Of a stretch of 64,000 bases of DNA, positions 1 through 64,000 are shown in pieces. Below the pieces are notes generated by a model. That model did no database searches. It had not been told where the DNA came from and was given only the letters and a program-made list of their open reading frames with translations. The position numbers and the translations under genes were made by a program. The DNA comes from Cupriavidus taiwanensis. Lineage in GTDB: Bacteria; Pseudomonadota; Gammaproteobacteria; Burkholderiales; Burkholderiaceae. How positions within the stretch are numbered: position 1 is the stretch's first letter; each line of letters starts with the position of its first letter. The DNA lies in assembly GCF_900250115.1 (NCBI RefSeq), contig NZ_LT984804.1:1007301-1071300 (forward strand), read 5' to 3'.

Positions 1-1
1 C

Positions 2-1105
2 GATTTCCTGTACGGCGCGGTGGCCTGGCGCGACTTCCCGGCGCTGGCCTGGCGGCGTGCCTGGCAGGCCGAGCTGCTGCGCCAGCACGACAGCCTGTCC
101 TACGCCGCGCCCGCAGGCGAGGCATCGCTGCGGCGCGCGCTGCAGGGCTATCTGCGCCGCGCGCGCGGGCTGGCCTGCGACGCCGGGCAGATCGTGGTGG
201 TGCATGGCTCGCAGCAGGCCATCGACCTGTGCGCGCGGCTGTTGCTGGACGACGGCGATGGCTTTGGCTTTGAAGACCCCGGCTACCTGATGGCCAGGCG
301 CTGCTTCGAGGCCACCGGCGCCAGCTGCCTGGCGGTCCCGGTGGACGGGCATGGCATGGATACCGCCAGCCTGCCCGCGGATGGCCGGGTCCGGCTAGCC
401 TATGTGACGCCGTCGCACCAGTTCCCGCTCGGTGGGGTGCTGCCGATCGGGCGCCGGCAGGCCTTGCTGCAATGGGCGCGGCGCCATGACGCGTGGATCG
501 TCGAGGACGACTACGACGGCGAATTCCGCTACGGCCAGCGCCCGATCGACACCCTGCGCGCGATCGACACCGACGGCCGCGTGATCTACGTCGGCACCTT
601 CTCCAAGGCGCTGTCGCCGCAGCTGCGGCTAGGCTACCTGGTGCTGCCGGCGGAACTGGTGCCGGTGTTCCAGCAGGCCAAGCGGCTGGCCGACCGCCAT
701 GCGCCCGTGCTGGAGCAGCGCGTGCTGGCCGCGCTGATCGACAGCGGCGCCTACGAGCGCCATGTGCGCCGCATGCGCCGCGAGAACGAGCGCCGCCGCG
801 CGGCGCTGCTCGATGGCATTGCGCGCCACCTGCCCGGCGATGCCGAGGTCAGCGGCACGGCCGCCGGACTGCACGTGGTGCTGTGGCTGCCGTCGCTGCG
901 GCCGCGCGACGAGCCGGCGCTGGTGGCCGCCGCGCGCGGCGCCGGCCTGGGCGTGTACCCGGTCTCGGCGCTGTATGCCCGGCCGCATGGGTCTGGCCGG
1001 CGCCGGGCCGCCGGCCTGGTGCTGGGCTACGCCAGCCTGACCACCGCGCAGATAGAGCAGGGCGTGCGGGTGCTGGGCACGGTGGTCGCGGCGCTGGCGG
1101 CGTGA
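2..1105 (+). CDS. MocR/PdxR-type regulator, aminotransferase-like domain (5' partial)
   Basis: The reading frame is open from base 2, so the gene begins before the window; the first possible internal start is a GTG at 20. The visible 367 residues form a fold-type I PLP aminotransferase domain. The PLP lysine lies in the motif GTFSKALSP (AAG at 605-607), and the upstream VEDDYDGEFRY segment is typical of the family. In MocR/PdxR proteins this domain follows an N-terminal GntR winged helix that senses vitamin B6 or amino-acid ligands; that helix would lie outside the window. A stand-alone aminotransferase is less likely because the sequence matches the MocR subgroup. The effector and targets are unknown. 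Confidence 0.85.
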   Translation, partial: DFLYGAVAWRDFPALAWRRAWQAELLRQHDSLSYAAPAGEASLRRALQGYLRRARGLACDAGQIVVVHGSQQAIDLCARLLLDDGDGFGFEDPGYLMARRCFEATGASCLAVPVDGHGMDTASLPADGRVRLAYVTPSHQFPLGGVLPIGRRQALLQWARRHDAWIVEDDYDGEFRYGQRPIDTLRAIDTDGRVIYVGTFSKALSPQLRLGYLVLPAELVPVFQQAKRLADRHAPVLEQRVLAALIDSGAYERHVRRMRRENERRRAALLDGIARHLPGDAEVSGTAAGLHVVLWLPSLRPRDEPALVAAARGAGLGVYPVSALYARPHGSGRRRAAGLVLGYASLTTAQIEQGVRVLGTVVAALAA

Positions 1106-1266
1106 ACGGTCCGGCTGGTCCGGCCCCGCAATGCGGGGCATTTCTGCCAATGAGATTGAACAGAACGGCAATTGGCCCGCCTGGCGCAACGCTCTAACGT
1201 CTGTCGAAAACGACCGCGGCCGGCACACCGGGCGGCGACACCAGAACGACAACCAGGAGACAGGGC

Positions 1267-2274
1267 ATGGCTATCGCGAAGCGTGGAATGGGGGGGCGTT
1301 TGCTATCGGTCGTGGCGAGGGCCATGGCGGCACTGACGGTCTGCGCGGCGGCAGCGCCGGCCGCGATGGCGGCGACAGCGGCGGGCGATTTTCCGGCCAA
1401 GCCGATCGAGTTCTGGATTCCATTCCCGCCCGGCGGTCCCAACGACGGCTCGCTGCGCACGCTGCTGGCAGCCGCCGGCAAGGAGCTGGACCAGCGCGTG
1501 GTGCCGATCAACAAGCCGGGTGCGGGCGCCACGCTGGCGGCCCAGGTGATGTCCCAGACCGCGGCGCCGAACGGCTACACGCTGTCGATGGTCGCGGCCA
1601 ACATCTTCCGCATGCCGCACCTGCAAAAGACGCCATACGACCCGCTCAAGGACTTCACCTACATCATCGGCCTGACCAACTACCGCTATGGCCTGGTGGT
1701 CCGCGCCGACGCGCGCTGGAAGACGCTGGAAGAATTCCTTGCCTACGCCAGGGCGAACCCGGGCAAAGTGACCTACGGTGCCGTCGGCATCGGCAGCTCG
1801 GGACATATCTCGATGGAAAAGCTCGGCCGCGCCGCCGGCGCGAAATTCACCTTCGTGCCCTACAAGGGCGGCGCCGAGGAGATGATGGCGTTGATCGGCG
1901 GCGACATCGATGCGGTGCTCGATCCGGGCTGGGGACAATTCGCCGTGGCCGGCAAGGTGCGGCCGCTGGCCATCGTCGGCGACGCGCGCTTTGCGCGCTT
2001 CAAGGATGTGCCGACCCTGAAAGAGCGCGGCTACGACATCACCGCCAGCTCGCTGGTGGGCATCGTCGGCCCGCGCGGCATGGATCCGGCGGTAGTCAGG
2101 AAGCTGCACGATGCATTCTTCCGCGCGGCGCAGGACCCGGCCTACCTGCGCTCGCTCGAGGCCATCGACCTGGAGCCGGTCCACCTCAACAGCGCGGACT
2201 ACACCAGGTTCGCGGCGGAACAGTTCGAGCGCGAGAAGCGCGTGGTGCAGCAACTCGATATCAGCCTGCAGTGA
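1267..2274 (+). CDS. Bug/TctC-family periplasmic substrate-binding protein
   Basis: A 335-residue periplasmic receptor of the Bug (tripartite tricarboxylate transporter TctC) family, which binds carboxylated or other small organic solutes. An N-terminal signal peptide of about 36 residues ends near AMAA. The family signatures follow: PAKPIEFWIPFPPGG, then NKPGAGAT, and later VPYKGG near residues 197-202. The start at 1267 is supported by the leader GGAGACA at 1256-1262. No TctA or TctB membrane genes lie beside it, so it is an orphan receptor; it may use a distant permease or act as a sensor. The ligand cannot be inferred. It follows the MocR-type gene by 161 bases. Confidence 0.88.
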   Translation: MAIAKRGMGGRLLSVVARAMAALTVCAAAAPAAMAATAAGDFPAKPIEFWIPFPPGGPNDGSLRTLLAAAGKELDQRVVPINKPGAGATLAAQVMSQTAAPNGYTLSMVAANIFRMPHLQKTPYDPLKDFTYIIGLTNYRYGLVVRADARWKTLEEFLAYARANPGKVTYGAVGIGSSGHISMEKLGRAAGAKFTFVPYKGGAEEMMALIGGDIDAVLDPGWGQFAVAGKVRPLAIVGDARFARFKDVPTLKERGYDITASSLVGIVGPRGMDPAVVRKLHDAFFRAAQDPAYLRSLEAIDLEPVHLNSADYTRFAAEQFEREKRVVQQLDISLQ

Positions 2275-2464
2275 TCAGCGTGTGATCACCGCGCGAGCGG
2301 CTGCACTGTCTTAGTGCGGCCAGTCATGCCGGGGCATCCGTGGCTCCGGTTAGCCCCGCTTCTTTGGTACGCTGGTGGTGTACCTGCCGCTGCCATCGCC
2401 GCATGCACCCCGAGCGTGGGTGAATTCCGCACTCCCCCGGCTGGCAGCGGCCAAAGGAGTGATC

Positions 2465-2788
2465 ATGCAAGAGCCGAGCTTCAGCGCCCTGCTGTACCGC
2501 TATTTTTTCTTCGGCTGGCTGTTCCGGGACGCCAGCCGCGGCAACCGCGCCGAACGCACGCGCGCCTGGCACTTCAACCAGGCGCGCGCGCATTGGCTGC
2601 TGACCTACATGCGGCGCTGGCTCTGGTGCGGCGTGTTGTTCTACGCGCTGGGCGGCGCGGTGGAGCTGATGTTGGCCGCGCCGGCGCTGTCGGCGCTTTT
2701 CTACGTGCCGGGCGCGCTGTGCGTGCCGGTCAACGTTGTCATCGGCGTGTTGTGGCTGGGCCTGAAGACGCTGCCGGGGCCGCTGTGA
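2465..2788 (+). CDS. Small membrane protein, hypothetical
   Basis: A 107-residue protein with a good ribosome-binding site (AAAGGAG at 2453-2459) before the ATG at 2465. The N-terminal third is polar and aromatic. Two hydrophobic stretches follow, near residues 57-77 and 80-100, consistent with two membrane helices. An upstream in-frame start at 2375 would add 30 residues without a ribosome-binding site and was not chosen. I do not recognise a family. The next gene is a LysR regulator on the same strand, with about 200 bases between; no functional link is evident. Confidence 0.7.
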   Translation: MQEPSFSALLYRYFFFGWLFRDASRGNRAERTRAWHFNQARAHWLLTYMRRWLWCGVLFYALGGAVELMLAAPALSALFYVPGALCVPVNVVIGVLWLGLKTLPGPL

Positions 2789-2985
2789 ACATGGCGGCCC
2801 CGGCCCTGCCCGCATGGCGCGCGGGTTGCGGCGTTCATGCAATACGCGCGCACGCGGTCATCAAGCTGTTGACTGAGTAGCGGAACGTCGGCGCCCGCGG
2901 ACCGCCGAAGTAGAATCCGGGCATGTTCCTGACCGCGATCGGGATGGAGGTGCCTCGGCGCTCCCGGGCCCGATCCCTGCCACCC

Positions 2986-3873
2986 ATGCGAATTCCACCG
3001 GTGAAGGCGATCATCGCCTTCGAGAGCGTTGCCCGAACCAAGAGCGTCAGCCGCGCCGCCGAGGAGCTGGGCCTGACGGCATCCGCGGTCAGCCACCAGA
3101 TCGGCAACCTGGAAGAGGCGCTTGGGCAGGCGCTGTTTTTCCGCCAGGGGCGCGGGCTGGCGCTGACGCCGGTGGGCGAGCAGTACCTGCGCGATGTCAC
3201 CGGCGTGCTGGCGGACCTGAACCGCGCCACCGAGCGCGCTTCCAGCCCGGCCAGCATCGAGATCCTGCGGGTGCATTCCAGTCCCAGCTTTGGCCTGATG
3301 TGGCTGCTGCCGCGGCTGGAATCGTTCCAGGCCGACAATGACGACATCCAGCTCAACCTGTCGTGCTCGTATGAAGACGTGTCGTTTACCAGCGGCTACT
3401 ACGATGTCGATATCCGGCATGGCTATGCGCACTGGCGCGACCTGCAGGTGAAGACGCTGCGGCGCGAGACGATCGCGCCGCTGGCTTCGCCCGCCTATCT
3501 CGAAAAACATCCGATCCGTACACCCGAGGACTTGCTCGCGCAGCGGCTGATCTATTCCGAAACGCCGCTGGTGCAGTGGCAACAGTGGTTCGCGCGCTTC
3601 GGCGTGCCGGCTTCGCACAAGACCTTCGACTTCAGTTTCGACCGCTCCTACATGTCGCTGGAGACGGCGGCACTGGGACTGGGCGTGGCGCTGGAAAGCA
3701 CGTTGCTGGCATCGGTGCAGATCCGCAAGGGTGCGCTGGTGCCGGTGTTCGACGACAGCCACGCGCTGGAGGTGGGCAGCCACCACGTGGTCTGCCCGGC
3801 CCAGAACGCCGGAATGCCGCGCGTGGCGCGGTTCCTGGCCTGGCTCGAGCGCCAGTTGCCGGCTTCGCCCTGA
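2986..3873 (+). CDS. LysR-family transcriptional regulator (GcvA-like)
   Basis: A 295-residue LysR-type regulator. The N-terminal winged helix-turn-helix carries SRAAEELGLTASAVSHQIGNLE, and the segment RRGRGLALTPVGEQYL-like in form follows it, as in the GcvA subgroup; the C-terminal part is the effector-binding fold. The ATG at 2986 gives the usual LysR N-terminus (MRIPPVKAIIAFE). In-frame ATGs at 2923 and 2944 would add 21 or 14 residues of atypical sequence, so the start is uncertain. It lies directly upstream of an SDR, a permease and split transketolase genes on the same strand and probably regulates them (inference from position). Confidence 0.85.
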   Translation: MRIPPVKAIIAFESVARTKSVSRAAEELGLTASAVSHQIGNLEEALGQALFFRQGRGLALTPVGEQYLRDVTGVLADLNRATERASSPASIEILRVHSSPSFGLMWLLPRLESFQADNDDIQLNLSCSYEDVSFTSGYYDVDIRHGYAHWRDLQVKTLRRETIAPLASPAYLEKHPIRTPEDLLAQRLIYSETPLVQWQQWFARFGVPASHKTFDFSFDRSYMSLETAALGLGVALESTLLASVQIRKGALVPVFDDSHALEVGSHHVVCPAQNAGMPRVARFLAWLERQLPASP

Positions 3874-4041
3874 ACCCGCGCAACCCGGGCATGGCTGGCA
3901 AAGTGACCGGAGCGGCGCCGGTTGAAGTGCCCGTCGCCGACGTTTGAAAATTTCTCAGCAATAGCTGAGGCAGACCGCGTTGATCGCCGGGCCGCCAGCG
4001 ACAACACTCGACACATCCCAAGTCCAATTCAGGAGACACAG

Positions 4042-4791
4042 ATGCTGGTCGAGAACAACGTAGTCATCATCACCGGCGCCGCCTCGGCGCGCGGCATCGG
4101 CAAGGCCACCGCCAGGGCCTTCGCCGCCCAGGGCGCCACCGTCGTCATCCTGGACTTGCGCCTGGAAGACGCGCAGGCCGCCGCCGGCGAACTGGGTGAC
4201 CAGCACCTCGGCCTGGCCTGCGATGTGACCGACAAGGCTGCCTGCGAGCGCGCGGCGCATGCCGTGCTGCAGCGCTATGGCCGCATCGACGCGCTCGTCA
4301 ACAATGCCGGCATCACCCAGCCGGTGCGCACCCTCGATATCCAGGCGGCCAACTACGACGCCGTGCTCGACGTCAACCTGCGCGGCACGCTGTACATGTC
4401 GCAGGCGGTGCTGCCGCAGATGCGCGCGCAGCAGCGCGGCAGCATCGTGTGCATGTCGTCGGTATCGGCGCAGCGCGGCGGCGGCATCTTCGGCGGGCCG
4501 CACTACAGCGCCGCCAAGGCCGGCGTGCTGGGCCTGGCGCGCGCCATGGCGCGCGAGTTCGGGCCCGACGGCATCCGGGTCAATTCGATCACGCCAGGCC
4601 TGATCCAGACCGACATCACCGGCGACAAGCTCACGCCCGAGATGCGCGCTGACATCATCAAGGGCATCCCGCTGGGCCGCCTGGGCAACGCCGCCGACGT
4701 CGCCAACGCCTGCGTGTTCCTGGCCAGCGACATGTCCGCCTACCTGACCGGCATCACGCTCGACGTCAACGGCGGCATGCTGATCCACTAA
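4042..4791 (+). CDS. SDR-family oxidoreductase (FabG-like)
   Basis: A 249-residue classical short-chain dehydrogenase. It shows the nucleotide-binding TGAASARGIG (residues 11-20), NNAG (87-90) and the catalytic S142, Y155 and K159. The insert in the glycine motif is characteristic of a sub-branch of FabG-like catabolic dehydrogenases. The ATG at 4042 follows the leader GGAGACA (4032-4038); the longer open frame from 3922 is non-coding upstream of it. It heads a run with an ACS-type permease and transketolase subunits, so it probably oxidises a polyol or sugar-acid substrate brought in by that permease. The substrate is not deducible. Confidence 0.88.
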   Translation: MLVENNVVIITGAASARGIGKATARAFAAQGATVVILDLRLEDAQAAAGELGDQHLGLACDVTDKAACERAAHAVLQRYGRIDALVNNAGITQPVRTLDIQAANYDAVLDVNLRGTLYMSQAVLPQMRAQQRGSIVCMSSVSAQRGGGIFGGPHYSAAKAGVLGLARAMAREFGPDGIRVNSITPGLIQTDITGDKLTPEMRADIIKGIPLGRLGNAADVANACVFLASDMSAYLTGITLDVNGGMLIH

Positions 4792-4875
4792 ATCCGAACC
4801 CAGCCGCCCGACCGAGGCGGGATTCCACAACAGCCGGTGCGCCGCAGCGCGGCGCCACCAGGCAGGAGACAAGCG

Positions 4876-6204
4876 ATGAAGACCAAATACGCGGCTTCGC
4901 CCATTGGCGGCGAAGCGACGCTGCACGCCGAGGCCGCCAGCTTCGAGACCCGCACCTACGCCAGGGTGGTGAAGCGGCTGATCCCGTTCCTGATGCTGTG
5001 CTACCTCGGCGCCTACCTCGACCGCGTCAATGTCGGCTTCGCCAAGCTGCAGATGCTGAGCGACCTGCAGTTCAGCGAGACCGTCTACGGCCTCGGCGCC
5101 GGCATCTTCTTCCTCGGTTACTTCATCTTCGAGGTGCCCAGCAACGTGATCCTGCACCGGGTCGGCGCCAAGCGCTGGCTGGCGCGCATCATGCTGACCT
5201 GGGCGGTGATCTCGGCTTGCTTCGCCTTCGTCACGACGCCGACCCAGTTCTACTTTCTGCGCTTCCTGCTGGGTGTGGCCGAGGCCGGCTTCGCGCCGGG
5301 CGTGATCCTTTACCTGACGTACTGGTTCCCGTCGGAGCGGCGCGCCAAGGCCTTGTCGATGTTCTTCATGGCGATCCCGCTGGCGGGCATCGTGGGCGGG
5401 CCGCTGTCGGGGTGGATCATGCATGCCTTCCACGGTGTGGGCGACCTGGCCGGATGGAAGTGGCTGTTCCTGATCGAGGCGCTGCCGTCGCTGTGCCTGG
5501 GCGTGGCCATCCTGTACTACCTCGACAACGGCATCGACCAGGCGCATTGGCTCACCGACGCCGAGAAGGCGCTGCTCAAGCGCAATATCGATGGCGACAA
5601 CGCGCAGAAGGTGGAGCACATGTCGATCCGCTCCTTCATGGCCGACCGCCGCCTGTGGCTGATGGCAGCGATCTACTTCTGCGTGGTGCTGGGCCAGTAC
5701 GGGCTGACCTTCTGGCTGCCGACGATCATCCGCAAGGCCGGCGTGGCGGACCCGCTGTGGGTCGGCATCTATACCGCGCTGCCATACCTGTGCGCCATCG
5801 TCGCGCTGCCGCTGGTGGGGATGAGCGCCGACCGCCGCCGCGAGCGTCGCTTCCACCTGATCGTGCCGATGGTGGTCGCCGCCGCCGGCTTTGCCACCTT
5901 GCCGCTGCTGGGCAGTGTCAGCGCCTCGCTGGTATGCCTGTGCGTCGCCGCCGCCGGCATCCTGGCCTCGTCCTCGCAGTTCTGGGCGCTGCCGACCGCG
6001 CTGCTGGGCGGCATGTCCGCCGCCGCCGGCATCGCCGCGGTCAACTGCGTGGCCAACCTGGCCGGCTTTTTCTCGCCCGCCATCGTGGGCTGGCTCAACG
6101 ACCTGACCGGAAAGTCGACCGCGGGACTTGTGTTCATCTCCGCCACCGTGGTCTTCGGAGCCGTGCTGGTGCTGATGGTTCCGGCCAGGTCCGTGAACCG
6201 CTGA
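4876..6204 (+). CDS. MFS transporter, anion:cation symporter (ACS) family
   Basis: A 442-residue inner-membrane permease with about twelve hydrophobic segments. The sequence YLDRVNVGFAKLQM after the first helix, and GVAEAGFAPGVILYLTYWFPSERRAKA in helices 4-5, are characteristic of the ACS family (phthalate, glucarate and hydroxy-acid symporters). The start at 4876 is set by GGAGACA at 4865-4871. It lies between an SDR and a split transketolase, 84 bases after the SDR stop, and presumably imports the carboxylated or sugar-acid substrate of that pathway. The exact substrate is unknown. Confidence 0.88.
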   Translation: MKTKYAASPIGGEATLHAEAASFETRTYARVVKRLIPFLMLCYLGAYLDRVNVGFAKLQMLSDLQFSETVYGLGAGIFFLGYFIFEVPSNVILHRVGAKRWLARIMLTWAVISACFAFVTTPTQFYFLRFLLGVAEAGFAPGVILYLTYWFPSERRAKALSMFFMAIPLAGIVGGPLSGWIMHAFHGVGDLAGWKWLFLIEALPSLCLGVAILYYLDNGIDQAHWLTDAEKALLKRNIDGDNAQKVEHMSIRSFMADRRLWLMAAIYFCVVLGQYGLTFWLPTIIRKAGVADPLWVGIYTALPYLCAIVALPLVGMSADRRRERRFHLIVPMVVAAAGFATLPLLGSVSASLVCLCVAAAGILASSSQFWALPTALLGGMSAAAGIAAVNCVANLAGFFSPAIVGWLNDLTGKSTAGLVFISATVVFGAVLVLMVPARSVNR

Positions 6205-6254
6205 GGCCGCTTCCTTTTCCTGAAATGCTGATCCAACCGATTGCTGGAGACACC

Positions 6255-7100
6255 ATGCAACAAGCCACCACCGACAAGGCCGTATCCTTGCGGGAACGCG
6301 CCTACCGCATCCGCCGCAACGCCTTGCTCATGGGCGAGGTCCAGGGCCAGGGCTATATCGGCCAGGCACTCGACATCGCCGACGTGCTGGCCGTGGCCTA
6401 TTTCGACGCCATGCGCTACCGCCCGGACGATCCCGAATGGGAAGGGCGCGACCGCTTCCTGCTGTCCAACGGCCACTACGCCATCGCACTGTACGCGGCG
6501 CTGCTGGAGGCCGGCATCCTGCCCGCCGAAGAGCTGGAGACCTATGGCAGCGACGACAGCCGCCTGCCGATGTCGGGCATGGCCAGCTACACGCCCGGCA
6601 TGGAGATGTCCGGGGGCTCGCTGGGGCAGGGCCTGACCATTGCCGTGGGCCGCTGCCTGGGCCTCAGGCGCAAGGGCTCCGGCAATTTCGTCTACACGCT
6701 GTTCTCCGACGGCGAACTGGACGAGGGTGCGATCTGGGAGGGCATCCTGTCCGCCGCGCACTGGAAGCTGGACAACCTGATCGCCATCGTCGACGTCAAC
6801 AACCAGCAGGCCGACGGCCCCTCCACGCAGGTCATGGCGTTCGAGCCGCTGCTGCCCAAGCTGGAAGCGTTCGGCTGGTTCACCCAGCGCGTCGATGGCA
6901 ACGACATCGACGCCGTCGCCGCCGCTTTCCGCGCGGCGCGCGAGCACCGCGGCGCGCAGCCGCGCATGATCATCTGCGATACGCGCATGGGGTGCGGCGT
7001 GCCGTTCCTCGAGCAGCGCGAGAAGAACCACTTTATCCGCGTCGATGCCCACGAATGGCAACTCGCACTGCAGGCCCTGGAAGCCGGGAGACAAGCATGA
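6255..7100 (+). CDS. Transketolase, N-terminal (TPP-binding) subunit
   Basis: A 281-residue protein equal to the N-terminal pyrophosphate domain of transketolase. It contains the histidine segment LLSNGHYAIALYA, GGSLGQGLTIAVG, and the thiamine diphosphate motif SDGELDEGAIWEG ending in the paired asparagines of VDVNNQQ. The start at 6255 follows GGAGACA (6246-6252). The stop overlaps the start of the C-terminal subunit by four bases (ATGA), so the two are translationally coupled. Split transketolases of this type occur in catabolic clusters, for example for branched sugars; together with the upstream SDR and permease this suggests use of an unusual keto-sugar phosphate (inference). Confidence 0.9.
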   Translation: MQQATTDKAVSLRERAYRIRRNALLMGEVQGQGYIGQALDIADVLAVAYFDAMRYRPDDPEWEGRDRFLLSNGHYAIALYAALLEAGILPAEELETYGSDDSRLPMSGMASYTPGMEMSGGSLGQGLTIAVGRCLGLRRKGSGNFVYTLFSDGELDEGAIWEGILSAAHWKLDNLIAIVDVNNQQADGPSTQVMAFEPLLPKLEAFGWFTQRVDGNDIDAVAAAFRAAREHRGAQPRMIICDTRMGCGVPFLEQREKNHFIRVDAHEWQLALQALEAGRQA

Positions 7101-8113
7101 GCAATACCACCGCCACCGCCACCACTGCTGCCAAGCCGAAGCTGAAGACCTCGGCGATGATCGCCTCCATCGCAAGCGAGGGGCAGGCCACCCGCTCCGC
7201 CCCGTTTGGCCACGCGCTGGCGCAGCTGGGCCGCCACAAGCAGAACGTGATCGGCATGACCGCCGATCTGGGCAAGTACACCGACCTGCATATCTTCGCG
7301 CAGGCATTCCCGCAGCGCTACTACCAGATGGGCATGGCCGAGCAGCTGCTGATGGGCGCCGCCGCCGGCTTCGCGCATGAAGGGGCGCAGCCCTTCGTCA
7401 CCACCTACGCGGTGTTCGCGACCCGGCGGGCGTATGACTTCATGCACCAGGCCATTGCCGAGGACAACCTCGACGTGAAGATCGTGTGCGCGCTGCCCGG
7501 GCTGACTACCGGCTACGGCCCCAGCCACCAGGCCGCCGAAGACCTGGCGCTGATGCGCGCCATGCCGAACATGACCGTGATCGACCCGTGCGATGCGGTC
7601 GAGATCGAGCAGATGGTGCCGGCCATCGCGGCGCACAACGGCCCGGTGTACGCGCGCCTGCTGCGCGGCAACGTGCCGGTGGTGCTGGACCGGTACGACT
7701 ACCAGTTCGAGCTCGGCAAGGCCACGCTGCTGCGCGACGGCGCCGAGGTGCTGGTAATCTCGTCGGGCATCATGACCATGCGCGCGCTCGAGGTGGCCAA
7801 CGCGCTGGAGCGGGATCGCATCGGCGTGGCGGTGCTGCACGTGCCGACCATCAAGCCGCTGGATACCGATGCCATCCTGCGCGAGGCCCGGCGCACCGGC
7901 CGCCTGGTGGTGGTGGCCGAGAACCATAGCGTCATCGGCGGCCTGGGAGAAGCCGTGGCGACCACGCTGATGCGCGCCGGCGCCTGCGTGCCGTTCCGGC
8001 AGGCCGGGCTGCCGGATGCGTTCCTCGATGCCGGCGCCCTGCCTACGCTGCACGACCGCTACGGCATTTCGGCCAACGTGCTCGCGGAAACGATCAAGGG
8101 CTGGCTCGGCTAG
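7097..8113 (+). CDS. Transketolase, C-terminal subunit
   Basis: A 338-residue partner of the preceding protein, carrying the pyrimidine-binding and C-terminal domains of transketolase. Visible landmarks are FAQAFPQRYYQMGMAEQ, with the family glutamate in the GMAEQ segment, GLTTGYGPSHQAAEDLALMRAMPNM, and the C-terminal VVVAENHSVIGGLGEAV. The first 35 residues are low-complexity Thr/Ala/Lys and are longer than usual. GGAGACA at 7087-7093 lies inside the end of the upstream gene and sets the start. No sugar kinase or isomerase gene is adjacent, so the upstream steps of the pathway must be encoded elsewhere. Confidence 0.9.
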   Translation: MSNTTATATTAAKPKLKTSAMIASIASEGQATRSAPFGHALAQLGRHKQNVIGMTADLGKYTDLHIFAQAFPQRYYQMGMAEQLLMGAAAGFAHEGAQPFVTTYAVFATRRAYDFMHQAIAEDNLDVKIVCALPGLTTGYGPSHQAAEDLALMRAMPNMTVIDPCDAVEIEQMVPAIAAHNGPVYARLLRGNVPVVLDRYDYQFELGKATLLRDGAEVLVISSGIMTMRALEVANALERDRIGVAVLHVPTIKPLDTDAILREARRTGRLVVVAENHSVIGGLGEAVATTLMRAGACVPFRQAGLPDAFLDAGALPTLHDRYGISANVLAETIKGWLG

Positions 8114-8238
8114 CCCGGGCGCGGCCCGCAGACTGCCTTTCCCTCTGCTATGGTTAACAGGCCTGTCCGTCACGTGCCGGCCCCTTGCCGGCATCGCGCA
8201 CGGTGGCCCACGGCAAACTCGAAAGCAGGGAGAACGGC

Positions 8239-8847
8239 ATGAAATCCGGCAAGCTCATCGTGGCGGCGGCGCTTACGGCCGCCGTGGCCGCCGCGTCCCT
8301 CGCGCCCGGTATGGCGCTGGCGCAACCCGAGACCCGCGTCGACTCGGTTTCCGGCGTGGGCGCGACGCGCACCACCGGCACGGTCAAGGCCACGGCCACG
8401 GTGGCGGCCATCGATGCGGCCACCCGCACCATTACCCTCAAGGATGAGCAAGGCAAGCTCACTGACGTGCAGGTGGGCGACGACGTGCGCAATTTCGGGC
8501 AGCTGCGCGTGGGCGATGCGGTCACGGCGGAATACAGCCAGGCCCTGTCGGTGAGCCTGAACCGCCAGAGCGGCATCCGCTCCAGCAGCGAGCGCGAGAT
8601 CACCCAGCGCGCCGCGCCGGGCGCCAAGCCGGGCGGCATGGTCGGGCGCGAGGTCACGGTCACCGCGGACGTGGTGGCGGTCGACACCCGCACCGGCATG
8701 GTCACGCTGAAGGGTCCGCAGGGCAGGGTGGTGGACGTGCACGTCGCGGATCCGAAGCAGCTGAAGGCGGTCCGTGCCGGCGAGCAGGTGCAGGCGGTCT
8801 ACACCGAGGCGATCGCGATCTCGGTCACGCCGCGCACCGCGCGCTGA
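8239..8847 (+). CDS. Periplasmic protein with two internal beta-rich repeats
   Basis: A 202-residue protein with a clear signal peptide (cleavage expected after residue 28, motif ALA). The mature part holds two related segments, about residues 50-109 and 140-199. Each begins with TA.V.A(I/V)D, followed by T(I/V)TLK and a V(Q/H)V strand, and ends in TAEYSQAL- or QAVYTEAI-like strands. Such small beta-barrel repeats resemble OB-type domains, but I cannot name the family. A GGG-AGA ribosome-binding site precedes the ATG at 8239. The gene is convergent with the VWA gene downstream, 18 bases apart. Function unknown. Confidence 0.75.
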   Translation: MKSGKLIVAAALTAAVAAASLAPGMALAQPETRVDSVSGVGATRTTGTVKATATVAAIDAATRTITLKDEQGKLTDVQVGDDVRNFGQLRVGDAVTAEYSQALSVSLNRQSGIRSSSEREITQRAAPGAKPGGMVGREVTVTADVVAVDTRTGMVTLKGPQGRVVDVHVADPKQLKAVRAGEQVQAVYTEAIAISVTPRTAR

Positions 8848-8865
8848 CTTGCCGCCCGCGGCCCA

Positions 8866-9936
8866 CTACATCACGCGACCGAACCACCACAGCGACAACA
8901 GCCCCGCGCAGGTCGCCAGCAGCGCGCCCAGCGCGGCGAACAGCGCGGTGATCTCGACCTGGCTGCGCTTGTCGAACGCCAGCCGCGCGTTGAGGGCGCG
9001 GTACACCCGCTTCAGTTCGGCGGCGTCCTCGAGCCGAAAGTACTCGGCGCCGGTGGCATCGGCGACCTCCTTCAGCACCTTCTCGTCCAGCCTGACCCGG
9101 GCCGACCAGCCCTCGACCGAAAGCACCACGCCTTCAGGCGTGCCCACGCCGACGGCATAGATGCGCACGCCGTGCTCGGCGGCGAGTTGTGCCGCGCGCA
9201 TCGCGGCCGGGCCGGCGTTGCTTTCGCCGTCGGAGAACAGCACGATCGCGCCGGCGGTATAGGAGCCCGGCTTCACCGGCTCGCTGTCGCCGGGCGGATT
9301 GACCAGGCCCCGTGATTGTCTTGGCACCGGCGTGTCGTCGTTCATCAGCCGCTCGGCTTCGGGCGTGAGTTCCGGCAACAACGTGGTCAGCGCAATCAGC
9401 ATGCCGTTGCCCAGCGCGGTGCCGCCTTGCGGCTGCAGGCGCTCGATCGCGGTGGCAACGGCCTCCCTGGCGCGGGTGGGCGCCTGCGCCACGGCGGCGG
9501 TGCCGGCCATGGCGACCACGCCGACGCTGACGCCGGCGGGCTGCGCCTCCAGCAGGACGGTGGCGGCCTGCTGGGCAGCGCGCAGGCGGCTGGGCTTGAC
9601 ATCCTGGGCCCGCATGCTGCCCGACAGATCCATCACCAGCACCACGGTCTCGATGCGCGAGGGCAGCATCATCACGGCCTGGGGCCGCGCAATCGCGGCG
9701 ATCAGCGCGGCCAGCGCCAGCAGGATCAGCCCGGGCGCAACGTGGCGGCGCCAGTCGGCGCCGCCACGGGTGGCAACGCCCGCCGTCTTCAGCGCCGGGT
9801 AATGCACGGCCGCGCGCCGCCTGCGCCGGTCGAGCCAGACATAGCCCGCCGCCAGCCCGCCGACCAGCGCGAACAGCCACAGCATGCCTGGCCACAGGAA
9901 GCTGAACAGGGGCAGGCGGCTGATGGTATCGATCAT
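8866..9936 (-). CDS. VWA-domain membrane protein, BatA-like
   Basis: A 356-residue protein with two N-terminal membrane segments (about residues 12-35 and 66-84), a von Willebrand factor A domain and a C-terminal membrane segment. The metal-ion-dependent adhesion motif D103-L-S105-G-S107 is intact. The start at 9936 overlaps the stop of the DUF58 gene by four bases, which fixes it over the longer open frame to 10050. Gene order protease-moxR-DUF58-VWA matches the aerotolerance (Bat) family of operons, which are thought to act in envelope stress and MoxR-assisted assembly. A paralogue with the same architecture lies at 12965-14026. Confidence 0.88.
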   Translation of the reverse strand: MIDTISRLPLFSFLWPGMLWLFALVGGLAAGYVWLDRRRRRAAVHYPALKTAGVATRGGADWRRHVAPGLILLALAALIAAIARPQAVMMLPSRIETVVLVMDLSGSMRAQDVKPSRLRAAQQAATVLLEAQPAGVSVGVVAMAGTAAVAQAPTRAREAVATAIERLQPQGGTALGNGMLIALTTLLPELTPEAERLMNDDTPVPRQSRGLVNPPGDSEPVKPGSYTAGAIVLFSDGESNAGPAAMRAAQLAAEHGVRIYAVGVGTPEGVVLSVEGWSARVRLDEKVLKEVADATGAEYFRLEDAAELKRVYRALNARLAFDKRSQVEITALFAALGALLATCAGLLSLWWFGRVM

Positions 9937-10944
9937 GCTGGCTCCCTGGCCAGGTTCGCGGCCCTGGCGCTGCCTTGCCGGCGCCGGCGCTGCCGCGCGA
10001 AGCTCAGCAGCGCCAGGTCGAGGCGGGCGTAGGTCGACAGCGTCAGGCATGCCACCCCCGCGCGCGCGAAGGCCTGGCGCAGCTCCGCCTCGCGCGCCTC
10101 GGCGGCGGCGGCGAAGCGCTTGCGGAAGGACGGGTCATGCGTATCGACGAACAACTGGTCGCCGGTTTCCGCATCCTGCAGCACCACCAGTCCCAGGTCC
10201 GGCAAGGCGGTTTCGAGCGGATCCACCAGCCGCACCGCGACCACTTCATGCCGCCGCGCCAGCATGCCCAGCGACGCCTGCCAGCCCGGCGCGCTGATGA
10301 AATCCGACACCACGAACACCACCGAGCGCCGCCTTGCCACCGCGCGGGCGCGCTCGAGCAGGTCGCGCAGGCGGGTGTCGCCCGGCGCTGCGGCGGGCGT
10401 GGCGCGCATGCGGTGCAGCAGGTGCAGCAACTGGCGGCGCCCGGCGCGCGCCGGCACCACCGTGGCGTCGACGTCGACGGCGCCGCCATAGAGCACGGCA
10501 CCCACCCGGTTGCCATAGCGCGTCAGCAGCAGCGCCATCACGGTGGTGAAGTCGCTCAGCAGGTCGCGCTTGCGCACGCTGCCCGAGCCGAAGTCGATCG
10601 ACCCGCTCAGGTCCAGCAGGAACCAGGCCGCGACTTCGCGATCTTCCTGGTACTCGCGCACATGCGGCGTCTGCAGCCGCGCGGTCACGTTCCAGTCGAT
10701 ATGGCGCACGTCGTCGCCGGGGTGGTATTCGCGCAGGTCGGCAAGGTCGAGGCCGAAGCCGCGGAACAGGGTGCGGTAGTCGCCTTGCAGCAGACCGTCG
10801 AGGCGGCGCACCACGGTCCATTCCAGGCGGCGCAGCAGGGCGTCGGTCTGGTTCGCGCCGACGCCGGCCAACGCCACGCCGGATTTAACGCCGGCTACAG
10901 CGCCGGACGTGATCCCGGGCGCGGGATCCGGGGCGTCCCGGCGC

Positions 10945-10967
<23 letters not shown>
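9933..10967 (-). CDS. DUF58 domain-containing protein
   Basis: A 344-residue cytoplasmic protein with the DUF58 hallmark LREYHPGDDVRHIDWNVTAR near residues 78-97 and a degenerate VWA-like fold after it (FLLDLSGSIDFG, an apparent metal motif). The start overlaps the end of moxR by 23 bases and its stop overlaps the VWA start by four, so the genes are tightly coupled. DUF58 proteins almost always pair with MoxR AAA+ ATPases; they are assumed to be clients or partners of the ATPase. The exact molecular role is not established. Confidence 0.9.
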
Positions 10968-11958
<991 letters not shown>

Positions 11959-11969
11959 AGGTCCCCGCG

Positions 11970-12890
11970 TCAGAAAGGAGAAGTTCCGATGGATACGCCG
12001 GCGCTTTCGATCGTGGTGGCGAAGCCGATGCCGATGAAGGTGCCGCTGTTGCCGGGATTGAGGATGGCGGTGACGATGCCCACCACCTCGCCATTCATGT
12101 TCACCAGCGGGCCGCCCGAATTGCCCGGATTGACGGCGGCGTCGAACTGGATCAGCTTGTCCAGGGTCCGCTTGTTGTCCGGCGCGACGAACTCGCGGTC
12201 CAGCCCGGACACGACCCCGGCGGACACCGACGGGCCGATGCCGAACGGAAAGCCCACCGCGACCACTTCGGAGCCGGGCAGCAGGTCCCGGCTCGAACCC
12301 AGCGTTGCCGCGGGCAGGTCGTCGGGGATCGACCTGGCCTGGATCACCGCCAGGTCTTTCTCGGGAATCGTCTGCAGCACGGTGGCCTCGGACGTGTGCC
12401 CGTCGTGGAAGGTCAGCTCCAGGCGCCGCGCCCCGGCAATCACGTGGAGGCTGGTAAGGATTACGCCGCGCTCGGTCACCACCACGCCCGAGCCGATGTG
12501 GCGGGATTCCGGCGTGTTCTCCGCGCCGTTGCCGGACGGGCGCTCGCTGGGCAGAGGCGGGACGGTGTGGGCGGGGGGAGAGGAGGGTGCGGCTTCGGGC
12601 GGCGTGGCAGGGGCGTCACGACCGGCCTGCGGCGCGGAAGCCGCATCGGCGGGTTTCTCCGGCGCGGGGTAGTTGCGGATTTCGACCACCGATTCACGCA
12701 CCGCCTCGGCCGCCATCGCGGTGCGCGAGGGCAGGGGCCTGGTCTCGAGCGTATGCAGCACGGCCGCGTCGATGTCCTTCTGCGTCAGCGCGCGCGGCTT
12801 GGGCTGGAACAGCCACGCCGAGCCCACCCCGGCGGCGAGAACCAGCGCGACGGCCGCCGAGACCCACCCGTAGATCGTCACCCGTTTCAT
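11970..12890 (-). CDS. Membrane-anchored trypsin-like serine protease (HtrA-like, no PDZ)
   Basis: A 306-residue S1C-type protease with one N-terminal membrane anchor (about residues 8-27), a Pro/Ala-rich linker (75-125) and a trypsin-like domain. The triad appears complete: H149 in TSLHV, D179 in EKDLAVIQ and S258 in GNSGGPLV. The protein stops shortly after the protease fold and has no PDZ domain, unlike DegP or DegS. The ATG at 12890 starts at the membrane anchor; the longer open frame to 13139 has no coding character. It heads the operon with moxR, DUF58 and VWA genes and probably works in the periplasm on the same envelope process (inference). Confidence 0.85.
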   Translation of the reverse strand: MKRVTIYGWVSAAVALVLAAGVGSAWLFQPKPRALTQKDIDAAVLHTLETRPLPSRTAMAAEAVRESVVEIRNYPAPEKPADAASAPQAGRDAPATPPEAAPSSPPAHTVPPLPSERPSGNGAENTPESRHIGSGVVVTERGVILTSLHVIAGARRLELTFHDGHTSEATVLQTIPEKDLAVIQARSIPDDLPAATLGSSRDLLPGSEVVAVGFPFGIGPSVSAGVVSGLDREFVAPDNKRTLDKLIQFDAAVNPGNSGGPLVNMNGEVVGIVTAILNPGNSGTFIGIGFATTIESAGVSIGTSPF

Positions 12891-12964
12891 CGCAGCCCCC
12901 GAGGTCCCGTCCCGCCGTGGAAAATACAGTACCATCCTCTTACCCACGCGCCAAGGAGCAGGGC

Positions 12965-14026
12965 ATGCAGTTTCTCTGGCCGCAGATGCTCTGGTTGCTG
13001 CTTGCGCTTCCGGTGCTTGCAGCCGCTTACCTGTACCTGCTCGCGCGGCGCAAGAAGGCCGCAGTGCTGTATGCAAGCCTTGCATTGCCGCGCGCCGCGC
13101 TCGGCCCGCGCCAACGCCTGCGGCGCCACATTCCCCCATTGCTGTTCTTCCTCGCGCTGGCTGCCGCGCTGCTGGCCTGCGCGCGCCCCAGCGCCACCAT
13201 CACGCTGCCGGCCGACACCGTGACCCTGGTGCTGGCGATGGACACCTCGCGCAGCATGGAGGCCGCCGACGTGCCGCCCAACCGCATCAGCGCCGCCCAG
13301 CAGGCCGCGCGCGACCTGGTGGTGGGGCTGCCGGCCAGCGTGCGGCTGGGCATCGTCTCCTTCGCCGGCACCGCGGCGGTGGTGCTGCCGCCCACCGACA
13401 ACCGGCAAGACATGCTCGACGCGATCGAGCGCTTCCAGCTGCAGCGCGGCACCGCCACCGGCAGCGGGCTGTTCCAGGCGCTGGCGGTACTGTTTCCTGA
13501 AGACGGCATCGACCTCGAAGTGATCCTGTTCGGCAGCCGCTCGGACCGCGCCGGCCGCGGCGCCTCGCTGGACGAGGCCGCCGCGGCCGATGCCGCGCGC
13601 CGGCGCGAACAGAACCAGCAGGCGGCGCAGCCCGGCTCCTACCGGCATGGCGCGGTGATCCTGCTCAGCGATGGCCGGCGCACCACCGGCCCGGATCCGC
13701 TCGATGCCGCGCGCGTGGCCGCGCAGCGGGGCGTGCGCGTCTACACCGTCGGCTTTGGCTCGCAGCAGGTCACCGGCGCGCCCGAGTCGAGCCTGTCCTA
13801 CTTCATGCAGCTCGACGAGCCGGCGCTGCGTGCGGTCGCCAACATTACCGGCGGCGAGTACTTTCACGCGGGCTCGGCGGCCGACCTGACCCAGGTGTAC
13901 CGCCAGCTCAGCGCGCGCTTTGCGCTTGAGCGCAGGGAAACCGAGCTGGGTGCCTTGTTCGCCGCCGGCGCGGTGCTGCTGCTGGCAGTGGCGTGCGGGC
14001 TGTCGATGGTGTGGTTCCGGCGGTGA
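12965..14026 (+). CDS. VWA-domain membrane protein, BatA/BatB-like paralogue
   Basis: A 353-residue protein with the same layout as the VWA protein at 8866-9936: MLW-rich N-terminal helix, second helix near residues 59-73, VWA domain with intact D93-T-S95-R-S97, and a C-terminal helix. Shared stretches such as ISAAQQAA versus LRAAQQAA show that the two are paralogues. The ATG at 12965 follows AAGGAG. It is divergent from the protease-moxR-DUF58-VWA operon with only 74 bases between, so both sides may share a control region. An insert of about 45 residues rich in charge and alanine sits in the middle of the VWA domain. Confidence 0.87.
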   Translation: MQFLWPQMLWLLLALPVLAAAYLYLLARRKKAAVLYASLALPRAALGPRQRLRRHIPPLLFFLALAAALLACARPSATITLPADTVTLVLAMDTSRSMEAADVPPNRISAAQQAARDLVVGLPASVRLGIVSFAGTAAVVLPPTDNRQDMLDAIERFQLQRGTATGSGLFQALAVLFPEDGIDLEVILFGSRSDRAGRGASLDEAAAADAARRREQNQQAAQPGSYRHGAVILLSDGRRTTGPDPLDAARVAAQRGVRVYTVGFGSQQVTGAPESSLSYFMQLDEPALRAVANITGGEYFHAGSAADLTQVYRQLSARFALERRETELGALFAAGAVLLLAVACGLSMVWFRR

Positions 14027-14045
14027 GGGCGCTGGCACGCTGACG

Positions 14046-15050
14046 CTACTGGTCTGCCTTCGCGCCCGAGCGGCGCACGATTTCCGCCCATTTTTTGCCT
14101 TCGGCAGCGTTGTAGCGGGCAAAGTCGGCGGGGGCAGAGCCCACCGGCTCCGCGCCCATGTCGGCATACTGCTGCCGCACGTCCGGCCGCTTCAGCGCCG
14201 CGCCCGCGTGCGCGGCCAGCTTTTCCACCACCGCTGCCGGCGTGCCGCGCGGCGCCCACAGGCCATACCAGGTGCTGATGTCGAAGCCGGGCAGGCCGGA
14301 TTCCGCCACCGTCGGGATATCGGGCAACGCGCTCGCGCGGCGCGTGGTGGTGACGGCGACGGCACGCAGCTTGCCGGACTTGATGAAGGGCATGGCCGAC
14401 GGCATGGAGTCGAACATCAGCTGGATCTGGCCGCCCATCAGGTCGGTCAGTGCCGGCGCGCTGCCCTTGTATGGCACATGCTGCATCGGCACCTTGGCCG
14501 CCAGCTTGAACGATTCGCCGGCGAGGTGCTGGGCCGAGGCGTTGCCGGCCGAGCCGAAGTTGAGCGCGCCGCCCTCGCGCCTGGCATAGGCGATCAGGTC
14601 CTGCACGGTCTTTACCGGCGAGGCGTTGTTGACCACCAGCACCAGCGGCACGTCGGCCAGCTGCGTGATCGGCACGAAGTCCTTGAACGCGTCATAGCGC
14701 ATCTTTGGCTGGATGCTGGGGTTGATTACATGCAGCGAGGCATTGGCCAGGATGGTGTAGCCGTCGGGCGCCGCGCGCGCCACGGTTTCGGCGCCGATCA
14801 TGCCGCTCGCGCCAGGCTTGTTGTCGACCACCACGCCCTGGCCCAGGCTCTCGCCCATCTTGAGCGCGACCACGCGCGCCAGCAGGTCGGTGGGGCCGCC
14901 GGCGGGGTAGGGCAAGACCATGCGCACGGGGTGCTGCGGGAATTCCTGCGCGCCGGCGGCAGCCGGCAGCAGGGCGCTTGCGGCCGCCAGCAGCAGCGCC
15001 GCGCGCAGCCGCGTCCAGGCGGCACGGGGTTTCGGGTCTGCAGTGTTCAC
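14046..15050 (-). CDS. Bug/TctC-family periplasmic substrate-binding protein
   Basis: A 334-residue orphan receptor with an N-terminal signal peptide ending near AAAGA and the family motifs VLPYPAGGPTDLLARVV, NKPGASGMIGAE, APDGYT and VPYKGSAPA. The start is GTG at 15050, preceded on the minus strand by the leader GGAGACA (15062-15056), and it overlaps the stop of the quinone oxidoreductase gene by four bases. It is the last gene of a three-gene minus-strand operon with a CoA transferase and an oxidoreductase, so its ligand is probably the acid that the transferase activates (inference). Confidence 0.9.
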   Translation of the reverse strand: MNTADPKPRAAWTRLRAALLLAAASALLPAAAGAQEFPQHPVRMVLPYPAGGPTDLLARVVALKMGESLGQGVVVDNKPGASGMIGAETVARAAPDGYTILANASLHVINPSIQPKMRYDAFKDFVPITQLADVPLVLVVNNASPVKTVQDLIAYARREGGALNFGSAGNASAQHLAGESFKLAAKVPMQHVPYKGSAPALTDLMGGQIQLMFDSMPSAMPFIKSGKLRAVAVTTTRRASALPDIPTVAESGLPGFDISTWYGLWAPRGTPAAVVEKLAAHAGAALKRPDVRQQYADMGAEPVGSAPADFARYNAAEGKKWAEIVRRSGAKADQ

Positions 15051-16057
15051 GTCTCTGTCTCCTTGATTTTTATCGCTACCTTGCCCACCACCTGGCGGGA
15101 TTCCAGCGCGGCCAGGGCATCGCCCAGGCCGGTGATCGGATATGTCGCGGACACCGTCGGCGCGAGCTTGCCCTGCGCGGCCCAGTCGAACAGCGTCGCC
15201 ATGACTTGCTGCAGCGCCGCCGCGTGCTGCGCGCGTTCATTGGCGGGCGTCCAGCCGATGTAGCGGCCAAAGAAGAACCCGTGCAGCGTCAGGTTCTTGA
15301 CCAGCAGCAGGTTCACCGGCGCTTGCGGGATGGTGCCGCTGGCAAAGCCGATGCTGAGGATGCGGGCATTGGCCGCCGCCGCGCGCAGCGCCTGCTGGAA
15401 CAGCTCGCCGCCGACCGGGTCCACCACCACGTCCGCGCCGCGGCCGTCTGTCAGCGCCTTGACCGCGCCCGCCAGGCCTGCCGGCGCCAGCGCGTGCGAG
15501 GCGCCGCGCCGCAGTGCGTCGGCACGCTTGGCCTCGGTGCTGGCGCAGGCGATCACGGTGGCGCCGAGTTCGCGCGCAATTTCCACCGCGGCCAGGCCCA
15601 CGCCGGCGCCGGCTCCCAGCACCAGCACGGTCTCGCCGGCGCGCAGCGCGCAGCGCCAGACCAGCCCGCAATAGGCCGTGCCGTATGAGATCGGGACCGG
15701 CAGCGCCACCGCTGGCGGCAGTTGGTCCGGCACGCGGTAGACCGTGTATTCGGGCAAGGTCACCTGTTCGGCAAAGCAGCCCCAGTCCGCGACCGCCACC
15801 ACGCGGTCGCCGGGGCGCAGCCGCGTGACGGCATCGCCGCAGGCGAGCACGCGGCCGACGGCTTCCGTGCCCGGCACGAACGGCAGCGGCGGGCGGCGCT
15901 GGTACTGCCCGGCGATCATCAGGCCGGTGGCATGGCTCACGCTGGCGTATTCGACGGCGATCGTCACCGCGTGCGCGTCTGCCAGCGCCGGCGCCGGGAT
16001 CGACTGCACCGCCACGTCATGGACGCTGCCGAAGCGCTCGCACACCAGCGCCTTCAT
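15047..16057 (-). CDS. NADPH:quinone oxidoreductase-type medium-chain reductase
   Basis: A 336-residue member of the medium-chain dehydrogenase/reductase family without zinc ligands. It has the GroES-like N-terminal domain (VPGTEAVGRVLACGDAV) and a Rossmann domain with VLGAGAGVGLAAVEIARELGA. These fit quinone oxidoreductase or enoyl-CoA/acyl reductase-like enzymes. Start and stop each overlap the neighbouring genes by four bases, so it is the middle gene of a CoA transferase, reductase and Bug receptor operon. In that setting it may reduce or oxidise an acyl-CoA intermediate. The substrate is unknown. Confidence 0.88.
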   Translation of the reverse strand: MKALVCERFGSVHDVAVQSIPAPALADAHAVTIAVEYASVSHATGLMIAGQYQRRPPLPFVPGTEAVGRVLACGDAVTRLRPGDRVVAVADWGCFAEQVTLPEYTVYRVPDQLPPAVALPVPISYGTAYCGLVWRCALRAGETVLVLGAGAGVGLAAVEIARELGATVIACASTEAKRADALRRGASHALAPAGLAGAVKALTDGRGADVVVDPVGGELFQQALRAAAANARILSIGFASGTIPQAPVNLLLVKNLTLHGFFFGRYIGWTPANERAQHAAALQQVMATLFDWAAQGKLAPTVSATYPITGLGDALAALESRQVVGKVAIKIKETET

Positions 16058-17274
16058 TGGACACCTGCCCCGGCCGCTGGGGCCTGCCGCACCACGCCCT
16101 GGCGCAGCCAGTCGTCGATGGCGGGCTGGGCGAAGCCAGCGTCGCGCAGGATCTCGACGGTATGCTCGCCGTTGGCCGGCGCCGCGCCGGCATCCCGGCG
16201 CATGCCGCGCGCCGGGATGCCGGCAAAGGGCAGCGGCCCCAGCCCGGGCTGCGCGAGGGTCTGGAAGCTTTGCCGATGCACCGCCTGGGGGTGCGACAGC
16301 ACGTCGTCATAGCTGCGTACCGGCGCATGCAGCACGTCATGCCGGCTCAGGATCTCCTGCCATTGCGCGGTGGTGCGCGTGGCGATCCGGCTTGCCACCA
16401 GCTGGTTGAGCAGCGCGGCATGGGCCATGCGCGCGGCGTTGTCGGTGAAGCGCGGATCATCGAGCCAGTCGGCATGGTCCAGCGCCCGGCACAGCTTGCC
16501 GAACTGGGTGTCGTTCAGCGCCAGCAGCGTCACGCTGCCGTCGCGGCTGGTATAGACGCCGTTGGGCGCGCTGACCGGTCCCGCGGCGGCGGGGCCGCCG
16601 AGGGCATGCTCGAGCAGGTTGTTGGCCTGCAGCGCGCAGCAGGCCTCGAACAGGTTCAGCTCGACATGGCCACCGCGGCCGCTGCGATAGCGCCGGCACA
16701 GCGCCGCGGCGCAGGCCTGCGCGGCATACAGGCCGGTGGCGGCATCGGCCAGCAGCATGCCGATGCGGCGCGCGCCGCCGTCGGCGTCGCGGTTGGCGAA
16801 CATCAGTCCGGAATCGGCCTGCATCACCGAGTCCGACGCCGGATAGTCGGCATAGGGGCCATCCGGGCCATAGCCGCTGATCGACACATAAACCAGTTGC
16901 GGGCGTTGCGCGGCCAGCGCGGCATAGCCCACGCCCAGGCGCTCGGCAACCTGCGGGCGGAAGTTCTGCACCACCACGTCGGCCTGCAGCGCCAGGCCGA
17001 GCAGGACGGCCTTGCCAGCGCCGGTGGTGGCGTCGATGCAGGCGCTGCGCTTGCCGCCGTTGTAGGCCAGCGCCAGCGCGCTGGTATCGCCGCGCACCAC
17101 GCCGACCTTGCGGCCCCAGTCGCCCGCCGGCGGCTCCACCTTGATGACTTGCGCGCCTTGCTTCCACAGGATGTGGGCGCAATACGGGCCGGCGATGCCC
17201 TGGCTGATGTCCAGCACGCGCAGGCCGGCGAAGGGCAGTTCCGTATCAGGATGGGTAAGCGACGGAGGAGGCAT
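16054..17274 (-). CDS. CaiB/BaiF (family III) CoA transferase
   Basis: A 406-residue family III CoA transferase. The N-terminal FAGLRVLDISQGIAGPYCAHIL and IKVEPPAGDWGRKVG are diagnostic. The usual catalytic aspartate follows near residue 175, in the DSVMQADSGLM and DAATGLYAAQACAAAL region. The ATG at 17274 gives the standard N-terminus; the open frame runs back to 17901 only because of high GC. It moves CoA from a donor thioester to a carboxylic acid. It is divergent from a LysR gene, and a 6-5-6 palindrome lies just upstream of its start. Confidence 0.9.
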   Translation of the reverse strand: MPPPSLTHPDTELPFAGLRVLDISQGIAGPYCAHILWKQGAQVIKVEPPAGDWGRKVGVVRGDTSALALAYNGGKRSACIDATTGAGKAVLLGLALQADVVVQNFRPQVAERLGVGYAALAAQRPQLVYVSISGYGPDGPYADYPASDSVMQADSGLMFANRDADGGARRIGMLLADAATGLYAAQACAAALCRRYRSGRGGHVELNLFEACCALQANNLLEHALGGPAAAGPVSAPNGVYTSRDGSVTLLALNDTQFGKLCRALDHADWLDDPRFTDNAARMAHAALLNQLVASRIATRTTAQWQEILSRHDVLHAPVRSYDDVLSHPQAVHRQSFQTLAQPGLGPLPFAGIPARGMRRDAGAAPANGEHTVEILRDAGFAQPAIDDWLRQGVVRQAPAAGAGVQ

Positions 17275-17290
17275 GAACTCGGCAGCAGCG

Positions 17291-17307
17291 ATAAAGGAGA
17301 GCTTTAT
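17291..17307. promoter_or_regulatory. Candidate LysR operator (ATAAAG-N5-CTTTAT)
   Basis: A perfect 6-bp inverted repeat with a 5-bp spacer lies between the divergent CoA transferase (start 17274) and LysR (start 17365) genes. It is 17-33 bases upstream of the transferase start. Position and dyad symmetry fit a LysR-type operator; the T-N11-A core is not exact, so this is inference. Confidence 0.5.
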
Positions 17308-17364
17308 GCTAGGGTTGGCCTCCCGCTGAAACAATCCCTCGACTTGTGCCAATGGTGTTGACTG

Positions 17365-18312
17365 ATGATTGACAATGCTTTCGATCTCAACCTGGTGCGG
17401 CTGTTCGTGACCATGGTCGAGTCGCGCACGCTGACGGCGGCGGCGCAGCGCAGCGGCATGACGCGCTCCAACGTGTCGCGCCGCCTGAAGCTGCTGGAGC
17501 GGCATCTCGGCGCGCAACTGATGCGCCGGACCACCCGCCATGTCGAACTGACTGAGGCCGGGCAACTGCTGTATGCCCATGGCTTGCGCATGCTGGATGA
17601 GTTGCAGTCCGCCGGCACCGCGATCGACAGTCTCGGCGAGGTGGTGCGCGGCGACGTGCGGATCCGCCTGCCGACCGGCCTTGGCCACCTCTACCTGACG
17701 CCGCTGCTGCTCGAATTCGCGCGCAACTATCCGCAGATATCGCTGCGTGTGGTGATCAACGACAACATCGGCGATCTGATCCCGGCCGAGGTCGACGTGG
17801 CACTGAAGATCACCTCGCAGCCGCCGGACGACCACGTGGCGCGGCGCATCTGCGCGGTCGGCTGGTGCCTGTGCGCGTCGGCCTCGTTTCTGGACAGCCA
17901 CGGGCCGGTCCGTACCGTGGCCGACCTGGAACGCTGCGACATGATTGCGCCGGCATCGCTGGGACGCCGCTTTACGCTCAAGGTATGGCTGGCCGGCACG
18001 CCCATGACTCTGCGCGTGTCGCCGCGAATCCAGTCAGGCGATTATCCGTTCCTGTTCGAATCGGTGATGGGCGGGCTGGGCGTGGCGCTGTTGCCGCGCT
18101 ACGCGGTCTGGCGGCAACTGCAGTCCGGGCAGATGCGCGAGGTGCTGGCCGAATGCGAAGCCGAGGGCGTCGGCGACAGTGTCTACATGCTGACCGCGCC
18201 CAACCGCTATCCGACCCTGGCCACGCGCACGCTGATGGACTTCATCCGCCTGCACCTGGAGCGGCAGGCCGAGAACTGGGGCAGCCGCAAACTGCCCGCG
18301 GCGGCCAGTTGA
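17365..18312 (+). CDS. LysR-family transcriptional regulator
   Basis: A 315-residue LysR-type regulator. The DNA-binding domain spans residues 1-65 (LNLVRLFVTMVESRTLTAAAQRSGMTRSNVSRRLKLLE is its helix-turn-helix and linker region in outline), followed by the effector-binding domain. It is divergent from the CoA transferase, reductase and Bug operon, with 90 bases between the start codons, and is therefore the likely local regulator. Downstream it is convergent with the next Bug gene. The inducer is unknown. Confidence 0.9.
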   Translation: MIDNAFDLNLVRLFVTMVESRTLTAAAQRSGMTRSNVSRRLKLLERHLGAQLMRRTTRHVELTEAGQLLYAHGLRMLDELQSAGTAIDSLGEVVRGDVRIRLPTGLGHLYLTPLLLEFARNYPQISLRVVINDNIGDLIPAEVDVALKITSQPPDDHVARRICAVGWCLCASASFLDSHGPVRTVADLERCDMIAPASLGRRFTLKVWLAGTPMTLRVSPRIQSGDYPFLFESVMGGLGVALLPRYAVWRQLQSGQMREVLAECEAEGVGDSVYMLTAPNRYPTLATRTLMDFIRLHLERQAENWGSRKLPAAAS

Positions 18313-18363
18313 GCCAGTGCCGCCCCGGCGTCATGGCCGCAGGCGGCATGGCATCGAGTGCGC

Positions 18364-19338
18364 CTACTTCTCCTGCATCTTCGCCGCCTTGACGATCTCG
18401 CCCAGGCGACGGCGCTCCGCGTCGACGAACTTGACGAAATCCGCGCGCGTGCCGCCGACCGGCTCGATGCCGACCTGCTTGAGCCTGGCCGCGGCGGCGG
18501 GGTCTTTCATGGCCTTGTCCACCGCCGCGGCGACCTTGTCCAGGATCGCGTCAGGCGTGCCCCGGGGGGCATGGACGCCGGCCCAGTGCGCGATCTGCAG
18601 GTCCGGGAAGCCTTGCTCGACCGCGGTGGACAGTTGCGGGTAGGCCGAGATGCGCTGCGTCCAGGTAGTGGCCAACGCCTTGAACTTGCCGTCGTGCAGG
18701 ATATGCGGCAGGGCAATGATGCTGGCTTCGGAGGTGCCTTCCACTTGCCCGCCCAGCACCGCCGTGGTGCTTTCCGACCCGCTCTTGTAGGGCACCGGCT
18801 GCAGCTTGGCGCCGTACTTCACGTTGAGGATCTCCGCGACGAAATGCGGCGTGCTGCCGGTGCCGGCGGTGGCGAAGTTGAAACCGCTGCTTTTCTTCGA
18901 GGCCTCGACGAAGTCGCGCAGGTCCTTGTAGGGCGCGTTTTTCGGCACCACGATGACCGAAGGCGCGAGCCCGATCATGACCACCGGGACCAGCGCGTCA
19001 TCCTTGAACGGCATCGACTTCTTGATCATGCTGTTGGAGATCACCCCGGCGGCGCTGATCAGGAAGGTGTAGCCGTCGGGCGCGCTGCGGGCCACCAGGT
19101 CGGCGCCGACGGTGCCGCCCGCGCCGGGGCGGTTCTCGACCAGCACGGTCTGGCCCAGCGCCTTGCTGGCGCCTTCGGCGGCCGCGCGCGCCATCAGGTC
19201 ATTGGCGCCGCCCGCGGCGAACGGCACGACGAAGCGGATGGTCTTTGCGGGCCATGAGTCTTGCGCGCCGGCCGGGCCGGCAGCGATGAGGGCGCCCGCG
19301 GCAAGCAGGCCCAGCGTGAAGCGGTATGGCGTGATCAT
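18364..19338 (-). CDS. Bug/TctC-family periplasmic substrate-binding protein
   Basis: A 324-residue orphan receptor with a short signal peptide (cleavage near AGPAGAQ, residue 25) and family motifs FVVPFAAGGANDLMARAA, NRPGAGGTVGADLVARSAPDGYT and VPYKSGSES. The ATG at 19338 is preceded by GGAGACA on the minus strand (19349-19343); upstream open frame is not coding. It lies 73 bases downstream of the LacI gene on the same strand, so the two probably form one autoregulated transcript facing away from the hpsN-like operon. A sulfonate ligand is plausible from context only. Confidence 0.9.
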   Translation of the reverse strand: MITPYRFTLGLLAAGALIAAGPAGAQDSWPAKTIRFVVPFAAGGANDLMARAAAEGASKALGQTVLVENRPGAGGTVGADLVARSAPDGYTFLISAAGVISNSMIKKSMPFKDDALVPVVMIGLAPSVIVVPKNAPYKDLRDFVEASKKSSGFNFATAGTGSTPHFVAEILNVKYGAKLQPVPYKSGSESTTAVLGGQVEGTSEASIIALPHILHDGKFKALATTWTQRISAYPQLSTAVEQGFPDLQIAHWAGVHAPRGTPDAILDKVAAAVDKAMKDPAAAARLKQVGIEPVGGTRADFVKFVDAERRRLGEIVKAAKMQEK

Positions 19339-19411
19339 GTTATGTCTCCTCAGGGTGATGCAACGGCCGGCGCGGGGCGCAACTGCCGGCAGGTGGTGAA
19401 GCCGCCGGAAC

Positions 19412-20455
19412 CTAGCCCGGCGCGCCCGGCGGCGCGGTGGTGCCGCGCTGCACCAGCGCGACCGGCATTTCCATGCGGCCCGGCTCGATGCCTTCCTGCA
19501 GCCAGCGCAGCAGCGCCAGCGCGGTCTGCCGGCCCAGTTCGCTGCTTTCCAGCGCAATCGTGGTCAAGGCCGGCGTGAGCTCGGCGGAGATCGGCAGATC
19601 GTCGCAGCCGACGATGGACAACTGCCGCGGCACCTCCAGGCCGATGGCGGCGGCCTCGAACAGGCAGCCGAGCGCGAGCACGTCATTGCCGCAGAAGATG
19701 GCCGTCGGCGTGGCCGGGGCTTGCGCCAGTACCGCGCGCAGGCCGGCCCGGCCGCCGGCGAAGGTGTAGGGCTGCTCGCACACGGCGCCGACAGCCAGCG
19801 GCGCGCGCAGCGCACGCAGCGTGCCGAGGAAGCCTTCGGTGCGCAGCCGCGCGCGGTCGTTGTGGGCGCCGATGCCGGAGATCATGCCGAAGCGACGGTG
19901 GCCCAGGTCGTACAGGTGGCGCGCGGCCTGCGCGCCGATCTCGAAATTGTCGAAGCCGATGCACGGGTACTGGTTCGACAGGGACCAGGTCAGGATGGTG
20001 CGCGTGCCGGATTGCCGCAGCAGCGCCAGCGTGTCCGGGGCATGGTCGGCGCCGACCAGCACCATGGCATCGACTGCGCGCTCGGACAGCGCCCGCACCA
20101 CGTCGGTCTCGGTGTCCGGATCGTAGTTGTGCGAGCCAAGCAGCAACTGGTAGCCGCCGGCCGCCAGCACCTGCTGCATGCCTTGTATCGCGTGGGAAAA
20201 GATGGCGTTGTCCAGCGTCGGCACCACCGCGGCGACGGTGCGCGAGCGGCCGGAGGCCAGCGTGCGCGCCGACGCATCAGGGACATAGCCGAGCGCGTCG
20301 ATGGCCTGGCGCACCCGCAGCAGGGTGTCTTCCCGCACCAGCGAGGGCGATGAGAGGGCGCGCGACACCGTCGCCATCGATACCCCCGCGAGCTTCGCCA
20401 CGTCTTCAAGTCTGGTCCGCCGCACGTTTGCTGTCCTCGTTTGCCGTTGCGCCAT
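19412..20455 (-). CDS. LacI-family transcriptional regulator
   Basis: A 347-residue LacI/GalR-type repressor. The helix-turn-helix and hinge are TRLEDVAKLAGVSMATVSRALSSPSLV followed by LGYVPDASARTLASG, and the C-terminal part is a periplasmic-binding-protein-like sensor domain with GFDNFEIG and FCGNDVLALG. ATG at 20455 is taken as start; a GTG at 20461 is an alternative two codons upstream. It is divergent from an HpsN-like dehydrogenase gene, and two LacI-type palindromes lie between them. It likely represses both directions until a sulfonate or its oxidation product is present (inference). Confidence 0.9.
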   Translation of the reverse strand: MAQRQTRTANVRRTRLEDVAKLAGVSMATVSRALSSPSLVREDTLLRVRQAIDALGYVPDASARTLASGRSRTVAAVVPTLDNAIFSHAIQGMQQVLAAGGYQLLLGSHNYDPDTETDVVRALSERAVDAMVLVGADHAPDTLALLRQSGTRTILTWSLSNQYPCIGFDNFEIGAQAARHLYDLGHRRFGMISGIGAHNDRARLRTEGFLGTLRALRAPLAVGAVCEQPYTFAGGRAGLRAVLAQAPATPTAIFCGNDVLALGCLFEAAAIGLEVPRQLSIVGCDDLPISAELTPALTTIALESSELGRQTALALLRWLQEGIEPGRMEMPVALVQRGTTAPPGAPG

Positions 20456-20567
20456 TGTCACCGATCTGTGCGCTGCACACGACTACGCCGGCAATGGCGC
20501 GCCGCCACGCGCGATGGTCAAGGGAAAACCCTGCCTTGCGCCCAGCGGTTTGCCTACTAAGCTTCTT

Positions 20568-20583
20568 ATGAAAGCGCTTTCAT
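20568..20583. promoter_or_regulatory. LacI-type operator O1, perfect 16-bp palindrome
   Basis: ATGAAAGCGCTTTCAT is a perfect dyad with the central AGCGCT typical of LacI/GalR operators. It lies 113 bases upstream of the lacI-type start and 90 bases before the hpsN-like start. On the minus strand it falls between TTGCAA and a weak TAAGAA hexamer, where it would cover a lacI promoter. Confidence 0.8.
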
Positions 20584-20630
20584 TTGCAACACCCGCTTGA
20601 ACCCGTGGAACGCGATTAGATTTTGCCCTG

Positions 20631-21982
<1,352 letters not shown>

Positions 21983-21983
<1 letters not shown>

Positions 21984-22777
21984 TGATGGCGCCCTTGCAG
22001 CATGCGGCCGAAGGTCGCGGACCCGGACCCGATCTGCGCGGCAGGCAGGCGCTGGTGACCGGCGGCAGTTCCGGCATTGGCGAGAGCCTGGCCGAGGCAC
22101 TGGGCCGGGCCGGCGCCAGGGTAGTGCTGGCGGCGCGTCGCCTGCCGCAACTCGATGCCGCGGCGTCGCGGCTCGATGCCATGGGCATCGCCGTCGACAC
22201 GCAGGCGCTGGACGTGTCCGACCTCGATGCCATAGCCGCCGCCGCCGCGGCCTTGCAGCGCCGCTGCGGCATCATCGATATCCTGGTGAATGCCGCGGGC
22301 ATGAACCTGCGCGAGCCGTTTGGCAGCGTCACGCCGGCATCATGGCGGCTGCAACTGGACACGCATCTCGGCGCTCCGTTCTTCCTGACGCAGGCGCTGG
22401 CGCCCGCGATGCAGGCGCAAGGCTGGGGGCGCGTGCTCAACCTGGCTTCGCTGCAGTCGTACCGGGCCTTCGCCAACAGCGCGCCCTACGGCGCGGCGAA
22501 GGGCGGCATCGTCCAGCTGACGCGCGCCATCGCCGAGGCGTGGTCGCCGCACGGCATCACCTGCAATGCGATCGGCCCGGGTTTTTTCCCCACCGCGCTG
22601 ACCGGGCCCGTGTTCGCCGACGCCGCGCTGGCGCAGCACCATGCCACGCGCACCTGCATCGGCCGCAACGGCGCGTTGCCGGACCTGCACGGACTGGCCG
22701 CGTTCCTGGCCAGCGACATGGCCGCGTATATCACCGGGCAGACCTTCATGGTCGACGGGGGCTACACGGCAAGATGA
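21983..22777 (+). CDS. SDR-family oxidoreductase, candidate HpsO/HpsP-type dehydrogenase
   Basis: A 264-residue classical short-chain dehydrogenase with TGGSSGIG at residues 26-33, the NAAG motif and a YGAAK catalytic pair. It begins one base before the end of the hpsN-like gene (alternative start ATG at 21986). In the known dihydroxypropanesulfonate pathway two 2-dehydrogenases of different families interconvert the substrate enantiomers before HpsN acts. This SDR and the zinc alcohol dehydrogenase at 24311 are the natural candidates. That role is inferred from context, not from unique residues. Confidence 0.85.
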
Positions 22778-22872
22778 CCGCCGCCGCGGGGCGCATCGAT
22801 GCCCCGCGCGGTGACCGATATTCAGAGCGCGCTACGCGCCGCCACGGGGACCAGACCCGACAGGAGACCAGC

Positions 22873-24237
22873 ATGACGAGACAGCTATCGGCGCAGCCGC
22901 CGGCGCAAGACCCCCGACACAAGCTGAGGAAGATCGTGACCTCGAGCACGATCGGCGCGATGGTGGAGTGGTACGACTTCTTCCTCTACGGCGTGGTCGC
23001 CGGCCTGGTGTTCAACAGGCTGTACTTCCCGTCGACCGACCCGGTGGTCGGCACGCTGCTGGCCTACGCCACCTTCGCCGCCGGCTTTGTCGCGCGCCCG
23101 CTGGGCGGCGTGATCTTCGGCCATTTCGGCGATACGCTGGGGCGCAAGCGCATGCTGGTGCTGACGCTGATGATCATGGGCATCGCCACCACCGCCATAG
23201 GCCTGATCCCGACCTATGACCAGATCGGCATCTGGGCGCCGGTGTTGCTGCTGTTGTGCCGGATCGCGCAGGGCATCGGCCTGGGCGGCGAATGGGGCGG
23301 CGCCGTGCTGATGACGTTCGAGAGCGCGCCGCCGGGCCGCCGCGGCTTCTTCGCCAGCCTGCCGCAGACCGGCATGTCGCTGGGGCTGGTGCTGGCCAGC
23401 GGCGTGATCGCGCTGCTGTCGCTGATGCTGTCGGACCAGGACTTCCTGGCATGGGGCTGGCGCATCGCCTTCCTGCTGAGTGCGGTGATGGTGTTTATCG
23501 GCTCGTACATGCGCTCGCACGTCGAGGAGTCGCCGGAATTTGCGGCGGCCCGGCGCCAGCCGCAGCGCAACCAGCCGGCGGCGCACGGCCTGCCGTTCAT
23601 CGCCATGCTGCGCCAGTACCCCGGCGTGGTGCTGGCGTGCATGGGCGCGCGCTTTATCGACGGTGTCTTCTTCAACGTCTTCGGCGTGTTCTCGCTCGCC
23701 TACCTGACCCAGACGCTGAAGCTCTCGCGCAACGAGGCGCTGCTGGGCGTGCTGCTGGGTGCCGGCGTGATGACGCTGTTCATCCCGCTGTGGGGTGCCG
23801 TGTCCGATCGCCTCGGGCGGCCGCTGGTCTACGGCACCGGCGCGCTGATGGCGGGGCTGTCGGCGTTTCCCGCGTTCTGGCTGATGCAGCATTCGGGCGG
23901 CAACGTGCTGCTGGTGTGGGCGGCCATCATCATTCCGTTCGGCATCTTCCATGCCGCCGTGTTCGGCACCATGTCGTCGATGTTCTCGGAGGTATTCGAT
24001 GCGCGCGTGCGCTATACCGGCATTTCCTTCGTCTATCAGTTCGCGGGCGTGTTCGCCGGCGGCCTGACGCCGATCATCGCCACCTGGCTGAATGCGCGGG
24101 CCGGCGGCGAGCCCTGGTACCTGTGCGGCTACGTGCTGGCGATCGGCGTGCTCAGCGCGACCTGCACGCTGTGGATCGGCCGGCGCTCCGCCCCGGCGGG
24201 CGCGCACGCGCTGGCAACGTCCAAGGCGGGCGCCTGA
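22873..24237 (+). CDS. MFS transporter, metabolite:H+ symporter (MHS) family
   Basis: A 454-residue permease of the MHS family (ShiA/ProP type). The signatures are MVEWYDFFLYG in the first helix, RPLGGVIFGHFGDTLGRKRMLV between helices 2 and 3, and GIGLGGEWGGAVLM later. The leader GGAGACC precedes the ATG at 22873. It sits between the SDR and the alcohol dehydrogenase of the predicted dihydroxypropanesulfonate operon and is the likely importer of that sulfonate, by analogy with the major facilitator of the known cluster. A paralogue of the same family lies at 62129. Confidence 0.88.
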   Translation: MTRQLSAQPPAQDPRHKLRKIVTSSTIGAMVEWYDFFLYGVVAGLVFNRLYFPSTDPVVGTLLAYATFAAGFVARPLGGVIFGHFGDTLGRKRMLVLTLMIMGIATTAIGLIPTYDQIGIWAPVLLLLCRIAQGIGLGGEWGGAVLMTFESAPPGRRGFFASLPQTGMSLGLVLASGVIALLSLMLSDQDFLAWGWRIAFLLSAVMVFIGSYMRSHVEESPEFAAARRQPQRNQPAAHGLPFIAMLRQYPGVVLACMGARFIDGVFFNVFGVFSLAYLTQTLKLSRNEALLGVLLGAGVMTLFIPLWGAVSDRLGRPLVYGTGALMAGLSAFPAFWLMQHSGGNVLLVWAAIIIPFGIFHAAVFGTMSSMFSEVFDARVRYTGISFVYQFAGVFAGGLTPIIATWLNARAGGEPWYLCGYVLAIGVLSATCTLWIGRRSAPAGAHALATSKAGA

Positions 24238-24310
24238 CCGGTTTCCCGCGGGCGGCACGCGCCGCCTCTCCGTGCCGTTCCCCCTCCCAATGTCTTCTAC
24301 TGGCAAAGCC

Positions 24311-25324
24311 ATGAAAGCCATCGTCTATACCGAACCCAATGCCGTCGCGGTCCTGGAGCGCGACATGCCGGCCCTGGCGCCCGGCGAAGCCCTGCTGCGC
24401 ATCGACGCCAGCGGTATCTGCGGCTCCGACCTGCACGCGTATCACGGCCACGATCCGCGGCGCAAGCCAGGCCTGGTGCTTGGCCACGAGTTTGCCGGCA
24501 CGGTGGTGGCCTCGTCGGACCCGAGCCTGCTGCCGGTCGGCCAGCGCGTGACCGCCAACCCGCTGGTGACCTGCGGCCATTGCGACTATTGCCTGCAAGG
24601 CCGCGACAACCTGTGCGCCAACCGCGGCATGGTCGGCATGAGCCGGCCGGGCGCGTTGTCCGAGTACCTGGCGATCCCGCTTCGTTGCGCGATTCCCATT
24701 CCAGACGCGCTCGCCAGCGTCAGCGCCGCGCTGGCCGAGCCCGCGGCCACCGCGCTGCATGCGGTCAACCTGGCCATGCGCGCCATGGCCAGGCCGCTGC
24801 CGGAGGCGCGCGTGCTGGTGATCGGCGGCGGGGCGATCGGCATGCTGGCCGCCGCGCTGGTGCGCTCGTATGGCTGCAGCCAGGTCCGCGTGGCCGAGAC
24901 CAATGCGCTGCGCCGCGCGTCCGTGACGCGGCACCTGGGCTGCGAGGCGGTGGACCCGCTGGCGGGGCCGCCGCCGGATTCCGCCTTCGACGTGGTGATC
25001 GATGCGGTGGGCGCCGGACCGACGCGCAAGCTTGCCATCGCCGCCGCGCGGCCCGGCGGCGTGGTCATGCATATCGGCCTGCAGGACTGGGCCAGCGAGA
25101 TCGACATGCGCAAGCTGACGCTGGCCGAGCTGACCTTGCTCGGCACCTACACCTACACCATGGCTGACCTGCGCGCCACCGTGGCGGCGCTGGAGCAAGG
25201 CTGCTTCGGCACGCTGGCATGGGTCGAGACGCGCGCGCTGGCCGACGGCCCGGCTGCCTTTGCCGACCTGGCCGCGGGCCGCGTTGCCGCCGGCAAGGTG
25301 GTGCTGGTCCCCGAACCCGCCTGA
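24311..25324 (+). CDS. Zinc-dependent alcohol dehydrogenase, candidate HpsO/HpsP-type
   Basis: A 337-residue zinc-containing medium-chain dehydrogenase. Catalytic zinc ligands appear in GICGSDLHAYHG and LGHEFAGTV; the structural zinc site is the four-cysteine lobe CGHCDYCLQGRDNLC. The Rossmann motif is VIGGGAIG. ATG at 24311 gives the normal family N-terminus; an ATG at 24290 would add seven residues, and neither has a strong ribosome-binding site. It closes the LacI-controlled group and is a candidate dihydroxypropanesulfonate 2-dehydrogenase (inference). The sulfo-lyase operon begins after it with its own promoter. Confidence 0.85.
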   Translation: MKAIVYTEPNAVAVLERDMPALAPGEALLRIDASGICGSDLHAYHGHDPRRKPGLVLGHEFAGTVVASSDPSLLPVGQRVTANPLVTCGHCDYCLQGRDNLCANRGMVGMSRPGALSEYLAIPLRCAIPIPDALASVSAALAEPAATALHAVNLAMRAMARPLPEARVLVIGGGAIGMLAAALVRSYGCSQVRVAETNALRRASVTRHLGCEAVDPLAGPPPDSAFDVVIDAVGAGPTRKLAIAAARPGGVVMHIGLQDWASEIDMRKLTLAELTLLGTYTYTMADLRATVAALEQGCFGTLAWVETRALADGPAAFADLAAGRVAAGKVVLVPEPA

Positions 25325-25369
25325 GTCGGCGGGGCGAGCCCCCCAGGGTGCCGCAGGCATCAGTTGAAA

Positions 25370-25383
25370 TTCATATATATGAG
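25370..25383. promoter_or_regulatory. Candidate GntR operator upstream of suyA promoter
   Basis: TTCATATATATGAG contains a perfect 12-bp dyad (TCATATATATGA at 25371-25382). It shares 11 of 14 bases with the element at 30083-30096 in front of the GntR gene. It lies four bases upstream of the -35 hexamer of the suyA promoter. Confidence 0.6.
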
Positions 25384-25387
25384 TTGG

Positions 25388-25416
25388 TTGACATGGATGA
25401 ATACACCGCCTAACAT
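25388..25416 (+). promoter_or_regulatory. Sigma-70 promoter for the suyAB operon
   Basis: TTGACA (25388-25393), a 17-bp spacer and TAACAT (25411-25416) form a near-consensus housekeeping promoter. Transcription would start about 30 bases before the suyA ATG at 25451. It is the best -35/-10 pair I found in the window. Confidence 0.7.
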
Positions 25417-25450
25417 GACATCACGCATGACCCACAGAGAGGAGACAACG

Positions 25451-25732
25451 ATGATTCACGTAGTGCTTCATGACGCCAAGGACACCGTCGCGGTGGCCGT
25501 GGTGGAAGGGATCCAGCCGGGCACCCAGCTCAACGCCTGGATCATGGACGAAGACAAGGTCGTGACGGTGACCGCCCTGCAGCCGATTCCCATCGGGCAC
25601 AAGGTGGCGCTGCGCGACATGGATGTGAACGAGACGGTCTACAAGTACGGCATCGATATCGGCAAGGTGGTCGCGCCGATCAAGGCCGGCGAACACGCCC
25701 ACGTTCACAACATCAAGACCAAGCGCTGGTAA
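25451..25732 (+). CDS. suyA: (R)-sulfolactate sulfo-lyase small subunit-like (UxaA N-terminal/SAF domain)
   Basis: A 93-residue SAF-domain protein, the small subunit of the UxaA (altronate dehydratase) superfamily. Visible landmarks are the central IPIGHKVAL and the C-terminal [10 protein letters not shown]. With the next gene it matches SuyAB, which releases sulfite from (R)-3-sulfolactate and gives pyruvate. The leader GGAGACA (25441-25447) and a sigma-70 promoter precede it. The alternative is altronate or galactarate dehydratase, but the following two sulfolactate-dehydrogenase homologues and the HpsN-like gene favour the sulfonate role. Confidence 0.82.
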
Positions 25733-25734
25733 GC

Positions 25735-25751
25735 CAGGCGCGCCGCGCCTG
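25735..25751. repeat. Hairpin between suyA and suyB
   Basis: CAGGCGC, loop GCC, GCGCCTG directly follow the suyA stop codon. There is no T-run, so it is not an obvious terminator. It may act as an RNA processing or stability element that adjusts the ratio of the two subunits (inference). Confidence 0.4.
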
Positions 25752-25803
25752 TGTCCGCCCACGCTTCCATCCCGCTTCCATCCCGCTTGCAAGGATCCAC
25801 GTC

Positions 25804-26979
25804 ATGTCCGTGATCGACCAAAACACCACCTTCCGGGGCTACCGCCGCGACAATGGCCGCGTCGGCGTGCGCAACCACGTCATCATCCTGCCGCTGGACG
25901 ACCTGTCCAACGCCGCCGCCGAGGCGGTCGCCGTCGCGATCAAGGGCACCATGGCGATTCCCCATCCGTACGGCCGCCTGCAGTTCGGGCCGGACCTCGA
26001 CCTGCATTTCCGCACGCTGATCGGCGCCGGCAGCAACCCCAACGTCGCCGCGGTGGTGGTGATCGGCATCGAGGACGGCTGGACCAAGAAGGTGGTCGAC
26101 GGCATCGCCCAGACCGGCAAGCCGGTGGTCGGCTTCGGCATCGAGGGCCACGGCGACCACGACACCATCATGCGCGCCTCGAAGGCGGCGCGCGAGTTCG
26201 TGCAGTACGCCACCGCGCTGCACCGCGTCGAGTGCCCGATCAACGAGTTGTGGGTCTCGACCAAGTGCGGCGAATCGGACACCACCTCGGGCTGCGGCGC
26301 CAATCCGACCGTCGGCAACGCCTTCGACAAGCTGCATCCGCTCGGCACCACGCTGGTGTTCGGCGAGACCTCGGAGCTGACCGGCGGCGAGCATATCGTC
26401 GCGGCGCGCTGCGCCAGCGACGAGGTGCGCCACCAGTTCATGGCGATGTTCGAGCGCTACCAGGGCATGATCGACCGCTGGAAGACGTCGGACCTGTCCG
26501 AGTCGCAGCCGACCAAGGGCAATATCGCCGGCGGCCTCACCACCATCGAAGAGAAGGCGCTGGGCAATATCCAGAAGATCGGCAAGAAGTGCACCGTCGA
26601 CGGCGTGCTCGACAAGGCCGAGGCGCCGACGCATCCGGGCCTGTGGTTCATGGACTCGTCTTCGGCCGCGGCCGAGATGGTCACGCTGTGCGCGGCCGCC
26701 GGCTACGTGGTCCATTTCTTCCCGACCGGGCAGGGCAACGTGATCGGCAACCCCATTGTCCCGGTGATCAAGCTGTGCGCCAACCCCCGCACTGTGCGCC
26801 TGATGAGCGAGCACATGGACGTCGACTGCTCGGGCCTGCTGCAGCGCGAGCAGACCCTGGACCAGACCGGCGACAAGCTGCTGGAATGCATGCTGGCCAC
26901 GGTCAACGGCCGCTGGACCGCGGCCGAGGCGCTCGGCCACCGCGAGTTCGTGCTGACCCGCATCCACGAGTCGGCATGA
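25804..26979 (+). CDS. suyB: (R)-sulfolactate sulfo-lyase large subunit-like (UxaA family)
   Basis: A 391-residue UxaA-family lyase. Strong family stretches are [14 protein letters not shown] near the N-terminus, [39 protein letters not shown] and [18 protein letters not shown]. From memory these resemble SuyB of Paracoccus and relatives closely. The enzyme cleaves the C-S bond of (R)-sulfolactate to pyruvate and sulfite in the cytoplasm. It follows suyA by 71 bases, and its last codons overlap the next gene (ATGATG at 26976). Altronate dehydratase remains the alternative. Confidence 0.85.
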
Positions 26980-27914
26980 TGAAGCGCATCTGCATCAGCG
27001 AGTTCATGGACCCGGCCGCGGTGCAGGCGCTGAGCGCCGGCTTCGACCTGCGCTACGAGCCGGGCTGGGTCGATCGCCGCGGCGAGCTGCTCGAGATCCT
27101 GGACGGGGCGCACGCGCTGGTGGTGCGCAACCGCACCCAGGTGGACGCGGCGCTGCTGGCGAGCGCGCCGGCCTTGCGGGTGGTGGGGCGGCTCGGCGTC
27201 GGGCTGGACAATATCGACGTCGCCGCCTGCCGTGATCGCGGCATCCGCGTGATTCCCGCCGCTGGCGCCAATGCGCGCTCGGTGGCGGAATACGTGGTGA
27301 CCACGGCCGCCGTGCTGCTGCGCGGCGCCTATCTGTCCAGCGCCGAGGTGGCGGACGGCCAGTGGCCGCGTGCCAGGCTGTCGGAGGGCAGGGAGGCGCT
27401 GGGCAAGACGCTGGGCCTGATCGGGTTTGGCGACATCGGCCGCCACACCGCGGCGCTTGCGCGCGCCTTCGGCATGTCGGTGATCGCCTGCGATCCGATG
27501 CTGCCGGCCGACGATCCGGTCTGGTCCGCCACCGGCGTGGCCTGCGTGCCGCTCGATGCGCTGCTGGCGCAGGCCGACGCGGTCAGCCTGCACGTGCCGC
27601 TCGTCGCGGCGACGCGCAACCTGATCGATGTCGGCCGCCTCGCGGCGATGAAGTCCGGCGCGGTGCTGATCAATACCGCGCGCGGCGGCGTGGTCGATGA
27701 GGCGGCGCTGGCCGACGCGCTGCGGGCCGGGCACCTGGCCGGCGCCGCGCTGGACGTGTTCGACAGCGAGCCCCTGGCCGCGGGCAGCGCGCTGCAGGGC
27801 GTGCCCAACCTGATCCTGACGCCGCATGTGGGCGGCGTGACGCGCGAAGCCAATGCGCGCGTATCGATGATGATTGCGCGCGAGGTGCGGCAAGCGCTGG
27901 AGCAGATGCCATGA
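26976..27914 (+). CDS. slcC: D-2-hydroxyacid dehydrogenase, (S)-sulfolactate dehydrogenase-like
   Basis: A 312-residue enzyme of the phosphoglycerate dehydrogenase family. The Rossmann motif is [14 protein letters not shown], followed by [14 protein letters not shown] with the catalytic arginine region and [12 protein letters not shown] with the active-site histidine. It overlaps suyB by four bases and the next dehydrogenase by four bases. Together with the ComC-like neighbour it matches the pair SlcC/ComC that racemises sulfolactate through sulfopyruvate so that only the R form reaches SuyAB. The sulfolactate assignment rests on context. A second start codon at 26979 is possible. Confidence 0.82.
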
Positions 27915-28933
27915 GCCGGATTGCGTTGCAGGAACTGGAGCGCGTGGCCGCCGCGGGCCTGCGTCGGGCCGGGGCCAGCGCCCTGCAGGCCGGGGCCACG
28001 GCGGCGGCGCTGGTGCGGGCCGATGCCGCGGGTCTGCCGTCGCACGGGGTCTCGCGCGTGCCGATGTACGTGGCACACCTGCGCCATGACCGCGTCGACG
28101 GCAACGCCGAACCGACGCTGCAGGGCACGCGCGCCAGCGCCGTGCTGGTCGACGCGCGCTGCGGCTTTGCCTTCGCGGCGTGCGACCTGGCCATCGCCGA
28201 GGCCGTGGCGCGCGCGCGCGCAAGCGGCGTCGGCGTGGCCGCGGTCACCAACAGCCACCACTTCGGCGCCGCCGCGCTGCCGCTGGACGCCGTGGCGCGC
28301 GCCGGCATGGTCGGCATCGCCATGGGCAATTCGCCCGCCGCCATGCCGGCGTGGGGTGGCAAGCGGCCGCTGTTCGGCACCAACCCGATTGCCGCGGCAT
28401 TCCCGCGCCAGGGCCACGCGCCGGTGGTGATCGACCTGTCGCTGTCGGAAGTCGCGCGCGGCAAGATCATGGTGGCGGCGAAGCAGGGCAAGCCGATTCC
28501 GCCCGGATGGGCGCTGGATGAGGCCGGCCAGCCGACCACCGACGCCCAGGCCGCGCTGCGCGGCTCGATGCTGCCGGCGGGCGGCGTCAAGGGCGCGATG
28601 CTGGCGTTGCTGGTGGAACTGCTGGTGACGTCGCTGGCCGGGGCGCAGTTCGGCGCCGAGGCCGATTCCTTCTTCAGCGATGCCGGCAACCGTCCGCGCA
28701 TCGGCCAGCTGTTTTTCGTGCTCGACCCGGGCGCCTTCGCCGGCTCGCAGGTCTACGCCGCGCGCGTCGAAGCGCTGCTGGCGGCGATGCTGGCAGACGA
28801 GGGCACGCGCCTGCCCGGCGCCCGCCGCGAAACCGCGCAGGCGCACGCAGCCGCGTGCGGCGTCGAGGTGCCCGACGGGCTATGGCGCGAACTGCAATCG
28901 CTTGCGGGCGTGGAGGTCGGCGCGCCGCACTGA
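27911..28933 (+). CDS. comC: Malate/lactate dehydrogenase family, (R)-sulfolactate dehydrogenase-like
   Basis: A 340-residue member of the Ldh2/malate dehydrogenase (non-Rossmann) family. LPSHGVSRVPMYV, NSHHFGAAALPLD and FGTNPIAAAFPR are the expected substrate and cofactor segments. ComC is a (R)-sulfolactate:NAD(P) oxidoreductase known from coenzyme M synthesis and from bacterial sulfolactate degradation. Here it follows an SlcC-like gene with a four-base overlap and precedes a Bug receptor. A lactate or ureidoglycolate dehydrogenase of the same family is the alternative if the cluster handles another acid. Confidence 0.82.
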   Translation: MSRIALQELERVAAAGLRRAGASALQAGATAAALVRADAAGLPSHGVSRVPMYVAHLRHDRVDGNAEPTLQGTRASAVLVDARCGFAFAACDLAIAEAVARARASGVGVAAVTNSHHFGAAALPLDAVARAGMVGIAMGNSPAAMPAWGGKRPLFGTNPIAAAFPRQGHAPVVIDLSLSEVARGKIMVAAKQGKPIPPGWALDEAGQPTTDAQAALRGSMLPAGGVKGAMLALLVELLVTSLAGAQFGAEADSFFSDAGNRPRIGQLFFVLDPGAFAGSQVYAARVEALLAAMLADEGTRLPGARRETAQAHAAACGVEVPDGLWRELQSLAGVEVGAPH

Positions 28934-28989
28934 TTTCCTCACCACGGACCCACGCCAGATGGGCCGGCCACAATTACCGGAGACAAACC

Positions 28990-30012
28990 ATGGATAGACG
29001 CTTGATGTGCGGCGCGCGCAGGCAACTGAACCGCGTGCTGCTAGCCTTGTCAGTTGTATCGGCCTTCGCCGCGCTGGCGCCCCGGCCCGCCGCCGCGCAG
29101 GACGGCAACGATGCCGCGGCCGCTGACTATCCGGGCAAGCCGATCCGGTACGTGGTGCCGTTCGCTGCCGGCGGCCTGACCGACATCATGGCGCGCATGG
29201 TCGGCCACCAGCTCTCCGAAGAATGGAAGAAGCCCATCGTGGTGGACAACCGCCCCGGCGGCAATGCCAACATCGGCGCCGAGCAGGTCGCCAAGGCCCC
29301 GCCCGACGGCTACACCTGGCTGGCGGTCACGCTGACGCACGCGTCCAACGTGACCCTGTTTCCCAGGCTGCCGTTCAGCATGCAGAAGGACCTGGTGCCG
29401 GTGGCGCGCATCGCCTCGTCGCCGATGATGGTGGTGGTGCCGGCCAGCTCGCCGATCAAGTCGATGAAAGACCTGGCCGCGGCGGCGCAGAAGTCGAAGC
29501 TCAACGCCGGCTCGAGCGGCAACGGCACCCCGCCGCACCTGACCCTGGCCCTGTTCGAAAGCCAGACCCGCACCAGCTTTACCCATGTGCCGTACAAGGG
29601 CGGGGCGCCGTCGATGACCGACCTGATCGGCGGCCAGATCGACGTGGTCTTCTCCAACTTTCCCGAGTCGCTTGCCTATGTGAAAGGCGGCAAGCTGCGC
29701 GCGCTGGCCGTGACCACGCGCGAGCGCCATCCGCTGCTGCCCGACGTGCCCACCGTGGCCGAGGCCGGCTATCCGGAACTGATCGTCGAGAACTGGACCG
29801 GCCTGATGATGCCGGCCGGCACGCCCCGGCCGATCGTCGACAAGGTGGCCGCCGCGGTCGCGCGCATGCTGTCCGCCGAGTCGGTGCGCGGGCGCATCGT
29901 TGCCGCCGGCTTCAGTCCCGCGGCCGGCGCGACGCCCTTCGCCGATTACTTCAGCGGCGAGGTGACGCGCTGGGCCCGGCTGATCGAGGAGAAGCACATC
30001 CGGGTCGAATAG
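28990..30012 (+). CDS. Bug/TctC-family receptor, candidate sulfolactate binding protein
   Basis: A 340-residue periplasmic receptor with a signal peptide (cleavage near PAAAQ, residue 37) and the motifs VVPFAAGGLTDIMARMV, NRPGGNANIGAEQVAKAPPDGYT and VPYKGGAPS. GGAGACA at 28979-28985 sets the start. Sulfolactate degraders are known to use tripartite tricarboxylate transporters (SlcHFG) with such a receptor, so this may be an SlcH-like protein. The membrane subunits are not in the window. It is the last gene of the suy-slc operon. Confidence 0.85.
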   Translation: MDRRLMCGARRQLNRVLLALSVVSAFAALAPRPAAAQDGNDAAAADYPGKPIRYVVPFAAGGLTDIMARMVGHQLSEEWKKPIVVDNRPGGNANIGAEQVAKAPPDGYTWLAVTLTHASNVTLFPRLPFSMQKDLVPVARIASSPMMVVVPASSPIKSMKDLAAAAQKSKLNAGSSGNGTPPHLTLALFESQTRTSFTHVPYKGGAPSMTDLIGGQIDVVFSNFPESLAYVKGGKLRALAVTTRERHPLLPDVPTVAEAGYPELIVENWTGLMMPAGTPRPIVDKVAAAVARMLSAESVRGRIVAAGFSPAAGATPFADYFSGEVTRWARLIEEKHIRVE

Positions 30013-30082
30013 CGGCGCGTGCCGGCGCCGCGCGCGGAAACGCCGGCCTGCGGGCGTGGCGGCCGGCTTTAGTATGATTCGT

Positions 30083-30096
30083 CTTATCTATATGAG
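30083..30096. promoter_or_regulatory. Candidate GntR operator upstream of gntR-type gene
   Basis: CTTATCTATATGAG is an imperfect dyad and differs from the element at 25370-25383 at only three of 14 positions. It lies 53 bases before the GTG of the GntR gene, which suggests autoregulation plus control of suyA by the same protein. Confidence 0.55.
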
Positions 30097-30149
30097 TCAG
30101 TCATGGATCGGCCGGCCGCCCCGCAGGCGGCGTTGCAAAGGACATTAAC

Positions 30150-30890
30150 GTGGGCTCCAGATTCGATGCCGGCGCAGCCATCGGCGGCGTGCTGTACAAG
30201 GACGTCAAGCATGCCATCCTGGCCGCCCTTGCCGAGGGCGAGTGGAAGCCGGGCGAGGCGATTCCGTCGGAGCGCAAGCTGATCGAGCGCTTCGGCGTCT
30301 CGATCGGCACGCTGCGCAAGGCCATCGACGAACTGGTGGCCGAGAACATCATGATCCGCCACCAGGGGCGGGGGACCTTCGTCGCGACGCATCGGCAGGA
30401 AGACCATTTCTTCCGCTTCTTCCGCATCGTGCGGCAGGACGGGTACCGCGAATTCCCGACGGTGCAGCTGGCAAGGTTCCGCCGCGCCAAGGCCGACAAG
30501 GAAGAAGCCGCGGCGCTGGGCCTGCCGCTCGGCGAGGCCGTGTTCCGCTTTACCAACGTGCTGTCGCTGGAAGGGCGCGCGGTCATGATCGACGCCATCA
30601 CCGTCCCCGCGGAACGCTTCAGGACGCTGACCGAGAAGCTGCTGCGCGAGCGGCCGAACACCCTCTACAACTTCTACCAGGACGTCTTCGGCATCAACAT
30701 CATCCGCACCGAAGAACGGCTGCGGGCGGCGCTGGCCGACGAGGAAGACCACGAACTGCTGGGCGTCCCAGTCGGCACAGCGATGCTGAAGATCCTGCGG
30801 GTCGCATCGTCGTACCAGAACGAGCGCATCGAATACCGCGTTTCGCGGCTGGATACGTCGGATTACGAGTTCGCGCTGTCGCAGCCGTGA
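30150..30890 (+). CDS. GntR-family regulator with UTRA domain (HutC subgroup)
   Basis: A 246-residue regulator. The winged helix spans residues 16-82 (YKDVKHAILAALAEGEWKPG, SERKLIERFGVSIGTLRKAIDELVAEN), and the rest is a UTRA ligand-binding domain ending in YRVSRLDTSDYEF. The start is GTG at 30150, with AAGGAC seven bases upstream. It follows the suy-slc operon on the same strand. The shared 14-bp element in front of this gene and of suyA makes it the likely local regulator, with sulfolactate or a derivative as effector (inference). Confidence 0.87.
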   Translation: MGSRFDAGAAIGGVLYKDVKHAILAALAEGEWKPGEAIPSERKLIERFGVSIGTLRKAIDELVAENIMIRHQGRGTFVATHRQEDHFFRFFRIVRQDGYREFPTVQLARFRRAKADKEEAAALGLPLGEAVFRFTNVLSLEGRAVMIDAITVPAERFRTLTEKLLRERPNTLYNFYQDVFGINIIRTEERLRAALADEEDHELLGVPVGTAMLKILRVASSYQNERIEYRVSRLDTSDYEFALSQP

Positions 30891-30940
30891 TGGCGTGAGG
30901 CGCAACCCCCGCCTGGCGCCGGGTGCGTGCGCCCGATGAG

Positions 30941-31798
30941 TCAGGCGCCGTCGACCATGCGCAGCACCGCGGCCGCCAGGGCGCCATTGGGGGCACCCAG
31001 CAGGTCCACTGCATCGAAATGATGGCCGCGCTCCTGCACCACCACCTGCACGTCGAAGCCGCATTCGGCCAGCAGCGCCTGGTATTCGCGCTGCAGCCGG
31101 TGGTATTCGGGCGATTCATCGCCGCCGACGGTCAGGATCATGGGCAGCTTGATTTGCGGCACATGGTGGATCGGACTGTAGCGGGCGACGTCCGTCGTGG
31201 TCAGCCCGACTACCTGGTTCAGATAGCACAGCCGGATGGGCTCCAGGTCATACAAGCCGCTGATCGCGCATCCACCCTTGAGGATCTCCGCCGGTACGCC
31301 GAAGGACGCCCAGTCCGTTCCCGCCAGCGTGGCGGTGAGATGACCGCCGGCCGAATGGCCGGACACGAAGATGCGGTGCGGGTCGAATCCCAGTTCGGCA
31401 GCATGGCGGAAGAGCCAGGCCACCGCCTCCTGATTGTCGCGGACGATCTCCGCCATGCCCACCTCCGGCGCGAGGCGGTAGTTCACCACTGCCACGTTGA
31501 TATCGCGCTGCAGGTATGGCGCGGCAATGAAGCTGAAGTCGGATTTGTCCAGCGATTGCCAGTAGCCGCCATGAATGAAGACCAGCAGCGGACGCTCACG
31601 GGTGGTCGTTGGGAAGAAGTCCAGTGATTGCTTGGGGTGCTCGCCATAGGCAAGATCCGGCTTGACCGGATGCTGGCGACGGAACGCGGCGCTGCTGTCG
31701 TTCCATCGCTGGAAGATGTCCTGGAACCCGGGGATTCCCGCCCTGACGTTGTACTGCTTGTCCAGTTCTTCCTGATTGAAGTTTCGATACACTGACAT
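30941..31798 (-). CDS. Alpha/beta hydrolase, kynurenine formamidase-like
   Basis: A 285-residue alpha/beta hydrolase. The oxyanion motif HGGYW (residues 76-80) is characteristic of arylformamidase and related esterases; the nucleophile elbow is GHSAGG with S149. The acid and histidine appear in GGDESPEYHR and RGHHFDA. The ATG at 31798 is the first start after a palindromic intergenic region shared with a divergent AraC gene. Kynurenine genes are absent here, so it probably hydrolyses an amide, formamide or ester formed in the uncharacterised pathway of its neighbours (RidA, PurA-like ligase, flavin protein). Confidence 0.85.
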   Translation of the reverse strand: MSVYRNFNQEELDKQYNVRAGIPGFQDIFQRWNDSSAAFRRQHPVKPDLAYGEHPKQSLDFFPTTTRERPLLVFIHGGYWQSLDKSDFSFIAAPYLQRDINVAVVNYRLAPEVGMAEIVRDNQEAVAWLFRHAAELGFDPHRIFVSGHSAGGHLTATLAGTDWASFGVPAEILKGGCAISGLYDLEPIRLCYLNQVVGLTTTDVARYSPIHHVPQIKLPMILTVGGDESPEYHRLQREYQALLAECGFDVQVVVQERGHHFDAVDLLGAPNGALAAAVLRMVDGA

Positions 31799-31817
31799 TA
31801 CATTGGCTCCAGACTGT

Positions 31818-31837
31818 GGAATCGATGCTTCGATTCC
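31818..31837. promoter_or_regulatory. Palindrome in hydrolase/araC intergenic region
   Basis: GGAATCGA, spacer TGCT, TCGATTCC form a perfect 20-bp dyad 20 bases upstream of the hydrolase start and 99 bases before the AraC-type start. A second, shorter dyad (GCGAC-GCTT-GTCGC, 31850-31863) follows with centres 29 bases apart. They are candidate regulator sites for both genes. Confidence 0.5.
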
Positions 31838-31935
31838 GTGGGGGTCGTTGCGACGCTTGTCGCGTCCGGCCAAAGATACGCATCCGCGCCTTGCCGCGTG
31901 CGCCGCCAGATGACAACCCCTATCGCAAAGACGCC

Positions 31936-32721
31936 ATGTACGGAAAGAGCGAGAACCGCGACGACTACCAGGCGATAGACCGGCCGGTCGGTGGCATGGC
32001 GCGCAAGCTGAAGGATGGCTTCTATATCGCCGCGCATTCACATCCGCGCGGCCAGCTGATCTATGCCTATGTGGGAGCCATCCTGGTCACCACCGACTTT
32101 GGCTCCTGGGTGGTGCCGCCGCAGCGCGCGGTCTGGGTGCCCAGCAACGTCGAACACGCCATGCAGGCGTGCGGAGACGTCGAGATGCGGACGGTCTATG
32201 TCCGCGAGGATGCCGTTCCCGCGGAGTTGCAGGGCTGTTGCGTGGTGGCGGTGCCGCCGCTGCTGCGCGAGCTGATCTCGGCCGCCGTGCGCATGCCGAT
32301 AGCGTACGAGGAAAGCAGCCGCGACGGCCTGGTGGTGCAGCTTCTGCTGCAAGAGCTGCGGCCGCTGTCGGTGGTCCCGCTGCATCTGCCAATGCCCAAG
32401 GATCCACGGCTGGGCAAGATCTGCGCGAAGATCCTCGAGGATCCCTCGGACGAGACCTCGGTGCAGGCGTGGAGCCGCTCGGTTGGCGCCAGCGAAAGGA
32501 CCATCATCCGCCTGTTTCCGGAAGAAACTGGCATGACCTACAGCCGCTGGAAGCAGCAGGCCCGGCTGATGGCGGCGGTCCGCCTGCTTGCCGAGGGCTG
32601 CCATGTCACCGACATCGCGCTGCAACTCGGATACGAAAGTCCAAGCGCATTCAGCGCCATGTTCAGGCGGGCGCTTGGCATGACTCCCACCGAATATTTC
32701 CGGGACCGGACCGGCGATTAG
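31936..32721 (+). CDS. AraC-family transcriptional regulator with cupin domain
   Basis: A 261-residue regulator. The N-terminal half has a cupin-like sensor (HSHPRGQLIYAYVGAILV, VPPQRAVWVPSNVEHAM) and the C-terminal half two helix-turn-helix motifs, the second being VTDIALQLGYESPSAFSAMFRRALGMTPTEYF. The start is uncertain: ATG at 31936 gives a typical N-terminus, while the open frame reaches 31816 through sequence without coding character. It is divergent from the hydrolase and precedes the RidA, PurA-like and flavin genes, so it probably governs the whole group. Confidence 0.87.
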   Translation: MYGKSENRDDYQAIDRPVGGMARKLKDGFYIAAHSHPRGQLIYAYVGAILVTTDFGSWVVPPQRAVWVPSNVEHAMQACGDVEMRTVYVREDAVPAELQGCCVVAVPPLLRELISAAVRMPIAYEESSRDGLVVQLLLQELRPLSVVPLHLPMPKDPRLGKICAKILEDPSDETSVQAWSRSVGASERTIIRLFPEETGMTYSRWKQQARLMAAVRLLAEGCHVTDIALQLGYESPSAFSAMFRRALGMTPTEYFRDRTGD

Positions 32722-32869
32722 GCGTCTTCCCTTCGGGTTGGCATCTGCGCGACATTACGTGGCGTCAAGGCGCGGACCGAGGCCAGGGCCGTGCGGCACA
32801 GTCTGGGTGTCGCCGGATGGCCAGCACCGTGCTTGCCCCGTCGGCATTTGTCCAAGTCGAGGAGTGAGT

Positions 32870-33334
32870 ATGTCAGTGATGGAGCGTATCCACGCGGCGG
32901 GCATCGTCCTGCCTGGTGCCGAGATGCCCAAGGCGCTTTATGTCCCGTACACGCAGCACCGTGGGTTGCTGACGATATCGGGACAGCTGCCGCTGCATAA
33001 CGGCAAGCCGGTGTTTGTCGGGAAGGTGCCCGGCGCGGTCAGCGTCGAGGCAGCGCAGGAGGCGGCTCGGCTTTGCCTGACCAACCTGCTGGGCTGGGTG
33101 GCCGTTGCGGTCGAGGGCGATTTCGAAAGGATCCGGGGCGTGGTGCGGTTAGGCGGCTACGTCGCTGCCGACCCAGGCTTCAACGATGCACCGCTGGTGA
33201 TCAACGCCGCGTCGGAACTGCTCAACCGGATCTTCGCCGAGCGCGGGCGCCATGCCCGCCTGGCGCTCGGCGTGGCGAGCCTTCCGTTCGGCGCCCCGGT
33301 GGAGATCGAGGCAACCTTTGCGCTGGACGCCTAG
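32870..33334 (+). CDS. RidA family protein (YjgF/UK114-like)
   Basis: A 154-residue RidA-type protein. YTQHRGLLTISGQLP is the N-terminal part of the fold and the C-terminal signature is GRHARLALGVASLPFGAPVEIEATF, with the conserved arginine of imine deaminases. GAGGAG precedes the ATG at 32870. RidA proteins hydrolyse reactive enamine or imine intermediates; the subgroup with RGVVRLGGYVAADPGF is often found in catabolic operons. It ends three bases before the PurA-like gene and is therefore part of the same transcript. It may clear an enamine released in this pathway. Confidence 0.88.
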   Translation: MSVMERIHAAGIVLPGAEMPKALYVPYTQHRGLLTISGQLPLHNGKPVFVGKVPGAVSVEAAQEAARLCLTNLLGWVAVAVEGDFERIRGVVRLGGYVAADPGFNDAPLVINAASELLNRIFAERGRHARLALGVASLPFGAPVEIEATFALDA

Positions 33335-33337
33335 GCC

Positions 33338-34714
33338 ATGGGCGCCGCGACAAAGGCCGGCTACGCCGACGTCCTGGTGGGCCTGCAATATGGCGATGAG
33401 GGCAAGGCCCGGGTCGTTGATCACCTCGCCGCCGGGTATGACGTAATTGCGCGCTTCAACGGCGGGGCCAACGCCGGGCATACCATCGCATCGGCTGCCG
33501 GTGCGCTGCGGCTTAGGCAAGTGCCTTCCGGCGTGCTGCACCCCGGCGTTGCGCTCTACATCGGCTCTGGCTGCGTGGTCGGGTTGCAGCAGCTGGCATC
33601 CGAGATTGCGATGCTGGCGGCCCAGGGTATCAGCCTGGAGGGACGACTGACAATTAGCGACAGGTGCCCGCTGGTTCAGCCGCGTCACGTGCTGGCGGAC
33701 CGCCGCGATGGCGCACGGATCGGCACCACCGGAAACGGCATCGGTCCGTGCTACGCCGATCTGGCGACCCGGATGCGGGGCGCCGAACGTGTTGCGTTCC
33801 AGTTGCGTGACCTGCGGTGCGACGAGGAACGCGTGTTCGAATCGATGGCCCGACTGGCCGGGCAAGAAGATGACAATGGCGAGGGCATCGCGGCGATGGT
33901 GGAGGGCATGCGTCGCGCGTGGACTGTGGTTCGGCCGTTCGTGACGGACGATGCTCTCGCGCTGTTGCGGCGGGTCGAGGCCGGTGCAAGGGTACTGTTC
34001 GAAGGCGCGCAGTCGGTGATGCTGGATGTGGTGCATGGTGTCCAGCCGTGGGTCACGTCAAGCCATACGCTTCCCGCCTACGCCTACGTGGGCGGAGATC
34101 TGCCGTGCCGGTATCACCGCAAGTCCATCGGCGTGGCCAAGGCCATCGTCTCCCGGGTCGGCTCCGGCCCGCTGCCTACCGAATTGGGCGGGCCGCGCTC
34201 CGACGCCTACTGCACCGCGGCGGCACACGCGGGCCGCGGCCGCGCCGACGAAGCGGCCAGCCACGATCCGCTGGCCTTGCTCGCCGAAGCGGATGCGTTC
34301 GCGACGGGCGTCGCCATCCGGATGCTGGCCAACGAGTACGGCACCGGCACCGGTCGGCCACGGCGCGTGGGTCTGCTTGACGTTGCACAGCTGCGGCTCG
34401 CGATACAGCAGGCCGGCGTCGACGAGGTGTATCTGAACAAATGCGACAGCCTGGCCGCCTTCTTCCACACGCCGGAACGCTGCATTCCGGTCGTGGTCGT
34501 CGAGGCCGACGGCGTACGCCAGCGCGTGTTGCGATTTCCGGCGTTTGCGCAGGACGCCATGCCGGCCGATGCCGGATCGCCGCTGCCCCCGCAGCTTGAA
34601 GCGTTGCTCGAGTGGATGGCGCAGGCTATCGGCCGGCCCTTGCGCGGCATCGGACTAGGGCCGGAACGCGCTCAGATGCGGCTTCTTGAACCCACCCAGC
34701 AGACCACACCATGA
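33338..34714 (+). CDS. Divergent adenylosuccinate synthetase-like ligase (PurA paralogue)
   Basis: A 458-residue protein related over its full length to adenylosuccinate synthetase, which joins IMP and aspartate using GTP. Retained are D20 and K23 of the phosphate loop, N45 and H48 (NAGHT), T130-T131-G132, Q225, T240 and the amino-acid loop TGTGR-P-R (336-342). Changed are the loop itself (GKGK in the family, GKAR here at 22-25), N133 in place of the usual arginine, and NKCD (367-370) in place of TKLD. It overlaps the flavin-protein gene by four bases. I infer a ligase with altered nucleotide or acceptor use, not the housekeeping purA. Confidence 0.85.
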   Translation: MGAATKAGYADVLVGLQYGDEGKARVVDHLAAGYDVIARFNGGANAGHTIASAAGALRLRQVPSGVLHPGVALYIGSGCVVGLQQLASEIAMLAAQGISLEGRLTISDRCPLVQPRHVLADRRDGARIGTTGNGIGPCYADLATRMRGAERVAFQLRDLRCDEERVFESMARLAGQEDDNGEGIAAMVEGMRRAWTVVRPFVTDDALALLRRVEAGARVLFEGAQSVMLDVVHGVQPWVTSSHTLPAYAYVGGDLPCRYHRKSIGVAKAIVSRVGSGPLPTELGGPRSDAYCTAAAHAGRGRADEAASHDPLALLAEADAFATGVAIRMLANEYGTGTGRPRRVGLLDVAQLRLAIQQAGVDEVYLNKCDSLAAFFHTPERCIPVVVVEADGVRQRVLRFPAFAQDAMPADAGSPLPPQLEALLEWMAQAIGRPLRGIGLGPERAQMRLLEPTQQTTP

Positions 34715-35337
34715 CAAGTAAAACCCCTGCCTACCTGCGCAGCGAGATGCGCAGGACCGACCTGGCCTGGACCGACTGGCCGGCCATCGAAGCCTTCCTG
34801 AAGGATGAGCTGATCTGCCGCGTTGCTGTGCATGATGCACCGTACCCGTATGTCACGGCGCAGAGCTTTACCTTCACCGGCGATGCGTTCCTGATCCACA
34901 GCTCGAGATTCGGCAAGCTCGCCGCCGCGATCCGGGCGCACCCGCTGGTCACGATCGAAATCGATCGGCCCGTGGCCTTGCTGAAAGCGCCGAAGGGCCA
35001 GAACACCAGCCTCGAGTACTTCAGCGTCATCGCACGCTGTGAAGTCCGGCTGCGTGACAGTACCGATGAGGTGCGTGCCCACCAGTACCAGGCGCTGGAC
35101 AAGTTCCGCCCCGAGAAAGACTACTCGCCGATCGAGGATGGCGCGGCCAGCCAGATCGTTGCCTATCGCTGCGAGATCCGCGAGATGAGCGCGAAGAAGC
35201 GCATCCTGGCCGACGGCCAGTACTCGCCGCCAGGGCAGCCGCGCGCGCCGTACCTGCGCTATCCGTTTCAGTCCGGCGCGACGCTGTCCGGCCTGCCGCC
35301 GGAAGCGTTCGATCCCCACCGGTTCGAGGCGAAGTAG
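34711..35337 (+). CDS. Pyridoxamine 5'-phosphate oxidase-family (FMN split-barrel) protein
   Basis: A 208-residue protein of the flavin split-barrel superfamily. The N-terminal segment MRRTDLAWTDWPAIEAFLKDE, then VTAQSFTFTGDAFLIHSSRFGKLAAAIRAHPLVTIEID, resemble the NimA/pyridoxamine oxidase-like group. It most likely binds FMN and acts as a reductase or oxidase on a small nitrogenous compound. It starts four bases inside the PurA-like gene and ends just before a strong terminator, so it is the last gene of the RidA operon. The flavin-binding role is from family knowledge; the reaction is unknown. Confidence 0.8.
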   Translation: MTSKTPAYLRSEMRRTDLAWTDWPAIEAFLKDELICRVAVHDAPYPYVTAQSFTFTGDAFLIHSSRFGKLAAAIRAHPLVTIEIDRPVALLKAPKGQNTSLEYFSVIARCEVRLRDSTDEVRAHQYQALDKFRPEKDYSPIEDGAASQIVAYRCEIREMSAKKRILADGQYSPPGQPRAPYLRYPFQSGATLSGLPPEAFDPHRFEAK

Positions 35338-35358
35338 GGCTCGCCATCGCATGGCGTG

Positions 35359-35387
35359 AAGAGGTGCTTCGGCACCTCTTTTTTTTT
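35359..35387 (+). terminator. Rho-independent terminator after the RidA-PurA-flavin operon
   Basis: AAGAGGTGC, loop TTCG, GCACCTCTT followed by a run of nine T residues in total. It lies 22 bases after the stop of the flavin gene and is the clearest terminator in the window. It separates this operon from the transporter at 36042. Confidence 0.9.
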
Positions 35388-35475
35388 GAGGGTTCATTGC
35401 TGAATGTCGGGGGATGATGACGGTGCGCGCGGATTGATGCGGTTGACTTCGTGGATGCGCCGGCCCTCACCCCCG

Positions 35476-35501
35476 CCCCTCTCCCGCAAGCGGGAGAGGG
35501 G
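35476..35501. repeat. GC-rich intergenic palindrome (REP-like)
   Basis: A perfect 12-bp inverted repeat (CCCCTCTCCCGC, AA, then its complement) preceded by a C-rich tract. Palindromes of this sequence are common between genes in Ralstonia/Cupriavidus-type genomes (from memory). It may act as a bidirectional terminator or be a copy of a dispersed element. Confidence 0.7.
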
Positions 35502-35964
35502 AGAAAACAGGCAGGAAGGAAATCGCTGTCGGAATCGCCAGCGACGACGCGCGCAGCGCAGCCGAAGGCGTCCACCGATAACGCAGTCGGCAGGCGGCCA
35601 CCGACCTAAAGTCGGGTTCGTCCATCCGACCTCGAACGCCAGGCACCTCCAGGTAGCGTCAGCAGGGTCGAACCGGCAACCGCCGGACCGCAAGTCACCA
35701 CCGCCGGAACCACCAACGCCGCCTTGGCCAGCCGCCCAGGCAACGCCATTCTTCTGCGTGCTCTTCTGTCGCTTGGTCAAAAGAGCAAGTCGCCGGCTAC
35801 GCCGGCGAAACAGCCGCGCCCGCCAAGCACGAAAAACAATCCAACCGCAGTACCCCAGCCCAACCGACGCGACGTCCCTGCAACTCCGGCCAATGCCTTG
35901 GCGCCTGCGAGACAGACCTTGGCGTTCGGGCGCGCGTCGTGCAAGCGGCCGCAGGCGACATTAG

Positions 35965-35994
35965 TGAGCGATAGCGCAACCACGTGTTATCGCT
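35965..35994. promoter_or_regulatory. Inverted repeat upstream of the major facilitator gene
   Basis: GAGCGATA, 14-base spacer, TATCGCTC. The half-sites are about two helical turns apart, and the element ends 47 bases before the transporter start, so it could be a regulator site. The protein that binds it is unknown. Confidence 0.4.
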
Positions 35995-36041
35995 CGCCGC
36001 CCGTGCCATAGAGCACTGGCACTAGAACGACTGGAGACAAG

Positions 36042-37484
36042 ATGAAGCACACCCCTCTCGAGCTGATGCGCGTGCGCACCGGCGACCGGCTGGAAAGGCT
36101 GCCCGTATGCGGGTATCACCGCCTTCTGTTTGCAATCATTGCGCTGGCCTTCTTCTTCGACAATCTTGACCTGGCCATGATGACGTACTTGCTAGGCTCG
36201 ATACGCACGGAATTCGGATTGACCGCTGCGCAGGCGGGCATGCTGGGGAGCGCCAGCTTTGTCGGCATGGCCATCGGCGCGCTCAGTTCGGGGATGCTTG
36301 CCGACAGGTTCGGTCGCAAGCCCGTGTTCCAGGTCAGCATGATCATCTGGGGCGTGGGCAGCTATCTCTGTTCCACCGCGAGCAACCCCATGGAACTGGG
36401 CGCATATCGGCTATTGCTCGGCATCGGCATGGGCATGGAGCTGCCGTTGGCACAGACGCTGATGTCGGAGTTCATCCCCGCGCGGCAGCGCGGCAAGTAC
36501 CTGGCATTGATGGACGGCAACTGGCCGATCGCGTTTATCTGCGCCGGCCTGATGTCGTACTACGTGCTGAGCGCCTATACCTGGCGCACGATGTTCCTGC
36601 TCGGCGCGGTGCCGGCGCTCTTCCTGATCGTGGTCCGGCGCTTCGTGCCCGAGTCGCCGCGCTGGCTCGAATCGCAGGGGCGCCATGCGGAAGCGGGCGC
36701 GATCGTCGAACGTATCGAGCAGTCGGTGATGCGGCGGATGAAACTTGACGCATTGCCGGAAGTCACCCCGGCCGTTGCAGCGGCGGAGCCGGCCGCATCG
36801 GGGCTGCGCGTGCTGTGGTCCCGCGCGTACCGCAGCCGGACCCTGACTGTCTGGGGGCTGTGGTTCTTCGCCCTGCTGGGGTTCTATGGCCTGAATACGT
36901 GGATTGGCGCGTTGCTGCAGCAGTCTGGCCTGGGCGTGACCAAGTCCGTGCTGTACACGGTGTATATCTCGATCGGTGGGATTCCGGGCTTTCTGTGGGC
37001 GGCGTGGGCGGTGGAGCGCTGGGGGCGCAAGCCTGCCTGTGTGGCGACGCTGGTCGGCGGAGCCTGCATGGTCTTCATCTATGGCCGGGTCGCCGGCTCG
37101 GCGCCGGAGCCGCTGGCGCTGTTCCTTTCCGGCGGAATGATGCAGTTCTTCATGTTCGGCATGTGGGCGGTGCTCTATACCTACACGCCGGAGCTATATC
37201 CCACGCGTGCCCGCGCCTCGGGCTGCGGCATGGCTTCGACCGTCGGGCGCATCGGCTCGCTGCTGGGGCCGGCGCTGGTGGGACTGGTGCTTCCCGTCGC
37301 CGGGCAGGCTGGCGTGTTCTGTCTTGGCGCGCTGTGTTTCCTTGCGGCGGCGGCGATCGTATTCCGCTTCGGCATCGAGACCCGCGGCAGGGCGCTGGAG
37401 ACCATCGCGGGCCTGTCAGTTTTTTTGTGTGCAGGGCAGGTAAAGGCTCACCGTCGATGGAACGGTGAGCCAGCAATATCTTAA
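36042..37484 (+). CDS. MFS transporter (AAHS-like), C-terminal tail replaced by an IS insertion
   Basis: A permease with twelve predicted membrane segments. FFFDNLDLAMMTYLLGSI in helix 1 and ADRFGRKPVF after helix 2 place it with the aromatic acid:H+ symporter or sugar-porter-like facilitators. GGAGACA (36033-36039) sets the start. The frame now ends in an insertion sequence: after ALETIA the last residues are encoded by the left end of the element, giving 480 residues. Joining the flanks of the insertion at the target duplication gives ALETIAD and a TAG stop, an original protein of 457 residues. Transport may still work because only the tail changed. It probably serves the upstream RidA/PurA-like pathway. 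Confidence 0.85.
   Translation: MKHTPLELMRVRTGDRLERLPVCGYHRLLFAIIALAFFFDNLDLAMMTYLLGSIRTEFGLTAAQAGMLGSASFVGMAIGALSSGMLADRFGRKPVFQVSMIIWGVGSYLCSTASNPMELGAYRLLLGIGMGMELPLAQTLMSEFIPARQRGKYLALMDGNWPIAFICAGLMSYYVLSAYTWRTMFLLGAVPALFLIVVRRFVPESPRWLESQGRHAEAGAIVERIEQSVMRRMKLDALPEVTPAVAAAEPAASGLRVLWSRAYRSRTLTVWGLWFFALLGFYGLNTWIGALLQQSGLGVTKSVLYTVYISIGGIPGFLWAAWAVERWGRKPACVATLVGGACMVFIYGRVAGSAPEPLALFLSGGMMQFFMFGMWAVLYTYTPELYPTRARASGCGMASTVGRIGSLLGPALVGLVLPVAGQAGVFCLGALCFLAAAAIVFRFGIETRGRALETIAGLSVFLCAGQVKAHRRWNGEPAIS
37401..37408 (+). repeat. Left copy of 8-bp target-site duplication
   Basis: ACCATCGC immediately precedes the left terminal inverted repeat of the insertion sequence and is repeated at 38794-38801. 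Eight-base duplications are usual for IS256-family elements. Confidence 0.9.
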
Positions 37485-38793
37485 CGATAAGGGTGGGTGA
37501 AGCGTTCCTCGTAGAGGATCGCAAACTGGTTCATGGCAGCCTTCCAGTCATGGGTTGAACTGCCCCACTTCACCGTGATGTTTCGCAGCGCCAGCCACAG
37601 CAGCTTGGTCGCCGCCTCGTCGCTGGGGAAGTGACCGCGCGTCTTGATGATCTTGCGCAGCTGCGCGTTGATGCTCTCGATCGCGTTGGTCGTGTAAATG
37701 ATCTTGCGGATCGCCGGCGGGAACGTAAAGAACGGGATCACCTGATCCCAGGCGCGACGCCAGGATGCGCCGATCGGTGCATACCGCCGACCCCATTCCC
37801 CGTTCTCGAAGGCCGCCAACTCGGCCAGCGCGGCCTCGACCGTGGGGGCCGTGTACACGGGCTTGAGCGCCGCCGCCACGGCGCGGCGCTCCTTCCAGTT
37901 GGCGTACTCCAGGCTGTTGCGGATCAGATGCACGATGCAGGTCTGCAGGGTGGTGTTCGGGAACACCGCGGCCAGGGCCTGTTCCATGCCCTTAAGGCCA
38001 TCGGTCACCGCGATCAGGATGTCTTGGGTACCCCGGGTCTTCAGGTCGTTGAACACCTTCATCCAGAACTTGGCGCCTTCGGTAGTCTCGATCCACAGGC
38101 CCAGGATGTCGCGCGTGCCGTCGGGCAGCACGCCCAAGGCCAGGTAGACGGCCTTGTTGCGCACCACGCCGTCCTCGCGCATCTTGACCCGCAGCGCGTC
38201 GAAGAACACCACCGGGTACATCACCTCCAGCGGACGGGCCTGCCAGGCGGTGACCTCGTCCATGACCGCATCGGTCACCGAACTGATGAACTCGGGCGAG
38301 ACCTCGGTGCCGTACTGTTCGGCCAGAAACGCCTGGATCTCGCGCAAGGTCATGCCGCGCGCATACATGGCGATGATCTTGTCGTCGAACCCGGTGAAGC
38401 GCCGCTCGTGCTTGGGAATCAGGATCGGATCAAAGCTGCCGTCGCGATCGCGAGGGATGTCTAACCGCAGCGGCCCGTCGTCGGTCAGAACCGTCTTGGC
38501 GCTCTTGCCATTGCGCTGGTTGGCCGTGCCGGCCGGGCGCTCGGCGCCAGCCGGGTAGCCCAGATGATGGCCGAGCTCGGCCCCCAGGGCGCGCTCGATC
38601 AGGGCCTTCTTGAACGCCATCGAGGCGTCCTGCACCGCCTCGGCGGTCATCGGACCCTTAACGAAATGGGCAATCAGGTCCTCGGGAATGGTCGGCAGCT
38701 CACGGTCGGCGGCCTGGCTGGTCTTGGTTTTGCGTGGCATACATGCTCCTTGGCGACATGTTATGCCCTAAACACAAAATTTCTGACAGGTCC
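37409..38793 (-). mobile_element. IS256-family insertion sequence, complete (1385 bp)
   Basis: The element is bounded by 30-bp imperfect terminal inverted repeats (37409-37438 and 38764-38793) with 24 of 30 positions matching; they begin GGGCCTGTCAG and GGACCTGTCAG. It carries one intact transposase on the minus strand. The 8-bp direct repeat ACCATCGC on both sides marks the target site. The intact ends, intact transposase and identical duplications point to a recent insertion. It lies in the last codons of a major facilitator gene. Confidence 0.93.
37481..38740 (-). CDS. IS256-family transposase
   Basis: A 419-residue Mutator/IS256-type transposase. The N-terminal domain has LGAELGHHLGY, and the catalytic acidic residues lie in VVFFDALRVK, AVTDGLKGM and the NAIESINAQLRK segment near the C-terminus. 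CIVHLIRNSLEYA is another family signature. The gene is uninterrupted and fills nearly all of the element, with its start 53 bases inside the right end. It acts as a DDE recombinase on the element's own inverted repeats. Confidence 0.96.
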   Translation of the reverse strand: MPRKTKTSQAADRELPTIPEDLIAHFVKGPMTAEAVQDASMAFKKALIERALGAELGHHLGYPAGAERPAGTANQRNGKSAKTVLTDDGPLRLDIPRDRDGSFDPILIPKHERRFTGFDDKIIAMYARGMTLREIQAFLAEQYGTEVSPEFISSVTDAVMDEVTAWQARPLEVMYPVVFFDALRVKMREDGVVRNKAVYLALGVLPDGTRDILGLWIETTEGAKFWMKVFNDLKTRGTQDILIAVTDGLKGMEQALAAVFPNTTLQTCIVHLIRNSLEYANWKERRAVAAALKPVYTAPTVEAALAELAAFENGEWGRRYAPIGASWRRAWDQVIPFFTFPPAIRKIIYTTNAIESINAQLRKIIKTRGHFPSDEAATKLLWLALRNITVKWGSSTHDWKAAMNQFAILYEERFTHPYR

Positions 38794-38801
38794 ACCATCG
38801 C
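38794..38801 (+). repeat. Right copy of 8-bp target-site duplication
   Basis: ACCATCGC follows the right end of the insertion sequence. It restores the transporter's original reading frame: with the left flank it reads Thr-Ile-Ala-Asp-stop, the stop being TAG at 38806-38808. Confidence 0.9.
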
Positions 38802-38986
38802 CGACTAGGAGCGTCGTGCGGTGCACCACGCCCGCCGCACCAATTGGTGTCGATGCGGCAACAGTGTGGGCACCCTGGCGCGCCTACCGCTACGCATCCT
38901 CGCGCCCTACGATGGCTGCATGCGGCGGCACCGGATATACCGTGCCGCCGCATGCCTTCCACCATTGCATCGATCAAGGAGCCGCC

Positions 38987-39466
38987 ATGACCCAACGTGT
39001 CAACGCGATGAAGCAGTCCGCCGAACTGTTCAAGAAGTACCTGGAATTCAGCACCGCGCTGAACGACAGCGCCATCGAAGCCTCGATCCGCGACCTGGTC
39101 GAGATTCGCGCCTCGCAGCTCAACGGCTGTGCGTTTTGCCTTGACATGCATGTCAAGCAGGCGCGCCTGCATGGCGAGCGCGAGCTGCGCCTGCACCATG
39201 TCGCGATCTGGCGTGAATCGACGCTGTTCCAGCCGCGCGAGCGTGCCGCGCTGGCGTGGACCGAGGTATTGACGCAGATTCCGGCGCAGGGTGTGCCGGA
39301 CGAGGTCTATGAGCGCGTGCGCGCGCAGCTGTCGGAGAAAGAACTGTCGGACCTGACCTTCCTGGTAATGGCGATCAACGGCTGGAACCGCCTGAACGTG
39401 GCGTTCCGGACCGTGCCCGGCTCGGCGGACAAGGCCTACGGCCTCGATAAGGCCAACCTGGAATGA
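38987..39466 (+). CDS. Carboxymuconolactone decarboxylase/AhpD-like protein
   Basis: A 159-residue AhpD-fold protein with the redox motif C48-A-F-C51 followed by H55 (GCAFCLDMHVKQAR). This arrangement is typical of AhpD-type alkylhydroperoxidases and of the many uncharacterised family members that reduce peroxides or thiols. AAGGAG precedes the ATG at 38987. The next gene, a secreted cupin, starts five bases after its stop, so the two are co-transcribed. An Ohr-type peroxidase lies close by on the other strand, which supports a role in peroxide defence. Confidence 0.9.
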   Translation: MTQRVNAMKQSAELFKKYLEFSTALNDSAIEASIRDLVEIRASQLNGCAFCLDMHVKQARLHGERELRLHHVAIWRESTLFQPRERAALAWTEVLTQIPAQGVPDEVYERVRAQLSEKELSDLTFLVMAINGWNRLNVAFRTVPGSADKAYGLDKANLE

Positions 39467-39470
39467 CGTC

Positions 39471-39881
39471 ATGAAGACCACCGCAACGCGGGCCCTGGTC
39501 CCGCTTCTCCTGTCCTTGCTGTGGGTGGGCCAGCCGGCCATGGCGGCGCCGCCGGAGCCCAAGGTCACGCTGCTGTCGACCGAAGCCTTGCCCGACTATC
39601 CCGGCAAGGAGGCGCAGATGATCGTGGTGGAGTACCCGCCGGGCGGGGCCGACCCGGTCCACCGGCATGACGCGCACGGCATTGTCTACGTGCTGGAAGG
39701 CAGCATCGTGATGGCGGTCAGGGGCGGCAAGGAGGTCACGCTGCAGGCCGGCCAGACCTTCCACGAGGGGCCGCACGACATCCATACCGTGGGGCGCAAC
39801 GCCAGCAGCACCAGGCCGGCGAAGTTCCTGGTGCTGCTGCTGAAGAACCAGGGGGCACCCCTCCTGACGCCGACGAAATAG
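39471..39881 (+). CDS. Secreted cupin-domain protein
   Basis: A 136-residue protein with a signal peptide (cleavage near AMAA, residue 25) and a single cupin barrel. The metal-site residues are HRHDAHGIVYVLEG (two histidines and a spaced glutamate) and HEGPHDIH in the second half. The substrate is unknown; small periplasmic cupins of this kind often accompany AhpD-like genes. It follows that gene by four bases. Confidence 0.85.
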   Translation: MKTTATRALVPLLLSLLWVGQPAMAAPPEPKVTLLSTEALPDYPGKEAQMIVVEYPPGGADPVHRHDAHGIVYVLEGSIVMAVRGGKEVTLQAGQTFHEGPHDIHTVGRNASSTRPAKFLVLLLKNQGAPLLTPTK

Positions 39882-39906
39882 CGCCCGCCAGTCGTGGCGG
39901 CAAGGC

Positions 39907-40407
39907 TCAGTCAACCACCGCCACGACGCTGGCAATGCCTTGCCGGGCCATCTTCACATAGGGGCAGAAGCGCTCGGTATTGCGCACCAGTTCTTCGGCC
40001 AGCGCCCGGGCGACGCCCGGCATCCTGACGCGGACCTCCGCGGACAACGCGTAGGCGCCGTCCACGGGGTCGCGGCTGACCGCGACCTCGACTTCAACGG
40101 CGAGCTTGTCGACCTGGATGCGGGCACGCCTGGCCAGCAGGTGCAGGGCGCCGTGGAAGCACGCGGCATAGCCCGCGGCGAACAGCTGTTCCGGATTGGT
40201 GCCGTTGCCCGGCCCGCCCAGCGCAGCCGGCAGCCGCAGGTCGATGACCAGGTTGCCGTCATCGGAGCGGGCCACGCCGGAGGCGCGCCCGTGTCCGGTT
40301 TCACCGCCCGTGACGGTGACGGCGGTGATGTAGAGCGGATCGAAGCCGGGCCCGCGATATCGGTCGAGCAGGCTCAACGGCGGCGCTTGCAGCTTCTGCT
40401 TCGCCAT
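39907..40407 (-). CDS. Ohr/OsmC-family organic hydroperoxide resistance protein
   Basis: A 166-residue thiol peroxidase of the Ohr/OsmC family. The two redox cysteines are C83 in AAGYAACFHGAL and C148 in RFCPYVKMARQG. The ATG at 40407 lies at the start of the recognisable sequence; the open frame to 40572 covers the end of the neighbouring gene. It lies 16 bases after the NmrA-like gene and is in the same transcript. It reduces organic hydroperoxides with lipoyl or other dithiols. No OhrR gene is next to it. Confidence 0.9.
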   Translation of the reverse strand: MAKQKLQAPPLSLLDRYRGPGFDPLYITAVTVTGGETGHGRASGVARSDDGNLVIDLRLPAALGGPGNGTNPEQLFAAGYAACFHGALHLLARRARIQVDKLAVEVEVAVSRDPVDGAYALSAEVRVRMPGVARALAEELVRNTERFCPYVKMARQGIASVVAVVD

Positions 40408-40423
40408 GGGCCGGCCCTTGGGG

Positions 40424-41185
40424 TCAGGCGCGCGCTTGCTGGCGCTGTCGCAGCCATGCCTCGAAATCGGTCTTGCCCAGCCGCGCGGGGCCCTCGGGAA
40501 CCAGCGTGCCATCGTCCAGCTCGGCACCGAAATAGCGGGCCCTGGCGTCGACCACCACCTTGCGCGGATCATCGGTGGCCTGCAGATAGCGTTGCACCAG
40601 GTCGCTCAGCGCAAAGCGCCGCGGCCCGGCGATATCGACGATGCCGTTGACGGGATCGGCAAGGGCATGGTCAGCCACGGCCTCGGCCACGTCGTCGGAA
40701 GCGATCGGCTGGATCGACGCGGACGACAGGCGGATCGCATCGCCGTCGTCGCCCGACGCGGCGATGCCGCCGAGGAACTCGAGGAACTGCGTGGAACGGA
40801 TGATGGTGTAGGGGATGCCGGCGTTGCGGATCAGCGCTTCCTGCGCGATCTTGCCGCGAAAGTAGCCGCTCTCGGCCAGCTTGTCGGTGCCGACCACCGA
40901 CAGCGCGACATGGTGCCTGACCCCGGCTGCCTTCTCCGCCGCCGCCAGGTTGCGGCCCGAGGTCTCGAAGAAATGCAGCACGGCATCGTCGGCGAACGAG
41001 GGCGAATTGGCCACGTCAACGACGACCTGCGCGCCGGCAAGCGCCTGCCCGAGGCCCTCGCCGGTCAGCGCATTCACGCCGGTCTGCGGCGATGCCGCCA
41101 CCACGTCATGGCCTTGCGCGGCAAGCCGCGCCACCACCTTGCTGCCGATCAGTCCGGTACCGCCAATCACAACGATCTTCATCAT
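40424..41185 (-). CDS. NmrA-like NAD(P)-binding protein (atypical SDR)
   Basis: A 253-residue atypical short-chain dehydrogenase. The N-terminal nucleotide site is IVVIGGTGLIGSKVVARLAAQG. The protein lacks a clear YxxxK pair in the usual place but has the YFRGKIAQEALIR segment common to NmrA/quinone reductase QOR2-like proteins. It may reduce quinones or sense the NADP pool. It precedes the Ohr-type gene in one transcript. ATG codons at 41185 and 41182 are both possible starts. Confidence 0.85.
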   Translation of the reverse strand: MMKIVVIGGTGLIGSKVVARLAAQGHDVVAASPQTGVNALTGEGLGQALAGAQVVVDVANSPSFADDAVLHFFETSGRNLAAAEKAAGVRHHVALSVVGTDKLAESGYFRGKIAQEALIRNAGIPYTIIRSTQFLEFLGGIAASGDDGDAIRLSSASIQPIASDDVAEAVADHALADPVNGIVDIAGPRRFALSDLVQRYLQATDDPRKVVVDARARYFGAELDDGTLVPEGPARLGKTDFEAWLRQRQQARA

Positions 41186-41328
41186 GCACCTCGGTTCTGT
41201 TGGAAGAGATGGGCAGTCAACCCATGTCCCATGCTAGGTGAATGACGATCGACGCGGTAGCGCCGCGGGTGGATGCACGCTGTTTCCGGAGCGGCACCAA
41301 TCACCCGGCTGCCGCGCGCGGCGGGCCT

Positions 41329-42357
41329 TCAGCCGGTAATCCCGGCGCGGTAAGCGCTGGGCGAGACCCCCAGGTGGCGCTGGAACGTCAGCCGCATCCG
41401 TTCCTCGCTGCCGAAGCCGCACTGCCTGGCGATCTGGTCGACCGGCCGGTGCGGATCCTGCAGCAGCCGCCGCGCGGCTTCCAGGCGGAAATGCTCCACC
41501 CCCTTGGCCGGGGTGCGGCCGGTCTGCTGCTTGTAGACCCGTGCAAAGTTGCGCGGGCTCATGCCGGCCTGCTCGGCCAGCTGCTCCACCGACAGCGTTT
41601 CGCGCGACAGGTTCTCGACGATCCAGAGATGGAGCGCCTCGAACAAGGGCATCTGCCGGCTCTGTGCCAGCAGCATTTCGCTGAGCTGGGGCTGGCCGCC
41701 GGGGCGCTTGATGAAGACCGCCAGTTCCCGCGCGGCGCTCAGCGAGATGTCGTGGCCGTAGTCGTCTTCGACCAGCGCCAGCGCCATGTCGATGCCGGTG
41801 GTCACGCCGGCCGAGGACCAGACCCGGTCCTGGCGCACGAAGATCGCGTCCGGGTCCAGCGTGACCGCGGGGAAGCGCGCGCGGAACGCGCCATGCATGG
41901 CCCAGTGCGTGGCCGCGCGCTTGCCGTCGAGCAGGCCCGCCTGCGCCAGCAGGAAGGCGCCGCTGCAGACCGAGGCGACGCGGGGCACCTGGCCGGCGGC
42001 CTGCCGCAACCAGGCCACCAGCGACGCGGCGCTGTCCACCAGGGTGAGCATCTCGGGCGCGCCGGGCAGGACGATGGTGTCGATGTGGCGCAGATCGATG
42101 GCCGCAAGCGGCAGGGTATCGACCGCCGTGCCTTCGGCCGAGGCGGCCAGGCCGCCATGCTCGCTGGCCAGGTAAATCCGGTAGCCGGCCAGGCCCCGTT
42201 CGCGCGCGTAGCGCGACGCCGCCCAGAACACGGTTTGCGGCCCGGTGAGATCCAGCACGCTCATGCCGGGAAAGGCCACGAACAGCAGGCCGCGCGGTTG
42301 GTGGTCCAGGCGGCGGGCAGAGTCGTGCGCGGGGGGCGCGGATGCGGAAGGGGCCAT
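41329..42357 (-). CDS. GlxA-family transcriptional regulator (DJ-1/PfpI + AraC)
   Basis: A 342-residue regulator. The N-terminal half (residues 20-190) is a DJ-1/PfpI-type domain with [25 protein letters not shown]-like sequence and a cysteine in the nucleophile position. The C-terminal half has AraC helix-turn-helix motifs, including [21 protein letters not shown]. Such proteins regulate catabolism of amino acid derivatives or stress genes. It lies upstream of the NmrA-Ohr pair on the same strand (143 bases away) and divergent from a LysR gene. Target genes are not certain. Confidence 0.9.
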   Translation of the reverse strand: [342 protein letters not shown]

Positions 42358-42643
42358 GGCAGGGATCGCGAAAGTCGGTCGATGTTATGCCAGGCGCGCG
42401 ACCCGCGGCAAGGCGCGGCGGCCGCCGTCGCGGCGGCATGCGACGCCTGCGCCACGAAGCGGCTGCGGTGGAGTTCTGCCGCATCGCCATGTCTGCATTG
42501 TTGCGGGTCGCAGGGGCCGGCTGGCAGGAATCGAGGGGGCATCTGGCATTTACCCGGCCCGCGGCGGGTCATTAAGATCCCGGCATGGTCATGCACCGCG
42601 CAGCATGGACCTGAACCCTGGCATTGCGCCGAAAGGCATTGAC

Positions 42644-43744
42644 ATGGACATCGTCGTCCCCGACCTCCGTCCGGCGTCCCCCGCCAGGCGTGCCGGCCCG
42701 GACACGGGCACACCCCACCTGTTGCGACGGGGGCAACCGCACGCCCGGCAGGAGGCTGCGCCCGACCACGCCGACGGCCTGTCGGCCAGCTTCGCCGCCA
42801 GCTACGCCGGCATCATCGCCTTCATGGCGGTCGCCACCGAAGGCAGCTTCTCCCGCGCCGGCGAGCGGCTGGGCATCGGCCGCTCCGCGGTCAGCCGCAA
42901 TGTGCAGAAGCTGGAAGCGCAGCTGAGCACGCGGCTGTTCCTGCGCACCACGCGTTCGACCCGGCTCACGCGCGAGGGCGAGCGCTTCTTCGAGAACTGC
43001 CACCAGGGCGTGGCGCAGATCGTCGAAGCCATGAACGACATGCTGGCGCTGCGCCAGGGGCCGCCCAGCGGCCTGCTGCGCATCAGCGCGGCGACCGGCT
43101 TCGGGCGCAAGGTGGTGGCGCCGCTGCTGACCCGGTTCTCGGCAGCCTATCCGGAAATCTCGCTCGACCTGCTGCTGGACGACCGCCCGCTGGATTTCGC
43201 CGCGGAGAAGATCGATGTGGCGTTCCGCAACGGGCGCATCGAGGATTCCAGCATCATCGCCAGGCAACTGATCCCGATGCAGATGGCCGTGTGCGCGGCG
43301 CCGGCGTATGCCGCGCGGCACGGCTTGCCGCTGACGCTGGACGATCTCGCCCGCCATCAATGCATCCATACCCGTGTCGGCGGCGCGCGCGTGCTGGAAT
43401 GGGAGTTCAAGGTCGACGGGCACCTGCGCAAGCTGCTGCCCGCCGCCAGGCTGACCTTCAACGACCCGGACCTGGTGCTGGCGGCGGTGCTCGATGGCCT
43501 GGGGCTGGCGCAGATGGCGGGCTACCAGGTGTGCGAGCCGATCGCGCGCGGCGCGCTGGTCACCGCGCTGGGGCGCCATGCGCCCGACGATCGCGGCCAC
43601 TACCTTTGCTACCTGAGCCGTCAGCACCTGCCCTCGCGCATCCGCGTGTTCGTCGACTTCATGACGGAGGCGATCCGGGCGCAGAACCTGCACTGCCTGG
43701 GGGACTTCGGCATGGATTATTCGAAGGCGGGGCCGGGCGGCTGA
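42644..43744 (+). CDS. LysR-family transcriptional regulator
   Basis: A LysR regulator of about 366 residues. The helix-turn-helix region is GIIAFMAVATEGSFSRAGERLGIGRSAVSRNVQKLE; the extra 45 residues before it are unusual for the family and may reflect a start that is too early. ATG at 42644 has GAAAGG eight bases upstream; ATG at 42605 is an alternative. It is divergent from the GlxA-type gene and convergent with the aconitase-like gene, so its targets are unclear. Confidence 0.85.
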   Translation: MDIVVPDLRPASPARRAGPDTGTPHLLRRGQPHARQEAAPDHADGLSASFAASYAGIIAFMAVATEGSFSRAGERLGIGRSAVSRNVQKLEAQLSTRLFLRTTRSTRLTREGERFFENCHQGVAQIVEAMNDMLALRQGPPSGLLRISAATGFGRKVVAPLLTRFSAAYPEISLDLLLDDRPLDFAAEKIDVAFRNGRIEDSSIIARQLIPMQMAVCAAPAYAARHGLPLTLDDLARHQCIHTRVGGARVLEWEFKVDGHLRKLLPAARLTFNDPDLVLAAVLDGLGLAQMAGYQVCEPIARGALVTALGRHAPDDRGHYLCYLSRQHLPSRIRVFVDFMTEAIRAQNLHCLGDFGMDYSKAGPGG

Positions 43745-43778
43745 GCCCGGCAGCGGTGTGCCGGCCGGTCGGGCTGGC

Positions 43779-45755
43779 CTACGCCGCGCCGTCGCCATGG
43801 CGCCGCCGGAGTTCTCCGAACGACGCCAGTTCCCCGCAGATCGCACTGGCGGCCACCGTTGGCGGGCTGGCCAGCCAGACCTGCCCCGGGCCCGAGCGCC
43901 CGGGGAAGTTGCGGTTGATCGAGCTGACCGTCACCTGTTCCGGCCGCTCCGACGACCCCGGACCGCAGTTGGCGCAGGCGCCGCAGGAGGGCTGGAGGAT
44001 GCGCGCGCCGATGGCCTGGAACGTCTCCATGTAGCCCTGGCGGATGCAGTAGTCGCGCACGTCGGTGGTGCCGAACTGCAGGTAGAGCGTGACCCCCGGC
44101 GCAATCCGCAAGCCGCGTTGCACGGCCCAGTGCAGGACCTTGTGATACCAGTCGAAGTCCTCGCGCTTGCCGGCCGTGCAGGAGCCGCCGTAGGCAATGT
44201 CCACGGCAACGCGCCGGGTCAGCGCGGCCAGCGGCATGCCGTTGCCCGGATCGCCGGGGCGGGCCACCATGGGCGCGAGCGCGCCGCAGTCGAGCTCGAG
44301 CGTGGCCGCGAAAGTGGCGCCGTCGTCGCTGCGCATCCAGGGCTCGATCTCGAAATCGATGCCGCGCCGTTCCCTGAGGAAGCGCACGGTTTCGGCGTCG
44401 GGCGCGACGATGCCGGTGAAGCCGCCCAGCTCGGCGCACATATTGGTCAGCGTGGCGCGCTCGTCGATCGACATCGCGCCGACCACCGGGCCGGTGAACT
44501 CGAACACCTTGCCGACGCCCGCGCCGGCCTTGATGTCGGCCCGGCCCAGCAGGTGCAGCACCACGTCCTTGGCCGTGACGCCCGGTGCCAGCACGCCGTG
44601 CAGGCGGACCAGGATGGATTGCGGCAGGGTCAGGCGCACCGCGCCGGTGACGAAGGCATTGGCCATGTCGGTGGTGCCGACGCCGAAGGCCACGCAGCCC
44701 AGCGCGCCGCTGTGCGGGGTGTGGGAATCGGTGCCCACCACGACCTGGCCGGGCAGGGCATAGCGCTCGGCCATCATGGCGTGCGAGATGCCTGCCGCGC
44801 GAGCGACCGCGGCGCCGCGGGACTCGTCTTCGGTCAGCGTGCGATGGCAGCGCAGCTGGTAGTCGCGCACGAAGTCGCGTTGCGCCGCGCACATGCGGGC
44901 GACGTTGTCGACCAGTCCGCCGCGCACGTGGGCCGGGCTTTCGCGGACATAGGAGGTGTGGTCCTCGAATACCACGATGCGGTCCGCGTCCCGGAGCCGC
45001 AGCGGCTTGCCGAACGCCGCGTGCAGCATGTGGGCGCACATGCCGGTGTAGTACTCGTGGATAAAGCGCCAGTCGGCGCGCACGAAGACGCCGTCGCCCG
45101 GGAGCGGGCGGGCCGGCGTCACCGGCGTTGCCAGCAAATGCCGCTGGACGATTTTCTCGAACAGGGTCCGCGGGCCGGTGGGGTCGCTGCAGGGTGCGGG
45201 TTCCACCTCGCTCAAGTACGCCTGCCCGAACCTGAGCAGCCCGCCATGCCGCAGGATGGCCGCGGCGAGGGCGTCGCGCCCGGCCACCAGCGTGTCCGCG
45301 TCGATCGAGGCGCCTTGCTCCAGCCGGGTGAGCAGGCTGAAGTCGGTCGAGGTGAACAGGCCGATGTTGTCGGCATTCTGGCGGTAGATGCGCTCGAAGC
45401 TGCGGGCGATGACGAGGCGGATGCCGGCCAGCTGCTCCGCCGCCGGACTGTGCTCGCGCGACGAGCCCTTGCCGTAGCGGTTGCCGGCGACGGTCACGGC
45501 GAAGCCGCCGTCACGGATCGCGCCGGCCGGAACCGGGCAGGCGCCGTCGACCTTGTAGCCGGTATAGGGAAAGCGGCCGAGCGCGTCGTCATAGTGCGTC
45601 AGGATCGGCACCGGCGTGATTTCGTCGGTGGAAACGTCGTCGCGCAGCGCGCCCGCGGTGGCCAGCGTCATGGGCTGCCCCTGCAGCTGTGCCGTCATGG
45701 CCGGCGCGGAGTCGGCAAGGTACAGGATGCGGGCCGTGGCCGCGATGGCGCTCAT
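43779..45755 (-). CDS. Aconitase-superfamily hydratase with swivel domain first (fused LeuD-LeuC-like)
   Basis: A 658-residue protein in which the small swivel domain precedes the large catalytic domains. The swivel carries GSSREH (residues 97-102) and IARSFERIYRQNADNIGL. The large part has GTDSHTPHSGALG and three cysteines for a 4Fe-4S cluster: C526 in GGSCTAG and C591/C594 in PSCGAC. The order resembles AcnB without its N-terminal helical domain. ATG at 45755 is preferred because GGAGAC lies just upstream; ATG at 45773 is not so placed. It is divergent from a LysR gene. It probably hydrates or isomerises a substituted malate or citrate-like acid. Confidence 0.85.
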   Translation of the reverse strand: MSAIAATARILYLADSAPAMTAQLQGQPMTLATAGALRDDVSTDEITPVPILTHYDDALGRFPYTGYKVDGACPVPAGAIRDGGFAVTVAGNRYGKGSSREHSPAAEQLAGIRLVIARSFERIYRQNADNIGLFTSTDFSLLTRLEQGASIDADTLVAGRDALAAAILRHGGLLRFGQAYLSEVEPAPCSDPTGPRTLFEKIVQRHLLATPVTPARPLPGDGVFVRADWRFIHEYYTGMCAHMLHAAFGKPLRLRDADRIVVFEDHTSYVRESPAHVRGGLVDNVARMCAAQRDFVRDYQLRCHRTLTEDESRGAAVARAAGISHAMMAERYALPGQVVVGTDSHTPHSGALGCVAFGVGTTDMANAFVTGAVRLTLPQSILVRLHGVLAPGVTAKDVVLHLLGRADIKAGAGVGKVFEFTGPVVGAMSIDERATLTNMCAELGGFTGIVAPDAETVRFLRERRGIDFEIEPWMRSDDGATFAATLELDCGALAPMVARPGDPGNGMPLAALTRRVAVDIAYGGSCTAGKREDFDWYHKVLHWAVQRGLRIAPGVTLYLQFGTTDVRDYCIRQGYMETFQAIGARILQPSCGACANCGPGSSERPEQVTVSSINRNFPGRSGPGQVWLASPPTVAASAICGELASFGELRRRHGDGAA

Positions 45756-45938
45756 GCAGGTCTCCGATGGCATTTCGGTGCAACTCTACCGGCGCTGGCG
45801 CGCGCGCATGAAGCGCTGATGCGGCATCGCGGCTATCTGCACCAGGCATATCAGGGTAAACCCACGGGTCATGCGCGGCGCGCGCGCCAAGGTTAGTATC
45901 GGGCGACATTCCGGCCTGCCCACACGGGCGCACTGACC

Positions 45939-46871
45939 ATGCACCGCATCGATCCCGTCAACATCCAGCTGTTCCTGGCCGCGGCCCGCGAGGGCTCGAT
46001 CAAGCGCGCGGCCGAAACCGAGCATATTGCCCAGTCGGCGCTGAGCCGGCGCATCGCGGAGCTGGAGCGCAGCCTCGGGGTGGTGCTGTTGGTGCGCTCG
46101 CACGCCGGCGTGGTGCTGACCGACGCCGGCGCCCGCGCGCTGGAACTGGGGCGCAAGCTGAACGCGGACATCGCCAGCTTTGCGCGCGAGGTGCAGGACC
46201 TGGGCGACCGGGTCGCCGGCGTGGTGCGGGTGTCGGCCAGCCCGTCGGCCATCATCGGTTTCCTGCCGGAGCGCCTGCATGCGTTCAAGGCGGCGCATCC
46301 GCTGGTCGAGATCGCGCTGCACGAGCGCTCCACTGCGGAGACGCTGCGCGCCTGCCTCGATGACCGGGCCGATGTCGGCATCGGGGTCGCGGCCAGGACG
46401 CCGGGCGGGCTGGAGTCGTGGGCCTTTGCCAGCGATCCGCTCAATGTCGTGGTGCCGTCGTCGCATGCGCTGGCCCGGCGCAAGCGCATGCGTTATGCCG
46501 AGGTGCTGGAGCATCCGCTGGTGGTGGTGCAGCCTGGCGGCGCGCTGGACCAGGACCTGCGCGAACAGGCGGCCAACCTGCGCCTGCCGTTCAACCAGGG
46601 CGTGACCGTCTCCAGCTTCGAGGCCGCCTGCCGCATGGTGGAGGCGGGGCTTGGCATTGCCGTGCTGCCGGCCAGTGCCGGCGCGGCCTATGCGGGAACG
46701 CGGCGCTTTGTGCGCGTGCCGCTGGATGAACCATGGCGCCAGCGACAGTTGCGCATCTATGCCCCCTACAAGCAACCGCGGCTGCGTGCGATTGCCGCCA
46801 TCATCGACGCGCTGCAGCCAAAGGGGGATCCGCGGCTATGCCGGGCTGAGATACCCGGTGCAGCGGATTAG
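45939..46871 (+). CDS. LysR-family transcriptional regulator
   Basis: A 310-residue LysR regulator with the DNA-binding region DPVNIQLFLAAAREGSIKRAAETEHIAQSALSRRIAELE and an effector-binding domain. It is divergent from the aconitase-like gene (183 bases between starts) and upstream of a Bug receptor gene on the same strand. It is the likely regulator of both. No strong palindromic operator was found between the divergent genes apart from GATGC-G-GCATC at 45818-45828. Confidence 0.9.
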   Translation: MHRIDPVNIQLFLAAAREGSIKRAAETEHIAQSALSRRIAELERSLGVVLLVRSHAGVVLTDAGARALELGRKLNADIASFAREVQDLGDRVAGVVRVSASPSAIIGFLPERLHAFKAAHPLVEIALHERSTAETLRACLDDRADVGIGVAARTPGGLESWAFASDPLNVVVPSSHALARRKRMRYAEVLEHPLVVVQPGGALDQDLREQAANLRLPFNQGVTVSSFEAACRMVEAGLGIAVLPASAGAAYAGTRRFVRVPLDEPWRQRQLRIYAPYKQPRLRAIAAIIDALQPKGDPRLCRAEIPGAAD

Positions 46872-46954
46872 CACTCGGCCATCGCGGCGTCGCAACCCTA
46901 CACTCCGTGCCAAAGCCACCGTCCACGGTGCGATTCGATCCACGGAGACAAAAC

Positions 46955-47941
46955 ATGCAGAACTCGCTGTTTCGACAGGCATGCAAGGCGCTTGCGGCCC
47001 TGGCCGCGCTGGCCATGCTTGGCGGCCAGGCCGCTTCGGTCCGGGCGCAGGATGGCAAGCCGCTCAGGCTGATCGTGCCGACCCAGCCCGGCTCGCAGGC
47101 CGATGCCGTGGCGCGGACGCTGAGCCAGCCGCTGGGTAGGCAGCTGGGCCAGCCGGTGGTGGTCGAGAATATCGCTGGCGCCGGCGGCGTGCCGGGCACC
47201 CAGCAGATCGTGCGCGCGCCGAAAGACGGCTCGACGCTGGGCCTGATCTCGTCGAACCACGTCATCAACCCGTTTATCTACAAGAGCCTGCCGTATGACG
47301 CGTTGCAGGACATCACGCCGATCACCGTGATCGGCACGCTGCCGCTGGTGCTGGCGGTGAATCCCGCGGTGAGCGCGCACAACACCGGGGAACTGCTCGC
47401 GCTGCTGAAGTCGAAGCCGGGCGATCTGAACTACGGCTCGTCGGGCAACGGCACGGTGCTGCACCTGGCCGGCCAGCTCCTGGCCAGCGAGGCCAGGGTG
47501 GATATCCGCCACGTGCCGTACAAGGGCGCCGGCAACTACACCACCGACCTGGTCGGCGGCCAGGTGCAGATGGGCTTCCTCACCGTGCAGGCGGTGCTGC
47601 CGCTGATCAAGGCGGGCAAGCTGCGGGCGATCGCGGTGTCGACCGCGCAGCGGGTGCCGGCGCTGCCCGAGGTGCCAACGCTGGCGGAATCGGGCGTGCC
47701 GCGCTACAGCTTCGATGCGTGGCTGGCCATCGTCGGTCCCGCGGGGATGCCCAAGCCGGCGGTGCAGGACCTCCAGGCGAAGATCCAGGCCACCCTGCGC
47801 GCACGCGAGGTGCAGGAGCAACTGACGGCGCAAGGGCTGGTGGTGACGGGCACCGGCGCCGACGCGGCGGTGCCGTTCTTCAAGAGCGAGCTGGACAAGC
47901 ACGCGCGCATCGTCAGGCAGGCCGGTGCCACGCTGAACTGA
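46955..47941 (+). CDS. Bug/TctC-family periplasmic substrate-binding protein
   Basis: A 328-residue orphan receptor with a signal peptide (cleavage near SVRAQ, residue 32) and the motifs IVPTQPGSQADAVART, NIAGAGGVPGTQQIV and VPYKGAGNY. The VPTQPGSQAD segment differs from the usual VPFPPGG and may alter the ligand site. GGAGACA at 46944-46950 sets the start at 46955. It follows the LysR gene by 83 bases. With the aconitase-like enzyme it suggests uptake of a di- or tricarboxylic acid (inference). Confidence 0.9.
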   Translation: MQNSLFRQACKALAALAALAMLGGQAASVRAQDGKPLRLIVPTQPGSQADAVARTLSQPLGRQLGQPVVVENIAGAGGVPGTQQIVRAPKDGSTLGLISSNHVINPFIYKSLPYDALQDITPITVIGTLPLVLAVNPAVSAHNTGELLALLKSKPGDLNYGSSGNGTVLHLAGQLLASEARVDIRHVPYKGAGNYTTDLVGGQVQMGFLTVQAVLPLIKAGKLRAIAVSTAQRVPALPEVPTLAESGVPRYSFDAWLAIVGPAGMPKPAVQDLQAKIQATLRAREVQEQLTAQGLVVTGTGADAAVPFFKSELDKHARIVRQAGATLN

Positions 47942-47986
47942 GGGCTCCGGGCCTGGGCAGGCCGGCCCGCCACACGCTTGCGCGCT

Positions 47987-48922
47987 TCAGCTGCCGCAAG
48001 CGTGGATCAGGAATTCGCGCAATGCATCGGCAGGCTTGCCCAGCTTGCGGCCGGGCTGCCACAGCATGCCGACCTCCATGTCGGGCACCGCGTTGGCAAT
48101 CGGGCGGGCTTCGATCTGCTTGCCCTCCAGCGACCAGGGCCGATACACCATGTCGGACAGCACGGTGACGCCGAAGCCATGCGCCACCAGCCCGCGCAGC
48201 GCTTCCATCGAGCCGGTGCGGAAGGCGATATTGGGCGCGAGCCGGTGGCTGCGCCAGTAGCGCAGCGTCGAGTCCTCGGCCTCGTCGACGGTGATGAGCA
48301 GGTACGGATACGCCGCGATATCGCGCAGCGAAGGCCGCTCCACCTCCAGCAGCGGATGGCTGGCCGAGGTCCACAACTGGCGCCGCGACCGCATCAGCGT
48401 ATGGCGCCGGAAGCGCTGGGGCTTCTCCAGGTTGGACAGCAGCGCGATGCCCAGCTCGATCTCGCCCGCCAGCACGGCGCGCTCGATGTCGGGGCGGTCC
48501 ATGTCGAGCAGGTCCAGTTCGATATCCGGATAGTTGGTGCGGAAGCGCGCCAGCAATCCCGGCAGGAAGTAGCCCAGCACCGTGTATGACGCCGCCAGCC
48601 GCACGCTGCCGCGCAGCCCGTGGACCTGGAAGCGCGGCTCGCGCAGCGCGTCTTCGACCGAATCGAGGATCTGGCGCGCGTGCTGGAAAAACAGGTGGCC
48701 TTCCGCCGTCAGCGTCACGCCATGCGGCCGGCGCTCGAACAGGCGCACGCCCAGGCGCTGCTCCAGCGCCAGCACGGCATTGGTCACGGCCGACTGCGAC
48801 ACGTGCTCGGCGGTCGCCGCCATCGAGAACTGCCCGGTTTCCGCCGCCGCGACGAAATAGCGGAACTGCCGCAGCGTGACTTCCTTGGCCAGTCTTTCCG
48901 AACCTTCGCGCGCCTTGAACAT
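47987..48922 (-). CDS. LysR-family transcriptional regulator
   Basis: A 311-residue LysR regulator: RQFRYFVAAAETGQFSMAATAEHVSQSAVTNAVLALE is the DNA-binding part and the C-terminal two thirds the sensor domain. On the minus strand CGGAGAT lies in front of its ATG. It is divergent from the indolepyruvate oxidoreductase gene (130 bases between starts), with a 6-5-6 palindrome in the gap, and is its likely regulator. Downstream it is convergent with the Bug gene at 46955. Confidence 0.9.
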   Translation of the reverse strand: MFKAREGSERLAKEVTLRQFRYFVAAAETGQFSMAATAEHVSQSAVTNAVLALEQRLGVRLFERRPHGVTLTAEGHLFFQHARQILDSVEDALREPRFQVHGLRGSVRLAASYTVLGYFLPGLLARFRTNYPDIELDLLDMDRPDIERAVLAGEIELGIALLSNLEKPQRFRRHTLMRSRRQLWTSASHPLLEVERPSLRDIAAYPYLLITVDEAEDSTLRYWRSHRLAPNIAFRTGSMEALRGLVAHGFGVTVLSDMVYRPWSLEGKQIEARPIANAVPDMEVGMLWQPGRKLGKPADALREFLIHACGS

Positions 48923-48935
48923 GGGATCTCCGAGG

Positions 48936-48952
48936 TATCCGTTTTGCGGATA
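48936..48952. promoter_or_regulatory. Candidate LysR operator (TATCCG-N5-CGGATA)
   Basis: A perfect inverted repeat with the spacing typical of LysR sites lies 14-30 bases upstream of the regulator start and about 100 bases before the oxidoreductase GTG. It probably serves autoregulation and activation of the divergent gene (inference). Confidence 0.55.
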
Positions 48953-49052
48953 TCAGGTGTGGGAATTCATGATTTTACGATGATCGCGCCGGTTTCTACA
49001 CTCCTTCGGACAACAGATCACCGCATCAGAACAAAGCCCGGAGACCCACATC

Positions 49053-52000
49053 GTGAATGCCCCGCTCAATCCCGCCTTGCTCGAAGCCCTGGCCAGCGCC
49101 AGCCTGGACGACAAGTACACCCTGGACCAGGGCCGTATCTATCTGAGCGGCGTGCAGGCGCTGGTGCGCCTGCCGATGCTGCAGAAGGCGCGCGACCGCG
49201 CCGCCGGGCTCAACACCGCCGGCTTTATCTCGGGCTACCGCGGCTCGCCGCTGGGCGGCGTCGACCAGGCGCTGTGGAAGGCCAAGCAGCACCTGGCGGC
49301 CAGCGACGTGGTGTTCCAGCCGGGCGTCAACGAAGACCTGGCCGCCACCGCGGTATGGGGCAGCCAGCAGGTCAACCTGTTCCCCGGCGCGAAGCGCGAT
49401 GGCGTGTTCTCGATGTGGTATGGCAAGGGGCCCGGCGTCGACCGCTCCATCGACGTGCTCAAGCATGCCAACTCCGCCGGCTCGTCGCGCCACGGCGGCG
49501 TGCTGCTGCTGGCCGGCGACGACCATGCCGCCAAGTCCTCCACCGTGGCGCACCAGTCCGAGCATGTGCTGCAGGCGGCCGGGATTCCGGTGCTGTATCC
49601 CGCCAACGTGCAGGAATACCTGGACTACGGCCTGCACGGCTGGGCCATGAGCCGCTATTCGGGGCTGTGGGTGGCCATGAAGTGCGTCACCGACGTGGTC
49701 GAGTCGACCGCCTCGGTCGAGATCGACCCGGCGCGCGTGCAGGTCGCGCTGCCGCAGGACTTTGCCATGCCGGCCGGCGGCCTCAATATCCGCTGGCCCG
49801 ATTCCCCGCTGGAGCAGGAAGCGCGGCTGCTCGACCACAAGTGGTATGCGGCGCTGGCCTACGTGCGCGCCAACCGCCTGAACCGCGTGGTGCTGGATTC
49901 GCCCAACGCGCGCTTCGGCATCATGACCGCGGGCAAGGCCTACCTGGACGTGCGCCAGGCGCTGGCGGACCTGGGCCTGGATGACGACACCTGCGCCCGC
50001 ATCGGCATCCGCGTCTACAAGGTGGGCTGCGTGTGGCCGCTCGAGGCGCACGGCGCGCGCGAGTTCGCCACCGGCCTGGAAGAGATCCTGGTGGTCGAGG
50101 AAAAGCGCCAGATCCTCGAGTACGCGCTGAAGGAAGAGCTCTACAACTGGCGCGAGGATGTGCGGCCCAAGGTCTTCGGCAAGTTCGACCAGCGCGGCAA
50201 CGACGGCGGCGAGTGGTCGGTGCCGCGCGGCGACTGGCTGCTGCCGGCGCACTACGAACTGTCGCCGGCGCTGATCGCCAAGGCCATCGCGCGACGGCTG
50301 GAACGCTTCGACCTGCCGGCCGAGGTGCGCGCGCGCATTGCTGCGCGCGTGGCGCTGATCGAGGCCAAGGAGCGCGAAGCGGCGCAGCCGCGCATCGCGG
50401 TGGAGCGCAAGCCGTGGTTCTGCTCGGGCTGTCCGCACAACACCTCGACGCGCGTGCCGGAAGGCTCGCGCGCGCTGGCCGGCATCGGCTGCCACTACAT
50501 GACCTTGTGGATGGACCGCAATACCGACACCTTCAGCCAGATGGGCGGCGAGGGCGTGGCGTGGACCGGCCAGATGCATTTCACCGATGACAAGCACGTG
50601 TTTGCCAACCTGGGCGACGGCACGTACTTCCACTCGGGCCTGCTGGCGATCCGCGCGTCGATCGCGGCCCGCGCCAACATCACCTACAAGATCCTGTTCA
50701 ACGATGCGGTGGCGATGACCGGCGGGCAGCCCATCGACGGCGTGCTGACGGTGCCGCAGATCGCGCACCAGGTGCTGGCCGAGGGCGCGAAGAAGCTGGT
50801 GGTGGTCACCGACGAACCCGCCAAGTATGGCGACGGCGCGATGCTGCCGTCCGGCGTGGCGGTGCTCCATCGCGACCAGCTCGATGCCGTGCAGCTGGAG
50901 CTGCGCGACACCGAAGGCGTCACCATCCTGATCTACGACCAGACCTGCGCCACCGAAAAGCGCCGCCGCCGCAAGCGCGGCACCTATCCGGATCCGGCCA
51001 AACGGGCCTTTATCAACGATGCGGTGTGCGAGGGCTGCGGCGATTGCTCGGCCAAGTCCAACTGCCTGTCGGTAGAGCCGCTCGAGACCGAACTCGGCAC
51101 CAAGCGCCGGATCAACCAGTCGTCGTGCAACAAGGACTTCTCCTGCGTCAACGGCTTCTGCCCGAGCTTTGTCACCGCCGAGGGCGCGCAGGTGCGCAAG
51201 CCCGCGGCGGCGGCCGGCAAGGGCAGCGGCGCCGACTTCGCGGCGCTGCCGCAGCCGCGGCTGCCGGCGCTGGAGCGGCCGTACGGGGTGCTGGTCACCG
51301 GCGTCGGCGGCACCGGCGTGGTCACCATCGGCGGGCTGCTGGGATGGCTTCGCACCTGGAGCGCAAGGGCGTGACCGTGCTCGACATGGCCGGCCTGGCG
51401 CAGAAGGGCGGCGCGGTGATCAGCCACGTGCAGATCGCGCCCGCTCCGGACCACTTGCATGCGACCCGCATCGCCACCGGCGAGGCGCGCCTGGTGATCG
51501 GCGGCGACGCCATCGTCTCGGCGTCGGCCGAAGTGCTGTCCAAGGTCCGGCACGGCCTGACCGCCGCCGTGGTCAACAGCGCCAACACCCCGACCGCGGA
51601 GTTCATCAAGAACCCGAAGTGGAAGTTCCCCGGCGCCAGCGCCGAGCAGGACCTGCGCGCCAGCGTGGGCGAGGCCTGCGCCTTCTTCGACGCCAGCGCC
51701 TGGGCGGTGACCCTGCTCGCCGACGCGATCTATTCCAACCCGCTGCTGCTGGGCTATGCTTGGCAGAAGGGCTGGGTCCCGCTGCAGCACGCCAGCCTGG
51801 TGCGCGCGATCGAGCTCAACGGGGTCTCGGTCGAGAAGAACCGCCTCGCCTTCGAATGGGGCCGCTACCTCGCGCACCACGGCGAGGCCGCGGTCAGGGC
51901 GCTGCTGCCGGCCGCGCCGGCCGCCGCCAGCGCGCAGGTGGTGTCGATGCCGCAGACGCTCGACACCCTGGTGCGCAAGCGCGAGGCGATGCTGGCCGAC

Positions 52001-52621
52001 TACCAGAACGCCGCCTATGCCGCGCGCTATCGCGACGCGGTCGCGCGCATCCGCGCCGCGGAGCAGCAACTCGGCACCGACCGCAAGCTGCCGCTGACCG
52101 AGGCCGTGGCCCGCAACCTGGCCAAGCTGATGGCGTACAAGGACGAGTACGAAGTGGCCCGCCTGTACACCGATCCCGCCTTCCTCGACAAGCTGCGCGC
52201 GCAGTTCGAAGGCGAGCCCGGCCGCGACTACCAGCTCAATTTCTGGCTGGCACCGCCGCTGCTGGCCAGGACCGACGCAAAGGGCCAGCTGGTCAAGCGC
52301 CGCTTCGGCCCGCGCACCATGACGGCCTTCCGCCTGCTGGCGCGCCTGAAGGGTCTGCGCGGCACCGCTCTGGATGTGTTCGGCAAGACCGCCGAGCGCC
52401 GCGCCGAGCGCGCGCTGGTCAACGACTACCTGGCCATGGTCGAAGAGTTCGCGGCTTCGCTGAGCGCGGACAACCTCGACACCGCGCTGGCACTGGCCGC
52501 GCTGCCGGACGATATCCGCGGCTATGGGCACGTCAAGGAGGCCAGCATGGCGGCCGCGGCGGTACGGCGCGAGGCGCTGCTGGCGCAGTATCGCGGCGCG
52601 GCGCGGCGCGCCGCGGCGTAA
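49053..52621 (+). pseudogene. Indolepyruvate ferredoxin oxidoreductase (fused), frameshifted
   Basis: Two open frames make one enzyme. 49053-51374 encodes the TPP-binding alpha part and an iron-sulfur region (CEGCGDCSAKSNC, then CNKDFSCVNGFC). From about 51344 the sequence continues in the +1-shifted frame to 52621 with MASHLERKGVTVLDMAGLAQKGGAV, the gamma part. Restoring one base in GGGATGG at 51341-51347 joins GGLLG to MASHLE and gives about 1189 residues, the usual length of the fused enzyme in this group. It would oxidise aryl pyruvates to aryl-CoA. Start is GTG with GGAGACC upstream. The broken frame means loss of function or a sequencing error. Confidence 0.85.
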
Positions 52622-53348
52622 GGGCATCGGCGCGGGCGGCACCTGGCACGCCGGGCGCCAAGGGCACGGCGCGCGGCGTGCCGGTGAAACCGTGGTTTCC
52701 GGTAAGGCGCTGTAGCGCCTGGCGCGCGGCCCCGATCCCCGGGGCCGCGACTGCATTCGTACCGGGCGGAATGGTGCGCGCGCCGTGGTACGCGCCATGG
52801 CCACGCGGTGAGCATGCATGCCCGGCGGCCCGGCCTGGCGCAGCAATAATGGTCACGCTATTTTAATAGTCCGCTCGCGCGCGGGAGCGCACGTGGTTAA
52901 AGATATTAAGCATAGCTGGCGCGCCAGCGGAGCGCGCCAATATACGGTGCGAACACGCACGCCAAAGCAATAAAAAATACCCGGTTCGCTGCCTTGCCGT
53001 AACTATAATTTTGCACATCCAAGTACGCCCTTTTAGGGTTTGGCGAATAAGCCTTCGTCGCTGGAGCCGCATGCTCGGGCGCCCTGTGCGAGCCAAAGAC
53101 GTCGCACTGATCGCGCCGGTGCAGAAGGCCGTCCGGGGCGCGCGGCGCATCGGCAGGCGCATCAGATCCTGCGCTTTTGCGGAAGCCTGACGCAGCGCAC
53201 GCACCTCATTTTCGTATTAGGCAGTTACAGAATCAGATCGAGACCCTGACCGCGCTGCGCCCCAATTAATTGATTAATCGAGGAGCAACGTAAACAGCAA
53301 GCCAGTCATTTTTCATCCGGGGGCTTATTGGACGCTCTGGAGACGAAT
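52622..53348. other. 727-bp intergenic region, partly AT-rich
   Basis: No gene is supported. The left part has hairpins (AGGCGCT-GT-AGCGCCT at 52705-52720; GCGGCCCC-N7-GGGGCCGC at 52726-52748) that may end transcription of the oxidoreductase. From about 52850 the DNA is much richer in A and T than its surroundings, with a palindrome GCTGGCGCGCCAGC (52915-52928) and a perfect TATAAT at 53004-53009 that lacks a clear -35. Before the next gene there is AATTAATTGATTAATC (53264-53279). It could be a long promoter or leader region of the secreted-protein gene. Confidence 0.6.
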
Positions 53349-53855
53349 ATGAAGAATCTAGCTCTAGTTTCACTGGCTGCGGTGCTGGTTGCTCCCGCCG
53401 CGTGGGCCGACACCATCGCCGCCAATGGGCCAAGCGGGGCGCATTATGCAAACGGCGCTGCCGAGCCCGTATGCAGCGTGGATTCCTCGCTCGATGTGAG
53501 CTGTACCGGCACTACCATCGGAGGCGTCGGCAACACGAATGCGACCGCGATTCTGTCAGCGACGTACTCCGGCACCGTGCAGTGCCAGAACCGCGGCGGC
53601 CAGATCGTCGAGGTGAAGACACAGGCCACGGAGGCGACTTCGTCAGGCACCCTGAGGCCTGCCAAGAACGGGCAGTTGGTGGTGCCGCCGCTCAGCACGA
53701 CGGCCCCCACCACCACGGAATTGCAGAACGCGGCGGTCTGCCCGAACGGCAACTGGAGCAAGCTGCTGCTCGGGTCCCCCACGCTGGTGAATTTCGTTTA
53801 TACGGTCACCTTCGCCGGCTTCACCCAGCCCTATATCAGCATTGTGGGTCCCTGA
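53349..53855 (+). CDS. Secreted protein of unknown function
   Basis: A 168-residue protein with a clear signal peptide (cleavage near AAWAD, residue 21). The mature part is rich in Thr, Ser, Gly and Asn, has four cysteines that could pair, and looks beta-rich. I do not recognise the family. ATG at 53349 follows GGAG and is preferred over an upstream in-frame start at 53328. It stands alone after a long AT-rich region and before a lipoprotein gene. Its lower GC upstream region suggests separate regulation or acquisition (inference). Confidence 0.75.
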   Translation: MKNLALVSLAAVLVAPAAWADTIAANGPSGAHYANGAAEPVCSVDSSLDVSCTGTTIGGVGNTNATAILSATYSGTVQCQNRGGQIVEVKTQATEATSSGTLRPAKNGQLVVPPLSTTAPTTTELQNAAVCPNGNWSKLLLGSPTLVNFVYTVTFAGFTQPYISIVGP

Positions 53856-53938
53856 TCGACCTGGCACAGGCTTCGGCACACATTCGACTGACAGCGGAAC
53901 ATTGCGACACGGGCGAGAGCGTTCCGAGCCAATGGGAG

Positions 53939-53963
53939 GACGTGCCAGCATCGCTGGCACGTC
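53939..53963. repeat. Strong hairpin between secreted protein and lipoprotein genes
   Basis: GACGTGCCAGC, loop ATC, GCTGGCACGTC: an 11-bp perfect stem without a T-run. A second inverted repeat (GGTACCG-N10-CGGTACC, 53980-54003) follows. They may be a terminator or an RNA leader of the lipoprotein gene. Confidence 0.5.
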
Positions 53964-54038
53964 GCAATCGGCTATGGCGGGTACCGTCATTGCATGCGGT
54001 ACCACGCCTGCCTTGTCCTGAATGTTGGATGATGCGCC

Positions 54039-54521
54039 ATGCGACAAGACCTTCACCTCAATGACCGCGCCTGGGCGGTGCCACCTGCGCCGCGCCATTT
54101 TCTGCATGCCGGGTGGATGCTGTGGTTGAGCCTGCTGCTGGGCGGATGCGGCGGCGGGGATTCAGCCCCGGCAGCCATGGCGGTCCCGCAGCAAGCGCCA
54201 TCGGAGCAGAGCCCGTGGGCCACGCAGGGAACCGCACCGGGACGGGAAACCCCGGCACCGTCGTCCGTGACGGATGAACCTGCCGTACCTTTGCCAGGGT
54301 CGCCCGAGCTGGCGCAACTCGACGCGCTGCCCCATCTGTCATCGCTGTCCGAGCGCGAGAAGGCGGGGCTGCTGATGCTGCTGCCTTCCCGGTCGCCTGC
54401 GCAGCGGATGGCATTGATCAACATGTACCCCACCCTGGTCAGGCTGCCTGAGCAGCAGAAGGAGCTGTTGCTGGACCGCCTGGAAAAGATCGTCCCGGTC
54501 ACGGTCAGTCAGCGTCAATGA
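54039..54521 (+). CDS. Predicted lipoprotein, unknown function
   Basis: A 160-residue protein. A long N-region and a hydrophobic segment lead to a lipobox-like LLLGGC (cysteine at residue 37), after which come a Gly/Pro/Ser-rich linker and a helical C-terminal region containing LSSLSEREKAGLLMLLPSRSPAQRMALINMYPTLVRLPEQQK-like repeats of short helices. It is likely attached to the inner or outer membrane. I do not recognise the family. It is convergent with the IclR gene and 183 bases downstream of the secreted-protein gene. Confidence 0.7.
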   Translation: MRQDLHLNDRAWAVPPAPRHFLHAGWMLWLSLLLGGCGGGDSAPAAMAVPQQAPSEQSPWATQGTAPGRETPAPSSVTDEPAVPLPGSPELAQLDALPHLSSLSEREKAGLLMLLPSRSPAQRMALINMYPTLVRLPEQQKELLLDRLEKIVPVTVSQRQ

Positions 54522-54606
54522 CACCTTGCGGGAGCCGCACCATGCCCATCCGGCCGCACGGCAACGGCGCGCCCGCGCCGTGTGGCAAGACGCCGCCTGC
54601 AACCGC

Positions 54607-55374
54607 TCAGGGATGCCAGGTCGACGGCCTCTCCAACTGCGGCGCCGGCCGCTGGCTTCCCGCCATGGCATAGGACAGCTTGTTGGCCGCATCGACCACG
54701 GTCTGGGCCAGCTCCAGCAAGCGCGCCTCGTTCAGCCGCGCGGTCGGGCCGGAGATGCACATGGAGCCCAGCAGCCGCCAGTGCAAGCCGAACACCGGCG
54801 CCGAGACGCTGGAGACTTCGGGTTCCCGTTCGCCCAGCGACAGGTGAAAGCCGCGGCGGCGAATCATTTCATACAGCTCGCCGGGCTCTCCCGAGAACGC
54901 CAGGATGACCCGGCCGGGCGAGCCGCTGTCCAGCGGCAGCGCGGCCCCGATCCTGACGTGGTGGCGGATTGCCTGCGGGCCTTCGACCCGGACCAGGCAG
55001 GTGCGCTGCTGGCCCTCGCGGACGTAGAACGAAGCGCTTTCCCCGGTCTGGATCGTCAGGGCCCGTAGCACCGGCTCGACCACTTCCTGCACATTGAAGG
55101 TTGCCTGATAGCACGCGCCCAGCCATCCCGCCGCGCGGCCGAGACGCCAGCTGCCGTCTTCCTTCTGCACCAGGTAGTCATCCGCCGCCAGCGTGCGGGC
55201 GAGCCGGAGTACCGTGGTCTTGTGGATGCCCGTGCGCCGGCTCAGCTCCGCCAGAGACAGCTGCGGATCATTGACGCCGAACGCTTCCAGCACGCGCAAG
55301 GCACGGGTGACGGCGATCACGGAGCCGGAGGTTTCCTCGGCAGAAGTGCCTGATGATTCATGTCTTCGGTTCAT
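54607..55374 (-). CDS. IclR-family transcriptional regulator
   Basis: A 255-residue IclR regulator. The helix-turn-helix is LSLAELSRRTGIHKTTVLRLARTLAADDYL and the C-terminal domain has the family GSPGRVILAF and SVSAPVFG segments. ATG at 55374 is chosen as the first start before the divergent Bug gene. In the 96-base gap the motif TGAAACG occurs twice (55398-55404 and 55418-55424) and a GCCAT-TGT-ATGGC dyad overlaps it; these are possible binding sites. It likely controls the divergent Bug-RraA-dehydrogenase operon. Confidence 0.9.
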   Translation of the reverse strand: MNRRHESSGTSAEETSGSVIAVTRALRVLEAFGVNDPQLSLAELSRRTGIHKTTVLRLARTLAADDYLVQKEDGSWRLGRAAGWLGACYQATFNVQEVVEPVLRALTIQTGESASFYVREGQQRTCLVRVEGPQAIRHHVRIGAALPLDSGSPGRVILAFSGEPGELYEMIRRRGFHLSLGEREPEVSSVSAPVFGLHWRLLGSMCISGPTARLNEARLLELAQTVVDAANKLSYAMAGSQRPAPQLERPSTWHP

Positions 55375-55470
55375 TGCATGGACTTCGTTGCACGGGATGA
55401 AACGCCATTGTATGGCTTGAAACGGTGCACCACAATCCGACTCACAACGAAACGAGATCCGGAGACCCTG

Positions 55471-56448
55471 ATGCACGCCATGTTCCTTCGCTGCCTGTCG
55501 ATCCTTGCCACCGGCCTGGTCGCGGTATCCGCCGTCCATGCAGCGCCCCAGTACCCCGCCAAGCCGATCCGTGTGATCGTGCCGTTCCCCGCCGGCGGCG
55601 GCACGGACATCATCGCGCGGGAAGTGACCAATACCGTGGCCAGGTCGACCGGCTGGGTCTTCGTGGTCGAGAACAAGCCCGGGTCGGGCGGCAACCTTGG
55701 CGTCGACGCCGCCGCCAAGGCGCCCGCCGACGGCTACACCATCGTGATGGGGCAGACCAGCAACCTGGCGATCAATCCCTCGCTGTATGAGCGGCTACCC
55801 TATGACCCGCTCAAGGACCTCGCGCCGATCGGCCTGGTCGCGTCCGCGCCGCTGGTGCTGGTCACGCATGTCAACTCGCCCTACAAGACGCTGAAGGACG
55901 TGATCCAGGCAGCCAGGGCAAAGCCGGGCGCGATCAACTTCGCCTCGCCCGGCAACGGCACGGTCGCGCACCTTGGCGGCGAACAGCTGCAGGGCACCGC
56001 GAAAGTGAAGTTCACCCACGTGCCGTACAAGGGCGCTGCGCAGGCCGTCAACGACCTGATGGGCGGACAGGTCGATCTCTACATGGCGTCGGTGCCGACG
56101 CTGCTGGGCCATATCAAGAACAACCGGCTGCGGCCGCTCGCGGTGACCTCGCCGAAGCGCGTGCACGACCTGCCCCAGGTGCCCACCGTGGCTGAGCTCG
56201 GCTATCCCGGCTTCGATACCGCGACGTGGTTCGGCTTCGTCGCGCCTGCCGCGACGCCGAAGGACATCGTGGTCCGCCTGAACACCGAGTTCAACAAGGC
56301 GCTCAAGTCTCCGGCGCTGGCCAGCAAGCTGAACGAACAGGGCGCAGCGGTGCTGGCCGGCACGCCCGAGGCCTTCAGTGCGCTGATCCGGCAGGACATC
56401 GTGCGCTGGGCAGCGGTCATCAAGGCCTCCGGCACCAAGCCGGATTGA
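55471..56448 (+). CDS. Bug/TctC-family periplasmic substrate-binding protein
   Basis: A 325-residue receptor with a signal peptide (cleavage near AVHAA, residue 24) and motifs VIVPFPAGGGTDIIAREV, NKPGSGGNLGVDAAAKAPADGYT and VPYKGAAQA. Leader GGAGACC at 55461-55467 sets the start. It is the first gene of an operon with an RraA-like aldolase, a 2-hydroxyacid dehydrogenase, a second Bug receptor and an SMP-30 lactonase, under a divergent IclR gene. Its ligand is therefore probably a hydroxylated or keto acid. Confidence 0.9.
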   Translation: MHAMFLRCLSILATGLVAVSAVHAAPQYPAKPIRVIVPFPAGGGTDIIAREVTNTVARSTGWVFVVENKPGSGGNLGVDAAAKAPADGYTIVMGQTSNLAINPSLYERLPYDPLKDLAPIGLVASAPLVLVTHVNSPYKTLKDVIQAARAKPGAINFASPGNGTVAHLGGEQLQGTAKVKFTHVPYKGAAQAVNDLMGGQVDLYMASVPTLLGHIKNNRLRPLAVTSPKRVHDLPQVPTVAELGYPGFDTATWFGFVAPAATPKDIVVRLNTEFNKALKSPALASKLNEQGAAVLAGTPEAFSALIRQDIVRWAAVIKASGTKPD

Positions 56449-56490
56449 CGCCCGCCCCTCACCATCCCTTGCCATAGCCTGGAACCCATC

Positions 56491-57174
56491 ATGACCTTGC
56501 CAAACATCATCAAATCGTTCGAGCGCGTACCTGCCGAGATCGTGGCGCGCGCCGCCGCATTCCAGCCGGCGATCCTGTCCGACGTGGGCGGACGGCGCGG
56601 CGCGCTGCACGGACGCATCCGGGCCCTGCGCCCGACCATGAAGGTCGCCGGGCCCGCCTTCACGGTAGAGGTTCGCCCCGGCGATAACCTGATGATCCAT
56701 GCCGCGCTGGCGCTGGCGCAGCCCGGCGATGTGCTGGTCGTCGACGGCAAGGGGGACCAGACCTCCGCGCTGATGGGAACCATCATGATGCATGCCGCCC
56801 GCCAGCGCGGCCTGGCCGGTGTCGTCATCGACGGCGCGGTGCGCGACAGCCTCGAGCTGGACGCAATGGAGTTCCCGGTGTTTTCGGTGGGCACCAATCC
56901 CAACGGCCCCACCAAGGAAGTCGGCGGCCGTATCGGCCACCCGATTTCCGTCGGCGGCGTCACGGTCAACCCGGGCGACTACATCTGCGGCGATGCCGAT
57001 GGGCTGGTCGTGGTCGAGCGCGAAAAGATCGAGGCGCTGCTCGATGCCGCGGCCCGCAAGGAGGCCGCGGAAAGCGTGCGCATTGCCCAGATCAAGGAGG
57101 GCAACACCACCGCGCCGTGGCTGCTGGCCTCGCTGGTGACGGCGGGCGTGCTCAAGCAGGGAGAAGCGCTGTGA
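56491..57174 (+). CDS. RraA-family protein, 4-hydroxy-4-methyl-2-oxoglutarate aldolase-like
   Basis: A 227-residue RraA/HMG aldolase-type protein. Family residues are visible in GDQTSALMG (residues 88-96) and DGAVRD (114-119), which supply the metal and oxalate-binding side chains R118 and D119 of the aldolases. The catabolic context favours an aldolase or oxaloacetate decarboxylase over the RNase E regulator. Its stop overlaps the GTG of the dehydrogenase by four bases. Substrate unknown. Confidence 0.88.
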   Translation: MTLPNIIKSFERVPAEIVARAAAFQPAILSDVGGRRGALHGRIRALRPTMKVAGPAFTVEVRPGDNLMIHAALALAQPGDVLVVDGKGDQTSALMGTIMMHAARQRGLAGVVIDGAVRDSLELDAMEFPVFSVGTNPNGPTKEVGGRIGHPISVGGVTVNPGDYICGDADGLVVVEREKIEALLDAAARKEAAESVRIAQIKEGNTTAPWLLASLVTAGVLKQGEAL

Positions 57175-58118
57175 CGAACAAGCCGGTCATCATCGTCACG
57201 GGGTCGGACCTGGCCCCTGAAGCCATCGCGCTGCTGGGCGACTACGCCCTCGTCTTCGCGGGGAAAACGCCGCAGACCGAAGCTCTGGTGGCGCTGGCCC
57301 GGCAGCACAACCCGGTCGGCATCATCGTGCGCTATGGCAGCGTCAGCGCCGAAGTCATGGACGCGGCACCGGCCCTTAAGGTGATTTCCAAGCACGGCAC
57401 CGGCACTGACACCATCGACAAGGCCGCCGCGCAGGCGCGCGGCATCACGGTGACGGCCGCGGCCGGCGCCAATGCCGCCGCCGTGGCCGAGCATGCGCTG
57501 GCGCTGATGCTGGCGTGCGCCAAGTCGGTGGTGCCGCTGGATGCGCGCATGCATGCGGGCCATTGGGACAAGGCCACGCACAAGAGCCTGGAATTGAATG
57601 GCCTGACGGTGGGCCTGGTCGGGCTGGGGGCGATCGGCCGGCGCTTTGCGCGCATGTGCGAGGCCATCGGCATGCGCGTGATCGGCTTCGATCCCTTCGC
57701 CACGGAACTGCCCGGCTACGTGGAGGCGGTGCCGCTGGAAACGATCTGGGAAGCGTCGGATGTCATCTCGCTGCAATGCCCGTTGACGGCGGAGAACAGG
57801 AACATGGTCAATGCCGCCACGCTGGCGCGTTGCAAGCGCGGCGTGATCCTGGTCAACACCGCCCGCGGCGGACTGATCGACGAGGCGGCGCTGCTGGCAG
57901 CGGTGCGGTCCGGGCGCGTGGCGGCCGCCGGCCTCGACAGCTTTGCGCAGGAGCCGATGGCCACGCCGCACCTGTTCCAGCGGCAGCCGGGCTTCGTGCT
58001 GAGTCCGCATATCGGTGGCGTGACCGGCGCCGCCTACGTCAATATGGGGGTCGCCGCGGCGACCAATACTCTCGCGGTCCTGAACCAGGTGCGCGAGCCG
58101 GCGGTCGGGCAGCGATAA
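57171..58118 (+). CDS. D-2-hydroxyacid dehydrogenase (phosphoglycerate dehydrogenase-like)
   Basis: A 315-residue NAD-dependent dehydrogenase starting at GTG 57171 within the overlap with the aldolase gene. LVGLGAIGRRFARM is the Rossmann motif; VNTARGGLIDEAAL and SPHIGGVTGAAY carry the catalytic arginine and histidine regions. It is of the same family as the SlcC-like protein at 26976 but is not close to it. It probably reduces or oxidises a 2-keto/2-hydroxy acid linked to the RraA-like aldolase step. Confidence 0.9.
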   Translation: MTNKPVIIVTGSDLAPEAIALLGDYALVFAGKTPQTEALVALARQHNPVGIIVRYGSVSAEVMDAAPALKVISKHGTGTDTIDKAAAQARGITVTAAAGANAAAVAEHALALMLACAKSVVPLDARMHAGHWDKATHKSLELNGLTVGLVGLGAIGRRFARMCEAIGMRVIGFDPFATELPGYVEAVPLETIWEASDVISLQCPLTAENRNMVNAATLARCKRGVILVNTARGGLIDEAALLAAVRSGRVAAAGLDSFAQEPMATPHLFQRQPGFVLSPHIGGVTGAAYVNMGVAAATNTLAVLNQVREPAVGQR

Positions 58119-58160
58119 CCGCCGTGCCGGGATAAGAACGTTCGCAGGAATGGAGACAGC

Positions 58161-59141
58161 ATGAACAGGAAAGTCAGCGGAGCCTGGAAGCTCCGGGGCC
58201 TGGCGTTCGCCGCCCTGGCCGCCGTGTCGATGGTTGCGCAGGCGCAGGCCTGGCCGGCAAAGCCGGTCAAGATCATCGTGCCCTACCCGCCGGGCGGCGC
58301 CGTCGACGTGGTCACGCGCAAGATGGCGCAGCGGCTCTCGGAGCAGACCGGCCAGAGCTTCTATGTGGAAAACAAGGCCGGCGCAACCGGGACCATCGGC
58401 ACGGCGCAGGTCGCGCGCGCCGCGCCCGACGGCTATATGCTGCTGGCCAACGACACGACCTACGCGCTGCTGCCTCACATCTTCAAGGCACTGCCGTTCG
58501 ATCCGGCAAAGGACCTGCAGCCCGTGGCGGCCTACGTGTTCGCGCCGATGGGCGTGGTCGTCAAGGCCGGCGGCAAGTACAAGACGCTGGCCGACCTGAT
58601 TGCCGCGGCCAAGGCCGACGACAAGGTCTCATACGGTTCGGGCGGCGCGGGCTCGACCCCGCACTTCGCCAGCGAAGCGCTGGGCCTGGCCGCGGGGGCG
58701 CACTTCATGCATGTGCCGTTCAAGGGCGCGGGCGAGGCCACCGTCGCGCTGCTGGGCGGCACCGTCGATTTCCAGATGGCCTCCATTCCGGGCGTGATCG
58801 GGCAGGTCAAGGGCAACAAGCTGGCGGTGCTGGCCGTCAGCGGCAGCAAACGCCTGCCGGCGCTGGCGCAGGTGCCGACCTTCGCCGAAGCCGGCGTCAG
58901 CGGGTTCGGCGTGACCAACTTCACCGGCTTGTGGGCACCGAAGGGCACGCCGGCCGAAGTGGTGGAGCGCTTGCAGAAAGAGGTGTCCAGGGCCATGGCC
59001 ACAGCGGACATGCGCGCCTATGCTGACAGCATCGGCGCCGAGCCCGGCTACTGGGACGCCGCCACCTTCCGCACCGAAGTGGCCAGCCGGACCGCATTCT
59101 GGGGCAAGGTGGCCCACGGCACGGCGTTCCAGAAGCAGTAG
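58161..59141 (+). CDS. Bug/TctC-family periplasmic substrate-binding protein
   Basis: A 326-residue receptor with a signal peptide (cleavage near AQAQA, residue 29) and motifs IIVPYPPGGAVDVVTRKM, NKAGATGTIGTAQVARAAPDGY and VPFKGAGEA. GGAGACA at 58152-58158 precedes the ATG. It is the second Bug receptor in this operon; two receptors beside the same enzymes suggest uptake of two related acids. It lies 42 bases after the dehydrogenase and 71 before the lactonase. Confidence 0.9.
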   Translation: MNRKVSGAWKLRGLAFAALAAVSMVAQAQAWPAKPVKIIVPYPPGGAVDVVTRKMAQRLSEQTGQSFYVENKAGATGTIGTAQVARAAPDGYMLLANDTTYALLPHIFKALPFDPAKDLQPVAAYVFAPMGVVVKAGGKYKTLADLIAAAKADDKVSYGSGGAGSTPHFASEALGLAAGAHFMHVPFKGAGEATVALLGGTVDFQMASIPGVIGQVKGNKLAVLAVSGSKRLPALAQVPTFAEAGVSGFGVTNFTGLWAPKGTPAEVVERLQKEVSRAMATADMRAYADSIGAEPGYWDAATFRTEVASRTAFWGKVAHGTAFQKQ

Positions 59142-59212
59142 GTTCGGACAGCCGGGCCCAGGCCTGGGCCCGGGCCCGGCCAGGCCGCGCGACAATCCAC
59201 AGAGGGCACGAG

Positions 59213-60130
59213 ATGTTTCTACTGAACCCACCGGCGATCCGCGAAGCTGAGCCGTTTTCCAGCCTTCCCGCCCGCTATCGCCGGCCGCGGCAGAGCGACT
59301 GGTCCCGCGCCAACCAGGGCGGCCGCGAGATCGACGCCTTCCTGGAAGGCCCCGTCACCGACGAGCAGGGCAACCTGTACGTGACCGATATCCCGAACGG
59401 GCGGATTTTCAGGATCGACCCGAAAGGCGTTTGGGACCTGGTTGCGGAGTGGGACGGCGAACCCAACGGCATGAAGTTCCTCAGCCCGGTGTCCTTGCTG
59501 GTCACGGACTACCGCAACGGGCTGATGGAGGTCGACCTGCGCGCCGGCACCGTGCGGCCCTACCTGCCACGCCGCAACACCGAGAGCTTCAAGGGCCTCA
59601 ATGACCTGACGCTGGATGCGCGCGGCAATGTCTATTTCACCGACCAGGGCCAGACCGGCCTGCACGATCCCACCGGCAGGGTCTATCGGCTCACCCGCGC
59701 AGGCCGGCTCGAGTTGCTGCTTGCCAATGTGCCGAGCCCGAACGGCATCGTGCTGTCGCCGGACGAGCGCTTCCTGTTCGTCGCGGTCACGCGCGGCAAC
59801 TGTGTCTGGCGCATGCCGCTGCAGGACGACGGCAGCGTGTCCAAGGCCGGCCAGTTCTTCACCTCATATGGGCCGAGCGGGCCGGACGGCCTTGCCATGG
59901 ACGCCGATGGCCGCCTGCTGGTCGCCAATCCGGGGCTGGCCTACGTCTGGGTGCTGAACCACCGCGCCGAGCCGGTCGAGGTCATCCGCGGCACGCCCGG
60001 GCATTCGCTGACCAACGTGGCGTTCGGCGGAGCAGACCGGCGCACGCTCTACATCACGGATTCCACGGCGGGCGAGATCCTGCGCATCGGCATGTCGGTG
60101 CCCGGCGTGAAGCTGCCGCGGCCGCTCTGA
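59213..60130 (+). CDS. SMP-30/gluconolactonase-family hydrolase
   Basis: A 305-residue beta-propeller of the SMP-30/gluconolactonase/LRE family. Typical strands are LEGPVTDEQGNLYVTDIPNGRIFRID with the metal-binding glutamate, LNDLTLDARGNVYFTDQG, PNGIVLSPDERFLFV and PDGLAMDADGRLLVAN. No signal peptide is visible, so it acts in the cytoplasm. It probably opens a lactone made in the pathway of the upstream dehydrogenase. The LysR gene follows after 168 bases. Confidence 0.9.
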   Translation: MFLLNPPAIREAEPFSSLPARYRRPRQSDWSRANQGGREIDAFLEGPVTDEQGNLYVTDIPNGRIFRIDPKGVWDLVAEWDGEPNGMKFLSPVSLLVTDYRNGLMEVDLRAGTVRPYLPRRNTESFKGLNDLTLDARGNVYFTDQGQTGLHDPTGRVYRLTRAGRLELLLANVPSPNGIVLSPDERFLFVAVTRGNCVWRMPLQDDGSVSKAGQFFTSYGPSGPDGLAMDADGRLLVANPGLAYVWVLNHRAEPVEVIRGTPGHSLTNVAFGGADRRTLYITDSTAGEILRIGMSVPGVKLPRPL

Positions 60131-60298
60131 CACGGGTGGCGCGGCGCAGCACCTGTTTGCCGGCGGCCTGGCCGACCGGATCCCGAGCGCACTGGCGATG
60201 GTGCAGGCCTTGCATGGCATGCCGCGTCGTCGCCGCGGCGTGGTTGCGGCCAGGGCCACGCCGAATGCAGAATGGCGGCAAAACTACCTGCCCCCGAC

Positions 60299-61192
60299 AT
60301 GGAAACGCCAGACCGCCTGCTGCGCAGCTTTTTGCGTATCGCCTCGCTGAAGTCATTGTCGAAGGCTGCGGATGACCTGAACCAGACGCAATCCGGCGTC
60401 AGCAAGCAACTGGCCGCGCTCGAAGCCCACCTTGGCAAGGCCCTGTTTACGCGAACGGGGCGTGGCGTTGCCCTGACGGAAGCCGGGCAAAAGCTGCAGG
60501 AAGCGATCGCAGGGCCCTATCGCGCCATCGACCACGCCGTCGACACCATCCGCGACGCGCATGGCAGTACCGAGGGGACGGTCAGGCTGGCCCTGGTCCA
60601 CACCGTCAGCTACTACTTTATCGGCGATGTGGTGGCGAGCTTCGTCAGTGCGCATCCCGGGGTCAACCTGTCGATGATGGGGCGCAGCTCGCCGGAGGTC
60701 GTGGCCCTGGTGGAAAGCGGCAAGGCGGATCTGGGCGTGGCCTACGATACCGCGGTGGACACGGCCGCGCTGGCGGTTTATCCGCTCTTCGACGATACCA
60801 GGTGCCTGGTGGAACAGGGCAGCATGGCCGCGGCCGGGGACGATCCCGGTGTCGACCTGGGCGGGCGCGAGCTGCGCCTGGTCGCCTTTCCGCACGGCTA
60901 TGCCCTGCGACGGATGCTGGATAGCGCCGGCCTGAAGGGCGCTTATGTCGCGGAGGCGGAAACGGTGGATGCCATGCTCAAGCTGGTTTCCGCCGGGGTG
61001 GGGTCCTGCATCCTGCCCAGCCGCCTGCCGGACAAGCTGCTGGCCGAATATGGCCTGTGCAAGGTGAAGATCCATACACCGCTGTTGAAACGGCGCATGG
61101 TGGCGGTGACGCATCCGGAGCGCCAGCCCTCGCCGTTGGCCGCGGCCTTGCTCTCGTGTGCGCTCCAGGTTGCGAGGACGCTGGACCCGTGA
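60299..61192 (+). CDS. LysR-family transcriptional regulator
   Basis: A 297-residue LysR regulator with RSFLRIASLKSLSKAADDLNQTQSGVSKQLAALEAHLG as the DNA-binding part and a normal effector domain. ATG at 60299 is preferred; an in-frame ATG at 60272 would add nine residues. It lies between the SMP-30 gene and the class II aldolase gene, all on the plus strand, so it may regulate either set. The inducer is unknown. Confidence 0.88.
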   Translation: METPDRLLRSFLRIASLKSLSKAADDLNQTQSGVSKQLAALEAHLGKALFTRTGRGVALTEAGQKLQEAIAGPYRAIDHAVDTIRDAHGSTEGTVRLALVHTVSYYFIGDVVASFVSAHPGVNLSMMGRSSPEVVALVESGKADLGVAYDTAVDTAALAVYPLFDDTRCLVEQGSMAAAGDDPGVDLGGRELRLVAFPHGYALRRMLDSAGLKGAYVAEAETVDAMLKLVSAGVGSCILPSRLPDKLLAEYGLCKVKIHTPLLKRRMVAVTHPERQPSPLAAALLSCALQVARTLDP

Positions 61193-61307
61193 ATCCGTGA
61201 CATAGCTGCTATGAAGCCGGCTCCGTAGCACGCCCGCAAGCCGAATCCCATACTGGCTCCCGATCCTTTCGACCTCTCGTCGCAGGGAAAACCCGGAGAC
61301 AACCAGT

Positions 61308-62087
61308 ATGAACGCCCCCCTGAGAGACAAGTCGTACTTCGACCAGCGCGCCACCAGCGACATGGCGAAGCATCTGCCGAGCCAGTCGCGCACCGCGCAG
61401 GAAACCATGGCCTATGCCTGCCGGATCCTGGCCATGACGGAGCAGGAAGCCGGCCTGGCGGGCCAGATCAGTGTGCGCTCCGAACGCGCGGGCGCTTACT
61501 GGACCCTGCGCTTCGGCCTCGGCTTCGACGAAGCGACGCCGGCGGACTTTATCGAGGTCGATCGCGATCTCAACACGCTGAGCGGCGACGGCATGGCCAA
61601 CCCGGCGACGCGCTTCCACCTGTGGGTCTACGACGCCCGGCCGGACGTCAACGCCATCATCCATACCCATTCGCCGTGGGCCAGCGCCCTCGCTGCCGCG
61701 CGCCAGCCGCTGGTCATCGCGCAGATGGACATGACGCCCTTGCACAACGACTGCGCGTTCCTCGAGGACTGGCCGGGGGTCCCGATTGCGGACCAGGAAG
61801 GCGTCATCATCTCGACGGCGCTGGGCGACAAGCGCGCGATCATTCTCGCGCACCACGGCTACCTGACCGCGGGCAGGACGTGTGAAGAGGCAACCTATCT
61901 GTCCGTCTATCTCGAGCGCGCTGCCCGCATGCAGATCCGCGCCCAGGCTTTCGGCCCGCTCACGCCGGTCGATGACGACCTGGCCCGCGAGGCCCACGAC
62001 TATTTGCTGAAGCCGTCCATCGTCAACTCGACGTTCTCGTACTGGGCCCGCCAGACGCACGGCATCGCGCCGTACGTCAAGCCGTGA
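61308..62087 (+). CDS. Class II aldolase/adducin-family protein
   Basis: A 259-residue protein of the class II aldolase family. The zinc ligands are visible as HTHS in IIHTHSPWASALAA and as the histidines of LAHHGYLTAG. Such enzymes cleave sugar phosphates or decarboxylate keto acids. The leader GGAGACA (61294-61300) precedes the ATG. The MHS permease gene starts 42 bases after its stop and the DsbA-like gene overlaps that, so the three form one operon. Confidence 0.9.
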   Translation: MNAPLRDKSYFDQRATSDMAKHLPSQSRTAQETMAYACRILAMTEQEAGLAGQISVRSERAGAYWTLRFGLGFDEATPADFIEVDRDLNTLSGDGMANPATRFHLWVYDARPDVNAIIHTHSPWASALAAARQPLVIAQMDMTPLHNDCAFLEDWPGVPIADQEGVIISTALGDKRAIILAHHGYLTAGRTCEEATYLSVYLERAARMQIRAQAFGPLTPVDDDLAREAHDYLLKPSIVNSTFSYWARQTHGIAPYVKP

Positions 62088-62128
62088 CGCGCTGGCCGCA
62101 CGCATCAGACCGACAAGGAGACAAGACG

Positions 62129-63451
62129 ATGACCACGCAACAAGGCACGCGCTCGCGCCGCCACTACATCACGGCGGGCCTGGCCAGCATGATGGGCACG
62201 ACCATCGAATGGTATGACTTCTTCCTCTACGGCACCGCCGCAGCCCTGATCTTCAACAAGATTTTCTTTCCCTCGTTCGATCCGCTGACCGGGACCCTGG
62301 CGGCCTTCGCCACTTACTCGGTCGGCTTCTTCGCGCGCCCGCTGGGGGGCATTGTGTTCGGCCATTTTGGCGACAGGGTCGGACGCAAGTCCATGCTGCT
62401 GATCACGCTGTTCATGATGGGGGTCCCGACCATCCTGATCGGCCTGATCCCGTCCTATGACAGCATCGGCTACTGGGCCGCGGTCGCGCTCGTGCTGCTG
62501 CGCTTCCTGCAGGGCGTCGCCGTGGGGGGCGAGTGGGGTGGTGCCGTGCTGATGGCGGTCGAGCACGCGCCCGAAGGCAAGAAGGGCTTCTTTGGCAGCC
62601 TGCCGCAGGCAGGGGTGGCACCGGGCCTGATCCTGTCCTCGCTGGCGATGGGCATGGTCGCAACGCTGCCGGAGCAGGACATGCTGGCGTGGGGATGGCG
62701 CGTGCCGTTCCTGGCAAGCGTGGCGCTGCTGGCGGTAGGCTGGTTCATCCGCGCAAAAGTGAGCGAATCGCCGGACTTCGAGCAGATGAAAAAGTCTGGC
62801 GAGAAGGTCGAGATGCCGGCCCTGGTGGTATTGCGCCGCTATCCGCGCCAGGTCCTGACCGTGGTCGGCGGCCGCCTGGCGGAAGTCACGTGGTTCTACA
62901 CCGTGGTGACCTTTGCCCTGGCCTACGCCACGGGCACGCTGGGCATAGCCAAGACCGTGATGCTCGATGCCACGGTCTGGGGCGCCGCGGTCGCGATGTT
63001 CACCATGCCCCTGTTCGGGATCCTGGGTGACCGCTTCAGCTTCAAGTGGGTATTCATGGCCGGCACCGTGGGCATCCTGGTCTTTGCGCCGCAGTTCTTC
63101 GCGCTGCTGCAGACGCTCGATGCGGGCAATGTCACGATGGCCATGGCGATTGCGATCGGTCTGGTCTACGCCTGCCTTTACGGCCCTGAAGGCAGCCTGT
63201 TCTCCGCCCAGTTTCCGCCCGAGGTCCGCTATAGCGGCATCTCGATTGCGGTGCAGGTGTCAGGTGCGATCGGTGGCGGCCTGGCGCCCATCGTGGCCAC
63301 GTCGCTGTTGAATCATGGCGGCGGCGACCCCTCATACATCGTCTGGTACCTGGGTGCGCTCAGCGTGATCGCCTTCGTCAGTACGGCACTGATGCGCGAT
63401 GCGAACGGGGCCAGGCACGCGGTGCCGCTGGCAAAGGGGGAGCGGGTATGA
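62129..63451 (+). CDS. MFS transporter, metabolite:H+ symporter (MHS) family
   Basis: A 440-residue permease of the same family as the one at 22873. TIEWYDFFLYG, RPLGGIVFGHFGDRVGRKSML and VAVGGEWGGAVLM are shared signatures. GGAGACA at 62117-62123 sets the start at 62129. It probably imports the acid handled by the class II aldolase and the following DsbA/GST-kappa-like enzyme. Its stop overlaps the next start by four bases. Confidence 0.9.
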   Translation: MTTQQGTRSRRHYITAGLASMMGTTIEWYDFFLYGTAAALIFNKIFFPSFDPLTGTLAAFATYSVGFFARPLGGIVFGHFGDRVGRKSMLLITLFMMGVPTILIGLIPSYDSIGYWAAVALVLLRFLQGVAVGGEWGGAVLMAVEHAPEGKKGFFGSLPQAGVAPGLILSSLAMGMVATLPEQDMLAWGWRVPFLASVALLAVGWFIRAKVSESPDFEQMKKSGEKVEMPALVVLRRYPRQVLTVVGGRLAEVTWFYTVVTFALAYATGTLGIAKTVMLDATVWGAAVAMFTMPLFGILGDRFSFKWVFMAGTVGILVFAPQFFALLQTLDAGNVTMAMAIAIGLVYACLYGPEGSLFSAQFPPEVRYSGISIAVQVSGAIGGGLAPIVATSLLNHGGGDPSYIVWYLGALSVIAFVSTALMRDANGARHAVPLAKGERV

Positions 63452-64000
63452 ACGCCGGTGCGCATATCGACTACTACTTCTGGCTCAATTCCGACTGGGC
63501 ATACCTGGGCGCAGACCGGCTGGATGCACTGGCACGCCGCACCGGGGTGGAAATCCGGCACAAGCCCGTCGATCTTCCCGCGGTGTATGCGCGCACGGGA
63601 GGCGTGCTGCTGGGGCAGCGTTCACCGGAGCGGCAGCGCTATCGGCTCGTCGAGCTGCAGCGATGGTGCCGGAAGCTCGGGATCCGGGTGAACCCCACGC
63701 CCCGCTACATGTGTCCGGACGCGGAGCTCGCCGCTCGTATCGTGATCGCCGCCGATGCGCTGGGTTTGCCCGTGCTCGCGCTGTACAAGGCGATTCTGCG
63801 CGCCGAATGGTGCGAGGACCTGGACATCTCGTGCGAGCCGACACTGCAGGCGATCCTGGAACGCCTCGGCCTGGATCGCAGCGGCGTCATGGAGCTGGCC
63901 CGCGCCGGGGAAACCGGAATGCGCTACCGACGCTACACCGACGAGGCCGTCAGCGCAGGCGTGTTCGGATCGCCCAGCTATGTGTTCGAAGGCGAATTGT
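63448..64000 (+). CDS. DsbA-family/2-hydroxychromene-2-carboxylate isomerase-like protein (3' partial)
   Basis: The gene starts at ATG 63448, overlapping the permease stop, and runs off the window after 184 codons. The N-terminus DYYFWLNSDWAYLGADRLDALARR and the C-terminal GVFGSPSYVFEGE (cis-proline loop) are the glutathione S-transferase kappa/2-hydroxychromene-2-carboxylate isomerase pattern. Family members isomerise or conjugate aromatic intermediates with glutathione. The substrate is unknown; it suggests that the operon may degrade an aromatic compound. Confidence 0.85.
   Translation, partial: MNAGAHIDYYFWLNSDWAYLGADRLDALARRTGVEIRHKPVDLPAVYARTGGVLLGQRSPERQRYRLVELQRWCRKLGIRVNPTPRYMCPDAELAARIVIAADALGLPVLALYKAILRAEWCEDLDISCEPTLQAILERLGLDRSGVMELARAGETGMRYRRYTDEAVSAGVFGSPSYVFEGEL

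Follow-up and report, generated by a model that had tools for sequence, protein, structure and literature searches.

A conserved gene set with a divergent adenylosuccinate synthetase paralogue, probably a catabolic regulon, in Cupriavidus taiwanensis and other bacteria

Related systems

The Rut pyrimidine-degradation operon, in which RutA is an oxygenase and RutB an amidohydrolase, has a Rid protein, an alpha/beta hydrolase, a split-barrel protein and a transporter. The same four kinds of protein are encoded by the gene set described here, which lies in a window of 64,000 nucleotides of Cupriavidus taiwanensis DNA (the whole stretch analysed), but its split-barrel protein belongs to another family and the set also carries an AraC-family regulator and PurAL, a divergent paralogue of adenylosuccinate synthetase (AdSS). 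RutA and RutB are missing, as a preliminary description of the locus had noted, and neither family was found among the scanned proteins of the unit.

PurAL is of the fold family of canonical PurA (PF00709), matching positions 1-415 of the 416 of that profile with 315 bits, above the gathering score, and it keeps the catalytic, IMP-site and aspartate-loop arginine residues. It differs in being 30% identical to E. coli PurA and 32% identical to the PurA of its own host, and it has about 36 additional residues immediately ahead of the aspartate loop. None of the five NCBIfam cut-offs for adenylosuccinate synthase is reached (scores include 281 against 402 and 254 against 395.6 bits). Phage and archaeal PurZ, whose role is 2-aminoadenine synthesis, is in the same superfamily but matches much more weakly (100 bits, compared with 281 bits for PRK01117), and the identification of PurAL as PurZ was rejected.

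Target isozymes for self-resistance occur in biosynthetic gene clusters (concept, PMC12616698). The unit likewise places a divergent second copy of an essential enzyme beside small-molecule genes, whereas the genes around it seem to serve import and catabolism, and PurAL is optional. Nim nitroimidazole resistance proteins and the haem split-barrel enzymes PaiB, KtzT/PipS and NohD share the fold of the unit's split-barrel protein, which is Nim-like by sequence, but are only 12-21% identical to it in the fold search.

Layout, conservation and regulation of the gene set

The hydrolase (ABH), AraC, RidA, PurA-like, split-barrel and transporter genes are present as first described and their coordinates were confirmed (Table 1). 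The coupling reported for the three central genes is exact, with a gap of 3 bp between RidA and PurAL and an overlap of 4 bp (ATGA) between PurAL and the split-barrel gene. Where a terminator had been reported after the latter, a terminator-like stem with a T run was found; the scan gave 10 terminator-like sites over 8 kb, compared with 4.6 for shuffled sequence, so the support for this terminator comes from the position of its stem and its long T run.

Table 1. Features of the gene set and of the adjoining insertion, in positions of the window
Feature	Coordinates	Strand	Evidence
ABH, alpha/beta hydrolase, HGGYW-type, remote kin of small esterases and kynurenine formamidase	30941..31798	-	family and PDB sequence matches
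Operator-like site 3, ATGGCGTCTTTGCGATA, ABH/AraC divergent region	31921..31937	-	motif scan
AraC-family regulator, AraC_binding/cupin-type sensor domain	31936..32721	+	family search
Operator-like site 1, TTGGCATCTGCGCGACA, upstream of RidA	32738..32754	+	motif scan
Rid protein; among solved, named relatives the nearest is Rid1 protein PA0814	32870..33334	+	family and sequence matches
PurAL, divergent adenylosuccinate synthetase paralogue	33338..34714	+	family search, alignments
Split-barrel protein, Pfam Pyridox_ox_2, Nim-like	34711..35337	+	family search, fold search
Terminator-like stem with T run, 3' of split-barrel gene	35358..35381	+	terminator scan
Operator-like site 2, TTGGCGCCTGCGAGACA, upstream of MFS	35898..35914	+	motif scan
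MFS transporter; native part to ~37408, final 24 residues IS-derived	36042..37484	+	family search
IS256-family insertion	37409..38793	-	family search

The MFS gene lies beyond the terminator with an operator-like site of its own and ABH is divergent, so the genes form a set of three transcription units and not one operon. The single operon proposed earlier for 30941..38808 thus stands as a conserved and probably co-regulated set, but not as one transcript, and its last ~1.4 kb is an IS256-family element. The element sits in codon 456 of the MFS gene, whose native length by its relatives is 457 codons, and is flanked by an 8-bp target duplication, ACCATCGC; it is a later arrival outside the unit and was rejected as a member. 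The upstream GntR, TTT and Ldh genes were also rejected, being present only in four close Cupriavidus loci.

ABH, AraC, RidA, PurAL, split-barrel and MFS genes occur together in Cupriavidus, Paraburkholderia, Caballeronia, Pandoraea, Herminiimonas and Pseudomonas typographi. In one scan 21 of the 75 PurAL-type loci were this unit, and all six genes were found in 20 of them, one of which has RidA and MFS only in pieces; the remaining locus is cut by a contig end. This recurrence across genera is more than chance and disposes of the outcome, allowed for in the preliminary description, that the neighbourhood is not conserved. On a Paracoccus yeei plasmid the core is kept and a three-gene TRAP transporter replaces MFS; neither MFS nor PurAL was found in that unit. 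The exchange of MFS for a TRAP importer points to import and catabolism, and the idea that MFS is an exporter was dropped once it was seen. The best NCBIfam match of MFS, below its cut-off, is an aromatic-acid/H+ symporter subfamily. Among the genes flanking 24 loci no family was common to more than four, and they gave no clue to a pathway. A malic enzyme gene lies near both Caballeronia loci checked for it. No description of this gene set was found in the open-access literature searched, and to that extent it is an undescribed, probably catabolic regulon.

In the window each of the three transcription units is preceded by the same operator-like motif, and a pattern fitted to its three occurrences matches exactly nowhere else in the 7.0-Mb genome. 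A matrix trained on the regions upstream of RidA and MFS, with the ABH/AraC regions left out of training, gave scores exceeding the 99% level of shuffled sequence in 26/26 loci for the region before RidA and in 24/25 for that before MFS (both training regions), and in 18 of the 25 ABH/AraC regions, which are non-training regions. Scores were weak in the other 7/25 ABH/AraC regions, in the Pseudomonas MFS region and in the Paracoccus locus. Three one-mismatch sites lie elsewhere in the genome (against one in the control); two are inside open reading frames and none precedes a recognisable catabolic gene, as judged by eye from the reading frames without family search, and a wider AraC regulon was rejected. 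The motif suggests that the AraC protein would bind at all three units and that the set is probably co-regulated.

PurAL as an optional adenylosuccinate synthetase

At least 95% conservation was found in the four groups compared for D13, K16, N38, H41, T129, R143, Q224, T239, R303, R305 and D333 (E. coli numbering). Among these we take Asp13, His41 and Gln224 to be catalytic and Asn38, Thr129, Arg143 and Thr239 to contact the phosphate of IMP, and both aspartate-loop arginines are conserved in PurAL. For the aspartate-binding loop and for the contacts to IMP and GDP, H. pylori AdSS served as the check (PMC11276676). Relatives of PurAL are the only PF00709 gene found in 12/14 genomes without the unit or the cluster discussed below, which are mostly of candidate phyla (CPR/DPANN and others) and many perhaps incomplete, and in four archaeal loci the relative is beside or near PurB. 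PurAL is thus probably a genuine AdSS, but of a divergent form, so the outcome, allowed for in the preliminary description, that the ligase is an ordinary adenylosuccinate synthetase is half borne out. It is not the only AdSS of the host, a role that was rejected, since a canonical purA is present elsewhere in the genome.

PurAL differs from canonical PurA by G17A, R131N, T300G, T330N and S414G, among other changes, and the fixed differences are spread over the GTP, IMP and aspartate sites. Gly at position 300, in the aspartate loop, is found in 44/46 PurALs of the unit and of the cluster/actinobacterial group, in 2/29 other PurALs and in 0/33 canonical AdSS with a letter at that position; ordinary AdSS also varies there (T, V, N, S). 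With position 300 variable and differences at all three sites, these changes do not prove that PurAL tolerates an aspartate analogue. PurAL is under selection (dN/dS 0.14-0.22 in five comparisons), no more loosely than ABH and Rid, so this ratio does not set it apart.

Across 31 loci in 30 genomes PurAL is present in 24, absent in 6 and decayed in 1, and the loci without an intact copy keep most or all other unit genes. The core tree requires at least seven PurAL changes, and remnants remain in 4/7. With 7/31 copies missing or decayed, PurAL is probably no required pathway step. The earlier proposal of such a step, in which the substrate would be conjugated by the PurA-like ligase, is therefore not supported, given also the retained AdSS residues and the relatives that are the sole AdSS found in 12/14 genomes. 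A related reading, in which PurAL is a neofunctionalised ligase that keeps the GTP and IMP-like sites and joins another amino compound as a pathway step, seems unlikely. The scores below the NCBIfam cut-offs, Gly300 and a sister clade in a diaminopropionate cluster, where a biosynthetic role is possible, speak for it, and the residue conservation is compatible with a changed amino-acid partner; but its absence or decay in 7/31 units, the failure to find it in the Paracoccus unit and the conserved catalytic, IMP-site and both arginine residues argue against it.

Another second AdSS is present in 3/7 genomes with a PurAL-less or decayed unit, and genomes G777 and G762 lack any intact spare AdSS. 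In a small sample of unit genomes, a second AdSS occurred in 3/6 with a PurAL-less or decayed unit and in 0/8 others (Fisher p = 0.055), or 3/7 and 0/7 (p = 0.19); the two counts differ by the side given to one assembly that holds both kinds of unit.

Positions 17, 330 and 414, presumably in the GTP site, are altered in PurAL (G17A, T330N, S414G), as would suit a plain second AdSS that supplies more adenylate or escapes ppGpp or feedback control while the operon is on, with no toxic substrate; inhibition of AdSS has been studied with ppGpp, GDP, GMP and AMP (PMC6136348). This explanation is rather improbable, as it leaves unexplained the placement of PurAL in a catabolic unit or in a diaminopropionate cluster.

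Proposed function and related gene clusters

The self-contained set of these soil bacteria probably imports and degrades an amino-acid-like compound. The best reading, held tentatively, is a catabolic unit for a compound that antagonises AdSS, accompanied by a spare and perhaps inhibitor-tolerant AdSS. The AraC-type regulator would sense a small carboxylate-like compound and switch on the three units, and MFS, or TRAP in Paracoccus, would take the compound in. Its breakdown to metabolites for housekeeping enzymes would fall to ABH, the split-barrel enzyme and, as an imine hydrolase, the Rid protein; candidate steps are the cleavage of an amide or ester, a redox or dehydration reaction at nitrogen, and imine hydrolysis. 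The compound or an intermediate would interfere with AdSS, and PurAL would sustain AMP synthesis meanwhile; it would be lost in genomes that are little exposed to the compound or have a further spare AdSS. The sequences themselves show the conservation, the common operator-like motif, the exchange of importer, the recurrent lack of PurAL and its kept AdSS residues; from these we infer the binding of the motif by AraC, the order of reactions, the antagonism and the tolerance of PurAL.

The substrate may be guessed to be an N-oxygenated or N-formyl amino acid such as hadacidin, which is N-formyl-N-hydroxyglycine. In a specific version of this guess, ABH would take off formate, N-hydroxyglycine would be dehydrated or reduced by the split-barrel enzyme, hydrolysis of the imine by Rid would yield glyoxylate and ammonia, and PurAL would be a hadacidin-insensitive AdSS. 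Hadacidin is a Penicillium product and an AdSS inhibitor that competes with Asp, with a Ki of 0.19 uM for the H. pylori enzyme (PMC6136348). The Rid protein retains the conserved Arg (Arg105 in RidA) and Glu, as read by eye from an alignment to the active Rid1 PA0814, and the Rid1 proteins tested are imine deaminases (PMC5619798, PMC4433059). ABH is distantly akin to kynurenine formamidase (4e11, 2.5e-19), but this is its third PDB match, behind two esterase/lipase entries (9n8r 'Lipase 1', 1.3e-48; 2pbl, 7.3e-28), and esterases are its best relatives. The split-barrel model (pLDDT 67, moderate confidence) matches Nim proteins and, more weakly, the haem N-hydroxylamine dehydratase NohD and piperazate synthase, but the NohD match is weak (E ~1e-4, TM ~0.5) and such likeness is common to flavin proteins. 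The lack of a clear extra regulon member in the genome is expected if the products enter central metabolism. A search of the open-access literature on hadacidin gave no report that such bacteria encounter it or use it, and this specific pathway is decidedly improbable.

A vitamin B6-like or other aldehyde substrate is very unlikely. PLP itself inactivates AdSS at a GTP-site lysine, Lys322 in the H. pylori enzyme (PMC11571797), and the split-barrel protein is in Pfam Pyridox_ox_2; but the equivalent lysine is retained in 22/23 unit PurALs and the unit has no recognised B6-degradation gene.

The sister clade of PurAL mentioned above belongs to a diaminopropionate gene cluster of Pandoraea and Kitasatospora, in which its gene lies between those for SbnB and an AurF-like N-oxygenase; in Pandoraea the cluster also includes SbnA. 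The chalkophomycin cluster has an AdSS gene at its flank (Table 1 of PMC11085572), and the passages on alanosine in the same paper name no AdSS gene of that cluster. It is conceivable, if unlikely, that eater and maker share one resistance lineage: the catabolic operon would feed on a natural AdSS inhibitor with the tolerant enzyme as a detachable module, the same lineage would protect the Pandoraea/Kitasatospora producer of a diaminopropionate-derived, N-oxygenated AdSS inhibitor, and this lineage would descend from the AdSS type of candidate-phylum bacteria and archaea.

The PurAL type seems to be a second form, found in nature, of an enzyme familiar from purine synthesis, and apparently the only AdSS that candidate-phylum organisms have. 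AdSS may be the target of the product of the Pandoraea diaminopropionate-type cluster. A catabolic operon with a target-protecting isozyme is, if true, an uncommon arrangement that would guide genome miners to AdSS inhibitors, and the gene set is a testable handle on a catabolic regulon and on the second form of AdSS.

Gene set and distribution

The window is part of contig 2 in a genome of 7.0 Mb, a Cupriavidus to judge from the nearest named loci, and the genes named in the preliminary description, which encode an alpha/beta hydrolase (ABH), an AraC regulator, RidA (Rid), a PurA-like protein (PurAL), a split-barrel protein of the Pfam Pyridox_ox_2 family and an MFS transporter, are all present with the positions and gaps reported there. 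A terminator-like site stands 3' of the split-barrel gene, and beyond it lies the MFS gene, whose end is replaced by an IS256-family element that gives a 24-residue foreign tail.

A PurAL scan of the genome collection returned 75 loci, and 21 of them are the unit by tblastn, in Cupriavidus, Herminiimonas, Paraburkholderia, Pandoraea, Caballeronia and Pseudomonas typographi, so the proposed gene set is kept together in several genera. All six genes are present in 20 of the 21, with RidA and MFS only as pieces in L024, while the contig of the remaining locus (L022) stops after PurAL. The P. typographi ABH gene shares the strand of the other genes and stands apart from them, and on an annotated Caballeronia plasmid the unit is followed by a malic enzyme gene and a second Rid gene. 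The unit is patchy and mainly of Burkholderiaceae: its split-barrel gene was found in 16 of the 60 Cupriavidus genomes, at 31 loci in 30 of 398 genomes from the family and, outside the host, in none of the even samples of 399 genomes of the order and 398 of the phylum. At least 10 stretches of the family survey come from the same assemblies as scan loci, which makes the two counts partly redundant. Among 24 loci, none of the flanking families is common to more than four.

Two other arrangements were seen. A malic enzyme gene is downstream of PurAL in nine contigs, mostly of Peregrinibacteria, Peribacteria and Gracilibacteria (L059-L062, L064, L067, L068, L072, L078), and likewise follows the Caballeronia unit L094. 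A second ABH copy is downstream of MFS in L028 (Cupriavidus gilardii, same assembly as L121), where it is in two pieces, and in the related MAG L056.

Coordinates and loci of individual features
Feature	Position or loci	Details
IS256-family insertion	window 37409-38793	8-bp target duplication; in codon 456 of MFS, native length 457
Ldh-family oxidoreductase and TTT binding protein	window 27911-30012	
Ldh-family oxidoreductase and TTT binding protein	Paracoccus L152 1225-3427	
Sister-cluster loci	L036, L038, L040-L049, L053-L055, L083, L088-L090, L093	Pandoraea; Kitasatospora phosalacinea

PurAL as a probable divergent adenylosuccinate synthetase

The host carries a canonical purA (592 bits) and PurAL (314 bits), which scores below the NCBIfam cut-offs. 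In an alignment of 34 canonical adenylosuccinate synthetases (AdSS; one a 10-residue stub), 23 unit PurALs, 23 from the diaminopropionate cluster described below and actinobacteria, and 29 others, D13, K16, N38, H41, T129, R143, Q224, T239, R303, R305 and D333 are at least 95% conserved in every group. Fixed PurAL differences are scattered across the substrate sites, including the guanine-side positions T330N and S414G, and the E281-E296 spacing is 47-52 residues in PurALs versus 0-22 in canonical proteins. Among the 27 genomes in which PF00709 genes were counted, 14 fall outside both the unit and the cluster/actinobacterial sets, most of them MAGs and possibly incomplete, and PurAL is the sole match in 12; of the other two, one shows four matches, at three places plus a fragment, and one an additional canonical gene. 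PurAL adjoins or is close to a PurB-type lyase in four archaeal loci. The kept residues, the sole AdSS in 12 of 14 genomes and the nearby lyase make PurAL most likely a functional AdSS of a different form, as judged from sequence.

In an 82-protein tree, unit PurALs form a single clade (98/90) adjoining a Pandoraea and actinobacterial clade, and both are nested within CPR/DPANN-type sequences, with canonical PurA outside. PurAL also occurs in a sister cluster of 19 Pandoraea loci and one Kitasatospora locus. The one annotated Pandoraea locus, L040, encodes diaminopropionate enzymes of the SbnA and SbnB types, which score above their cut-offs. Its other products are an AurF-like N-oxygenase, an ornithine-type carbamoyltransferase, a threonine-synthase-like enzyme, a DAO-type oxidase, a flavin reductase and a LuxR regulator. 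ORF clustering, in which overlapping ORFs can be missed, recovered each of these families in 16-20 loci; the Kitasatospora locus shares all of them except the flavin reductase and LuxR, neither seen in the stretch examined. At position 300, in the aspartate loop, Gly is found in 44 of 46 unit and cluster/actinobacterial PurALs, in 2 of 29 others and in 0 of 33 canonical proteins. The counterpart of this loop in H. pylori AdSS is the hadacidin/Asp-binding loop 289-294 (PMC11276676).

Probable loss of PurAL and possible replacements

Of the 31 split-barrel loci of the family, 24 have PurAL (on a separate contig in G046), six lack it (G030, G534, G679, one of two in G688, G777, G808) and one has a decayed copy (G762); ABH and MFS were also not found in the G777 stretch. 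In a tree of 30 loci built from the remaining five unit proteins, these seven loci require seven changes. Loss is the likelier direction, because tblastn finds PurAL remnants in G534 and G679, weakly in G808 and as large pieces in G762, and none in the remaining three. The dN/dS of intact PurAL is 0.14-0.22, versus 0.04-0.12 for AraC, split-barrel and MFS and 0.10-0.29 for ABH and Rid. A required conjugating ligase, as first proposed for PurAL, fits poorly with so frequent a loss.

A different second AdSS, of canonical type (523-548 bits) and divergent from a LysR gene as on a Burkholderia pyrrocinia plasmid, is present in three of the seven genomes that have a unit with a decayed PurAL or none; it is found in 0 of 8 genomes with a PurAL-bearing unit. 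G534 has another PurAL and G688 has two, of which one lies in its other unit; G777 has the canonical gene only and G762 the canonical gene and a PurAL fragment. Since G459, one of the eight, is the same assembly as G688, the comparison is 3/6 versus 0/8 (p = 0.055) or 3/7 versus 0/7 (p = 0.19); leaving out the two Pandoraea genomes, a post hoc choice, gives 3/5 versus 0/8 (p = 0.035). Replacement of PurAL by another second AdSS is suggestive at best. The LysR-divergent AdSS of loci L165, L166, L167 and L095, from Burkholderia, Cupriavidus and related genomes, is possibly another inducible spare AdSS.

Probable shared regulation and catabolic role

A TTGGCGTCTGCGCGACA-like motif is common to upstream regions of up to 27 loci. 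It was seeded by eye, and the RidA and MFS regions, those of the window among them, served to train its matrix. The best sites score above the 99% shuffle level in 26/26 RidA and 24/25 MFS regions, both training regions, and in 18/25 ABH/AraC regions, which were not; the Paracoccus locus, with a weak score, is excluded from these counts. The top three sites of the 64-kb window are the unit's three (scores at least 20.5, next 13.9). A degenerate pattern fitted to them has no further exact match in the genome and, with one mismatch allowed, three more places (control 1), none near a gene recognised as catabolic. The three gene groups probably form one regulon, and the AraC protein would bind these operator-like sites.

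A Paracoccus yeei plasmid has the unit's ABH, Rid, split-barrel and AraC genes (49-58% identity), accompanied by a three-gene TRAP transporter; MFS and PurAL are both missing. TRAP systems are importers, and the unit is therefore read as catabolic. Near the window's unit and near that of the Paracoccus plasmid lie genes for an Ldh-family oxidoreductase and a TTT binding protein, at about 34% identity, which is probably coincidence because most units are without these genes.

The Rid protein aligns with PA0814, described as a Rid1 imine deaminase (PMC5619798). ABH is nearest to esterase/lipase entries, followed by kynurenine formamidase. The split-barrel protein is Nim-like by sequence, and its model (pLDDT 67) also matches NohD and piperazate synthases (E about 1e-4), which are haem enzymes acting on N-hydroxy amines. 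Taken together, these relatives suggest reactions on an N-oxidised or amide nitrogen that lead finally to an imine.

No description of the unit was found in searches of an open-access library. The conserved residues of PurAL, its optional presence and its lineage in common with a biosynthetic cluster fit a putative spare target better than a required ligase. On these sequence comparisons, the unit probably serves the uptake and breakdown of some compound, with an optional spare AdSS.
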